A stretch of DNA of 64,000 nt, taken from NCBI RefSeq assembly GCF_040958095.1, contig NC_091198.1, positions 29,416,597 to 29,480,596 on the forward strand, in the 5' to 3' direction. This DNA comes from Procambarus clarkii (Eukaryota > Arthropoda > Malacostraca > Decapoda > Cambaridae). A model generated the notes under the pieces. The model was not told the DNA's origin and searched no databases. It was given only the letters and a program-made list of their open reading frames with translations. The position numbers and the translations under genes are program-made. Positions 1-64,000 of the stretch are shown here, in pieces; position 1 is the first letter of the stretch; the number at the start of each line of letters is the position of its first letter.

Positions 1-62
1 TTTGATGGTGCTACATAGCCTTCCCGGTTTGGTGCCTTCTTTTGATAATTACTTACTTACTT
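1..62 (+). mobile_element. 3' terminus of TTAC-tailed LINE (copy cut by window edge)
   Basis: The first ~55 bases match the 3' untranslated terminus that follows the RNase H ORF in LINE copies A (about 27961-28023) and B (about 31349-31412), ending in a short TTAC repeat. The 5' part lies outside the window, so its length is unknown. It abuts the AT-rich start of the tRNA-bearing satellite block. Confidence 0.8.
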
Positions 63-470
63 TACAATACTTAAGAATAATTTTTTTAATAGACTTATCA
101 TTTATCATGACAATGTAGGCCTAATGGAGATTTTTATTTGCAATAATTAGCTGTATATACTTTTACACATATTGCTAGAACTTTATTGAAGATAATGTAA
201 AACAGTAATCAGTAAATTTATCTGGGTGTAAATTTAGCTGGAGAGAAAAAGGCTCTGCCAGGAGTTGAACCTGAGTCTGCCACTTTAGAGGCGGCCGTGC
301 TGACCGCTGCACCACAGAGCCGGGCTCTGGAATTATTATGTTTATTATATAAATGTTGAGGACAAAATGGTTATATGAACAATATAAACGACCTTAAGTT
401 ATAAGGTATTATAAGGTTATAAGGCAAAGTATTACAATAGAAGTTATGGCACGGTTTGAATATATTGTGT
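58..470. repeat. AT-rich tRNA-bearing block, copy 1
   Basis: This segment is repeated in diverged form at about 4768-5160. The shared order is an AT-rich lead, a stretch ending in a GGAGAGAAAAA motif, the minus-strand tRNA-like gene, then an AT-rich spacer leading into a 23-bp array. Block copies differ by small indels and substitutions, whereas the tRNA-like core differs by one base. Confidence 0.7.
251..321 (-). tRNA. tRNA-like gene, anticodon CTA (suppressor-type), copy 1
   Basis: Read on the minus strand, this 71-nt sequence folds as a complete cloverleaf. It has a 7-bp acceptor stem GGCTCTG/CAGAGCC, a 4-bp D stem with an 8-nt loop, a 5-bp anticodon stem GCCGC/GTGGC (one G-T), the loop CTCTAAA, a 4-nt variable region, and a 5-bp T stem with loop TTCAACT. 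U33 precedes CTA, which would read the UAG stop codon. Internal A box (TGGTGCAGCGG) and B box (GGTTCAACTCC) are good Pol III matches. The acceptor and D arm resemble tRNA-Arg(TCT), so a one-base loss in the anticodon loop of an Arg tRNA is a possible origin. It may be a tRNA-derived repeat rather than a working suppressor. Confidence 0.7.
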
Positions 471-923
471 GGCGGTATTACAAGACAAGGTGTGATAGTG
501 TTAACATACAAGATGAAGCAGTAAGTATTTCAATACAACGTGTGGCAGTAAGTATTACAATACAAGGTTGAAGTGTTACAATATAAGGTGTGGCAGCATT
601 TGGTTTGCTACAGGATATGGCAGTAAGTGTTACAATAAAAAGTGAAGTAGTAAGTATTACAGTACAACGTGTGACAGTTACAATACAAGGTGTGGCAGTG
701 TTACAATACAAGGTGTGGCAGTGTTACAATACCAGGTGTGGCAGTGTTACAATACAAGGTGTGGCAGAAAGTTTTACAATACAAGGTGTGGCAGAAAGTT
801 TTACAATACATGGTGTGACAGTAAGTGTTACAACACAAGGTGTGGCAGTAAGTGTTACAATACAAGGTGTGGCAGTGTTACAACACAAGGTGTGGCAGTA
901 AGTGTTACAATACAAGGTGTAGC
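470..923 (+). repeat. 23-bp tandem array (with 27-bp variants), part 1a
   Basis: Tandem copies of a ~23-bp unit containing TTACAATACAAGGTGTGGCAG. Some units carry an extra TAAG (27 bp). Most are diverged at the left edge and more uniform from about 690. The array is broken at 923 by an LTR insertion and resumes at 4359. Apparent ORFs here are low-complexity by-products. Confidence 0.9.
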
Positions 924-1303
924 TGTTGGAAATAACCAACAGGTTTCATACATCCCTTGTATTTTTATACACCATCTTTGTATTAACTACAAGTAGTTAC
1001 TAAAATTACTAACATTGTAGAATTAACCAGAATAATATAACACTATGCAGTATTCTGCCAAATCTTTCCTAGTCTCCATGACGCCATGAAGTTGCGTCAG
1101 CCAGAAACAGGAAATATCTCTTTATTTGTTTGATCTAAACAGAGTCCCGTTAATTACTTTCCTTTACTAAGGATAATTGCTTAGTAATAAGTTTATTTAC
1201 GGAGCACATTACTGCTTACGGGAACTCGTTTATATAGTTAAAATTAGCCACTCCAGTGGAAATTATGAAAAGGTAAAATAATTCCACTTTATATTCCTTT
1301 CAT

Positions 1304-1316
1304 TTATTTACGCAGC
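1304..1316. repeat. Left target-site duplication of the chimeric retrocopy
   Basis: TTATTTACGCAGC, 13 bp, recurs exactly at 2595-2607, directly after a LINE 3' tail. This is the same length as the duplication flanking LINE copy D (13 bp). Confidence 0.8.
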
Positions 1317-1411
1317 GGTCTGCCCTTTTAACGCGTGATTCCTCCCTCCAGTGGTGAGTACCTCACTCTCCAGCTCCCTGGTGAGGCCGGTGAGGATAAG
1401 TGTGAAGTACA

Positions 1412-2014
1412 ATGAGGTCAGATCAGGTATACCAGCCCACCACCACCACACTGACCTATGACCGGAACAAGGCATGGGTCCCTTCCTTCCTGGCCCAGAG
1501 CTCCTCGGCAAGTTTATGGTCACGCACGCTGGTCTTGATCATCTCTGTCATGTTTGCAGTCATGGGAATGGTGATGATCATTGTTGGAGCAACGTCCTAT
1601 CAGTCCTTGGGGGAGACGGGGAAGGAAGTAAACAGTACAGCCTACATAATCATCCTTTGTTTAGGAGTGCTCCTGGAATTTGCTGCGATATTAGCCATTA
1701 TCTTCTATATGAGAAATATGGGATACTACATTCCTTGTTGTCCGGGCAAGATTGCACGTATCAGAAAACGTCTTCATGAAAACCAAATGATGGTCAATGG
1801 ACAGATGGTGAGCACGGGTGAACCAGTTTCGGCCCAGTACTGCCCTCCGGCACACCCTGGGGTCGGCAGCACTCCACCACCACCATACACTGATGTGTCA
1901 GAGGAACAACGACTCATGGAGGACAAGATTGATCTTGGTGGCGACACCGAACGCATCTTGGAAGAAGACCCACGTATTGTCTTGACTCCCCTCAAGCCTC
2001 ATGAGGAGTGTTAG
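1412..2014 (+). CDS. Two-pass membrane protein with PPxY tail, in a retrocopy (family not recognised)
   Basis: A 200-residue ORF that I cannot assign to a named family. The start is supported by an in-frame TGA at 1403-1405 just upstream and an A at -3. Visible features: a short polar N-terminus; a hydrophobic helix about 38-61; a short loop with an N-glycosylation sequon NST at 74-76; a second helix about 78-100; a CC pair at 109-110 that could be acylated; a basic stretch GKIARIRKR at 112-120; and a cytosolic tail with PPPPY at 155-159, a candidate WW-domain ligand, followed by an acidic region. Charge distribution suggests both ends are cytosolic. The ORF is unbroken although it sits in what looks like a retrocopy, so it is young, selected or the original gene. 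Expression is unknown. Confidence 0.65.
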   Translation: MRSDQVYQPTTTTLTYDRNKAWVPSFLAQSSSASLWSRTLVLIISVMFAVMGMVMIIVGATSYQSLGETGKEVNSTAYIIILCLGVLLEFAAILAIIFYMRNMGYYIPCCPGKIARIRKRLHENQMMVNGQMVSTGEPVSAQYCPPAHPGVGSTPPPPYTDVSEEQRLMEDKIDLGGDTERILEEDPRIVLTPLKPHEEC

Positions 2015-2552
2015 AACTTTCACCCAGTAATGTGTTTGGTAAACCCACCCTTACCACAACTCATTCTGGTTACTGAGTTGGTGGCTAGAGGATGGGAGTG
2101 ATAGCTGTGTCTGGCGTCTTTGCTCCTCTGGCCTCCACAGATACTTAAACACCAAGTCAGCTTGCCGAGTTGAGCTTGGGAGTCTACATTCACGACAAAG
2201 GAGGGAATCTTTGTGCTTAATGTAACTTGCATTCCCAATTTTTTAAGACTTTAATATCTGAACCAAAGGAAGTCAAAAAATCTGCCTAGGTAATGTAGTG
2301 TGTGCTATTCTGCATTCCATATTAACACTCCAGCAATGATGGACTACTTGAAATAATATTTTATCTTGTAAACTGCATGTCATAATGGCAATTTATTTTA
2401 AGTATAAAACCTTACTTCTAGGTTAGATATTCTAGTTATGGTAGGATAGTTGTTTTTTATTCATTATATGTAAATCCTGCCAGCTCTTTAAAGAATATAA
2501 GGCAAAAAGTCTCTATTCCAGTAAGACATAATTTGATTTAAACATACAGTAC

Positions 2553-2594
2553 TCCCGGTTTGGTGCCTTCTTTTGATAATTACCTTACCTTACC
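2553..2594 (+). mobile_element. LINE 3' terminus fused to the retrocopy
   Basis: This segment matches the last ~30 bases before the TTAC tail of LINE copies A and B (TCCCGGTTTGG through GATAATTA), then CCTTA repeats. No other LINE sequence precedes it. That makes it the diagnostic tail of the chimeric retrocopy. Confidence 0.8.
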
Positions 2595-2607
2595 TTATTT
2601 ACGCAGC
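2595..2607. repeat. Right target-site duplication of the chimeric retrocopy
   Basis: An exact 13-bp repeat of 1304-1316, immediately after the CCTTA tail. Confidence 0.8.
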
Positions 2608-2752
2608 TTTAATGAACTGACTTACGCAGCGAGAGGTTATATTGTAACATGGTACATTTAATTATGACATAAATATTCGTCACCATCTCTTCCTTCCCTA
2701 ATTAACTTCGAAATACATTCATTCATTTACGTTCGAGGTAGCTACCGAGAGC

Positions 2753-2764
2753 CGCGCATGCGCA
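2753..2764. promoter_or_regulatory. NRF1-like palindromic site inside LTR
   Basis: CGCGCATGCGCA matches the NRF1 consensus known from animal promoters. It sits in a locally GC-rich stretch (about 2735-2790) within the LTR at 924-4358, where promoter elements are expected. Function is inferred only from the motif. Confidence 0.35.
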
Positions 2765-3198
2765 ATCGGGGGAAGGAGGAAGGAGAAGCCAACAGAGGAT
2801 GAGTGGCATCCATCTTGCCAGAGTTAGTGTTGCAGAGCTCCCACTATAACGACTCATATTTACATCATCCTTGCAACAGCGGGTGCCAGAGTTCGTAGAT
2901 GTCTCCATCTACATTCAACACAAGTTCCGGGGAGCGTAATTTCTTTATTGTTCTACTGATGTTTGTTAATAAGTGCACTTTTTTAACATTTACGTGTAGG
3001 TTGCTCGTCGTCACGCCACGCGACAACATCATAACCAATGTTAGTTTCAATTAAGTCCAGGCTCCCACTTTTCAATCAGAAATAGTGGTATATTAACTCT
3101 AGGCTAGACAACTTTTACATTTACTCTTGCTTTCAGTTGGAGTGGTAGCGGCGAAAAGGAAGAATAACCTTTCATTCCATGTTCATGCTCGGCCAGCG

Positions 3199-3873
3199 CG
3201 TGTCAACACGTGTGCCGTCGTGGCTGCCCCACACAGCCAGTGTCAACACGTGTGCCGTCGTGACCGCCCCACACAGCGAGTGTCAACACGTGTGCCCTCG
3301 TGGCCGCCCCACACAGCGGGTGTCAACACGTGTGCCGTCGTGGCCGCCCCACACAGCGGGTGCCAACACGTGTGCCGTCGTGGCCGCCCCACACAGCGAG
3401 TGTCAACACGTGTGCCGTCGTGGCCGCCCCACACAGCGAGTGTCAACACGTGTGCCGTCGTGGCCGCCCCACACAGCGAGTGTCAACACGTGTGCCCTCG
3501 TGGCCGCCCCACACAGCGGGTGTCAACACGTGTGCCGTCGTGGCCGCCCCACACAGCGAGTGTCAACACGTGTGCCGTCGTGGCCGTCCCACACAGCGAG
3601 TGTCAACACGTGTGCCCTCGTGGCCGCCCCACACAGCCAGTGTCAACACGTGTGTCGTCGTGACCGCCCCACACAGCGAGTGTCAACACGTGTGCCCTCG
3701 TGACCGCCCCACACAGCGAGTGTCAACACGTGTGTCGTCGTGACCGCCCCACACAGCCAGTGTCAACACGTGTGTCGTCGTGACCGCCCCACACAGCGAG
3801 TGTCAACACGTGTGTCGTCGTGACCGCCCCACACAGCGGGTGTCAACACGTGTGCCGTCGTGGCCGCCCCACA
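3199..3873 (+). repeat. 40-bp minisatellite, 17 units, one CACGTG E-box per unit
   Basis: Units begin TGTCAACACGTGTG at 3201 and then every 40 bp to 3841, with few point differences (C/G in GCCSTCG, G/A in TGRCCGCC, CAG/GAG/GGG joins). 40 is not a multiple of three and the unit lacks stops in all three plus frames, so three overlapping repetitive ORFs appear. I treat these as non-coding by-products. The array lies inside the LTR and is absent from the related LTR at 62406. Confidence 0.92.
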
Positions 3874-4350
3874 CTTGTACAGCCAATTCAACTGAACAGC
3901 TAAGCTGGCCTTATATTTCTAGTAGTGTAGTATTTTTTAGTAGAATATTAACATTTACTCACATGAATGATTTCTATTGCAATTGCTATTTACTTATCAT
4001 TTATATTTGACATACATTATTTACTGATTCCATTTTATATCTTGATTATATGTGTATGTACTATAATATGAATTTGTACTTACATTTCTTTCTAATGAAG
4101 AACCAGCATTAGATTATTGGTGCTAGGACGTAATCGTTTCTTAGCGCCTGTACTTCCAAATTTGTGAAAGTGAATTTGACTCTTATTTCATGATAAAATA
4201 CAGTCCCATTAAAATCCATAGGACACTATTTCTTGGAATTAATATCAACCCACTTGCTCATTTTTTCCTTTTCCATTTTTTCACAATAAGTGGTGGTCCT
4301 TCGTAGCTATTGAAGTTTTCATTAATTAATTCAAATATTGGAGTCAGATA
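3874..4350 (+). repeat. 3' portion of the 924 LTR
   Basis: AT-rich sequence with no ORF. The part from about 4190 is alignable by eye to about 63830-64000: shared TACAGYCCATTAA, ATCCATAG(G)ACACT, and AAGTGG(T/A)-GGTCCTTCGTA followed by a CATTAATT run. This supports membership of one LTR family. Confidence 0.6.
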
Positions 4351-4358
4351 TTCCCACA

Positions 4359-4520
4359 GTAGCAGTGTTACAATACGATGTGTGTCAGTGTTACAAAACA
4401 TGGTCTGGCAGTGAGTGTTACAAAACACAGTCTGGCAGTGAGTGTTTCAAAACACAGTCTGGCAGTGAGTGTTTCAAAACAATGTGTGTCAGTAAGTGTT
4501 ACAATTGACGGAGTGGTAGT
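4359..4520 (+). repeat. 23-bp tandem array, part 1b
   Basis: Continuation of the 470-923 array after the LTR insertion. Diverged units here contain TTACAAAACA or TTTCAAAACA and a TCTGGCAGTGAG join. Confidence 0.8.
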
Positions 4521-4767
4521 GTTACTGTATTTGCACCACCAGCGTAACGTCTCACTTACTGTATTTGGACTACAAATGTCACTTCCAACGTACTGTATAT
4601 GGACCACGATCGGAACGTTCCACTTACTGTATCTGGACTACAAATGTAATGCACCACTTTCTGTAATTGGACTACCAACATAACGTCCCACTTACTGTAT
4701 TTGAACTACCAACGTAACGACCCAGTTACTGTATTTGGATTTCCAACGTAATATACCAACAACAGTT
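4520..4767 (+). repeat. ~35-bp degenerate tandem array, copy 1
   Basis: Six or so degenerate units built on CTTACTGTATTTGGACTAC followed by an AACGTAACGTCC-type segment. A second copy is at 6310-6510. Both follow a 23-bp array and lead into the AT-rich TTTTACAATA block, so they are part of one composite repeat. Confidence 0.75.
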
Positions 4768-5160
4768 TTACAATACTTATTCATTAATTTTTTAATAGAA
4801 TAAATGGGTCAATTTTGTTAATTCATTGTGAACTAAGTAAATGTAAAATTATCATGACAGTGAAGGCGTAATAAAGTTCTTCTTATACGCTATAATTAGC
4901 TGAATTTACTTTTACACATTTACAAATACTTTAGTGAAGATAATGTAAAATAATAATCAGTAAATTTATCTGGGTGTAAATTTAGCTGGAGAGAAAAAGG
5001 CTCCGCCAGGAGTTGAACCTGAGTCTGCCACTTTAGAGGCGGCCGTGCTGACCGCTGCACCACAGAGCCGGGCTCTGGAATTATTATGTTTATTATATAA
5101 ATGTTGCGGACATAATGGTTATATAAATATGATAAATGATCATGAGTTACAAGCAGTGAC
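4768..5160. repeat. AT-rich tRNA-bearing block, copy 2
   Basis: A diverged copy of 58-470, starting TTTTACAATACTTATTC and including the second tRNA-like gene. A third, truncated lead is at about 6511-6580. Confidence 0.7.
4999..5069 (-). tRNA. tRNA-like gene, anticodon CTA (suppressor-type), copy 2
   Basis: This matches the 251-321 gene except for one change in the 3' acceptor strand (CGGAGCC for CAGAGCC), which swaps a U-A pair for U-G and keeps the stem. The anticodon loop CTCTAAA and both internal promoter boxes are unchanged. Conservation of the fold while surrounding sequence has drifted is suggestive but not proof of function. Confidence 0.7.
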
Positions 5161-5600
5161 GGTAAATATTACAATTCAAGGTGTGACAGTGTTACAATAC
5201 AAGGTGTGACAGTGTTACAATACAAGGTGTGACAGAGTTACAATACAAGGTGTGACAGTGTTACAATACAAGGTGTGACAGTGTTACAATACAAGGTGTG
5301 ACAGTGTTACAATACAAGGTGTGGCAGTAAGTTTTACAATACAAGGTGTGGCAGAGTTTCAATACAAGGTGTGGCAGTGTTACAATACAAGGTGTGGCAG
5401 TGTTACAATACAAGGTGTGGCAGAGTTTCAATACAAGGTGTGGCAGTGTTACAATACAAGGTGTGGCAGTGTTACAATACAAGGTGTGGCAGTGTTACAA
5501 TACAAGGTGTGGCAGTGTTACAATACAAGGTGTGGCAGAACTATAACAATACAAAGTGTGACAGTAAGTCTTAAAATTCAACGAGTAGCATAGTTACAAT
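5160..5600 (+). repeat. 23-bp tandem array, part 2 (CAATACAAGG type)
   Basis: About eighteen near-identical 23-bp units of the same family as 470-923, with GTGACAG units on the left and GTGGCAG units on the right. Confidence 0.9.
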
Positions 5601-6310
5601 ACAAGACGCAGCAGTAAGTGTTACAGTACTAATAATGGTAGTGTTGCAGTACAAATTGTGGCAGTGTTACAGTACTAATTGTGGCAGGGTTACAGTACTA
5701 ATTGTGGCAGTGTTACAGTACTAATTGTGGCAGTGTTACAGTACTAATTGTGGCAGTGTTACAGTACTAATTGTGGCAGGGTTACAGTACTAATTGTGGC
5801 AGGGTTACAGTACTAATTGTGGCAGTGTTATAGTAGAAGGTCTGGCAGTGTGACAGTACTAATTGTGGCAGTGTTACAGTACTAATTTTGGCAGTGTTAC
5901 AGTACTAATTGTGGCAGTGTTACAGTACTAATTGTGGCAGTGTTACAGTACTAATTGTGGCAGGGTTACAGTACTAATTGTGGCAGTGTTACAGTACTAA
6001 TTGTGGCAGTGTTACAGTACTAATTGTGGCAGTGTTACAGTACTAATTGTGGCAGTGTTACAGTACTAATTGTTGCAGTGTTACAGTACTAATTGTTGCT
6101 GTGTTATAGTACAAGATGCGGCAGTGTTATAGTAGAAGGTCTGGCAGTGTGACAGTACTAATTGTGGCAGTGTTACAGTACTAATTTTGGCGGTGCTATA
6201 GTACAAATTGAAGCAGTGTTACAGTACTAATTGTGGCGGTGTTACAGTACTAATTGTGGCGGTGTTACAGTACTAATTGTGGCGGTGTTACAGTACTAAT
6301 TGTGGCGGTG
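5600..6310 (+). repeat. 23-bp tandem array, CAGTACTAATT type
   Basis: About thirty units of a related 23-bp repeat, TGTTACAGTACTAATTGTGG plus CAG, with local variants (GGGTT, TTGCAG, GGCGG). The same period and flanks as the preceding array imply one family with two homogenised subtypes. Confidence 0.9.
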
Positions 6311-6580
6311 TTAATGTATTTGCACTACGAACGTAACGTCTCACTTACTGTATTTGGACTACCAACGTCACGGCCAATATACTGTATTTGGACTATCATC
6401 TGAACGTTCCACTTACTGTATACGGCCTACAAATGTAACGTACCACTTATTGAATTTCGACTACCAAAGTAACGTCCCACTTACTGTATTTGGATTACCA
6501 ACGTAACGAACAAACATCACTTTTACAATATTTATTAATTTGTTTCTTAAAAGTACACATACCTATCATGACAGTGTACT
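6310..6580 (+). repeat. ~35-bp degenerate array, copy 2, and truncated AT-rich block
   Basis: The same ~35-bp motif as 4520-4767, followed by the first ~70 bases of the AT-rich block, without its tRNA. Confidence 0.7.
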
Positions 6581-6799
6581 AAGGGCCTTCTTCATCTCCT
6601 GCTCCTCATTTATGTTTACCTTGACATCATCAGACTCTGTGTTGACTCTAACTCATTCTCTTTCACCGGTAACTACTTCTTTGAAACTTTCAGTGTCGCT
6701 ATGGGTTCCCTTCTCTTCCATGTTCTTGCCAATCTCTGTATAGAATATCTCGAAACCGTTCTTCTTCCCACTATTGGTACTCGTACACTATTGGTACAC

Positions 6800-7270
6800 T
6801 ATTGGCATCTTGGTCACCAGGTATGACCTAGTAACTTTCCTGCAGCACAGTTTGTTCACCTTGGTCACCAGTTATGGCCTAGTGACTGCTGCATCACTGT
6901 CTCACCACCTTGGTCACCAGTTATGGCCTAGTGACTCTGCTGCATCACTGTCTCACCACCTTGGTCACCAGTTATGGCCTAGTGACTCTGCTGCATCACT
7001 GTCTCACCACCTTGGTCACCAGTTATGGCCTAGTGACTCTGCTGCATCACTGTCTCACCACCTTGGTCACCAGTTATGGCCTAGTGACTCTGCTGCATCA
7101 CTGTCACTACACCTTGGTCACCAGTTATGGCCTAGTGACTCTGCTGCATCACTGTCACTACACCTTGGTCACCAGTTGTCGCCTAGTGACTCTGCTGCAT
7201 CACTGTCTCGTCCTCGTAGTCACCAGATATGGCCAAGTAAATCCCCTGCCGCACAGTTTATACACCTTGT
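6800..7270 (+). repeat. 51-bp minisatellite, left part
   Basis: Roughly eight units of 51 bp (17 codons), each with TTGGTCACCAGTTATGGCC and a CTGCATCACTG segment. Because 51 is a multiple of three, one plus frame from 6774 stays open with a 17-residue repeat around HHLGHQLWPSDSAA. I see no support for a gene: the frame runs on into the inserted LINE. Confidence 0.85.
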
Positions 7271-9503
7271 CAGAAGAAATACTAATATAGCTTCATTCTC
7301 AGATAACCTAAGGAATCGTATCATAAACAACAATCTCAACAAAAATCACATCATTCTAGGAGGAGACTTCAATATTGACCTGGGTCAACGAAATAGACCT
7401 CATGTCGACTATTTCCTAAACAGCTTGAACTCCTCTATGCTAATCCCCACAATTTCAGGAGGCCTGGTCGACGACCGGGCCGCGGGGACACTAAGCCCCG
7501 GAAGCACCTCAAGGTATCACTAAGCCCACCTGAGTAACTCAAACATCTGCCACTACATTGGATTACTTGTGGACTAACATAACAGTTTCCCTTACATCTG
7601 GTATCATCTTTGACAGAACAACTAACAACTATCCTACCTTCCACATGGACATAACACCACCAGAAAGCAAGAAACTTACATTCAGGCTCCACAGTGAAGC
7701 AACAATAGGCAACCTCACAAATGCACTTCACAATATTAACTGGGAATCTGAATTAAATAATACACAGGATATAAAGTCATTAGCTAACCTCTTCCTTTCC
7801 AAAACTCTAAGCCTCTACAACACTCATTGTCCCCTCCTTACCAAGCAAGTAACTGACTAAAGAATAAACAATCCGTGGCTCACAAGTGGCATAATCAAAT
7901 CAATCAACATGAAACATGAATATGAAAAGAAACTTAGGATTGGCCTAGTTACAAAGGAAGCAGTTAAAAGGTACTCATCAATGCATACCAGTATCATAAG
8001 AAAAGCAAAACTTTCCTATTATGAGAATAGATTCAAAGAAGCAAAAAGCAACATGAAAAGCACATGGGAAACCATCTCTAACATCCTAGGACCTAAACAA
8101 CAGTCATATAACCAGATAAAACTCTCAAAGGATGGCTATACACCTGCAACTGATTTAGAAATGGCAAATGAATTTAATAGTTTTTTTTCATCGGTTGGTG
8201 CTAACCTTGCCAGAAAAATCCCACAGACTTGGACACATACTAACACATATCTCTCAGGCTGCTGTCCAAACTCTCTTCTCCTTTCATCAGTCAGCCCGAC
8301 AGATGTTGTGTCCATCATACACTCATTAAAAACCAAAGCTGGGAACATCAGGGAAATACCATCCACAAGAGCTACTTAAGGATGTCAACCAACAAACTCA
8401 CACTAAACATAGAAAAGACCTACTACATCTTATTTGGAAGCAAATCATCAAATGACCCATTCCTGACCTATTCCTAGACAAGAGACTCAACTTCAGCACC
8501 CACATACAACACATAACTAAGAAAGTTTCTTAAATAGTTGGTATACTCTCTAAGATCAGATATTATGTACGTAACTCTGCTCTCCTCTCGCTATATTATG
8601 CTCTAATATATCCCTATCTTAATTATGGTATCTGTGAATGGGGTTCAACCACTGCAAACCACCTCAAGTCCAGCAAAAAGCAAAAATCACCCAGAAAAAA
8701 TCTGCTATCAGAATAAAAAGAAACTCTGCTTTCAGACAACACTCAGCCCCCATGTTTGAATCCCTAAACATGCTAAATATAAACTCACTCCACACATTCT
8801 CTTGTGTCAATTCCATTTACAAAACCCTGTTCTTAAATGCAAACCCTGCTCTGAAATTCTCCCCTGGACAGATTTAGTTGGACCCATTATCACCACACCA
8901 GAAATAAATATCTCTTTGATATCCCAAGAGTCAAACTTAATCTGTCTAAACACTCTATGCAATTAAAGGGACCTAGTCTATGGAACTCACTCCCTAATGA
9001 ATTGAAAAGATGTCCAACTTTTACCTCATTCAAAAACAAAAACAAAAAGTTCCTAATTTCATCTTCATAGTTTCCTACCTTGTGCTTTAAACTTGCAGTG
9101 TATCTAGTGTTAACCAATCCTTCAATATTTATGTACCTAAGCACACAACTTTACAATTGTGATCATTGCTATCGTCTTATATGTGCTATCAATATGCTGT
9201 ATTGTGCCTATTAATTTTTGTTAAATTATCAGTCAAGCTGTCAATGCTATCAATCAGAGCTTTCGATGTGCTTTAATATACTTACTAATCTCTCTCATTT
9301 TATTTCCTGCAATGAACCTGTTAACATTTTATAAATTTTGCTATAATTTACCTACTTAAAATTATCTGTTAGATTAAGGACCTTCCCGAAACGCTACACA
9401 TATTAGTGGCTTCACAAGAAAGGTAAACACCGTGCTATGTACCCTCACAAACCCAATGTATATATCCTTCTTGTATATAAATAAATAAATAAATAAATAA
9501 ATT
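7271..9503 (+). mobile_element. CR1/Jockey-type LINE, decayed, AAAT tail
   Basis: A degenerate non-LTR retrotransposon inserted in the 51-bp minisatellite. The start (to 7523) encodes part of an AP-type endonuclease (GGDFNIDLG motif), continued at 7558-7857 (DYLWTN, then the region before the reverse transcriptase). 7909-8379 covers the N-terminal reverse-transcriptase region (KMKSTWETI-like, FNSFFSSVG). The catalytic core is deleted: sequence jumps at about 8372 to the later reverse-transcriptase segment (NKLTLNIEKT, FGSK). The 3' part has many stops and ends in an AAAT repeat at 9476-9503. The 51-bp minisatellite resumes at once after the tail. No clear target duplication was found. Confidence 0.75.
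7457..7522 (+). mobile_element. Short GC-rich insertion in the LINE endonuclease
   Basis: About 66 bp starting GGAGGCCTGGTCGACGACC split the endonuclease reading between SSMLIPTIS and the following PT.VTQTSATTLDY region. Composition is sharply GC-rich against an AT-rich LINE. I recall similar GGAGGCCTGGTC sequences in decapod DNA, probably a SINE or miniature element tail, but cannot verify this. Confidence 0.5.
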
Positions 9504-9965
9504 ATGACCTAGTAACGCTCCTGCATCACGGTCTGCTTACCTTGGTTACTAGGTATGGCTTAGTAACTCACCTGCATCCCTGTGTCTTCACCTTGGTCAC
9601 CAGTAATGCCTAGTAACTGCTGCATTACAGTCTGTATACCTTGGTCACCAGTTATGCCTGGTAACTTTGCTGCATCACAGTCGCTACACGTTGATCACCA
9701 GTTATGACCTAGTAACTCACCTACATCCCTGCCCAGTCACCTTGGTCACCAGTTATGGCCTAGTAACTCTCCTGCATCACAGTCTGTACACCCTGGTCAC
9801 CTCTTATAGCCTAGTAACTCTCCTGCATCTCAGTCTGTTCACCATGGTCATCAATTATATCCTAGTAACTCTCCACCATCACAGAATTACACCTTGGTCT
9901 CCTGTTATGGCCTAGTTACTCTCCTGCACCTCAGTCTGTGCACAATAGTCACCAGTTATTGCCAT
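9504..9965 (+). repeat. 51-bp minisatellite, right part (degenerate)
   Basis: Resumption of the 6800-7270 minisatellite, with more substitutions (CCTAGTAACTCTCCTGCATC type units). Confidence 0.8.
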
Positions 9966-10297
9966 GTAACTCTCTTGCATCTTTAATAAATGCCCCTTGA
10001 AATGCATAACATACTCCATCTTTAACAATATCCCTTAATAATGCTTAAACCCCCGATCTTTAACAAAATCATTGAAATGCAACAAATGTATTTGAAAAAC
10101 AGACTGATAAACATGAAAGTCCTGAATAAAAAACATATATACATATGATAAGATGTTAAATGTATTAATAAAGTATGTAAAGACTTGATGTCGTAAATAG
10201 ACTTTCCTATAAATTATTTGAAAGTAAGAGGAAATATAAGATATGTAAAGATTAGGTGTGGGTATATCAGGTTAGGTTAGGGTTGTTGGGTTATGTA
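9966..10297. other. AT-rich spacer with TTAGG-like bits
   Basis: No gene seen. It includes a diverged direct repeat (ATCTTTAACAA motif) and GGTTAGGTTAGGG at about 10270, a two-copy match to the arthropod telomere repeat that is too short to mean much. Confidence 0.6.
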
Positions 10298-11329
10298 TGT
10301 CTGAAAATCCGACACCATTTAATAATATTACATACAGGCAGATAATATTGCTGCTGTATTGTATAAACAAGTTACCCATAGAAAATGTAACTTGTAGTGG
10401 AACTTTCCGTCTATAGAAAACGGGATATCATTGCCACATACTATTATAAATTCAACAGCTATTCTGCTGGGAATTAATCTTAAATACATTAGTCTTTGGA
10501 CTTTACCATCATAAAACATCTCATTTTAATTAACTTAATTATCAGTATTAAAATAGAGTAAATGTGACCCTTCTATCACTTTCTGATATCTGGACAATGT
10601 AGGCCAGTAGCGTCAGTGAGGAGGGAGTGGTCAGCCATTGTTATTGTTGTTTAAGACCAGAGTCGTTGGAGCTAGTAACAGCTTCTATAAATTCTCTTGG
10701 ACGAAGTGTGACGAAGATCAGACTAGTGGTCTTGCATCATCAACACGCTGTCAGCAAATACAAGGGAGGTGTCTTTCCGAAACCCGTTTATCTATTCATT
10801 TATGGCCATTAATGTTAGGTAGATATTGGGTGAGCCGGTGAGATCACAAATGATCGACTCAAACAAGGCCTTGGTCTTTATGGTTCATTGTACAGTGTTT
10901 TCTCTGATATAGCTGTCATATATTAGGATTCTGGCTTTATAGCTAGCGCCCTTTTGACAGGTCAAGACGAGGAAGCATGCTTTGTGTATCAGTTACCAGG
11001 GTGATGGAAGCTAACTCACACGAGGAAAATTTGGTGTCTACATCCTAGTTATATCTGGTGGACTAAGGCCTGCTGTACAAATAAGATAAGGAACCTCTTC
11101 AATGTACACTAATATATAGTTAATACTGTAGTTTGATTGGCTGCATATATATAAATTCAATATAAACCCCCCTAATGTGTAGTGGATCGATTTGTGAGAT
11201 TATTGCAGAAATACAGTCCACTTAACATAATACAAATTGCTATCGAAGTATATAAATTAACGTAAATATAAATTCTATATAAATTCATATAAATTAAATA
11301 AATATAAATCTCACAGGTCGGTTCCCACA
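10298..11329 (+). mobile_element. Solo LTR of the 14256 BEL/Pao-like family, 5-bp target duplication
   Basis: The sequence starts TGTCTGAAAATCCGACA and ends GGTTCCCACA. It is alignable end to end with the 1054-bp LTRs at 14256 and 17323, but with many differences. ATGTA flanks it at 10293-10297 and 11330-11334. Non-LTR DNA lies on both sides, so the internal region was lost by LTR recombination. Confidence 0.88.
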
Positions 11330-11334
11330 ATGTA

Positions 11335-12326
11335 AGGGAGGAATGCTTAACAGCACTCCACCAAGAATATTAGAGAATGAAAGCAGAACAAACAAAGGGA
11401 AATAGTAACAAAAATGAGCTAGGATTATATAAGATAGTTAAAATAGTTGAATGTGCATTTTATGTAATGTTCGGAAATCAGATTTTGTGTAAGAGTTTTC
11501 TTAAAGTGTTTTGTGAGAATTGTGCTAGTACATGAATGTATTTGAATGAATGTCTGGGTAAATAAATGAGAAGTTGACGTTTCAGAAGATAAGATGTTTG
11601 CTTATGTTAAGTTACATTATGTAGGAGAGGATAAATAAAGTACATCAGGTAGGAGAGGATAGGTAGGGTACGTCAGATAGAAGAGGTTAGGTAAATTACA
11701 TTAAGTAGGTTAGGTTATGTAAGTTACATCAGGTAGGTAAGGATGGGTTAGTTGGGTTGGGGTAGGTAGGTGGGGTTAGATAATTTGGTAAGTTATGTAA
11801 TTTATGCAATGTCAGGATGTGTAAATTATGTCATTTGTCAGGTGGGTTATGTTATGTAAGTTACAGCAGGTAGAAGTGGATATGTAGGTCGTTTAGGTAA
11901 GATAAGTTATTAAGATATGTAAGTTAGGTTATATAAGTTATATTACGTTATATTCTATCAGGTAGTGAATCTAAGAAAGTTGGACTAGATAAGTTACATT
12001 AGGATTGGATGAACAACAAAATAGACACAAGGCCTAATGAGCCTAGATTCTACGTCAGTCAGAGACCATACCGAAGCACAAATGGCAGGCAAGACAGAAA
12101 CAGGTATGTAGAAACCATAGAGATAGTGATTTTCACAGGAATAACAGAGACGAGAGCAGGTGGAGGTCGGAAAGAGGCCCATACAACGGAGGAGCTCAAG
12201 CCAATAGATACCAAGGGAACAACCTGGTGTTACGGTGCCCTCTCCTATTTCTTTCGTTTGCCGGCTTAAAGAGTCATATCAGCTCTCCCTACTGATTCTC
12301 TGAGGTTCAGGGAGTCTATTGATATA
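11335..12326. other. Unassigned region with degenerate ~30-bp GTTAGG-rich repeat
   Basis: 11580-11990 is a degenerate tandem of units like AAGTTACATCAGGTAGG. 12009-12270 contains a short open frame. In another frame of the same stretch an Arg/Asn-rich peptide (RNNRDESRWRSERGPYNGG) resembles the one just after 18377, suggesting a shared transposon coding remnant. I do not recognise a gene. Confidence 0.5.
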
Positions 12327-13830
12327 TGTGGCGACCAGACCGGCTGCCAGTTAAGGGAGAACGTTACATTATAAGGTAAATGAAGGGGAAATTGGCGCCC
12401 TGATATAAAATGAAGGAGTATCCCCTAATGCAGATATGACCTTTTGGAAGGGACACTAGCCGATCGCGGATTGGCCGACTTAGGTCGCGGGCGACCAATC
12501 AGGGCCCGCCGTGACGTCACCGAGTGCCCCGGGCGGCGCCAACGTCAGAGTTGACCTGACCTTGGAAGCGAGCGGACGCACCTCGGTCAGCTCTCAAGGA
12601 TTTGAGGCTCTACAAGTCTTTCTTAGTGGATTAGAGCTGGCTATTGCAGCCCATCTCACGTATTGGAGACCCCGCGCTTCTGGGAAGCAAAAAAGGAACC
12701 AAGTTTATTTAGCAGAAGAGTGCCAAACTTGGAAAATATTCGGCGACGACGCTGGGCGGCGATGCTGGACATTGGGGGCCTGAAAAGGTGTGGCGGGCAA
12801 GCCTAGCTGTGACTGGGTCACATCCACTGAGGGTTTTGGAAGGACGACACCATGCCTAGGACAAGGAGCAACGCCTTGTGGAAGGGGCGAGTGTGGGAAA
12901 ATAGTGATTAGCTCAGCGCCTATCGATGAACCAGGATTGGGGTAGCTGAATCTCAGGGATTGGAACGGCGACGACGCGAAGGCTCCACGACACCTGATGA
13001 CCTGTGGAAGTTCCTGGATCGTCGAGGATCGACTCAGGAAGCGTGGGAACCTCACACCATCGAGGGACAGGCGTCGTGAGCCAGGAATGTAAGGTAGATC
13101 ATTTTCCCTCCCATTACCCCTTGTGTGAGTAGGCTAGTTAGGCCACAATAGTTACTTATGTATGTGGCAACCGGACATTAATACTTTAGTAGTAGAATAG
13201 GCTGCAAGGCAGCTTGTATCCAGGACTGTCAGAGGGGACAGTGTGTATGGATGGCAGGACAGTGAAGAAGAGGCGCCGACGTGGTGAAGAGGCCCTCCTG
13301 TGAGAGAGTGTGGGACTCCTGTCTTTCTGCCCAGTTGAAGGAGTGTTGGAGGTCGTGGAAGAAGAGGCTGACGATCTCCAGACTTATTATCCTTATTTTC
13401 ATATTCATGTATTACTTGTGATTGTTTGTGTGATCATGTAATTTGCGTCAGTAAATTCACACATTTTATCACTGTGTTTAAGTGTGCCTCCATTTATAAT
13501 ATTTCTCTATGAGCATACACGAAGGTTATCATAGTACCACCTAGGGAACACTACGTTCTCTATAAAAGTTCTTATTGCCTGGAGAGTGGTAAAGAAAGCA
13601 CGGACTATATAAAAGTGTACCCTTAGCCATCCGATCAGTATCAGTGCCTGAATGGTGGCAACTAGTAACGTGGTGGCTAGAGAGAGGCAAGGCCACACAG
13701 ACCTTCCTGGGAGAGTACCCTGGGCCGACAGTCTAGTAGCAGATCTATGGGAGTAGCAATCTTCTGGCTACAAACAATATATAATACACCCACTGAACTG
13801 CATTGCTGGGGTGCAGATATAATAACCCAG
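12327..13830 (+). mobile_element. LTR-like sequence(s), probable Gypsy type
   Basis: Two TGTGGCRACC starts occur at 12327 and 13163. CCAAT boxes and a perfect CRE lie at 12490-12520. The right end, AACCCA followed two bases later by TGGCGACCTTG at 13832, looks like an LTR/primer-binding-site junction. Boundaries are uncertain and no target duplication or pol ORF was found. Small ORFs in the stretch are not convincing genes. Confidence 0.4.
12493..12520 (+). promoter_or_regulatory. CCAAT box plus perfect CRE (TGACGTCA)
   Basis: GACCAATCAGG is followed 10 bases later by GTGACGTCAC, with an inverted CCAAT a little upstream (about 12469). The cluster is typical of an LTR U3 promoter. Confidence 0.4.
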
Positions 13831-14250
13831 CTGGCGACCTTGTTAAGAAGAAGATAGAGAAGACAGGCGGGAAAGGAGTTCCTGCAACCTTTTGTCTGGC
13901 AGGCAAGACTCAGGGAGGTTATTGTTATAAGGTAAGCCTGAGTCTTCCTTCACTCCTCCACGGGTCTAGGCCGGAACTGTTAACAGCAGTTTCCCCGTGT
14001 TTGACTGAAGGGGCTTCCAGGGTGAATCAGTGGCACCCCTTTTGTGGTGGAAGCAAAGACCTGCGGAGGTGGGCATTGTTGGTCCTCTCCTGTGTGACCA
14101 TGGAGACTCCGGTGAATCCCGGAAGTCGGAGGGGCTGAGTATTCGGCCTTTTGAGCCCCTAGCAGCTGAGTGCTAGCAGAGCCCCGGCCCACCCACCTCC
14201 ACGTGATACTGGACAGAGCCAACGGATACAAGTGATGAAAGTACAATGAT
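13831..14250. other. Possible internal start of the LTR element, no intact gene
   Basis: Follows the candidate primer-binding site. A 111-codon open frame spans 13803-14138, but it begins within the LTR-like sequence and has no recognisable domain. I do not call it a gene. Confidence 0.4.
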
Positions 14251-14255
14251 ATTGG

Positions 14256-15309
14256 TGTCGGAAAATCCGACACCATTTAATAATCATACAGATAATAGCT
14301 GTATTATAAACAAGTTACCCATAGAAAACGTAACTTGTAGTGGAATTACCGTCTAAAGAAAACGGGATATCATCACCACATACTATTATAATTCACCACC
14401 TATTATGGTGGGAATTATTCTTAAATACATTAGTCTTTGGACTTTACCATCATAAAAACATCTTATATAAATTAACTTAATTATCAATATTAAAGTAGAG
14501 TAAATGTGACCCTTCTATCACTTTCTGAAATCTGGACAAAGTAGACCAGGCGTCAGGAGGAAGGAGGGAGCCATTGTTGTGTCACCTCCGAGACGTGTGG
14601 AGCAAATTTAGCTCCTATCATATCTGGACAATGTCGGCCAGTAACGTCAATAGTATGGAGTGTTAAACAGCCATTGTCTATATTGAGACCAGAGGCTCAC
14701 ACGGGAGCAAATTCGGCTCCTGTTAATTTTACTTGGACGTAGTGTTATGGAAACCAAAGGTACCATCTCCAACACGATGTCTACAATTCAAGTTAAGTGT
14801 TCTTTCCGAAACCCATGTATCTTTCATTTATGGCCATTAATGTCATTATATAGGGTGACCCGGTTAGAGCACGTGGAAGCCTCAAACTAAAGGTAATTAA
14901 GCCAGGTCTTCATGTTCCATGTACAGTTTTCTCTGAAATACTTGTCATATATAGGATTCTGGCTTCACAGCTAGCGCACTTTTGACAGGTCAAGACGAGG
15001 AAGCAAGATTTGTGCACCAGTTACTGGGTGATATGGAAGCTACCTCAAAGAGGATAATTTGGTGTCTACACCCTAGTTATACCTGGTGGACTAACCTGCT
15101 GTACTATAAGATAAGGAACCTCTTCAATGTATGTAGTTACTGTAGTTTGATTGGCTGCATATATATAATAAACCCCCCCCTAATGTGTAGAGGATCGATT
15201 TGTGAGATTAAGAGATTATTGCAGAAATACAGTCCACTTATCATTATACAAATTGCTATCGAAGTATATAAATTAACGTAAATATAAATCTCACAGGTCG
15301 GTTCCCACA
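14256..15309 (+). repeat. 5' LTR
   Basis: 1054 bp with TG...CA ends and a TGTCGGA/TCCGACA inverted repeat at the outer edge. Short open frames inside it recur in the 3' LTR and are not genes. Confidence 0.9.
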
Positions 15310-16238
15310 TTATTTGGACCTTCGGAACCGGAATATTCGGTCCTATGAACCCACATTTGGTCATCTTAGTACCGGATGAACCAGTTAACCAGTGGATTCA
15401 TTAAATATACTAGTGCAGTGTTATTTAAACAAAGCCAGCAGTCAAGACGGCAGCGTAGCCTCGAGGGAGCTCAGGAGCCTCCCTCAGCACAGTTCAGCTT
15501 CGTCAGCGGTTTCATGCACACCCACAGATATTTGGTGGCGTGTTATTTCGTGAAATGACAGCGCTAATATAGAAGCCAGCCAAATTAGTGACTGTGTCTT
15601 CGCGAGATTGTTCACGGATTTCGTGGTGTTACATTTCGCGAGAGATTATCTACGAATTTTGTGGAGTTTATTTCGTGAGGTCACTAATAATATTTAATAC
15701 TTCTAGATAATATTAGAAGTTTCATAGAGGCTAATTAAGAGGCTATTATCAATAATTGTGTATATTATTTCTCCAAAATAGAGAATTATTTAATATAAAT
15801 TGCACTAGTGATCACAGTATAATATTTACTAATTGCCAACCCACAACAGGGTAGGATATGACTAGTTGAACTATTATTGCTCATCCTAGTCCCATTATTA
15901 CCATAGTCAGTTGTACTATATTCAATAACCTAACACCATTAATGAATGGTCCAGACCCTATTTTGGGTGTAATTTTTACCAACTCGAATTGAGTTGTATA
16001 TATAATAATTTACTTATGATCATTACACCTTTGAGTGATTAATTAGTGTCTCTACCATCCTAGGGTGATATAGAAGAGCTAACCTAAAGGTACTTCCAGT
16101 GACACTGGTTTATCACTCAAATCATTAGTGTGTATGATTGTATATATATAATGTGTATTAATTTTAAGTGCTAACCTCTAGTAGAGGTAGGATTATTGCC
16201 TAGTGAGTGCAGAATTTACCCTAGGCTATCATTAGAGT

Positions 16239-16625
16239 TTGTTCAGTATTATGAGCAGCCCAAGTACAAGCCCCACAAGGCTTCACCAACGAGCCAGTAT
16301 GGATAATGCAGGGAGAATGAAAAGAACCCTTGCAGGTCTTAAAGGCCACTTAACAAGACAGATCAAGAAATGTGAAGATTTGTCACAACAATCAACAGTT
16401 GATTATGCTGACCTGGAAAGCTATTATCAAGCAGCTGCAGGTAAATTTGAGCAAATCAAATGCCAAATGGCTGTCCTTGTGGGGACAGACTACTACCATC
16501 AATTCATTGGTAGCCCTACTAAATATCAGGGTATAACCATGTTAAACTCTGCAGGAGGTAAATTACTCTCAGGCCCAGTATCAAGCCTGAGGAGACCTAT
16601 GCCTGCAGATAAACAATACCAGTAG
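16239..16625 (+). CDS. Truncated gag-like ORF of the LTR element
   Basis: 128 codons. The N-terminal two-thirds (about residues 16-80) has the charged, helical RMKRTLAGLKGHLTRQIKKCEDL...YYQAAAGKFEQIKCQMAVL pattern that I associate with the start of BEL/Pao gag proteins. No zinc knuckle or protease follows, and the frame stops at 16625. The remaining interior holds only degenerate gag-like scraps with stops, such as around 16850-16930. If translated, it would make a gag fragment. Coding status is uncertain. It lies between two nearly identical LTRs, so it was present at the last transposition. Confidence 0.5.
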   Translation: MFSIMSSPSTSPTRLHQRASMDNAGRMKRTLAGLKGHLTRQIKKCEDLSQQSTVDYADLESYYQAAAGKFEQIKCQMAVLVGTDYYHQFIGSPTKYQGITMLNSAGGKLLSGPVSSLRRPMPADKQYQ

Positions 16626-17322
16626 AAATCTAAATTTGTCAGCTGATTATATTTCTCCAGTAGCATTATACTAAGGAGATTACAGCTGACTATACTAACA
16701 GAGGTTGATGTTAGTATCATCATTTAAAGCTGAAGATGAGTTCATGAGGCCTCAGTGGCAAATCAGTGAACAGTAGCCTAAAACAGCTACAAGTCACTGC
16801 GACCAATGTCACTGAACCCACTGCAGTCTCAGAACCATACTTTACTTTAATGATGAGCTATTCAATCTTCTGAATCAATTAACTAAATTAAACCCCAATA
16901 AATCTGATGACTGATTTGATACATTTATTATTTAATCAAGATGTATTCCATGGGCCTCAGTGTTTATATATCAGTGACCAGTTACCTGAACAAACTTCAA
17001 GTTATATCTAATGTCACTGATCTCACTGCAGTCCCTGAATCATACTTGACTGTAGTACTTGATCACATTCAGTCTTCTGGGTTAAATAATATGTAATAAG
17101 GCTTGAATATTAGCCTTTCAAGAGTTAACAGGGAAATGAGATCGCATTAGACTTCTAACCCCTACAACTCTAGTACGGGACATCCGTCCTGTACGAACAG
17201 ACGCACAAATGTGTGATTACTAACTACTAACATCAAATTAATCTAATAATTCGAAGGAGGAGTATCGGTGTTCGTCTGTTCTAAAGAGGACTTCGACCCG
17301 TGAGCAGCCCCCTGGGGAATTA

Positions 17323-18376
17323 TGTCGGAAAATCCGACACCATTTAATAATCATACAGATAATAGCTGTATTATAAACAAGTTACCCATAGAAAACGTAA
17401 CTTGTAGTGGAATTACCGTCTAAAGAAAACGGGATATCATCACCACATACTATTATAATTCACCACCTATTATGGTGGGAATTATTCTTAAATACATTAG
17501 TCTTTGGACTTTACCATCATAAAAACATCTTATATAAATTAACTTAATTATCAATATTAAAGTAGAGTAAATGTGACCCTTCTATCACTTTCTGAAATCT
17601 GGACAAAGTAGACCAGGCGTCAGGAGGAAGGAGGGAGCCATTGTTGTGTCACCTCCGAGACGTGTGGAGCAAATTTAGCTCCTATCATATCTGGACAATG
17701 TCGGCCAGTAACGTCAATAGTATGGAGTGTTAAACAGCCATTGTTTATATTGAGACCAGAGGCTCACACGGGAGCAAATTCGGCTCCTGTTAATTTTACT
17801 TGGACGTAGTGTTATGGAAACCAAAGGTACCATCTCCAACACGATGTCTACAATTCAAGTTAAGTGTTCTTTCCGAAACCCATGTATCTTTCATTTATGG
17901 CCATTAATGTCATTATATAGGGTGACGCGGTTAGAGCACGTGGAAGCCTCAAACTAAAGGTAATTAAGCCAGGTCTTCATGTTCCATGTACAGTTTTCTC
18001 TGAAATACTTGTCATATATAGGATTCTGGCTTCACAGCTAGCGCACTTTTGACAGGTCAAGACGAGGAAGCAAGATTTGTGCACCAGTTACTGGGTGATA
18101 TGGAAGCTACCTCAAAGAGGATAATTTGGTGTCTACACCCTAGTTATACCTGGTGGACTAACCTGCTGTACTATAAGATAAGGAACCCCTTCAATGTATG
18201 TAGTTACTGTAGTTTGATTGGCTGCATATATATAATAAACCCCCCCCTAATGTGTAGAGGATCGATTTGTGAGATTAAGAGATTATTGCAGAAATACAGT
18301 CCACTTATCATTATACAAATTGCTATCGAAGTATATAAATTAACGTAAATATAAATCTCACAGGTCGGTTCCCACA
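17323..18376 (+). repeat. 3' LTR
   Basis: 1054 bp, the same length as the 5' LTR, followed directly by the ATTGG duplication. Confidence 0.9.
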
Positions 18377-18899
18377 ATTGGGCAGCGAAACGACAATCGA
18401 GGAGAAGGGTGGACCGGTGGAGAAGATCGAGGGTACAACGACAGAAGACCATATAACGGGTGGAGGGACAATTAAGAGATACTGTGGTCTCCTAAGTGCC
18501 CTCAACCCAGATCGAAAAGAAACTCTTAGGGAGAGGGTTAACTTTTTTTTTTGGGGGGGGGGCCACCAGCAGAACAGAAGCGTATGCAGACGATCGATCA
18601 GATAAGCGAGGACCCAGAGAAGGTCATCACAGGACCTGGAGTAAAATCGAACAAACGAAGGTAAGCACATTATTACAGCAAGAAACACTAACAGATCCCT
18701 TTCATACAGATATCTTCACCCAAGGAGAACAGAGATGCAGCCAAACTACAACCTGGTTGGACTGAGAAGGAAGATCCTAGAACTGAAAAGGGACCTGAAG
18801 GAGACGGCAGCGAAAAGACAGAGATGTAACCTGAAACAAGAGGAGAGACGAGCCCTAGCAGACCTGAAGGAGAGGAAGGACATAGTAATCAAGGGTTAA
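18377..18899 (+). pseudogene. Penelope-like element 5' fragment
   Basis: Open frame 18735-18899 encodes LRRKILELKRDLKETAAKRQ then LKQEERRALADLKERKDIVIK. The segment around EERRALADLKE..DIVIK is typical of the stretch just before the ADKGG motif in Penelope-like reverse transcriptases. The frame stops immediately after, where ADKGG would be expected, at the start of an inverted repeat. Upstream reading is frame-shifted and includes a homopolymer (T9G10 near 18541) that may be a sequencing error. Confidence 0.55.
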
Positions 18900-18922
18900 C
18901 TCATTAACCTTTGATTACTATG
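18881..18922. repeat. Imperfect 19-bp inverted repeat
   Basis: Arms 18881-18899 and 18904-18922 pair with one mismatch around a CTCA loop. The left arm is the end of the Penelope-like reading frame, so the right arm is a short inverted copy of it. Confidence 0.8.
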
Positions 18923-18937
18923 CAATTCTGTTACCAT

Positions 18938-19055
18938 GTCGTGGCGCAGTCGACAAAGGGAGGTCTGGGATCATCCCGGACGTAAATTCGAACCCTCATC
19001 ACGGCCCTTGTGGATTTGTTAATTTGATTTATCACATTCTTTTGATTTCTGTGTG
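18938..19055 (+). mobile_element. tRNA-derived SINE (decapod type)
   Basis: The head has a Pol III A box TGGCGCAGTCG (18942-18952) and a B-box-like AATTCGAACCC (about 18986-18996), followed by CACGGCCCTTGTGGATTTG and a T-rich tail ending TTCTGTGTGT. I recall this head-plus-tail arrangement from crayfish and lobster sequences but cannot confirm it here. Confidence 0.6.
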
Positions 19056-19059
19056 TATA

Positions 19060-20290
19060 TATTTTATATCCACGTGGTAGTCTTTCAGGTCCCTAGCACC
19101 AGTCGCAACATGGTGGGGGAGAATAACAGTACCAATACTGGCATTTAACCCAGCATTTTTGAAGAGACCCTAACAGAGGTCTCACCAATGCTGCACAATG
19201 CAGCTAAGCGGGCACCTGCATCCTGAGAAGGAGCAGAAATGACACGTGTACCAAAACGGGTGGGGTTAAAATTAACAGAGTCATCCACCGAATCAACGAG
19301 GTGTTTATGGAGGAAGAAATCGTCTGGACGTGTAAATTTAGTCCAAATGGTTGAGATCAAAGTATTTAGTCCAAGAAGCAGTACCAACCAAAGGGTGCAA
19401 CATATTAGCACTGAAAGGGATCGTGCGAGTGCGTCTGTGGGGTAGTCGGCGCTGAGCACCACCAGTGAGTTTAAAGGAGCAGTTGTCACAATGAGGGAAG
19501 CAGCCGCTCTAGGTGATGAGGTGGTCACCACTGGGGGAATTAGAGCTCATCCCTACCACAGAGGAGGGAGAGGAACGGAGGAGGGGGGGGGGGGGGGGGA
19601 GGGAGGGTCAAAGCTACCTTGGACCCATCTTAGTCTGGGCCCAATGTAGCAGGGGCTACAGAGCCCAATTTTCCAACACAGTTCGACTCGGGGGCTTGGT
19701 CGCCCACCCCACGAGACTGGGAAGTTATATGAGGATCCTTCAGTGGCATAGAAACGAGGAGATAATAATTTCATTCACGAATAAGCCCCCATACCCACCA
19801 TGGAGCCACAATTAGAGGATAGGACTTGACAAGGGACAAGCCAGGGCACCCCCCCCCCCCAGAGGTGCATCATGAGTATACGCCCCGCAATTCCTACCTT
19901 AAGAACCGTCAGTATGTCGAGATCGGGTTCAATAGCGAAGGCGAGGATTGACATTAAAAGTGTCCCCTCGCTCTAAACATCAGGTACCACAGTTCTACGA
20001 GTGAGTGTGTGTGCCTCCCCCAAACACCCGGGCGTCAAAACAGAAGATGTCTGAAAGAATAATCAAGAATGGCAGAGTCGGTGGGAAATGGCAATTATAA
20101 AGGAGAAGAAGGGGGGAGGGAGGAAAAATGAAACATAAGGAAGAGGAAATAGCATCCAGCATAATTAGTGAAGATGGTAGCAGGAGCATAAGACTTCAAA
20201 AGGACAGAGGACTGCCCCATGGGGCATCACACCCGACCGCCGCCCACCAAGCCCCCTCACGTCGACAACGGGCAGGAATAGGAGGGAGAA
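19060..20290 (-). mobile_element. LINE 5' fragment (copy E of the TTAC family)
   Basis: Minus-strand match to the 5' region and ORF1 N-terminal half of copies C and D. Minus ORF 19145-19531 (128 codons) aligns by eye with copy C ORF1 (APSQDA.ARLA.L.SIGET.VRV shared). The 5' boundary near 20287 corresponds to copy D's end at 57257. Everything downstream of mid-ORF1 is missing, replaced by the SINE. Poly-G and poly-C runs at about 19586 and 19850 may be sequencing artefacts. Confidence 0.7.
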
Positions 20291-20293
20291 CTA

Positions 20294-20665
20294 TGTTTTA
20301 AATCTCATGGATTTGGTTAGATACCAACGAAGTTACGAGAGTAAAGTAATTCGGGGGACAGGAGCTGGAGCTCGGTAATTGCTTTGATCTTATTCTACTG
20401 CGTTTGAAATACAGCAGGTTTAAATCTCAGGGAAATTGATCTGTTCTTAGAGAAGTTGTATGATTGAACTAAGGCGGGAGACAGTAGCAAGAACTCGGTA
20501 ATTGCTTTGATTTATTTTATAGCGTCTGAAATACAACAGGTTTAAATTTTAGGGGATTTGGATAGATTCTAACAAAGTTGTACGAATGAACTAAGGCGGA
20601 GGACAAGAGTTGGTGCTCGGTAACTACCTTGATCTTATTTACCACGTCAAAAATACAGCGGTTTT
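20294..20665 (+). repeat. ~121-bp tandem repeat, about three units
   Basis: Units share GGTTTAAATYTYAGGG, GTTGTAYGA, AACTAAGGCGG and a CTCGGTAATTGCTTTGAT segment. The last unit is partial. Confidence 0.75.
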
Positions 20666-21169
20666 ATATACATCGGTAACACTATTTTCTTTTCTTGCTA
20701 CGTCAAATGTGATTTTTTTTAAATTGGGCTAAAATTTAGCTACTAGTAGCGAAAGTACACTTATTAACGTATAGAGCCGTGTTCAAGAACTAACTTCTGA
20801 TTAACTTTTCAAAACATAAATTTAAGTCTGTAGAGTTTATTTTTCTCTAAAATAATTCTTTAATACCGCAGCTGTAAGTAAAACTCTGAAAATATTAAGT
20901 TTATTTTTCTCTATAATAATTCCATAACAAACTTCTATGAACATATTTTCCGAAAATGGATTTGATGCTATTTTACGAAAAAAAACTGGACTGAAAAAAT
21001 TCAGTCTTAAAACGGGTGCCGCATAATGTGAAGTTTGTCTCTGATAAAAATCAGTCTTAAAACGGGTACCACACAGCTGAAAATGGGACCAAAAAATCTC
21101 TTTCAGCTAAGTGGTCGACCCTACTACTGTCGGGGACTGTTCCTAGGTGCACTGAGTCTCGGATGAATA
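20666..21169. other. AT-rich spacer
   Basis: No gene seen. A direct repeat CAGTCTTAAAACGGGT occurs near 21003 and 21051. Confidence 0.6.
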
Positions 21170-23334
21170 GCTCCACAAGGTGGGTGGTGATGTGATGAAT
21201 AGTTCAGCATAGTAGGTGGGTGGTGGTGTGATGAATAGTTCAGCATAGTAGGTGGGTGGTGGTGTGATGAATAGTTCAGCATAGCAGGTGGGTGGTGGTG
21301 TGATGAATAGTTCAATAAGGAATGTGGTGTGATGAATTGCTCAATAAGGAACGTGGTGTGATGAATACCTTAACAAAGAGAATGGTGGTGTGAATAGCTT
21401 AACAAGATGGGTGGTGGTGTGATGAATAGTACAAAAAGGCAGTTTGCAGTGTGATGAATACCTCAACAAGTTGGGAGTATGAATAGCATATGTGGTATGA
21501 ATAGCCCAACAAGGAGCGTGATGGTGTGATGAACAGCTCAACAAACTAGGTGGTGGTGAGAATACGAAAACAAGGTGGCTGGTGGGGCGATGAATAGCTC
21601 AACAAGGCGGGTGGTAGAGATGCAAAGCTCAGCAAGGTGGATGGTAATCTGATGAATAGCTCAACAAGGTGTACGGTGGTGTGATAAATAGCTCAGCAAG
21701 ATGGGTGCTTGTGTGATGACTAGCTCAAGGCAGGTGGTGGAGTGATGAATAGCGCAACAAGGTGGGTAGTGGGATGAATAGCTAAAGGTGGGTTGTGTGA
21801 TGAATAGCTCAACAAGGTTGTGGTGGTGTGACGAACAGCACAACAAGATGTTTGTGTGATGAACAGTTCAACAATGTGGATGGTGTGATGAATAGCTCAA
21901 CAAGGTGGGTGCTAGTGTGATGGACATCTCAAGGCAGGTGGTGGTGTGATGAATAGTTCAACACGGTGGGTGCTAGTGTGATGGACATCTCAAGGCAGGT
22001 GGTGGTGTGATGAATAGTTCAACAAGGTGGGTGCTAGTGTGATGGACATCTCAAGGCAGGTGGTGTGATGAATAGTTCACCAAGGTGGGTGCTAGTGTGA
22101 TGGACATCTCAAGGCAGGTGGTGGTGTGATGAATAGTTCAACAAGGTGGGTGCTAGTGTGATGGACATCTCAAGGCAGGTGGTGGTGTGATGAATAGTTC
22201 AACAAGGTGGGTGCTAGTGTGATGGACATCTCAAGGCAGGTGGTGTGATGAATAGTTCACCAAGGTGGGTGCTAGTGTGATGGACATCTCAAGCAGGTGG
22301 TGGTGTGATGAATAGTTCACCAAGGTGGGTGCTAGGGTAATGTAAAATCAACAATGTGGGTTGCGGTGATGAATATCTCAAAGTGGGTGAAGGTGTGGTA
22401 AACCTAGCAACAAGGTGAGTGCTGGAGTGATGAGTAGTTCAACAAAGTGGGTGCTGGTGTGATGAACATAACAAGGTGGGTGGTGGTGTAGTAGTTCAAC
22501 AAGGTGGGTGGTGTAATGAATAGCTCAACAAAGTGGGTAGTATTGTGATGAATAGACCAACGAGGGTGGTGATAAATAGCTCAACAAGGTGGTGTGATGA
22601 ATAGCTTTGCGAGGTGGGTGCTGGTGTGACTAACATCTCAACAAGGCTGGTGGTGGTGGGATGAGTAGATCATCAAAGTGGGTGCTAATGTTATGAAGAT
22701 CTCAATTAGGCGGGTGCTGGTATGATGAATAGCTCAGCAAGACTGTGTGATGAATAGGTCAGCAAGACTGTCTGATGAATAGGTCAGCAAGACTGTGTTA
22801 TAAATACCTCAACAAGGTGAGTGATGGTGTGATCAGTAGTTCAACAAGGTGGGTGCCTGTGTGATGACTATATGAACAAGGCGGGTGGTGGTGATGAATA
22901 GCCCAACGAGGGAGATGTGATGGACAGCTCAACAAGGTGGTTGGTTGTATGACTGTTGGTCATATGCTGTTGGTTGTATGCTGGACAACAAGGTGAGTGC
23001 TGGTGTGAATAGCTAAACAAGGTGGGTGGTGGAGGTGGTGGAATGATGAGTAGTTCAACAAGGTGGGTGGTGTGATGAATAGATGAACAAGGTGGGTAGT
23101 GGGGTGAATAGCAGAACAAGGTAGCTGGTCTGATGAATAGGTCAATATGGGTAGTGGTGATGGATAGGTCAACAAGATGGGTGGTGGTGTGATGAATAGC
23201 TAAATAAAGTAGGCGGTGTGAATAATTCAACAAGGTGGGCGATGTGATGAATAGCTGAACAAGGTTGTTATTGGTGCGATGAATACCTCAACAAGGTGGG
23301 TAGTGATGTGATGAATATCTTAACAAGGTGGACC
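21170..23334 (+). repeat. ~32-bp minisatellite with 61-bp higher-order block
   Basis: Degenerate units like GATGAATAGCTCAACAAGG plus GTGGGTGGTGGTGT. From about 21890 to 22330 a two-unit block of ~61 bp (GTGCTAGTGTGATGGACATC then CTCAAGGCAGG) is repeated about seven times almost exactly, showing recent local amplification. Short ORFs here are satellite by-products. Confidence 0.9.
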
Positions 23335-24375
23335 TGTCGGATTCGTTACCACCGTCAGTGTGTAGAGTAGTGACTTCAGCGCCATCTGTGAGTCTGCACT
23401 CAAACTCCCCTGATATTGGACGCTACGTAGACAACACCATCTATTGGTGGTGGTATGATAGTGGCAAATGGCTCTGGTATCCTGCCTTGGTCAGACAGAG
23501 AGGTCGTTGTGGACGACCTCTGGTGGTGGGCATATCAAGATCAGCGCCACCTGGATTGTGCTTCAGAGCATAATGTCAACTCCCTAGTGAGTAAGTGTTA
23601 CTTCTGGTTTCCCCAGTGTACCGTCCTGTTAACTGATGGCGTGTTATGTCCACAGAGGTGACGTCTGGAGGCAGTGGTACTGAAGAAGGCAATTTACCTT
23701 GGGTAGTCCACGTACTCTCCGCCTGGTCTTGGAAGAAGACTGCGTAATCCGCCATCGATCTACGCAGTGTATAACGTTAAAGCTACCGTGTAACGTAGTG
23801 TTGGTAACAATCAGTGTACCCGGGAATTGGCTTAGGAGAGTAACGGACGACAGTGAGGTGCCTGCAGAGAAGTGTTGCTAGCAGGTTGCTAAAGGCTTCT
23901 GCCAGGGGTTCGCTACACCTGTATTGGTTGTTTTGTGACCCCGATCAGCGTGTGACTGAGGTCCTCTGACGGCGAGTGGCTGGAGAGTGATAGTGGGCTA
24001 TAGGTACCTCGTGATACTGTGTCGGTGGGCTGCCCACATAAAAGGTGAACTCGCCAGTGTTTCCCAGTAAGAGTGGACGAAGTACTAGGGTAGCAGAAAC
24101 ACCAAGGTTGGCGAACACTGCATGTGTGCGCTTTTAGTGCCCTGTGTGCAAGTGACACTAATGTTAATAGATATAGTAATCTATTTATATATTTTAAAGG
24201 TATAAGTGTAAATACATTGAAAGAGAATGTTTTGTTCATCCCCCTTTATTTATTCATTGCACTAATATAGCCAAATCTTGAAAGCATGCTACCGACATGG
24301 GGTCGGATACTACAAACAAGGTTCGTCCATCAAGAACCCGGTTACTGTTACGGTCCATAGTGACCCTAACAGTAG
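23335..24375 (+). mobile_element. LTR plus short internal remnant inserted in minisatellite
   Basis: Non-satellite DNA interrupts the array. A candidate LTR runs 23335-24297, starting TGTCGG and ending CCGACA, followed at once by TGGGGTCGGATAC, a plausible primer-binding site. An ATAAG/AAATAC region near 24200 could be a polyadenylation zone. Only ~80 bp of interior remain. No clear target duplication. Confidence 0.55.
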
Positions 24376-24655
24376 CGGTATGAATAGCTGAACAAGGTAG
24401 ATAGTGATTAATAGCTAAAGTATGATTAGCTCATAATGAGTGGTAGTGGGATGAATAGCTAAAGTATGATTAGCTCATAATGAGTGGTAGTGGGATGAAT
24501 AGCTCAACAAGGTGGGTGATCTGATGGAATATCTCAGCATGGTGGGTGGTGGAGTCATCAATACCTCAAAAAGATGGGCAGCAATGTGATGAATTGATCA
24601 GCAAGGTGGGTGGTGTTATCAATACCTCAACAAGATTGGTGTTGTGATGAATAGC
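24376..24655 (+). repeat. ~32-bp minisatellite, right part
   Basis: The 21170 minisatellite resumes with the same GATGAATAGCTCAACAAGG unit, including a short duplicated GATTAGCTCATAATGAGTGG segment. Confidence 0.85.
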
Positions 24656-25718
24656 TCAACTAGTTAATGAAACCAAGGTATTAAACAACAATTGGTTTTT
24701 GTTTGTTATACCGAGGACAAACTATCGGTGACAAATACACTTCAGGTAAATAAATTTCCCTCGTAATAGACATAATTAAATGAAGTTATTTTTAACAAAC
24801 ATGACCTTAAATATTTCAGCAGAACATTGGAACAAAATATATCTGAACATTTCAGCAGATTTATTTTGTATAATAATGTGTTGAAGGTTACAATATGGAG
24901 GGAACCACCTATGGTCTTATTGCACAAGTGGGTGAGGAACATTTTGTATAATGTATTGAAGAGTAAAATATGATGGGGAACACTTATGGTCTTATTGCAC
25001 AAGTGGGTGAAAATACCAGCAACCATATTGTTTATATATCAAATTTTTATCTCTGAAAACAATAAGAGACATTCCAACAGTTTTGGATGCAAATAATTAA
25101 AACCAAACAAATTAACTGAATATATTGCATATTTATCCTTTAAAAAAATAATCGTTTACAGCCAATTTTACAAAATATATATCACTTCTGCTAAAGGAAC
25201 TCAAAAGTTTCACTGAATATTACAAATAAACTTTCTTCAGAAAAGGTTGAAAGGTTGAACATAAGACTACTACATTAACATGTATTTATTAATAAGATAC
25301 ATGCAATGCTGCTTTTGTTTACCAAAATGTCAAACATTTTAATATTTTTGCAGTCATTGATAATTTAGTCCTCGCTATTTCTTTAGTTTAATTCTTTAAC
25401 GATGCTTATATATAAGATTATTGTACTAAAGTGAATTTATTATTTCCATTGAGAAAATTATATCCTCATTCTTTAAAGGTTGATAAAATTGGACTTTATT
25501 CTGACAAAAAACTAAGGTGAGAAACTTATCTTTCATAAGCCTGCTTCTAGCTAGCAGATGTTTGTCCATTTTCTTCTGAAAATTTCTTTCTTGGTAAGTT
25601 CTTCCTTCATTCTCGTCAAACTCTTCAACCTAAACAATCTTGGACAATATCTTATCCAATGTTAAGCGAACAGCACACCTGAAAAATATACAAATCGGGC
25701 TACATTTCATAACATATA
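24656..25718. other. AT-rich spacer with a ~75-bp duplication
   Basis: No gene seen. A tandem duplication covers about 24865-25013, with each copy containing TATGGTCTTATTGCACAAGT. Confidence 0.6.
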
Positions 25719-28023
25719 CTGTTCGCAAACCGGGGTCTCTGGGTACTTCCCCTAAGGACTTTCGCCCTATTGCTCTCACAAGTTGTGTCTGCAAACTCTT
25801 TGAACGTATGGTTAACGTTCGTCTGATGTGGTTCCTGGAACACCATCACCTCCTCTCCCCTTCTCAATTTGGTTTCCGCAAGTGCCGCAGCACGACAGAT
25901 GTCCTGGTGAACTTGGAGGTCTATATTCGTACTGCTTTTGCTGCGAAGACCTCCGTTGTTGCCGTCCTTTTTGACCTAGAAAAGGCTTACGACACCACTT
26001 GGCGTTATCATATCCTATCTCAACTTCATTCTTTTGGCCTTCGTGGTCATCTCCCTCTCTTTCTCCGCAGCTTCCTCTCTCGTCGTTCCTTTCGGGTGCG
26101 CCTTGGTACCGCTCTCTCTCTCCCTCTTTTCAGCAATACGAAGGTGTGCCCCAGGGTAGTGTTCTGAGCACTACTCTTTTTCTGGTTGCCCTCAATGGTC
26201 TTCTTTCCTCTCTTCCTTCTGGTGTCTTCTCCGCTCTCTATGTCGATGATCTTACCCTTTGTTGTCAGGGTGATGATTCGCCTCTCCTTCAACGCCGGCT
26301 TCAACTTGCAATTGATGCCGTGTCGTCTTGGGCCACAGGTCATGGCTTCAAGTTCTCTACTTCTAAGACTTGTGCCATGACTTTTACGCGGAAACGGGTT
26401 GTTCTTCGTCCCTCTTTGTCACTTTATGGTCATCCCCTTGAATACAAAGATTCCGCGAAGCTTTTGGGGTTATTCCTTGACACTCGTTTGTCTTGGTCTC
26501 CCCATATCTCTTACCTCCGTGTTGAGTGCTCTAAGGCCCTTACCCTCCTTCGGGTCTTGTCCCATACTTCTTGGGGGGCAGATAGGCGCACTCTCCTTGC
26601 TTTACATTCCTCTCTCGTCCTGTCTAAGCTCGATTATGGTTGCCCTGCTTACTCGTCTGCTTCTCCTTCTACTCTTCGCCGTCTTGATGCTTTGCACCAT
26701 ACTGGGTTGCGCCTCAGTTCTGGTGCCTTTCGTTCGACTCCCATCCTTAGCTTGTATGTTGACACTGGCTTCCTGTCTCTCCAGGACCGCCGTGATCGCT
26801 ACTGTCTTCGCTATCTTGCGCGGTCCTTGCAACATCCTTCCTCTCGCCTCTGTCGTGCTTTAACTTTTACCCCTCCTGTGGTTCCTGTTCCTCTTCACCA
26901 CCTCCCTCTTTCTGTCCGGTTATCTCGCCTACAGGATTCTCTTTCCTTTCGTATTTCTGATGTTTCTCCTCGTGTTGTTCCTTCTTTGCCCCCGTGGAGG
27001 GTCCCTCTTCCGCGGTTTTGTACATCCTTGACTCGTATCACTAAAGCTTTTACCCCTCCTACGGTTCTAAAACGCCTTTTCCTCAAGCAATTTTCTTCTC
27101 ACTCCCGCTCCGTTTCTGTCTTCACCGATGGGTCTAAGTCAGCGGACGGTGTTGGCTACTCTGTTGTTTTTCCTGATCGCACTTATATGTGTCGCTTGCC
27201 TCCGGAGACTAGCATCTTTACAGTGGAACTTTATGCTATTCTCTCTGCTCTTCGTCTCCTGCTTTCTCGTTGTCAGTCTTCCTTTGTGGTTGTTGTTGAC
27301 TCTCGTAGTGCCCTCATGGCTCTCGGGTGCTTTAATCCAGTTCATCCAGTAGTTGTCGAGATCCAGCATTGGCTGTTTCTCGTTCACAGTAAATTTAAGT
27401 CGGTTGAGTTTTGTTGGGTTCCCAGCCATATTGGCGTGTCTTTAAATGAGCGTGCGGATGCTGCCGCTAAGGAAGCTGTCCGCTCTTGTCCCATCTCTCG
27501 TAAAGGCATTCCGTATTCCGACTTTTACCCGGTTATCCATTCCTCAGTCCCTACCCATTGGCAGGCTTCTTGGTTGTCTGTTACTGGTAACAAGCTACGT
27601 ACTCTTAAATGTTGTGTTTCCTCGTGGCTGTCCTCCTTCCACCGTAACCGGCGGTGGGAAACAGCTCTGGCGAGGTTGCGTATTGGCCATACTCGCTTAA
27701 CCCATGGTCACTTGATGGAGCGCCGCCCTGCTCCTTATTGTCCTAGTTGCATTGTCCCTCTTACGGTCGTGCATGTCCTTCTTGAATGTCCTGACTTCCA
27801 GGACGAGCGTGTGTCTTGCTTTCCGACCGCCCCTCGCGGTCACCTGTCCCTCGATAGAATTCTTGGTGACTCTGATACTTTTGATATCGTTCGCCTTATG
27901 CGTTTTTGTTCTCGTATTGGCATCCTTGGTGATATTTAGCGCCCTCTGATTATTTTGCGTATTTGATGGTGCTACATAGCCTTCCCGGTTTGGTGCCTTC
28001 TTTTGATAATTACTTACTTACTT
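25719..28023 (+). mobile_element. LINE copy A (TTAC family), 5'-truncated
   Basis: Homology to copy B starts abruptly at CTGTTCGCAAACC (about 25719), inside the reverse transcriptase, and runs to the 3' terminus with a TTAC tail at about 28023. The 5' truncation is typical of target-primed reverse transcription. It carries the longest LINE ORF in the window. Confidence 0.88.
25731..27939 (+). pseudogene. LINE ORF2: reverse transcriptase and RNase H (one frameshift)
   Basis: The N-terminal part reads to 26167 in one frame (FRPIALTS, AVLFDLEKAYD = motif A). It continues from about 26130 to 27939 in another: GVPQGSVLS, LYVDDLTL with intact catalytic YVDD, then RNase H with VFTDGSKS, VELYAIL, VVDSRSAL and NERADAAAKEA (all acidic residues present), and a C-terminal Cys/His pattern CPSCIVPLTVVHVLLECP. 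The frame switch lies in a CT-repeat where copy A has two more bases than copy B (near 26112-26133). Domain order endonuclease-RT-RNase H places it with the RNase H-bearing LINE clades (I/Jockey group). Without its 5' end it cannot be autonomous. Confidence 0.85.
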
Positions 28024-28193
28024 GCTTGTTTTGGTTATTCCTATGGACTTCTTCTATTTTTGGTAATATGTTTATTGTTTGTGATGTGTGTCTATGTATG
28101 TATTAACACGATGTACTGAACGGGGTGAGAATAGCTTGAGCTATCTCATCCCTTTGTGTGTATTTTACATCAATAAACTTATTTCAATTTCAA
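28024..28193 (+). mobile_element. Probable 3' end of a second LINE family
   Basis: About 170 bp ending AATAAACTTATTTCAATTTC, i.e. a polyadenylation-like signal followed by a CAATTT repeat. It is sandwiched exactly between LINE copies A and B and has no ORF. I recall similar decapod 3' ends but cannot verify this. Confidence 0.45.
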
Positions 28194-31100
28194 TTTCTTC
28201 TATTTTGATGCCCGGGTGCTTGAGGAGGCATACTCTTGCACCCGTAGAACTGTAGTAACCAACGTCGAGAGCGAGGGGAACCTTTTTATTGTCAATCCCC
28301 CTTTCATTACTGAACCCGATCTCAATGGACTGTCGGTTCTTAAGGTGGCGTTTGTGGGGCGTATACTCACGACGCACCCCTAGGAGGCCCCGGCATGATC
28401 GGCGATTGCTTCTTGTTGGGTGTCCTGCCTCTAATTGTGGCTCCATATGGTGGGTGTGGGGGCATATTTGTGAATGAATGTTGATTTTTCATAGCAATGA
28501 TATCTACTGTTTCTGCTGTTTCTCCTTTACCTTCTCAGGCTCCTAGGGCGGGCGACCAAGCCCCCGAGTCGGTCCGTGTTGGAAGACCGGGCTCTGTAGC
28601 CTCCGTTTAGCCTCCGTATGGCTAAACGTGAATGTTGGGCATCTTATGTCTCCACAATTACGTCCGAAACTTCCCTGCCACAGATCTGGTAGCGTATCCG
28701 CAAGATAGCGGGTAAGTTCGTTCCCGATGTTTCACCAGTCCTTCACCTCCGTGGTACTCTTGTGACGGACTCGTTGCAGGTTGCTACCGAACTGGGTTCC
28801 CACTTTTCTTCTGTTAGCTCTGGTCTTTCATCTTCCCCTAACTTTCCTTCTTCGTAAACCTGTCCTTGAGTCGCGTCCTTTAGATTTCTGCACTCGTCTT
28901 CGACTTTCCTATAAGGATCCCTTCTCTCTCTCTGAACTTCGTTCTGCCCTGGCCCTCTGCAGTTCTACGGCGGCGGGCTGCGATGGTATTCATTATGAGA
29001 TGCTTCGCCATCTCCCTCCGTGCATGTCTCAGTATTTACTGAGTCTGTATAATCAGATCTGGGAGTCGTCGTCAGTCCCTGAGGACTGGCTCGATGCCGT
29101 TGTCCTCCCTGTTCGCAAACCAGGGTCTCTGGGAACTTCCCCTAAGGACTTTCGCCGTGTGCCCTTACAAGTTGTGTCTGCAAACTCTTTTAACGTATGG
29201 TTAACGTTCGTCTGATGTGGTTCCTGGAACACCATCACCTCCTCACCCCTTCTCAATTTGATTTCCGCAAGTGCCGCAGCACGACAGATGTCCTGGTGAA
29301 CTTGGAGGTCTATATTCGTACTGCTTTTGCTGCGAAGACCTCCGTTGTTGCCGTCCTTTTTGACCTGGAAAAGGTTTACGACACTACTTGGCGATATCAT
29401 ATTCTGTCCCAGCTTCATTCTTTTGACCTTCGTGGTCATCTCCCTCTCTTTCTCCGCAGCTTCCTCTCTCGTCGTTCCTTTCGGGTGTACCTTGGTACCG
29501 CTCTCTCTGCCTCTTTTCAGCAGTACGAAGGTGTGCCCCAGGGTAGTGTTCTGAGCACTACTCTTTTTCTGGTTTCCCTCAATGGTCTTCTTTCCTCTCT
29601 TCCTTCAGGTGTCTTCTCCGCTCTCTATGTCAATGATCTTACCCTTTGCTGTCAGGGTGATGATTCGCCTCTCCTTCAGCGCCGGCTTCAACTTGCGATT
29701 GATGCCGTGTCTTCTTGGGCCACCGATCATGGCTTCAAGTTCTCTACTTCTAAGACTTGTGCAATGTCTTTAACTAGGAAACGGGTCGTTCTTTGTCCCT
29801 CTGTCACTTTATGATCATCCCCTTGAGTACAAAGATTCTGCAAAGCTTTTGGGGTTATTCCTTGACACTCGTTTGTCTCGGTCTCCCAATATCTCTTACC
29901 TCCGTGTTGAGTGCTCTAAGGCCCTTGCCCTCCTTCGGGTATTGTCCCATACTTCTTGGGGAGCAGATAGGCGCACTCTCCTTGCTTTACATTCCTCTCT
30001 CGTCCTGTCTAAGCTCGATTATGGTTGCCCTGCTTACTCGTCTGCTTCTCCTTCTACTCTTCGCCATCTTGATGCTTTGCACCATACTGGGTTGCGCCTC
30101 AGTTCTGGTGCCTTTCGTTCGACTCCCGTCCTTAGCTTGTATGTTGACACTGGCTTCCTGTCTCTCCAGGACCGCCGTCATCGCTACTGTCTTCGCTATC
30201 TTGCGCGGTCCTTACAACATCCTTCCTCTCACCTCTGTCGTGCTTTAACTTTTACCCCTCCTGCGGTTCCTGTTCCTCTTCACCACCTCCCTCTTTTTGT
30301 CCGGTTATCTTGCTTACAGGATTCTCTTTCCGTTCGTGTTTCTAATGTTTCTCCTCGTGTTGTTCCTCCTTTGCCCCTGTGGAGAGTCCCCCTTCCGCAG
30401 TGTTGTACATCCTTGACCCGCATCACTAAAGCTTTTACCCCTCCTATGGTTCTAAAATGCCTTTTCCTTGAGCACTTTTCTTCTCACTCCTGCTCCGTTT
30501 CTGTCTTCACTGATGGGTCTAAGTCTGTGGACGGTGTTGGCTACTCTGTTGTTTTTCCTGATCGCACTTATATGTGTCGCTTACCTCCGGAGACTAGCAT
30601 CTTTACAGCGGAGCTTTATGCTATTCTCTATGCTCTTCGTCTCCTGCTTTCTCGTTGTCAGTCTTCCTTTGTAGTTGTTGTTGACTCGCGTAGTGCCCTC
30701 ATGGCTCTCGGGGTCCTTTAATCCGGTTCATCCAGTAGTTGTCGAGATCCAGCATTGGCTGTTTCTTGTTCACAGTAAATTTATGTCGGTTGAGTTTTGT
30801 TGGGTTCCCAGCCATATTGGTGTGTCTTTAAATGAGCGTGCGGATGCTGCCGCCAAGGAAGCTGTCCGCTCTTGTCCCATCTCTCGTTAAGGTATTATAT
30901 TATATTCCGACTTTTACCCGGTTATCCATTCCTCCATCCTTACCCGTTGGCAGGCTTCTTGGTCGTCTGTTACTGGTAACAAACTACGTACTCTTAAATG
31001 TTGTGTTTCCTTGTGGCCATCCTCCTACCACCGTAACCGGCGATGGGAAACAGCTCTGGCGAGGTTGTGTATTGGCCATACTCGCTTAACCCATGGTCAC

Positions 31101-31412
31101 TTGATGGAGCGCTGCCTTGCTCCTTATTGTCCTAATTGCATTGTCCATCTTACGGTCGTGCATGTCATTCTTGAATGTCCTGACTTCCAGGACGAGCGTG
31201 TGTCTTGCTTTCCGACTGCCCCTCGTGGTCGCCTGTCCATCAAAAGAATTTCTGGTGACTCGGATACTTTTGATATCGTTCACCTTATGCGTTTTTGTTC
31301 TCGTATTGGCATCCTTGGTGATATTTAGTGCCCTCTGATTATTCCGCGCATTTGATGGTGCTACATAGCCTTCCCGGTTTGGTGCCTTCTTTTGATAATT
31401 ACTTACTTGGAG
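28194..31412 (+). mobile_element. LINE copy B (TTAC family), internally deleted
   Basis: Starts with the conserved 5' region (TTGATGCCCGGG, LNGLSVLKVA in translation), which matches copies C, D and E. It then jumps at about 28610 to mid-ORF2, skipping about 2.8 kb (all of the knuckle-bearing ORF1 and the endonuclease, relative to copy C). It ends at the same 3' terminus with a shortened TTAC tail. Confidence 0.82.
28781..31328 (+). pseudogene. LINE copy B ORF2 remnant
   Basis: Successive open pieces at 28781-29215, 29197-29814, 29849-30721, 30675-30890 and 31011-31328 together cover reverse transcriptase and RNase H, with several frameshifts. The RT active site reads LYVNDLTL, so the first catalytic Asp of YVDD is Asn. 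RNase H retains FTDGSKS, AELYAIL, VVDSRSAL and NERADAAAKEA. It is very similar to copy A over shared parts. Confidence 0.82.
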
Positions 31413-31668
31413 GTAAGAGATATGAGATAACCAAGACAAATGAGTGTCAAAGATTAGCCTCAAAATCTTAGAAGAATCTTTGTACAAAAGGGGAAGACCA
31501 TAAATCGACGGAGGGAACTATAAATGACCTGCTTCCGAGTAAAAGTCATTGCACAAGTTTTAGTTGTTAAGAACTTGAAGCCATGATTGGTGACCCAAAA
31601 TGACATGGAATCAATCGCAAGTTGAAGCCGCTATTAATTTAAAGGAAAGGCGAATCATCACCTCTACA

Positions 31669-32700
31669 TCAGAGGGAGCGGAGAAGACATAGAGACATCT
31701 GGATATAGAGAGCGGAGAAGATGCCAGAAGGAAGGGAGGAAAGATCATTGAGGGCAACTACAAAAAGAGTAGTGCTCAGAACACTATTTTGGGGAACACC
31801 GTTGTATTGATGAAAGCAGACAGAGAGAGTGGTACCAAGCCTAACTCTAAACGAATGAATAGAGGAAGCTTTGGAGGAAGAGAGGGAGATTACTATGAAG
31901 GCCAAAATAACCAAGTTGGGACTGAATATGGAATCTCCAGGTGGAGTAGTATGCAATTTCCAGGTCAAAAAGGAGAGCAACAATGGAGGTCTTCACAGCA
32001 AAAGCAGTATGAATAAAAAGCAGTACGTCTGCACAGCAAAAGCAGTACCTTCAAGTTCAGCAAGACATCATTCGTGCTGTGGCACTTGCGAAAACCAAAT
32101 TGAGAATCACATCAGTCGAACATTTACCATACGTTCATAGAGTTCGCAGGCGCAACACGTGAGGGCAATGGGGCAGAAGTCCTTAGGGGATGTTCTCAGA
32201 GACCCCGGTTTCCGAATAGGGAGTACAACCGCATTAAGTCAGTCCTCAGGGACTGACGACAACTCCCAGACGCGGTTATACATATTCAGTAAATATCGAG
32301 TGAATGTCATCTGAGCTTGCTGCCGTAGAACCACAGAGGGCCAGAGCAGACTGAAGTTCGGAGAGAGAAGGGATCGTTATAGGGAAGTCGGAAATGAGTG
32401 TTGAATTCTAAGGGATGAGATTCAATGAATGGACTTATGAAGAGGGAAGGATTGAGGAAGATGAGAACTTGAGCTAACAATCGAAAAGTGGGAACCTAGT
32501 TTGGTCGCGACCGTCACTGGATCTGCCATAAGAGTACCATGGAGGTGAGGGACTGGCAAGACATCCCAAACGACCTTACCCGCTATCGTGCGGATTTTCT
32601 TCTAGATCTCCGGCAGAGGAGTATCAGACGTAATGGTGAAGTCATAATTTTTCCGACTCTCATGATTAGCTGTACGGATGGTCCTACGGGCCACTGCACT
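31669..32700 (-). pseudogene. LINE copy C reverse transcriptase remnant
   Basis: Minus 31669-31983 reads GVPQ.SVLSTTLFVVALN and LYIQMS in place of LYVDDL, so the active site is destroyed. Upstream, 31984-32700 is degenerate RT N-terminal sequence. Confidence 0.75.
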
Positions 32701-33036
32701 CGTTTTCCGAAAAAAATAAAAGAATCAGCAGTCTGCCAATGTTGGTGTTTCTTCCAAGCTGCACACTTACAGCAGCCAGCCCGAAAACAGTCTGTATTGC
32801 ACTTCCGCATGCCTCGGGAGGTAAAGCAAGAAATAGAGCGGAAGGCAGCGTTGAATATTGTCATGAAAAAGGAGGAAGGCTCAAGGAAGAGGCAGTACGG
32901 AGAGGTGGGAGAGAGTAGCACGTAAAGGGTGAATCGGTTCCAGTCAGCCTTGGCAAACTGGCACCTAGGGAACGAGAGGGGAGGGTGAAAAGAGAAAAAG
33001 TTAACAAGGATAGGGAAATGGTGACTTATGGAGTCA

Positions 33037-33690
33037 TCAAGAACCTACCATGTGAAATCTTAAGTAAAGAGACGACGAACTGAGAGAAAGATCAAGACAG
33101 GAAAGGGTGTGAGTGCAGGAGTTTACATGAATGGGTTCACTGGAATTCACCAGAAAGAGGGAAGAAGAGAGGACAAATGTTTCGAAAAGGCGGCCGCGGG
33201 TGTTCTTCAGAACATCACCCCAGAGGGTATGCCGAAAGTAGAAATCACCCAACAGGAGCACAGGCTCTGGTAAGGAGTTCAATATGTGCTTAAGATCAGG
33301 AAGAGAAAGTGGGACATTTGGGGGAAGATAAATGGAACAGATCGTATACCATTTACTCAAAGATACGGGCTGCAGAACATTGGATTGGCAATCGAAAAAG
33401 TAGGGGGACCAAGGGAATATCAGTACGAATCAAGAGAGCAGTAAAGTTATCGATCCCCAGCAAAAGCTTGGGGATGGTTAAAGAAATGAATAACCACAAA
33501 AGTAAACAGGACGAGCACCAGGCATCGGCCCCTAGAGACACACATAGAAAACTGTGTAATCAGAAGTTGGAGTTCATGGAAGTTGGCATGAAATCTACGA
33601 ATATTCCATTGAAAATAGACATTGTGAAAAGGAGAGAAGAGCAACAGAGAACAATGAAGAAACATAGGTAAAGTAGAACACAGCATTTTA
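33037..33690 (-). pseudogene. LINE copy C AP-type endonuclease remnant
   Basis: Minus 33037-33360 reads YLPPNVPLSLPDLKHIL, then LLLGDFYFRHTLWGD, the GDFN..H..WG motif of AP-like LINE endonucleases with N replaced by Y. The N-terminal part continues to about 33690 with IQCSAARIFE. Confidence 0.72.
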
Positions 33691-33724
33691 AAGAAGCTCA
33701 GGATTAGGATCAGCGAAATCAGGG

Positions 33725-35464
33725 TTAGAGGGGCATGGGTATATTTAGGAAGAACGATGGAGTGAAGGGAGTGTGAGGATAGACCAGAGGTGGACGGACA
33801 AAGTCCGGAGCAGGAGGCAATGGAGAGGAGCGGTCAAGTGCAGCAGGAGGGGGGCCAGAAACAGACGAGCACACCTCAGCAAGGGCAGCAACCAAGAGAG
33901 AATTGGGGGCTAAAGGAACCTCCATTGCTGGGACAGGGGGGCCCAACCACAGAAATGGAAGGGGATGCAGCGATAGAGTCAAGAAGTGGGGGACAAGAAA
34001 GAAAGCTATGCCTTCTTATCTGCCGGGGAGGAGGAAGGAAAGGAGCTAGGCTTACGTTTCTGACTGTAAGGGAGCAAGAATGGAAGCAATCAACATGAAG
34101 ATAACTGGGAGGATGATATGCAACAGTTTGAACAAACAGGCAGCGTTGAGGGCCAAGAGACGGGGGAGGGCTGGGAAGAAGGATCGGGGGAAGATGGGAA
34201 CGAAGACACAGGAGACAATGCAAACTGGGAAGGAAAGGGGGAAACACTAGATGGAGAACCAGGAGGGGGACCCCTTGGGTCAGAACGTAAAGGAAGAGCG
34301 GAGGAGGCGGTGAGCGTGTCCGGGTCTAAGGCCTGGAATCGGTTGTGAGACTGAGAAAGGATGGAAAGGCGAGGAGTGGTGGAACACAGCACACGAGCAT
34401 AAGATACATTAGCGAAAGAGGAGAGACAGCGGACTTGGCATCTCCCCTCAGGAAAGGACAAACAATCGCAATGCTTCAAATTGAGGATGGGTTACTCAAA
34501 TTTGTGGTGTATACTCATGCGAAAGAAGGTATGGTGAGCGTCACCACAATTGAGGCAGCGAGCCTGGGGAGAAGCGCACAATGTCTTAGTGACCCGTTTC
34601 CCCACACATGGGGCATAGAGACACTGTACTTGAGCATTTGAGGTCACCATGCCCATATTTCCAGCTCTTATTGCAAAATCTAGGAGAAGGAATGTACTCC
34701 TGAACAGAGCATCTGGCACCAGCAAGAATTATAGAAGTTGGTAGGGTCCTACTTTCAAAAGTGATCTTCACGACTCGAAGAGGATGATGATGACAACAAC
34801 GAGGGGGTTGAGTGAACTTATCAACCTGGAGGACAGAATGGCCTTGGGCTTCGAGGATATGTTTAATATCCTCGTGGCAGTCTTTCAGGTCCCTAACAGC
34901 AGTCACAACATGGTGCGAGAGGAGAACAGTGCCAATACTAGCATTTAACCAGGAATTTTTGGCGACCCTAACATGGGTTTCCCTAATACTGGACAAAGTA
35001 GCAAAGCAGGCAGCTGCATCCTGAGAAGGAGCAGCAATGACACATGTACCAAGATGGGTAGAGTTAAAAGTAACAAGAGGCATCCACCGAATCGATGAGG
35101 TGTTTTTGGAGCTAGAAATCGTCAGGAAGTGTAGAAAACAGATGACTGAGATCAAAGTATTTAGTTCCATGTAGCAGGACCAAGCAAGGTGTGGAACATA
35201 TTAGCGGTGGAAGGAATTGTGTTAGTGCGTCTGTGGGGGAAGTCGGCGCCGAGCACCCACAGCGAGAGGGGGAATAAAAGGTGCATTTGTCACAATGAGA
35301 GGAGCCACTCCAAGTGTTGAGGTGGTTACTACTGTTGACTTGGAGTTCAACCCTACCACAGAAGAGGGAGTGAGGGGAACGGATGGGGGGGCTGGGTAGT
35401 CGGGAAGGTCAAAGGAGTAGCTAGGTCTGAGCCCAATGTAGCGGGGGCTACAGAGCCTGGTCAT
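33725..35464 (-). pseudogene. LINE copy C ORF1 (gag-like, Cys/His knuckles)
   Basis: Minus 34586-35170 (194 codons) carries APSQDAAACFATLSSI and ends in CNKSWKYGHGDLKC and CPMCGETGH. It is continued in another frame by CLNCGDAHH at about 34540, giving up to three CCHC-type knuckles as in I/Jockey-group ORF1 proteins. A Pro/Ser-rich tail follows to about 33725. The N-terminal part is at 35222-35464. Frameshifts break it several times. Confidence 0.72.
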
Positions 35465-36071
35465 CCAACACAGTCCAATTCAGGGTGCTTGGTCGCCTAT
35501 CCCACGAGCTTGGGAAGTTATAAGAGGATCATTCAGCAGCATAGAGATGAGGAGGTAATAATTTAATTCACGAATAAGCCCCAATACCCACCATGGAGCC
35601 ACAATTAGAGAATAGGACACTGGACAAGAGACAAACTGGGACCCTCCTAGAGGTGCATCATGAGTATACACCCCGCAATCGCCACCTTAAGAACCATCAA
35701 TCCGTCGAGATCGGGTTCAGTAACGAAAGGAGGATTGACAATAAAAGCTTCCCCTTACTCGCAACGTCAGGTACCATGCTTCTACTGGTGAGAGAGTGTG
35801 CCTCCCCAAACACCCGGGCATCAAAACAGAAGATGTTCGAAAGAATATTCAAGAACGGCAAAAGGTTGGCGGGAAAGACAATAAGAAAGAAGAAGAGGGG
35901 AGAGGAAAAATGAACCATAAGGAAGAGGAAATAGGAACTAGCATAAATAGCAAAGACGGCAGCAGTAGCATAAGGCTTCAAAGGACAGAGAACCATCCCA
36001 TGGAGCATTACACCCTTGAAGCTGCCTACCAAGCCCCCTCCGATGACAATGAGCTGAAAAGGGAGAGGGCA

Positions 36072-36400
36072 CAAATATCTAACTCTGTACTCTCTTGAGC
36101 GCAGGGACTCCGTCTTTGGATTTTTATGATGTGTGAAGTAAGTGTTATTGGTCTATAATTTTTTACCTCTGCCTTATTCCCTCATTTAAGGTTGGGATTT
36201 TTATCTCTGCTGTTTTTAGTATGTCAGGGACAACACCAGTATCCTCCAAAGAATGTTAAGGGCCTGCGATAGTGTTTTGTTTGTTAAAATTCTTGATGAA
36301 TATGGAATTCCAGGAATCAGAGCTTGGTGTAGAGTGGATAGTCATATTATCTATGGATTCTTCAAAATGCATTGTGGTTAGGATGACTTCAGATATATGG
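36072..36400 (-). pseudogene. Reverse-transcriptase scrap of another LINE
   Basis: Minus-strand translation around 36100-36260 gives LEDTGVVPDILKTAEIK..P.L, then (after a +1 shift) GNKAEVKNYRPITLTSHIIKI. This is the typical NYRPITLTS segment of a CR1/Jockey-type reverse transcriptase. It is distinct from the TTAC LINE. Confidence 0.6.
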
Positions 36401-37221
36401 CAAATGTTTCCCCATTACGTGTGGAATTCGTTGGCATTTTACGAGTATCGCATGCTCAACATACACTGCCGTATGATAAATGTAAAAAAAAAAATTATTT
36501 GCTTTGTAAACATTTACAACACTAATGGGCTCACAATACACATTGTATCTTCATTTGTTTAACCAACGATGTAGAAGAGAATGCTTCGGCATTTGGATGA
36601 AAGCTATACCTGATTTACCTGATGACCACTAACACTTTAGTGACCTTGACGAGGACGGGGAAACTGGGGCTTGCCAAAGGTCGCCCCATTTGTCCTGATG
36701 AGTTTTGCAAGCTGGTCCTTTTCAGTTCAGCAGTGTTTTGACATTTTTGTGGAGGCTCATTAATACTCGTACTTGGCAAAAATTAATTAATTCATTAATT
36801 AATATATGCAAACATCAATTTTTTTTAATATAAGTAAAAGCATAATCTACTTAATATATGTAAATATAACATGAAAAGTAAATTATAGGAAGTAAATATA
36901 AAGTAACAATATTTGTGAAATAACTGAACTAAATGATGATGTATAACCTGCAATTAACGAATAACTAATTAGGCTTGACTGGGAATTAAGGTAGTTACAG
37001 TAAGAAGTGCAACAGGTAAAGTAACAATATGGTAATCTACAAAACTACATATAAGATAATAAGTAAATTAACTACAACCCACATGAACATAAGTAAGTTA
37101 AAGTCCACATTAAAGGATAAAACTTATCAGTATTTAGCGCCCACTGAACAAGCCTAAATACTGATGAATAATAACAAATAAATAAGGTTGTTGGCCAAGC
37201 ATTAGGTAGCACAGTCAACAA
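36401..37221. other. AT-rich spacer
   Basis: No gene recognised. It contains TTAATTAAT-rich palindromic stretches near 36785. Confidence 0.6.
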
Positions 37222-40200
37222 ACATGTTAGGTTCCTTACACTGGGTAGACACCTGGCCCAAGCACCTGAGAGCAGCACAGCGACAGTAACATGTTAGGTT
37301 CCTTACACTGGGTAGACACCTGGCCCAAGCACCTGAGAGCAGCACAGCGACAGTAACATGTTAGGTTCCTTTACATGGGTAGACACCTGGGCCCAAGCAC
37401 CTGAGAGCAGCACCAGCGACAGTAACATGTTAGGGTTCCTAACACTGGGTAGACAAACTGCGCCAAGCACCTGAGAGCAGCACAGCGACAGTAACATGTT
37501 AGGTTCCTTACCAATGGGTAGACACCTGGCCCAAGAACCTGAGAGCAGCACAGGACAGTAACCTGTTTAGGTCCTTACACTGGGTAGACACCGGACCAAG
37601 CACCTGAGAGCAGCACAGCGCCAGTAACATGTTAGGTTCATAACACTGGGTAGACACTGAGCCCAAGCACCTGAGAGCAGCACAGCGACAGTAACATGTT
37701 AGGTTCCTTACATGGGTAGAAAACCTGGCACAAAAGCACCTGAGAGCAGCAAAGCACAGTAACATGTTAGGTTTCCTAACACTGGGTAGACACTGCCAGC
37801 ACTGAGAGCCACACAGCGACAGTAAAATGTTAGAGTTCCTAACATGGGTAGACACCTGGCCAAGCACCTGAGAGCAGCACAGCGACAAGTAACATTGGTT
37901 AGTTCCTACACTGGGTAGACAACCTGGCCCAAGCACCTGAGAGCAGCACAGCGACAGTAACATGTAGGGTTTCCTAAACACTGGTATACACCTGGCCAAG
38001 CACCTGAGAGCAGCCACAGCGGACAGTAACATGTTAGGTTCCTAACACTGGGTATCCACCTGGCCCAAGCACCTGAGAGCAGCACAGCGGACAGTAAACA
38101 TGTTTAGGTTCCTACACGTGTAGGGGACACCTGGCCAAGCACCTGATGAGCAGCACAGCGACACGTAACATGTTAGTTCCTTACACTGGGTAGACACCTG
38201 GCCCAAGACATGAGAGCAGCACAGCGACAGTAACATGTTAGGTTCCTAACACTGGGTAGACCAACCCACCCCGTGGCCCAAGCACCTGAGAGCGGCACAG
38301 CGACAGTAACATGTTAGGTTCCTAAAACACTGGGTAGACACCTGGCCCAAGCACCTGAGAGCAGCACAGCGACAGTAACATGTTAGGTTCCTTACACTGG
38401 GTAGACACCTGGCCCAAGCACCTGAGAGCAGCACAGCGACAGTAACATGTTAGGTTCCTAACACTGGGTAGACACCTGGCCCAAGCACCTGAGAGCAGCA
38501 CAGCGACAGTAACATGTTAGGTTCCTAACTGGGTAGACACCTGGCCCAAGCACCTGAGAGCAGCACAGCGACAGTAACATGTTAGGTTCCTTACACTGGG
38601 TAGACACCTGGCCCAAGCACCTGAGAGCAGCACAGCGACAGTAACATGTTAGGTTCCTTACACTGGGTAGACACCTGGCCCAAGCACCTGAGAGCAGCAC
38701 AGCGACAGTAACATGTTAGGTTCCTAACACTGGGTAGACACCTGGCCCAAGCACCTGAGAGCAGCACAGCGACAGTAACATGTTAGGTTCCTAACACTGG
38801 GTAGACACCTGGCCCAAGCACCTGAGAGCAGCACAGCGACAGTAACATGTTAGGTTCCTTACACTGGGTAGACACCTGGCCCAAGCACCTGAGAGCAGCA
38901 CAGCGACAGTAACATGTTAGGTTCCTTAACACTGGGTAGACACCTGGCCCAAGCACCTGAGAGCAGCACAGCGACAGTAACATGTTAGGTTCCTTACACT
39001 GGGTAGACACCTGGCCCAAGCACCTGAGAGCAGCACAGCGACAGTAACATGTTAGGTTCCTTACACTGGGTAGACACCTGGCCCAAGCACCTGAGAGCAG
39101 CACAGCGACAGTAAACATGTTAGGTTCCTTACACTGGGTAGACACCTGGCCCAAGCACCTGAGAGCAGCACAGCGACAGTAACATGTTAGGTTCCTTACA
39201 CTGGGTAGACACCTGGCCCAAGCACCTGAGAGCAGCACAGCGACAGTAACATGTTAGGTTCCTAACACTGGGTAGACACCTGGCCCAAGCACCTGAGAGC
39301 AGCACAGCGACAGTACATGTTAGGTTCCTAACACTGGGTAGACACCTGGCCCAAGCACCTGAGAGCAGCACAGCGACAGTAACATGTTAGGTTCCTTAAC
39401 ACTGGGTAGACACCTGGCCCAAGCACCTGAGAGCAGCACAGCGACAGTAACATGTTAGGTTCCTAACACTGGGTAGACACCTGGCCCAAGCACCTGAGAG
39501 CAGCACAGCGACAGTAACATGTTAGGTTCCTAACACTGGGTAGACACCTGGCCCAAGCACCTGAGAGCAGCACAGCGACAGTAACATGTTAGGTTCCTAC
39601 ACTGGGTAGACACCTGGCCCAAGCACCTGAGAGCAGCACAGCGACAGTAACATGTTAGGTTCCTTAACACTGGGTAGACACCTGGCCCAAGCACCTGAGA
39701 GCAGCACAGCGACAGTAACATGTTAGGTTCCTTACACTGGGTAGACACCTGGCCCAAGCACCTGAGAGCAGCACAGCGACAGTAACATGTTAGGTTCCTT
39801 ACACTGGGTAGACACCTGGCCCAAGCACCTGAGAGCAGCACAGCGACAGTAACATGTTAGGTTCCTTACACTGGGTAGACACCTGGCCCAAGCACCTGAG
39901 AGCAGCACAGCGACAGTAACATGTTAGGTTCCTAACACTGGGTAGACACCTGGCCCAAGCACCTGAGAGCAGCACAGCGACAGTAACATGTTAGGTTCCT
40001 AACACTGGGTAGACACCTGGCCCAAGCACCTGAGAGCAGCACAGCGACAGTAACATGTTAGGTTCCTAACACTGGGTAGACACCTGGCCCAAGCACCTGA
40101 GAGCAGCACAGCGACAGTAACATGTTAGGTTCCTTAACACTGGGTAGACACCTGGCCCAAGCACCTGAGAGCAGCACAGCGACAGTAACATGTTAGGTTC

Positions 40201-43200
40201 CTTAACACTGGGTAGACACCTGGCCCAAGCACCTGAGAGCAGCACAGCGACAGTAACATGTTAGGTTCCTACACTGGGTAGACACCTGGCCCAAGCACCT
40301 GAGAGCAGCACAGCGACAGTAACATGTTAGGTTCCTTACACTGGGTAGACACCTGGCCCAAGCACCTGAGAGCAGCACAGCGACAGTAACATGTTAGGTT
40401 CCTAACACTGGGTAGACACCTGGCCCAAGCACCTGAGAGCAGCACAGCGACAGTAACATGTTAGGTTCCTAACACTGGGTAGACACCTGGCCCAAGCACT
40501 GAGAGCAGCACAGCGAGCAGTAACATGTTAGGTTCCTAACACTGGGTAGACACCTGGCCCAAGCACCTGAGAGCAGCACAGCGACAGTAACATGTTAGGT
40601 TCCTTACACTGGGTAGACACCTGGCCCAAGCACCTGAGAGCAGCACAGCGACAGTAACATGTTAGGTTCCTTACACTGGGTAGACACCTGGCCCAAGCAC
40701 CTGAGAGCAGCACAGCGACAGTAACATGTTAGGTTCCTAACACTGGGTAGACACCTGGCCCAAGCACCTGAGAGCAGCACAGCGACAGTAACATGTTAGG
40801 TTCACTTACACTGGGTAGACACCTGGCCCAAGCACCTGGAGAGCAGCACAGCGACAGTAACATGTTAGGTTCCTACACTTGGGTAGACAACCTGGCCCAA
40901 GCACCTGAGAGCAGCACAGCGACAGTAAACATGTTAGGTTCTCCTACACTGGGTTAGACACCTGGCCCAAGCACCTGAGAGCAGCACAGCGACAGTAACA
41001 TGTTAGGTTCCTTACACTGGGTAGGACACCTGGCCTAAGCAACTGAGAGCAGCACAGGCGACAGTAACATGTTAGGTTCCTATACACTGGGTAGACATCT
41101 GGCCCAAGCACCTGAGAGCAGCACAGCGACAGTAACATTGTTAGGTTCCTTACACTGGGTAGACACCTGGCCAAGCACCTGAGAGCAGCACAGCGACAGT
41201 AACATGTTAGGTTCCTTACACTGGGTAGACGACCTGGCCCAAGCACCTGAGAGCCAGCACAGCGACAGTAACATGTTAGGTTCCTTAGCACTGGGTAGAC
41301 ACCTGGTCCCTAAGCACCACTGAGAGGCAGCACAGGCAGACAGTAACATGTTAGGTTCCTTAACACTGGGTAGACACCTGGCCCAAGCACCTGAGAGCAG
41401 CACAGCGACAGTAACATGTTAGGTTCCTTACAACTGGGTAGACACCTGGCCCAAGCACCTGAGAGCAGCACAGCGACAGTAACCATGTTAGGTTCCTAAC
41501 ACTGGGTAGACAACCTGGCCCAAGCACCTGAGAGCAGCACAGCGACAGTAACATTGTTTAGGTTCCTTTACACTGGAGTAGAACACATGGCCCAAGAACC
41601 TGAAGAGCAGGCACAGCGACAGTAACATGTTTAGGTTGCCTTAACACTGGGTGAGACAACCTGCCCAAGCACCTGAGAGCAGCACCAGGCGACAGTAACA
41701 GGGTGTTAGGATTACCTTAACACTGGGTAGGACACCTGGCCCAAGCACCTGAGAGCAGCACAGCGACAGTAACATGTTAGGTTCCTTACACTGGGTAGAC
41801 ACCTGGCCCAAGCACCTGAGAGCAGCACAGCGACAGTAACATGTTAGGTTCCTTACACTGGGTAGACACCTGGCCCAAGCACCTGAGAGCAGCACAGCGA
41901 CAGTAACATGTTAGGTTCCTTACACTGGGTAGACACCTGGCCCAAGCACCTGAGAGCAGCACAGCGACAGTAACATGTTAGGTTCCTACACTGGGTAGAC
42001 ACCTGGCCCAAGCACCTGAGAGCAGCACAGCGACAGTAACATGTTAGGTTCCTTACACTGGGTAGACACCTGGCCCAAGCACCTGAGAGCAGCACAGCGA
42101 CAGTAACATGTTAGGTTCCTACACTGGGTAGACACCTGGCCCAAGCACCTGAGAGCAGCACAGCGACAGTAACATGTTAGGTTCCTACACTGGGTAGACA
42201 CCTGGCCCAAGCACCTGAGAGCAGCACAGCGACAGTAACATGTTAGGTTCCTACACTGGGTAGACACCTGGCCCAAGCACCTGAGAGCAGCACAGCGACA
42301 GTAACATGTTAGGTTCCTACACTGGGTAGACACCTGGCCCAAGCACCTGAGAGCAGCACAGCGACAGTAACATGTTAGGTTCCTTACACTGGGTAGACAC
42401 CTGGCCCAAGCACCTGAGAGCAGCACAGCGACAGTAACATGTTAGGTTCCTTACACTGGGTAGACACCTGGCCCAAGCACCTGAGAGCAGCACAGCGACA
42501 GTAACATGTTAGGTTCCTACACTGGGTAGACACCTGGCCCAAGCACCTGAGAGCAGCACAGCGACAGTAACATGTTAGGTTCCTTACACTGGGTAGACAC
42601 CTGGCCCAAGCACCTGAGAGCAGCACAGCGACAGTAACATGTTAGGTTCCTACACTGGGTAGACACCTGGCCCAAGCACCTGAGAGCAGCACAGCGACAG
42701 TAACATGTTAGGTTCCTTACACTGGGTAGACACCTGGCCCAAGCACCTGAGAGCAGCACAGCGACAGTAACATGTTAGGTTCCTTACACTGGGTAGACAC
42801 CTGGCCCAAGCACCTGAGAGCAGCACAGCGACAGTAACATGTTAGGTTCCTTACACTGGGTAGACACCTGGCCCAAGCACCTGAGAGCAGCACAGCGACA
42901 GTAACATGTTAGGTTCCTACACTGGGTAGACACCTGGCCCAAGCACCTGAGAGCAGCACAGCGACAGTAACATGTTAGGTTCCTTACACTGGGTAGACAC
43001 CTGGCCCAAGCACCTGAGAGCAGCACAGCGACAGTAACATGTTAGGTTCCTTACACTGGGTAGACACCTGGCCCAAGCACCTGAGAGCAGCACAGCGACA
43101 GTAACATGTTAGGTTCCTACACTGGGTAGACACCTGGCCCAAGCACCTGAGAGCAGCACAGCGACAGTAACATGTTAGGTTCCTTACACTGGGTAGACAC

Positions 43201-46200
43201 CTGGCCCAAGCACCTGAGAGCAGCACAGCGACAGTAACATGTTAGGTTCCTACACTGGGTAGACACCTGGCCCAAGCACCTGAGAGCAGCACAGCGACAG
43301 TAACATGTTAGGTTCCTTACACTGGGTAGACACCTGGCCCAAGCACCTGAGAGCAGCACAGCGACAGTAACATGTTAGGTTCCTACACTGGGTAGACACC
43401 TGGCCCAAGCACCTGAGAGCAGCACAGCGACAGTAACATGTTAGGTTCCTACACTGGGTAGACACCTGGCCCAAGCACCTGAGAGCAGCACAGCGACAGT
43501 AACATGTTAGGTTCCTTACACTGGGTAGACACCTGGCCCAAGCACCTGAGAGCAGCACAGCGACAGTAACATGTTAGGTTCCTAACTGGGTAGACACCTG
43601 GCCCAAGCACCTGAGAGCAGCACAGCGACAGTAACATGTTAGGTTCCTACACTGGGTAGACACCTGGCCCAAGCACCTGAGAGCAGCACAGCGACAGTAA
43701 CATGTTAGGTTCCTTACACTGGGTAGACACCTGGCCCAAGCACCTGAGAGCAGCACAGCGACAGTAACATGTTAGGTTCCTACACTGGGTAGACACCTGG
43801 CCCAAGCACCTGAGAGCAGCACAGCGACAGTAACATGTTAGGTTCCTACACTGGGTAGACACCTGGCCCAAGCACCTGAGAGCAGCACAGCGACAGTAAC
43901 ATGTTAGGTTCCTTACACTGGGTAGACACCTGGCCCAAGCACCTGAGAGCAGCACAGCGACAGTAACATGTTAGGTTCCTTACACTGGGTAGACACCTGG
44001 CCCAAGCACCTGAGAGCAGCACAGCGACAGTAACATGTTAGGTTCCTACACTGGGTAGACACCTGGCCCAAGCACCTGAGAGCAGCACAGCGACAGTAAC
44101 ATGTTAGGTTCCTTACACTGGGTAGACACCTGGCCCAAGCACCTGAGAGCAGCACAGCGACAGTAACATGTTAGGTTCCTTACACTGGGTAGACACCTGG
44201 CCCAAGCACCTGAGAGCAGCACAGCGACAGTAACATGTTAGGTTCCTTACACTGGGTAGACACCTGGCCCAAGCACCTGAGAGCAGCACAGCGACAGTAA
44301 CATGTTAGGTTCCTACACTGGGTAGACACCTGGCCCAAGCACCTGAGAGCAGCACAGCGACAGTAACATGTTAGGTTCCTTACACTGGGTAGACACCTGG
44401 CCCAAGCACCTGAGAGCAGCACAGCGACAGTAACATGTTAGGTTCCTTACACTGGGTAGACACCTGGCCCAAGCACCTGAGAGCAGCACAGCGACAGTAA
44501 CATGTTAGGTTCCTTACACTGGGTAGACACCTGGCCCAAGCACCTGAGAGCAGCACAGCGACAGTAACATGTTAGGTTCCTTACACTGGGTAGACACCTG
44601 GCCCAAGCACCTGAGAGCAGCACAGCGACAGTAACATGTTAGGTTCCTACACTGGGTAGACACCTGGCCCAAGCACCTGAGAGCAGCACAGCGACAGTAA
44701 CATGTTAGGTTCCTTACACTGGGTAGACACCTGGCCCAAGCACCTGAGAGCAGCACAGCGACAGTAACATGTTAGGTTCCTTACACTGGGTAGACACCTG
44801 GCCCAAGCACCTGAGAGCAGCACAGCGACAGTAACATGTTAGGTTCCTTACACTGGGTAGACACCTGGCCCAAGCACCTGAGAGCAGCACAGCGACAGTA
44901 ACATGTTAGGTTCCTTACACTGGGTAGACACCTGGCCCAAGCACCTGAGAGCAGCACAGCGACAGTAACATGTTAGGTTCCTACACTGGGTAGACACCTG
45001 GCCCAAGCACCTGAGAGCAGCACAGCGACAGTAACATGTTAGGTTCCTTACACTGGGTAGACACCTGGCCCAAGCACCTGAGAGCAGCACAGCGACAGTA
45101 ACATGTTAGGTTCCTTACACTGGGTAGACACCTGGCCCAAGCACCTGAGAGCAGCACAGCGACAGTAACATGTTAGGTTCCTTACACTGGGTAGACACCT
45201 GGCCCAAGCACCTGAGAGCAGCACAGCGACAGTAACATGTTAGGTTCCTTACACTGGGTAGACACCTGGCCCAAGCACCTGAGAGCAGCACAGCGACAGT
45301 AACATGTTAGGTTCCTTACACTGGGTAGACACCTGGCCCAAGCACCTGAGAGCAGCACAGCGACAGTAACATGTTAGGTTCCTTACACTGGGTAGACACC
45401 TGGCCCAAGCACCTGAGAGCAGCACAGCGACAGTAACATGTTAGGTTCCTTACACTGGGTAGACACCTGGCCCAAGCACCTGAGAGCAGCACAGCGACAG
45501 TAACATGTTAGGTTCCTTACACTGGGTAGACACCTGGCCCAAGCACCTGAGAGCAGCACAGCGACAGTAACATGTTAGGTTCCTTACACTGGGTAGACAC
45601 CTGGCCCAAGCACCTGAGAGCAGCACAGCGACAGTAACATGTTAGGTTCCTTACACTGGGTAGACACCTGGCCCAAGCACCTGAGAGCAGCACAGCGACA
45701 GTAACATGTTAGGTTCCTTACACTGGGTAGACACCTGGCCCAAGCACCTGAGAGCAGCACAGCGACAGTAACATGTTAGGTTCCTTACACTGGGTAGACA
45801 CCTGGCCCAAGCACCTGAGAGCAGCACAGCGACAGTAACATGTTAGGTTCCTTACACTGGGTAGACACCTGGCCCAAGCACCTGAGAGCAGCACAGCGAC
45901 AGTAACATGTTAGGTTCCTTACACTGGGTAGACACCTGGCCCAAGCACCTGAGAGCAGCACAGCGACAGTAACATGTTAGGTTCCTTACACTGGGTAGAC
46001 ACCTGGCCCAAGCACCTGAGAGCAGCACAGCGACAGTAACATGTTAGGTTCCTTACACTGGGTAGACACCTGGCCCAAGCACCTGAGAGCAGCACAGCGA
46101 CAGTAACATGTTAGGTTCCTTACACTGGGTAGACACCTGGCCCAAGCACCTGAGAGCAGCACAGCGACAGTAACATGTTAGGTTCCTTACACTGGGTAGA

Positions 46201-49200
46201 CACCTGGCCCAAGCACCTGAGAGCAGCACAGCGACAGTAACATGTTAGGTTCCTTACACTGGGTAGACACCTGGCCCAAGCACCTGAGAGCAGCACAGCG
46301 ACAGTAACATGTTAGGTTCCTTACACTGGGTAGACACCTGGCCCAAGCACCTGAGAGCAGCACAGCGACAGTAACATGTTAGGTTCCTTACACTGGGTAG
46401 ACACCTGGCCCAAGCACCTGAGAGCAGCACAGCGACAGTAACATGTTAGGTTCCTTACACTGGGTAGACACCTGGCCCAAGCACCTGAGAGCAGCACAGC
46501 GACAGTAACATGTTAGGTTCCTTACACTGGGTAGACACCTGGCCCAAGCACCTGAGAGCAGCACAGCGACAGTAACATGTTAGGTTCCTTACACTGGGTA
46601 GACACCTGGCCCAAGCACCTGAGAGCAGCACAGCGACAGTAACATGTTAGGTTCCTTACACTGGGTAGACACCTGGCCCAAGCACCTGAGAGCAGCACAG
46701 CGACAGTAACATGTTAGGTTCCTACACTGGGTAGACACCTGGCCCAAGCACCTGAGAGCAGCACAGCGACAGTAACATGTTAGGTTCCTTACACTGGGTA
46801 GACACCTGGCCCAAGCACCTGAGAGCAGCACAGCGACAGTAACATGTTAGGTTCCTTACACTGGGTAGACACCTGGCCCAAGCACCTGAGNNNNNNNNNN
46901 NNNNNNNNNNNNNNNNNNNNNNNNNNNNNNNNNNNNNNNNNNNNNNNNNNNNNNNNNNNNNNNNNNNNNNNNNNNNNNNNNNNNNNNNNNNNNNNNNNNN
47001 NNNNNNNNNNNNNNNNNNNNNNNNNNNNNNNNNNNNNNNNNNNNNNNNNNNNNNNNNNNNNNNNNNNNNNNNNNNNNNNNNNNNNNNNNNNNNNNNNNNN
47101 NNNNNNNNNNNNNNNNNNNNNNNNNNNNNNNNNNNNNNNNNNNNNNNNNNNNNNNNNNNNNNNNNNNNNNNNNNNNNNNNNNNNNNNNNNNNNNNNNNNN
47201 NNNNNNNNNNNNNNNNNNNNNNNNNNNNNNNNNNNNNNNNNNNNNNNNNNNNNNNNNNNNNNNNNNNNNNNNNNNNNNNNNNNNNNNNNNNNNNNNNNNN
47301 NNNNNNNNNNNNNNNNNNNNNNNNNNNNNNNNNNNNNNNNNNNNNNNNNNNNNNNNNNNNNNNNNNNNNNNNNNNNNNNNNNNNNNNNNNACATGTTAGG
47401 TTCCTTACACTGGGTAGACACCTGGCCCAAGCACCTGAGAGCAGCACAGCGACAGTAACATGTTAGGTTCCTTACACTGGGTAGACACCTGGCCCAAGCA
47501 CCTGAGAGCAGCACAGCGACAGTAACATGTTAGGTTCCTTACACTGGGTAGACACCTGGCCCAAGCACCTGAGAGCAGCACAGCGACAGTAACATGTTAG
47601 GTTCCTTACACTGGGTAGACACCTGGCCCAAGCACCTGAGAGCAGCACAGCGACAGTAACATGTTAGGTTCCTTACACTGGGTAGACACCTGGCCCAAGC
47701 ACCTGAGAGCAGCACAGCGACAGTAACATGTTAGGTTCCTTACACTGGTACTGGCCCAAGCACCTGAGAGCAGCACAGCGACAGTAACATGTTAGGTTCC
47801 TTACACTGGGTAGACACCTGGCCCAAGCACCTGAGAGCAGCACAGCGACAGTAACATGTTAGGTTCCTTACACTGGGTAGACACCTGGCCCAAGCACCTG
47901 AGAGCAGCACAGCGACAGTAACATGTTAGGTTCCTTACACTGGGTAGACACCTGGCCCAAGCACCTGAGAGCAGCACAGCGACAGTAACATGTTAGGTTC
48001 CTTACACTGGGTAGACACCGGCCCAAGCACCTGAGAGCAGCACAGCGACAGTAACATGTTAGGTTCCTTACACTGGGTAGACACCTGGCCCCAAGCACCT
48101 GAGAGCAGCACAGCGGACAGTAACATGTTAGGTTCCTTACACTGGGTAGACACCTGGCCCAAGCACCTGAGAGCAGCACAGCGACAGTAACATGTTAGGT
48201 TCCTTACACTGGGTAGACACCTGGCCCAAGCACCTGAGAGCAGCCACAGCGACAGTAACATGTTAGGTTCCTTAACACTGGGTAGACACCTGGCCAAGCA
48301 CCTGAGAGCAGCACAGCGACAGTAACATGTTAGGTTCCTTACACTGGGTAGACACCTGGCCCAAGCACCTGAGAGCAGCACAGCGACAGTAACATGTTAG
48401 GTTCCTTAACACTGGGTAGACACCTGGCCCAAGCACCTGAGAGCAGCACAGCGACAGTAACATGTTAGGTTCCTTACCACTGGGTAGGACACTGGGTAGA
48501 CACCTGGCCCAAGCACCTGAGAGCAGCACAGCGACAGTAACATGTTAGGTTCCTAACACTGGGTAGACACCTGGCCCAAGCACCTGAGAGCAGCACAGCG
48601 ACAGTAACATGTTAGGTTCCTTACACTGGGTAGACACCTGGCCCAAGCACCTGAGAGCAGCACAGCGACAGTAACATGTTAGGTTCCTAACACTGGGTAG
48701 ACACCTGGCCCAAGCACCTGAGAGCAGCACAGCGACAGTAACATGTTAGGTTCCTTACACTGGGTAGACACCTGGCCCAAGCACCTGAGAGCAGCACAGC
48801 GACAGTAACATGTTAGGTTCCTAACACTGGGTAGACACCTGGCCCAAGCACCTGAGAGCAGCACAGCGACAGTAACATGTTAGGTTCCTAACACTGGGTA
48901 GACACCTGGCCCAAGCACCTGAGAGCAGCACAGCGACAGTAACATGTTAGGTTCCTTACACTGGGTAGACACCTGGCCCAAGCACCTGAGAGCAGCACAG
49001 CGACAGTAACATGTTAGGTTCCTAACACTGGGTAGACACCTGGCCCAAGCACCTGAGAGCAGCACAGCGACAGTAACATGTTAGGTTCCTAACACTGGGT
49101 AGACACCTGGCCCAAGCACCTGAGAGCAGCACAGCGACAGTAACATGTTAGGTTCCTTACACTGGGTAGACACCTGGCCCAAGCACCTGAGAGCAGCACA

Positions 49201-49419
49201 GCGACAGTAACATGTTAGGTTCCTTACACTGGGTAGACACCTGGCCCAAGCACCTGAGAGCAGCACAGCGACAGTAACATGTTAGGTTCCTTACACTGGG
49301 TAGACACCTGGCCCAAGCACCTGAGAGCAGCACAGCGACAGTAACATGTTAGGTTCCTTACACTGGGTAGACACCTGGCCCAAGCACCTGAGAGCAGCAC
49401 AGCGACAGTAACATGTTAG
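37222..49419. repeat. 12.2-kb satellite array, 67-bp unit
   Basis: About 180 head-to-tail units of 67 bp, each with ACATGTTAGGTTCC, a TACACTGGGTAGACACC stretch, GGCCCAAGCACCTGAGAG and CAGCACAGCGACAGTA. Length classes are set at one site: CCTAC (66 bp), CCTTAC or CCTAAC (67 bp), CCTTAAC (68 bp). 45100-46700 is a near-perfect block of the 67-bp class. 41940-45000 mixes 66- and 67-bp units. 38430-40780 mixes the A-containing classes. Indel-rich stretches lie at about 37370-38280 and 40800-41720. Repeated minus-strand ORFs (around MLLSGAWARCLPSVRNLTCY) are by-products. Confidence 0.97.
46891..47390. other. Assembly gap (500 N)
   Basis: Exactly 500 Ns inside the satellite, with the same unit on both sides. 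The round number suggests a placeholder of unknown true size. Confidence 0.99.
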
Positions 49420-49607
49420 CAGTTATGAACGCCATAAGGAAAAGATACCTGTGGCTGCTAGCGTACATGGACAGTAAGCAAAGGCAAGTGTGTGTGCACT
49501 GTGGGGTTGAAAGTCCGGTGTAGTCCCCGAAAAGTCATGAGGCTCTGTGGCATGGAGGTTTTGGCTTTCACAACATTAACTCGTAGCCAGTTCAACGGGT
49601 TTATAAA
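49420..49607. other. Unique spacer between satellite and LINE copy D
   Basis: No gene seen. It separates the satellite edge from the left target duplication of copy D. Confidence 0.6.
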
Positions 49608-49609
49608 CT

Positions 49610-49622
49610 TATGGGTGAAAAA
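49610..49622. repeat. Left target-site duplication of LINE copy D
   Basis: TATGGGTGAAAAA, matched exactly at 57258-57270. Confidence 0.85.
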
Positions 49623-49983
49623 GTAAGTAATTATCAAAAGAAGGTGACAAGCTGGGAAGGCTATGTAGTACCATCAAATATGCAGGATATTAAAGAGACG
49701 CTAAATATCAGCCGTCAAAGATTGAGGAAAGATGTACACGTTCATACGTAGTTGCATTACTGCTATATGAATCCGGGTCCAGGACATTCAACAATGATAT
49801 GCACGACTGTATGAGGGACAATGCAGTTTGGCCAATAAGGAGCAGGGCAGTGCCCCATTAAGTGTCAAGTGAGTTAAATGTGTATGGCCAGTATGTAACC
49901 TCACCAGAGCCATTTCCTACCTCTGATTACAGTGGTAGATGGAAGGCCACAGGGACACGCTACGCTTTAGAGCACGCAGTTTG

Positions 49984-50646
49984 TTACCAGTAACAGACGA
50001 CCAGCGACCCCTGCCAACTGGGAAGGATTGAGAAATATATAACTAAGTAGAAGTCTAAATAAGGAACATCTTTAAGGGAGATGGGACAAGTGCAGATAAC
50101 CTCCTTAGCAGCAGCATATGCACGCTCATTTAAGCACACACTAATATGGCTGGGAAACCAGCAAAACTCCACTGTTTAAAATCTGCTGGAGATAAGGAAC
50201 ATCCAGTGTTGAATTTCGACTACCAAAGGAAAGACTATATTAAAGGACTCCAGAGCCATGAGGGCACTGCGAGAGTTAACTGCAACAACAAAGGAAGATT
50301 GACAGCGAGAAAGCAGTTGACATAGCACATACAAAATAGCATAAAGTTCTGCCGTTAGGATGGTAGTCTCTGGAGGCAGGCAACTCACATAGGTGTGGTC
50401 AGGAAAAACCACAGAGTCGCCTTTACCGACTGCAGACTTGGACCCATTTGTGAAGACAGAAATAAAGAGGGAGTGTGAAGAAGAGTGTGTAAACAAAAGG
50501 CATTTCAGAACTGTAGGAGGGGTAAAAGCTTTAGTTTCGTGGGTCAAGGTTTTAACAAACTTTGGAAGGGAGGCCCTCCATGGGGGCCAGATTGGAACGT
50601 CATGAGAAGAAATATTGGTAACACAAACCGAAAGAGAACCTTGCAA
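49984..50646 (-). pseudogene. LINE copy D RNase H remnant
   Basis: Two frames (50176-50646 and 49984-50172). Catalytic acids are lost at three of four sites: FTNGSKS for FTDGSKS, VNSRSAL for VDSRSAL, NERAYAAAKE for NERADAAAKE. Only AELYAIL is kept. The domain is dead. Confidence 0.8.
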
Positions 50647-51102
50647 GCGAGACTACCGTACAGAAAGAGGTAGGTGGTGAAAGGGAACAGGGACCACAGG
50701 AGGGATAATGGTCAAAGTACAATACGAGCGAGAGTGAGTGTTGTCGGGACCGTGCAAGGTACTGGTATCATGTCTCTACAGGATGTCAGTTTCAACATAC
50801 AGGCTTAGGGTAGGAGTCAAACGTAAGGCACCAGAGCTGAAGTGTAACCCAGTATTGTGCAAAGCATGAAGACTGCGAAGAGTAGGAGAGGCAGACGAGT
50901 AAGCAGGAGTAATCGAGTAAGCAGACGAGTAAGCAAAAATAATTGAGTTCAGATAGCACGAGAGAGGAGTATAAAGAGAGGAGCGTGCACCTATTTGCTC
51001 CCCAAGAAGAGACAAGACCTTAAGTAAGTTAGGGGCCTTAGAGCATTCAACTCAGAGGTAAGAGATATGAGACGACCAAGACAAACGAGTGTCAAACATT
51101 AA

Positions 51103-53934
51103 CCCTTTAGTTGCACAACACATCATATGATGAGTTGAGTGACTTGCAGTAACTTGCATTTCATATGATGTTTTGGAGTACCGCGCAAGATTTGAAAGGC
51201 CCGCGGGGTATAGGGGGTCTCCGTACGCTGCCCAGGGGCTATAGTAAACAGCCGCCATTTTGAAAAAAATCCAGCTCACGCTACCATCGCGTGGGAGGCT
51301 TCGGTTGCCCAGCAGCCACCATGTCGAGCGCATGACCGAACGCTTCCCGGGCATGCACTACGCAATCACTCACCCAAGAGCAAATAACCAGTGAATTATT
51401 TTCTGATGGCGAGGAAAGTGATTTTGATGACTCTGACATTGATAAAGACTACACACAATTGACCGATGATGATAGCATGGACAGTGAAAATGAGATACAG
51501 CCGCCTCCTATGGCGAGGCCTATACACTCACCCATGCCACCTCGCCCAGTGTCTACTCCAATTCACGACCACACAGTTCCTGTGCTTATTTAGAGTCTGA
51601 GGATATTTTCGGTGACGAGGCAGAGGAAGGTGACTCTTTCTGGTTTTAGTAAAGTGGAATCAGAACATAAGTGTTACCGAGCTTGGTGCCAGTACCAGTG
51701 GTGTTACTGGGCGAGAATTTGTTGCGTCAGCAGCGTCTCGCCCAGCCAAGCGCCACCACATGGAACAACATGAGGCACCAAGAGCCTCATATTCACGTGC
51801 TTCCACCTCACGTGCACGTAGCGGCCGTACTGTGTGTAGATGGGCTTCAGCTCCTGGTCCACGGGGTGCATCGCTTCCTCGCCGTGGTGCCCCTGTTGCG
51901 TCCCCTGCGTCTCGCAGGACACCAGGTGTACTAGTGTGGAGTGATGGTGCTGGTTTTATTCCTCGAATTCCTGCCTTTGACAATAAAGACGTTGGGATTA
52001 CAGAGCTTTTCCCTGATAATGGAGAGGATATGAGTGAATTGGATTATTTTACAGCATTCTATAATGAGCCGCTCATGGAATATATTGTACACCAAACGAA
52101 CCTTCATGCGGCTCATCTGATTAGAAGAAAGATAACAGAATTTTCACGATTGCAACGTTGGAAAACCACCAATGTAGGTGAAATGTATGTTGATGAAACA
52201 CTGTGTCAAACACACTATCACAGATTACTAGAGCAAAGATCCAACTATTCCAATACCTTTTTTGGAATTACTTGCATTTTGCAAGTAATGAGGACCAGAC
52301 AGAGGATGATAGACTTTGGCGAGTCAGGCACTATATGAATGAAGTGATTGGAAAATTAAGAGATTTTTACGAACCAGCATAGGTTCGTAAAATTCAAATC
52401 CATTCGAATTCAAACACGTCCATTCAAAGGACGTGTTTCATTCAAGCAGTATATTCACTCCAAACGAAACAGATTTGGATTGAAATTCTTTGTACTGTGT
52501 TACTGTGAAACAGGATACGTGTTACACATGATTCTGTATTTAGCTAGCGATGTAGACATTCCCGGTAACGACGAACATGGTTTCTCGGGTAGTGTGGTGA
52601 AGTCACTGATGGCACCATGGATGAACATCACACCATGGATGGCACCATGGATGAACAAGGGCCACATCCTATACACAGATAATTACTATACAAGTCCATT
52701 GCTTGCTAGGTTCTTGGTTGAAAATAGAACCGGATTGGTTGGCACAGTAAAGGCACAAAGAAGGGAAATGCCAGTGTTTGACGGTGGACTTGCAGTTGGT
52801 GAGTGCAAAGTACGGAAATGTGATCAAATACTCTCGGTACGGTGGAAAGACAAGAGAAAAGTGAACCTGCTGACAACCGTTCATGAGGGTACAATGGTGA
52901 ACAGTGGCAAGGTGCACCGTGTAACGAAAGAACCAGTATATAAGCCAGATTGTGTTCTTGACTACAATATCAACATGCATTTGATTGACAAGACTGACAT
53001 GATGGTTGGCACTATCAAGTGTGCGGAAAACATTGAAATGGACGAAAAGAGTGTTTTTCCATCTTGTTGACATGAGCAAGTTGAACAGCTGAAATTTGTA
53101 TCTGGTGAAAACTGGACGTAAACCTGTGTTCCGTTCATTTGCTTTTACACTTGCAACACAGTTATTAGCAAGATGCCTTTCACCAACACAAACTAAAGAA
53201 TTTGCCACCAGCTGGCAAGCGTGCAATAGACCAATGTGAATGCCTAGTATGTAAAACAACAAAACGGAGAGAACAGAAACGTAAAATGGCACAAACATGG
53301 TGTGAAGCGTGCGCAGTTCCATTGTGTGCTGTCCACTGCTTCAACGACTACCACTTGCTCCAAGAATTCTAAATGTGCAATAATAGTGCAAAAACCTGTA
53401 TATGTTGTGTGCTACTGTGTACATATAAAATAATGAACATTGTGATTACATAATATAATGGCGTAATGGAAAACATTTGTATGCGCATGTGTATACTTGA
53501 TGTATGCGATTTATGATTTATTCGATTTATAAGATGTATGCAATTTCGATGTGTACGATTTATTGGCAATAACTGTGATGTAACATTATGTGCAACACAA
53601 TTAGTGACTAATATTGCAAATAATACAGGCCTAGACACTATAAATAATGACGCGAAAATAAATTCGTGGCAACTGTGGCAACTGTAGCTGCTTGAAGACT
53701 GCACGCGACGCCTCCGGGACGCACCGTGCATGAGCGAACATGCAAATAATGACGTCATCGCCCATCTTGTCAGCCCAATTACGTCGCCGGTATGTACAAC
53801 TGATTTTTTTTATTCCTCCCGTGACCGGGGAACACGACTTAACAGATTAGGAAGAAAAAATATATATATATATATTTTTTTTTTGTATGCGCCTGTGGGT
53901 GACAAATGCTAAATAGCCAGACACCATTTAAGGG
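51103..53934 (+). mobile_element. piggyBac-type DNA transposon, nested in LINE copy D
   Basis: 2832 bp flanked by TTAA at 51099-51102 and 53935-53938. Ends are CCCTTTAG on the left and TTTAAGGG on the right (short imperfect inverted repeats). LINE copy D reads through either side of the TTAA, so the empty site can be reconstructed from copies A and C. Encodes a decayed piggyBac transposase in plus orientation. Confidence 0.9.
51380..53372 (+). pseudogene. piggyBac transposase, broken
   Basis: An acidic N-terminus (FSDGEESDFDDSDIDKDY) starts near 51390 and hits a stop at about 51590. 51760-52338 holds the DDE_Tnp_1_7-type N-terminal domain (FFGITC, then in another frame a DDRLWRVR-like segment). 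After stops near 52380, 52480-53070 has the LKFFVLCYCETGYVL and LYTDNYYTSPLLARFL regions (second catalytic Asp in TDN) and DKTDMMVG (third). The first catalytic region (the expected DE before FKGR near 52410) is not recognisable, so that acid is lost. 52609-52655 has a small internal tandem duplication (APWMN twice). The C-terminus ends in a Cys-rich finger (CECLVCK...WCEACAVPLC..CF) at about 53230-53340. Confidence 0.8.
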
Positions 53935-53938
53935 TTAA

Positions 53939-55287
53939 CTCCAAAAGTTTAGCAGAATATTTGAACAAAGGGGGATTACCATAAAGTGACGAAGAGGGAC
54001 AAAGAACGACCTGCTTCAGAGAAAAAGTCATAGCATAAGATTTAGTTGTAGAGAACTTGAAGTCATGATTGGTGGCCCAGGGCAACACGGCATCAATTGC
54101 AATTTGAAGGTGCAGTTGGAGGAAAGGCGAATCATCACCTCGACAGCAAAGGGTAAGATGGTCAACATAGAGAGCTGAGAAAATGCCAGAGGAAGGGAGG
54201 AATGAAGACCATTGAGTTCAACCAGGAAAAAGAGTAATGCTCAGAACACTACTTTGGGGTACACCTTCGTATTGCTGAAATGGGCAGAGAGTGGTACCAG
54301 GCCTCACTCTAAATGAACGACTAGAAAGAAAGCTTTGTAGGAGGAGAGGGAGATTACCACGAAGGCCAAAAGAACAGAGTTGGGACAGAATATGGCATCT
54401 TCAGGTGTGTTGCAAGCCTTTTCCAAGTCAAAAAGGACAGCAATAACGAAAGTTTTTGCAGCAAAGGCAGTACAAATATAGACCTCGAAGTTCATCAAAA
54501 TATTAGTCATGCTGTGACACTTGTGAAAGCCAAATTGAGAAGGGGAAGAGGTGGTGATAGTGTTCCAAGAACCACATAAGACTGACACTGACCATTCGTT
54601 AAAAAGAGTTTGCAGATGTGTCTCGTGAGGGCAATGGGGCAGAAGTCCTTAGGGGATGTCTCTAGAAGCTCTGGTTTCCGAATAGGAAGAACAAGCCAGT
54701 CCACAAGGATTAACGAGGACTCCCAAATACCGTTATACAGATCCAGTAAATACTGAAACGTGCATGGTGGGAGATGTCAAAACATCTCATAATGAATGTC
54801 ATCTGAGTCCGCTATTGTAGAATCGCAGAGGGTCAAAGCAGACTGGAGGTTGGAGAGAGAGATGGAATCGTTATAGAGAAGTTGGAGATGCGTGCAAAAA
54901 TCTAAGGGACAAGATTCAAAAAGGAGCTTACGAATAAGGAACGATGGTGAAAGATGAGAACCAGAGCTAACAGTCGAAAGGTTCGAATCTGGTTGTGTCG
55001 AGACCGACACTGGATCCCCCACAATAGAACCACGGAGGTGAAGGACTGATGAGACATCGAACAAACTTACCAGCTATCTTGCAGATTTTCTTCCAGATTT
55101 GGGGCTGAGGAGAGTCGGTCATAATGGTTGAGACAAAGTTTCGAACTCTCCGATCGGAAAGAGTAGCATGTAGGCTTAATACATTCCAGTCAGCCTTGGC
55201 AAACTGCCACCTATGGAAGGAGAGGGGGAGGGTGAAAAGAGAAAAAGGTAATAAGGATGGGGAAATGGTTACGGTTATGGAGGTCAT
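53939..55287 (-). pseudogene. LINE copy D reverse transcriptase remnant
   Basis: Minus pieces 54304-54588 (SQFGFHKC, AVLFDLEKACNTP), 54507-54704 (LPIRKPELLETSPKDFCPIALT) and 54777-55064 match copy B and A in order. It is continued beyond the piggyBac at 50776-51098. Confidence 0.78.
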
Positions 55288-55317
55288 AAAGAACCCGCCA
55301 TGTGAAAACTAAATAAA

Positions 55318-55780
55318 GAGAAGACGAGCAGAGAAAAAGATCCAGACAGGAGATGGTGCGAGTGCAGGAGTCAACATAAGTGGGTTAACCGGAATTCAGA
55401 AGAGACTGAGAAGATAGGACAAATGGTTCGAGAAGGCGGAACCGTGTGATTGTCAAAACATCACCCCATAGGGTATGCCGACAGTTAAAATCACCAAAAA
55501 GAAGCACAAATTCAAGTAATGAGTCCATCAAGTGTTTAAGATGAGGAAGAGAAAGTGGGACTTTAGGGGGAAATAAATGGAACCGACTGTATACTTACAA
55601 AGATATGAGCTGCAGAACACTGAATGTGCGATTGAAAAAAGTAGGGGGATGAAGGGATTATCAGCCAGCCAAAGTCAAAGGCGGAGGTGGGGAGAGAAAA
55701 GAATAACCACAGAAGTGACCAGGACGAGCGCCAAGCAACGGCTTTTACAGACACGAAGTGATGAAAACTGCATTATCAGA
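55318..55780 (-). pseudogene. LINE copy D endonuclease remnant
   Basis: The sense strand reads KVPLSLPHLKHLMDSL, then LLFGDFNCRHTLWGD, retaining the GDFN..H..WG motif, but in broken frames. Confidence 0.7.
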
Positions 55781-55849
55781 AGTGATGAAAGTTGACATAA
55801 AATCAACGAATATTCCATTGAAGAATAGACATTGTCAAGTATGGAGAGA

Positions 55850-57257
55850 ACAGAAACAGAGAACTAGGGAGAAACAAAGGCAAAGAAGAACACAGTATAT
55901 TAATATAAGACCAGGATCAGATCAGTGAAATCGGCGTTACGGGGGCATAGGTAAATTTAGCATGGACAAGTCAAGAGTGGTAGGATGGGCCAGAGGTGGA
56001 CTGACAGATTCCGGAGTGGGAGGAGGCATCGAAGAGGGGGGACAGAAACTGGGGAAGTGCACCTCATCAAGAGCAGCATCCGAGAGAGAATCGAGGACAA
56101 AGGTAACCTCCTTAGCTTGGATAGGGGACTTGAAATGGCAAGGGATGCAGAAATATAGTCTGAGGAGGAAGGTGAGGAAGAGAGCAATGCCTTCTAACCC
56201 GCTAGGGAAGGAACAAAGGAGCCAGGCTTACGTTTCAGACCTAAAGAGACAGGTGTACCAGCAGTAATAACTGGGCGACATCCTCAACAGAAAGAGAATG
56301 GGAGCAGACAACATGAAGATGGCTGGGAGGAGGCTGGACAACGGCCTGGACAGACAGGCGGTGTGGAGAGCCAAACGACAGAGGTGAGGGCTGAGAAGGA
56401 TTGGGGCGAGAAGACAAAGAGGGCACAGGAGACAGGGAAAACTTGGATGGAAGGAAGGAAACACCAGGCGGAGAACAAGGAGGAAGACCCTTTGGCTCAG
56501 AACGCAAAGGAGTAGGTGAAGTGATGACGTGGTCACTACTGGGGGCTTGGGGCTCAACCCTGCCACAAAGGTGGGATGGGAGCAGAGAGGGGGTAGCTGA
56601 GAGTCAGAGAAACAGCTTGGTCTGATCCCAATGGAGTGAGGCTACAGAGTCCCGCCTTTCATCACAGTCCAACTCAAAGGGGGCCTTGTCGCCCACCCCA
56701 CGAGTCTGAGAAGTTAAAGAGAGAGAGTCAGATATCGGCATATAAACGATCAGATAAAACTTTAATCCGCGAATAAGCCCCCATTCCCAACATTGAGGCA
56801 CAATTAGAGGATAGGACACACAAGATGGGACCCACAGGGAACATCATAGGTATATGCCCAGCAATCGCCACCTTAAGAACTGACAGTCCGTTGAGATTGG
56901 GCTCGGCAACAAAGGTAAAGATTGGCAATAAAATTGTCCCCCTTGCTCGACAACGTTGGGTACCACAGTTTTACGGGTGAGAGTGCTTCCCCAAACTTCT
57001 GGTGTCAAAACAGAAGAAGACATCTGAAAGAATAACTAAGAATGGCAAAAATGTCAGCAGGAAATAACAATCAGAAAGGAGAAGGAGGGGGAGGGATGAA
57101 ACATGAGGAAGAGGCAAAGGCTTTTATTACAATTAGTGAAGATGGCAGTGGGAGCATAAGGCTTCAACAGGACAGAGGACTGTTCCATGGAGCATCACAC
57201 GCTGACAGCCGCCCACCAAGCCCCGTCACGACAGCAACGGGTTGGAAAGGGAGGCGG
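55850..57257 (-). pseudogene. LINE copy D ORF1 and 5' region, internally deleted
   Basis: Minus 56228-56566 gives the Pro/Ser-rich ORF1 tail. Minus 56728-56928 gives LNGLSVLKVAIAGHI, conserved with copy B. The knuckle region present in copy C (34490-35320) is absent. Confidence 0.7.
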
Positions 57258-57270
57258 TATGGGTGAAAAA
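57258..57270. repeat. Right target-site duplication of LINE copy D
   Basis: An exact 13-bp match to 49610-49622. Confidence 0.85.
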
Positions 57271-57959
57271 AACATATACTCTTTACTGCCCTAAATTGTG
57301 GCTTGCTTAGATTAAATACGTTGTTCCTTGTGTGTTACATCCGACATTTTGAAGTAGTGGTCTTGATCAATATCTCTCATTATTCAATATTTAAAGTCTG
57401 AAATCCCATCAATACTTAAGATCTGTTCATGTTGGAGATCTAGACAGCCTTAGATTTGTAGACACAATTAATATTTTCAGGTATCAAATATATGTCAAAT
57501 ATATTTATATTTTATTTATATGCAAGAGAGAGACAGACAAACAGAGACAACAGAGACAGAGAAAGACAGACACACAGACACACAGATAGACTTATGTTAC
57601 AAGTATGGCAGACAGGAAATTTTCAATCATTTTATGATTGTAATTAATTGTTATGTGATGAATATCTTATACTTAATATGGTCTATGGAATGATATGTTA
57701 TTCGACAAACTTGAGCTATGGAATGTTATTGGAAAATTGGAATGATATATGTTATTCTTCAAACTTCTTAAAAAAAAATTAGTTTCCTACAATGGGTTTT
57801 TTAATTATCAAACTATAGCAAAAAGTATCGTTCTTTGGGGTGAAATGCCCGTCATTCTCCCCAGACAAATTTCCTGAGTTAACTCTTTATCAAGGATGAA
57901 CTCCAGGAACGAATGTGTATGTCAACAAGGGGCGCGATAGTTGCTATGAGAGAGAGGCA
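57271..57959. other. AT-rich spacer with CAGA/CACA microsatellite
   Basis: No gene seen. An imperfect AGACA/CACA run is at about 57520-57590. Confidence 0.6.
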
Positions 57960-59065
57960 TATCAATCACCGTCTGTGAGGAGGTAGAATTACTAAGCTAT
58001 CTGAAATGTGCGATAGAGAGTGAACAACACCATTTTAATAATGGTGTTGTTCACACCATTTTGATAGTGTAATAATCATTTTTTTTATATAATGGGCTTG
58101 TCTCATGTGATTTCTGGGGGCACCGGATTGAAGATGACAGGTCAAACACCTCGACGTCATACCTATGTACTTAGATTGAAGGTTACATCCTTCGTGGGGG
58201 CAGGTGTACATGTATACAACACTTGGCTGCTGTAAAGGGTTCTCCGTCGGCATTGGGCTGTTTTTGATAAGGAGGTTGGCAGTCTTCTTTGTTTTATAGA
58301 ATATGATCAGGTCCATGTTTTGGTTAGGAGTAATGCGTTTTACTACTTTACGGATTATTTCTTTCATTATTCTTTCTTCTCTTTTATGTTCATTGAGCAT
58401 AGTTGATTTGTTATATAATTTTATTGGAGGTGTTGTGGTTTCAGTTCTAGGTTCAAGATTGTCCCATCGGTCCAAGTGTCTTCTTACAGCAGCGTTTATT
58501 TCCGTGTTGCTATATCCGTTGTTCACCAATACCTGAGTTATTCTTTAAAAATCTCTACTCACGTTGCTCCATTCAGAGCAGTGGGTAAGCGCTCGACGAG
58601 TATAAGCATTGAGAACACTGGCTTTGTATCTTTGGGGGCACTCACTTCTACCGTTCAGGCATAATCCTATGTTGGTGGGCTTGGTATATACGTTGGTGCT
58701 TAAAGAGGTTCCTGTTTTTGTTATTAGTTCATCCAAGAATGGCAGACTATTATTTTCACTATTTTCATGTGTGTACCGGAGTACTAACTCCCTCTATAGA
58801 TGGCTTTTTAGATCATTTAGTTCGTCTTTTACTACGACGAATATGTCATCTACATAACGGCAGTAAACAGTTAGTTTTTGTCTACTACTGAAGACTCTGT
58901 CTTCGATGGTTCCCATGTAAAAATTAGCGAATAACACTCCTAAGGGAAAGCCCATTGCTACTCCGTCTATTTGTAGATACATGTCCCCTTGCAGACTGAT
59001 GAAAGGAACTTCCTTTGCACATGGCTCCAGCAACCCCATACACTCCAAGCAACTATAGTCTACAA
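57960..59065 (-). mobile_element. Penelope-like element, 3' part (RT end and GIY-YIG endonuclease)
   Basis: Minus 58794-59069 reads DGVAMGFPLGVLFANFYMG and YCRYVDDIFV, the Penelope-type reverse-transcriptase core with YVDD. 58545-58736 continues with the thumb region. 58035-58529 ends with a GIY-YIG endonuclease: YMYTCPHEGC, KYIGMTSRCL and a Cys/His pattern typical of Penelope-like elements. Frames are interrupted twice. A 14-bp hairpin lies at its 3' side (58021-58053). Confidence 0.8.
58021..58053. repeat. Perfect 14-bp inverted repeat, 5-nt loop
   Basis: TGAACAACACCATT pairs with AATGGTGTTGTTCA around TTAAT. It lies just downstream of the Penelope-like endonuclease stop, in its 3' region. 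Confidence 0.9.
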
Positions 59066-59317
59066 TCATTAGCAGATTTCCTAGAATTAATCAAAACTAC
59101 ACAGCCCGATGGAATCAGTGCTTCCCTGGACGTCGAATCCCTATTTATCAACGTCCCAGTCGACACCACCATAGAAATGATACTGAACAGAGTATACAGA
59201 GACGAGAGCACCCCCAGATTGGACATACCCAAGCCTCACTTGAGTTTTCTGGAGGCATGTACAAAGGAAGCTCCTTTCATCAGTTCTTATGTTGGCATGT
59301 CTAGCATATGCCGCTGA
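59015..59317 (+). mobile_element. Penelope-like element, 5' RT part in opposite orientation
   Basis: A plus-strand 100-codon frame reads SLADFLELIKTTQPDGI, SASLDVESLFINVPVD (reverse-transcriptase motif A) and LEACTKEAPFIS. The minus-strand piece begins at the equivalent LE.C.K.VPFIS segment, so the two pieces are complementary halves, inverted about a point near 59040, with a short overlap. They are either two insertions or one internally inverted element. Confidence 0.75.
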
Positions 59318-59329
59318 TGATATCCTTTA

Positions 59330-60150
59330 GATGTGGGCTTTTGGGGACAGGTTCGATGTGATATCAACCCCCAGATCTTTCTCTCTATTTGACTCTTGTA
59401 GGATATCACCTCCCAGATGGTACATTGTATTCAGCCTTCTGAATCCCTTCACCTAATTTCATTACTTTACACTTTCCTGAGTTGAACTTTAGTAGCCATT
59501 TTCTAGACCATTCCACCAGTTTGTCCAGGTCGTCCTGTAGTCTCTATCTTCATCTGTTTTGATTCTTCTCATAATTTTTGCAACATCAGCACACATTGAG
59601 CGGAATGAGTCTATACCCTCCGGAAGGTCGTTTTGCATATATTAGAAACAGGATAGGTCCAAGAACAGAGCCCTGTGGAACCCCTTTGGTAACATCTCGC
59701 CACTCTGATGCCTCCCCCCTCACAGTTACTCACTGTTTCCTGTTGCTTAAATACTCCCTTGTCCACTGGAGCACCTTATCTTTTACTCCTGCCTGTTGCT
59801 GCAACTTTTGTAACAGCCTTTTCTGAGGTACTGTCAAAGGCTTTTTGACAGTCCAAGAAAATGCAGTCTGCCCACCCTTCTCTTTCTTGCCTAATTTGTG
59901 TTGCTTGGTCATGGAATTCTATTAGACCTGTGAGGCACGATTTACCACCTCTGAACCCATGCTGGTGGTGTGTTACAAAGCTATTTCCCTCCAGATGCTC
60001 TATGAGCCTTTTCCTCACGATCTTCTCCATCACCTTGCATGGTATACAAGTTAGGGAAACTGGCCTGTAGTTCAGTGCCTCTTGCCTGTCATCCATTTTG
60101 TATATTGGGACTACAATTACAGTAAGTAAAGCAAGGTGTAATATGTATAC
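59330..60150 (-). pseudogene. CR1/Jockey-type LINE reverse-transcriptase fragment
   Basis: Minus frames give LNYRPVSLTCIPCKVMEKIV, GFRGGKSCLTGLIEF, DCIFLDCQKAFDS (motif A), a REYLSNRKQ segment, then VPQGSVLGPILFLIYA with a frameshift where the NDLP turn is expected. The remainder to about 59330 is LVEW..KW.....KCKVM and DLGV-like sequence. It is not the TTAC LINE and differs from the 7271 element. Confidence 0.72.
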
Positions 60151-60159
60151 CATGTTCGA

Positions 60160-60700
60160 AACTCAGGGGGATGAAAAATCCAGAATAAGAATTTTGTGAT
60201 ATTTTTGAGAGTTGTGGTCGGGAAGGCGATCCCGCCCAACGGTCATGTAAACAGAGAAGGCCTTGCCTGTGACGTATTCATGACGTAACCGCATAGTGCC
60301 ACCTCCATGCCAAGGCTCCCATTGGAGTAGCCCTCTGTGCCTGAAGCCTGATTGGCTCATTTAAAGGAACAAGGCAAATACTGAGGGAAGCGTCAGAGGC
60401 CGACCAGCCCACACTGTCCATCTCATTCTGAATCCATTCGCTTGCCTGTGAAGACGTGAACCCTAAGCTGTTGGCCAACAGTCAAGGAAACTCCGTGAAT
60501 CGCAACGTTTCAAGCCAATTGCATGAATCAAGCCAATGGCATGATTCAAGTCAATGACATTTATCTCCAAGGAGAGAGGAAAGCCAGTTATGTGGCAGAC
60601 ATGTGAAATGCTCAGCAGGGTAGCATAAGCAGCGAGCGCATCACTGTCTTGCAAGCGCAAGCAGGGCAAACTGCTCAAGCGCATCATCCTACCACAACAC
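60160..60700 (+). other. Possible LTR/leader of a Gypsy-type remnant
   Basis: No gene. It contains an inverted CCAAT (GATTGGCT) and TTTAAAGG near 60350-60370, upstream of the gag remnant. Boundaries are undefined. Confidence 0.3.
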
Positions 60701-60709
60701 CCCATGCGG

Positions 60710-62060
60710 TGCAAGGGATGAAAATCAAAATGCCACGCATGGAACCATTTGATGAATGAGTCGACTAGATGCATGCATACATCAGGCAATTCGGAAGAAT
60801 GGCTTCCGATGCAGAATGGAATAAGTCATTATGAGCAGGAGCACTGGCAATTTTGTTGAAGGGGTGTGCTTTAGAGATTTATCATGGTTTGGGACCCCAA
60901 CAACATGGTAATTACTAGGCTCTGAAAATTCCACTAATGAAAGGTTTTGGAATCTCAGCAGATAGTATGATGGAGACTTTCCGTCGAATAAAATTACAGT
61001 CTGGTGAAACGTATGTTTTAATGTTGCAGAGACTGGAATCTAGTCTCATGAGATGCTGCGAATTGAAGATCGTCCCAGATCAGGGACCCTTTCTAGAAAT
61101 TATTGTCAGAGAACAGATCCTGGTTGTTTGTGAATCAGCTCTACAAGTTATACTCAAGGAGAATGTTTAACATCTAATGTTGCTATGGCACAACAGGCAG
61201 ATCTCTGGGCTGATCCTAACAGATCAACAAAGGAAATTGTGACACATGTCAAATGTTTCGTGCAAGCCTTTGGAGGAGGAGAGACCAAAAACCAACATGT
61301 CTAAGGTGGAAAATCAGAAACTTAGAGTTCATGGACTAAGATATTACAATTGTTGATTAACTGGCCATAAGGCAGCAGAGTGCAGGAAACACAAACAAGG
61401 AAATCAATGCCTAGATATCAGGGATCAGTTCAGTGGTACGAGGGAGACTCCCTAGTACATACGCTAGAATCAGTGCATGACTTAGCAAATGGTAAGTGGA
61501 CAAGAATATTCAGAGATAAGGAGCCACTACAAATATGGTCGGAAAAAGTCTGGTGAAACCTGGTAGTGAAACAGGTAGAAGTATCCATGTAAGATTTCCA
61601 GATGGTAGTAGTAAGAACATGGAAGAGGTGTTCCTCATTGTAGATACACCCTACGTCCAGGATAATGTACGAGCTGTACAGTGTGAACGAGCCATATATG
61701 GAACGAGCCATATATGGAGCCTTGGGAACACCCCTGGAGTGTTCCCAAGGCTTTTCCTTGGGAACACTCCAGGGGTGATTGATCCAATTGGTCAGCCCTA
61801 TAAAAATGCTCCTCAGAAAACATGAAGAGACTGCCTCCATCACGAGAAAGAAACAGACACGAGATGAAAGGAAACCAACGGGTGACAGTCGACGCTGTCA
61901 CTCAGGATGGTGGTCGATCACTCATGAAGGTTGTCACGGTTCGAGCAATGAGCGCACGGCAGCCTCATTCCCTCAAGCAGTTGAAGCTGCATTCTATTAA
62001 GGGAGTGACAGCTAAAGAATTTCACGAAGAGCAGAAAAGGACTCTACACTCAGTAAGATG
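60710..62060 (+). pseudogene. Gypsy-type gag/protease remnant
   Basis: Gag reading starts near 60717 (MKIKMPRMEPFDE, YIRQFGRMASDAEW). It continues in the open frame 60937-61170 (FRRIKLQSGETYVLMLQRLES...VREQILVVCE), a gag-core pattern I associate with arthropod Gypsy elements. A zinc-knuckle trace (YNC.LTGHKAAEC, with a stop at the second Cys) lies at 61345-61385. 61535-61840 resembles the spacer/protease region, and 61822-62058 a linker before RT. No RT follows. Stops throughout. Confidence 0.6.
61731..61775. repeat. Perfect 20-bp inverted repeat, 5-nt loop
   Basis: Arms 61731-61750 and 61756-61775 are exact reverse complements around CTTTT. A third partial arm (CCTTGGGAACAC, 61720-61731) can pair with 61739-61750, so two alternative hairpins are possible. 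A tandem ACGAGCCATATATGG duplication lies just upstream (61688-61715). Confidence 0.92.
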
Positions 62061-62405
62061 AGAGGTCAAGCAGCAGAAGGAACAGGTATAAGTAACGATC
62101 CACAGGAGGAAGAAGAAGCAAGCACATCGCTGGTAACCAGAGCCCAGAGTGTTGCCATTGTGTCCTGCATGACACAGACCATGTGCGAGGCTGGAAAGCT
62201 TAGTGATTTAAACGGTTGCGAGGCGTTGAGCCAGACTGACCCAGAACTAGAGCCGACCTTTATACTCGTCCACGGTCAAGCAGCACCACCACATGTGATC
62301 GGGTAGAGCTCCAACTTTCCTCTGGTGAGATAACAGAAAATCTAGACCAGGATCCCCCCTAGTGTGGATGCGGATTAAATGACGACCTTCCCACCACTCT
62401 TCGCT
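62061..62405. other. Spacer, degenerate retrotransposon sequence
   Basis: No recognisable domain. A short open frame at 62058-62306 is not convincing. Confidence 0.4.
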
Positions 62406-64000
62406 TGTTGGAAATTTCCAACACTAATACAATACTATTGTATTATAATAAATTAGTATTAATATATACTAATTACTGTAGTTACTAAAACTTACTAACA
62501 GTAATGTTCACATGAACTAACTATTATATCTGCATATGGATACTGGAATTCTTACGAAACCAAGCACCAGTATTGCGTCAGATTATATCTAGTTAAACAC
62601 ATTTATAGCCAGTGTGTTAGAGAATTGAATGTGATTCTCTAAAATCATCAGTATTCCGTGTGATAATTATTTATGGATAACATAACTCCCAAATAACTCT
62701 AAATCGAGAGTTTTAGTTACAATTGTTATCAAGTAATAATTTTACCGTCACGCGTGAATGCCATGGAGGAACTTAAAATCTTCTCCATTTCTTGTTTACC
62801 ACCATAAAACGAGAAAGTAATAATATTTAAATCCCCAGAATTACAACCCCGTCTTTATTAAAGTCTTTCAGCCACAATTACGCGAAATAATATTATTCGT
62901 GATAAATAATTTCTGTGGCGAATGCGGGACACGGTTGGGGGAGAAGCCATTGTGTATCGAGACGCCATTGTGTGTGGCGTGGAGGTCTCGTGTTGCGGAA
63001 TTGAGCAACAAGGTCGTGGCGTCAGATCTGAGACACGTGACGTTGAGATTATCAGCAAGAATTACACTGGTACTCAACACAGAATGAGATATTATTGTTC
63101 TACGTGATCTGCAGTGACCGGCCAACTAATAACGCGTCGATATTAAAGCCAACCTATAAACCACGTGTACGACATTGCGGAAGTTTAAGCTTGAGACGCG
63201 ATACCGGCAAGCTTCAACATAATTTGTACCCTTAGATAAGTATATAGTTCCCTTTTGATGCATCATTAGAGATTGTATATGTCGGGGCAGCTTGTCGTTA
63301 TATCGAGCGACCATAACAAATCCAACGTTAGTACCACATCAAATTTATTTTCCATTTCATGAATATAGAGATTTAAGTAACCTAGTTCAATGCTACGTAA
63401 TATCCCTTAAATTACAGCTCGCATGTGAGGAGTCAACGAGCTGTTACCTAACTTCGTGTTATTCACCTCTAAGTGTTTCTACGAGGAATTCCGGAGATCA
63501 CGAGGATGAGGCGTGAATGATGTCATAGAAATCGATTTAAAGCTAAGACTTTTTGTACTCATTTATTTACTCTAAAATTGATTATTTATACATTCTATCT
63601 AATCGGATGCTCGTCATGTGCATTGGAGATAATCTGTGTTTATTTGAATGACTAATTTCTGATGCTAATAATCTTTATAATTTCTGGTGATAATCTTCTA
63701 TAGATTCTTTAATTTGGTCATAAGATTAGTTATTACACAATGAACTGGCGCACGAACCATACTAGTTCCTAGACGTGTATGAAGTTCTAGCAATACCCCC
63801 CCAATGTAGGTGTTTGAGGCTTTAATTTAAATTAATTAACTATACAGCCCATTAATTATTTAAGTGATTATGCTTCATAATATTTATCCATAGACACTGG
63901 TTCTTCCTTGTGTTTCTAATGATCACTTTTCATTAGTTTCCCTCTTTTCTTAAAAGTGGATGGTCCTTCGTAATTGATTTCATTAATTTAATAATTAAAT
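62406..64000 (+). mobile_element. LTR related to the 924 solo LTR, cut by window edge
   Basis: Starts with the perfect palindrome TGTTGGAAATTTCCAACA. It shares GTAGTTACTAAAA(C)TTACTAACA and a TTGCGTCAG segment with the 924 LTR. Its last 170 bases align with that LTR's end, so the end should lie some tens of bases past 64000. It lacks the retrocopy and the 40-bp minisatellite. Small ORFs inside are not genes. Confidence 0.65.

Follow-up and report, generated by a model that had tools for sequence, protein, structure and literature searches.

The stretch of DNA analyzed here (the window) comprises 64,000 nucleotides at C49:29416597-29480596. Near its left end it contains a processed copy of a protein-coding gene that is closed on its 3' side by the terminus of a LINE and enclosed by a target-site duplication (TSD). 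The insert interrupts an LTR, and the gene from which it was copied is located on C50. The features of the two loci are as follows.

919..923, no strand assigned: left 5-bp TSD (GTAGC) of the host LTR, read from the sequence; right copy at 4359-4363
924..4358, no strand assigned: host LTR with TG...CA ends, interrupted by the retrogene; bounded by the ends of the matching pieces in its relatives and by direct reading of the sequence
1304..1316, + strand: left 13-bp TSD of the retrogene (TTATTTACGCAGC), an exact repeat of 2595-2607 and single-copy in relatives of the target
1317..1317, + strand: extra G, present in neither the parent nor the target relatives
1318..2552, + strand: processed copy of the C50 gene, with seven parental exons and six GT-AG introns absent
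After 1395, 1570, 1713, 1804, 1938 and 2059, + strand: exon joins in the processed copy, from alignment with the C50 parent
1412..2014, + strand: intact ORF of 200 codons; residues 32-64 and 72-104 each contain a hydrophobic segment, and a PPPPY motif is present (by eye)
2015..2552, + strand: section of the parent's 3' UTR, from the parent alignment; the join after 2059 shows that this UTR was itself spliced
2553..2594, + strand: LINE 3' end of 31 nt plus CTTAC-type tail repeats; the 31 nt recur unchanged in LINE copies of the window and in the one that lies downstream of the parent
2595..2607, + strand: right 13-bp TSD of the retrogene, from the sequence; single-copy in the relatives
4359..4363, no strand assigned: right 5-bp TSD (GTAGC) of the host LTR, from the sequence
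25640..28020, + strand: LINE reference copy in which pieces of reverse transcriptase and RNase H precede the same tail; its reading frame is broken
C50:9340261-9352566, sense with the downstream LINE copy: parent gene with seven exons, from genome search and alignment
C50:9353650-9353688, sense: last 39 nt of the parental LINE copy, which is 5'-truncated and ~180 bp in all

Searching the 4.03-Gb genome with the DNA of 1317-2552 returned eight matches, which correspond to the locus itself and the seven exons of one gene on C50. The protein search returned six, namely the retrocopy and five exons of the same gene; DNA and protein searches alike identify one parent and one retrocopy. The intron-containing parent that the sequence-only reading had called for is thus present. 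The parent has a GT...AG intron at every one of the six exon boundaries, and all six introns are missing from the copy, including one that the scripted comparison with the spliced parent places in the parental 3' UTR. Alignment to the parent starts at 1318, one base after the start of 1317 proposed earlier. The remaining base is the extra G, and additional 5' bases of this type are known to result from copying of the cap or from untemplated addition; we take the G at the insert's 5' end to be either untemplated or cap-derived. Comparison of the copy with the spliced parent reveals 17 differences: 15 substitutions (1.2% divergence over ~1,235 bp), the additional G (1317), and the loss of one base from a run of T residues.

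The ORF, described previously as free of visible damage, is indeed intact. It has acquired four changes relative to the parent, three of them silent and the fourth a single amino-acid replacement (D177G). The rates of substitution in coding sequence (4/603) and UTR (11/631) do not differ significantly (Fisher P = 0.12). No Pfam family matches the ORF above the cut-off and the PDB search names none, the matches returned being below cut-off or weak.

The boundaries of the insert agree with the earlier description. The 13-bp direct repeats are exact at 1304-1316 and 2595-2607, and this single pair encloses both the mRNA-derived part and the LINE 3' end that closes the insert, as expected of a LINE-mediated chimera. 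The joint, which had been placed at about 2553 and said to involve the last ~30 bases of the LINE plus its tail, lies at 2552/2553 and is followed by the last 31 nt and the tail repeats. The 3' poly(A) typical of processed retrogenes is absent at 2552/2553, as had also been noted; the LINE tail occupies its place.

The host element is probably a solo LTR. Its relatives were collected by querying with the sequence around the 3' junction, and 40 of 357 candidates, the window included, were scored; these yielded 30 loci, and the 29 outside the window were examined. Among pieces longer than 60 bp, the match begins at 924 in 18 of the 29 and ends at 4358 in 13, the loci being only ~3.1 kb long. When the flanks of the insert are joined, 28 of the 29 relatives align in one piece across the site and carry a single copy of the 13-bp target, in some cases with small changes, which bears out the empty site that the sequence-only reading had expected in related LTRs. 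The sole split relative (L033) has 87 bases of other sequence at the site, and none of the 29 has a listed match to the body of the retrogene. The 28 contiguous relatives are 82-90% identical to the joined flanks, as compared with the 1.2% that separates retrogene from parent; the insert is a young one within an older LTR family.

Two other features of this region were observed. A 40-bp minisatellite inside the host LTR (~3194-3874) is skipped by the match in 15 of the 29 relatives and looks like an expansion in the window copy. Flanking the LTR on either side are stretches that are 82% alike (102-913 and 4849-5629), each with a tRNA-like segment (by eye, ~241-325 and ~4985-5070) and minisatellite repeats of the ACAATACAAGGTGTGGCAGTGTT type.

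The precise loss of introns relative to an existing parent, together with a TSD and an empty target site, is what a processed retrogene should exhibit. Ordinary duplication at the DNA level, an assembly artefact or chance resemblance is exceedingly improbable: the loss of six introns, the exact TSD, the empty site in relatives, and the LINE tail at the right end all speak against it, and nothing was found in its favor. The insert is a real, well-bounded LINE-tailed retrogene. The earlier description, that of a chimeric retrogene mobilised by a LINE and still encoding an intact membrane protein, is supported on the points examined: the parent, the precise intron loss, the TSD, the empty site, the LINE tail, and the intact ORF with its two hydrophobic segments. 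It belongs to a known kind and represents a new variant, one that provides a new clue to how the mRNA was chosen.

The LINE that contributed the 3' end is represented in the window by a copy in which RVT_1 and RNase_H score above cut-off in pieces; on account of its RNase H, we presume that it belongs to the I-like group. Its tail is of the TTAC type. The first 31 nt of 2553-2594 match without a difference the 3' ends of two LINE copies in the window, at 27984 and 31373. The CTTAC repeats of the retrogene differ from the TTAC repeats of the parental copy.

Other LINE termini in the genome are broken at or near the same position. A pattern search for breaks at CCCGG returned 12 matches with 8 distinct five-base fronts; judged by their flanks, the 12 matches represent nine events. 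The break 3 nt away gave 26 matches with 9 distinct fronts; the patterns detect only breaks preceded by five non-LINE letters, so that both counts are partial, and events were counted by flanks at CCCGG only. On these figures, a truncation hot spot at CCCGG, at first suspected because stubs and rearranged copies begin at this point, was rejected. Four of the nine events are rearranged LINE copies rather than truncations (L041, L042, L043, L051), and L045 has no convincing TSD. Three others (L044, L046, L048) are LINE stubs that begin within one base of the retrogene's LINE breakpoint and have TSDs of their own; therefore, the LINE machinery makes such insertions. In one of the rearranged copies, L051, an internal segment of the LINE ORF meets the tail no more than one base from this breakpoint. 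The joint may reflect either a jump or a later deletion; joins of distant LINE parts to the tail thus do occur in this genome.

A hairpin that might cause pausing at the breakpoint was also considered and rejected: the LINE end folds no better than shuffled sequences (z = 0.11 and -0.31). Taken by itself, the 42-nt tail of the retrogene is more stably folded than most of the shuffled sequences (z = -2.9), a value that we do not use as an argument. Two sets of stubs appear to have multiplied after insertion. The repeat family L047/L049/L050/L052 carries a LINE stub of ~30 bp surrounded in all four copies by an identical 15-17-bp TSD, which looks like a minimal LINE insertion amplified later with its host repeat. 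Within C6:43439944-44133336, a stub with the identical five bases in front occurs 11 times, 46-119 kb apart and always on the minus strand; these stubs were probably amplified within a large array or by segmental duplications.

When the retrogene was aligned to a 17-kb region around its parent, an eighth match emerged, which is the LINE tail on the same strand. It starts 1,091 bp past the last parental base of the retrogene, and no other tail (up to 5 errors) is present in these 17 kb. This sense LINE tail at the parental locus is a new clue, absent from the sequence-only reading, which had expected the parent to lack 2553-2594. That expectation is correct to the extent that the tail is not contiguous with 2552, as is required of a chimera assembled from noncontiguous parts; yet the same tail is present 1,091 bp further downstream on C50. 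The parental LINE copy has its own imperfect TSD, TATCCCAA[G/A]TAG (by eye). Its divergence from the two long LINEs in the window is 5.6% (144 bp) for one and 9.6% (187 bp) for the other; L042 was left out of this comparison. Set against the 1.2% between retrogene and parent, these values hint only weakly that the parental copy is older than the retrogene, since LINE divergence does not provide a date: the last 59 bp of the parental copy are identical to the LINE end at window positions 1-59.

How often would a sense tail lie so close by chance? The last 39 nt of the LINE occur exactly 7047 times in the 4.03 Gb (3479 forward and 3568 reverse) and, when as many as 3 mismatches are allowed, 15912 times (7904 forward and 8008 reverse), that is, once per 1.14 Mb (exact) or 0.51 Mb (<=3 mismatches) per strand. 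Under uniform placement, the probability of a sense-strand tail within 1,130 nt is P = 0.0010 to 0.0022; if, viewed post hoc, a sense tail at any position within the gene or the 5 kb that follow it had counted, P = 0.015-0.034. These odds rest on the whole-genome pattern counts and not on the density in fetched loci, which include the LINE-rich window. Spacing of the tails is uneven, and this clustering weakens the odds: the window alone contains three exact 39-mers in 64 kb, compared to ~0.1 expected.

Because a sense LINE tail lies 1.1 kb beyond the junction in the parent, one RNA could supply both parts of the chimera. We consider it fairly probable, and favor it over a switch between separate RNAs, that the gene's own read-through transcript was mobilized via the parental LINE tail, with loss of 1,091 nt. 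According to this model, the transcript of the C50 gene would run past its usual end into the 5'-truncated sense LINE copy and so gain a LINE 3' tail, and it would be spliced and capped. The LINE endonuclease and reverse transcriptase would mistake this tail for their own and nick the old LTR on C49, and target-primed reverse transcription would begin at the tail. After ~31 nt, the enzyme may have skipped 1,091 nt in the upstream direction without leaving this RNA; alternatively, those bases may have been deleted later. It would then have copied the 3' UTR, the ORF, and the 5' UTR up to the capped end, and the insert would have been sealed with its 13-bp TSD.

Several observations bear on the steps of this model. 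The first AATAAA after the stop codon is 844 bp beyond the junction, between the junction and the parental LINE tail. The junction therefore falls within the predicted parental 3' UTR; for the same reason, the model requires read-through of some 240 bp past the AATAAA, an assumed event that constitutes its weakest step. The shared 31 nt are a common sequence of the LINE family, identical in both possible sources, and name neither. The mismatch between the CTTAC repeats and the parental TTAC repeats counts against a source in cis, as do the continued need for a jump or deletion and the reliance on a single case.

The sequence-only reading had the LINE reverse transcriptase switch from its own RNA to a separate mRNA: synthesis would start on LINE RNA and, after ~31 nt, cross over into the 3' part of the parental mRNA, running on to the cap. 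With a sense tail 1.1 kb from the junction in the parent, this is no longer the best explanation, and we rate it as less than likely, though a serious rival. It accounts equally well for the insert structure and TSD. Switches from LINE RNA to other RNA are described for Magnaporthe MGL (PMC2104539), R2 (PMC3414825), and mammalian L1 (PMC13174262). Moreover, extreme LINE truncations with TSDs do occur within one base of the breakpoint (L044, L046, L048, and the L047/L049/L050/L052 family). Nonetheless, such a switch renders the sense tail just downstream of the parent a coincidence (P ~0.001-0.03). The breakpoint is also no special stop for the enzyme, with 8 distinct fronts versus 9 at the break 3 nt away, and joins of poly(A) to the tail numbered zero in a search with one narrow pattern covering few neighboring breakpoints.

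The chimera could instead have existed as RNA before reverse transcription, through a splice that linked the parental 3' UTR with the LINE copy downstream of it or through RNA ligation. Both parts do lie on C50 in the right order and orientation, and 6 of 17 human L1-mRNA chimeras end exactly at splice donors (PMC13174262). However, the putative intron would have AG...CT ends and the junction allows no GT-AG placement; splicing at 2552/2553 was rejected on this basis, although loss of one CAGTA unit beside the joint could shift the junction by a base. We regard a pre-formed chimeric RNA as very unlikely.

A very small search for a second LINE-tailed retrogene, confined to the cyclophilin family (148 matches; 150 of 330 candidates scored; 30 loci checked for tails), found none. 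Three cyclophilin loci had tail matches, of which L055 is diverged and L065 and L066 are poor; the tail at L055 is ~240 bases before an exon-sized match in what appears to be a split gene, with L071 ~2 kb away. The best cyclophilin match among those listed, L053, opens with what looks, by eye, like a splice acceptor, and it showed no tail. About 100 of the 148 listed matches are weak (~30-45 bits) and fall in nearly full-length ORFs, mostly of 170-193 codons without stops, that are crowded on a few contigs (C35, C37, C38, C14, C15, C17, C55, and others); they represent an amplified family, which is perhaps part of a mobile or viral element. Separately, a genome search for the crustacean neurohormone family PF01147, relatives of which are found in insects, gave 9 matches and makes a crustacean source of the genome probable. 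Five neurohormone-like exons are located ~13-15 kb apart in C37:10181571-10237901, four with equal scores and one on the opposite strand, and have the appearance of a recent gene cluster. A limited literature search of titles and opening lines of abstracts brought up no protein-coding retrogene with a LINE tail, either from crustaceans or attributed to a LINE that bears RNase H.

The LINE for which the formation of retrogenes has its best explanation is L1, whose substrates are poly(A) RNAs. Most LINEs are held to be stringent and to work only with a 3' tail of their own (PMC3747384, PMC4176376). Such LINEs raise the question of how the genomes they run make retrogenes, and the window case provides a testable answer. 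On balance, we lean slightly toward the view that a tail-requiring LINE, although it should not accept poly(A) mRNAs, can still make retrogenes when a LINE copy just downstream of a gene turns its read-through transcript into a SINE-like substrate in cis. If this is true, genes closely followed by a LINE tail in sense orientation should be enriched among the parents of LINE-tailed retrogenes.

SINEs form multicopy families of short elements that bear a promoter, whereas the window holds a one-off protein-coding mRNA. In SINE/LINE pairs with shared tails, such as UnaSINE/UnaL2, a foreign RNA moves via a LINE 3' tail, and we suspect the same logic here (PMC3747384, PMC4176376). For R2, template jumps and SIDEs have been proposed to link the 3' tail with distant sequence, as may have happened for the window insert; R2 is site-specific, and its jump partners are R2 5' ends, snRNA, and tRNA (PMC3414825). 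L1-like retrocopies with poly(A) are described in dicots (PMC4838847).

The MGL LINE of Magnaporthe grisea makes chimeric retrogenes that offer a close likeness: another transcript is fused 5' to the LINE 3' end, direct repeats flank the tripartite element, and no homology was found at the joints (PMC2104539). The MGL part measures 230-5461 nt, as opposed to 31 nt plus repeats here, and its named partners are WEIRD RNA and Mg-SINE rather than a nearly complete spliced protein-coding mRNA; the joint motif GCC*A/U lies near, but not at, the window junction (GCCT before the joint, TCCC after it) (PMC2104539). Mammalian L1-mRNA chimeras share the placement of sense mRNA 5' of the LINE and the TSDs (PMC13174262). 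They mostly combine the start of a transcript with a nearly full-length L1, whereas the window insert combines nearly a whole mRNA with a tiny LINE end and no poly(A). Finally, 15 of 17 of the gene loci that gave rise to the L1 chimeras are without intronic LINE-1 (PMC13174262); in contrast, the locus that produced the window retrogene has a LINE tail of its own.
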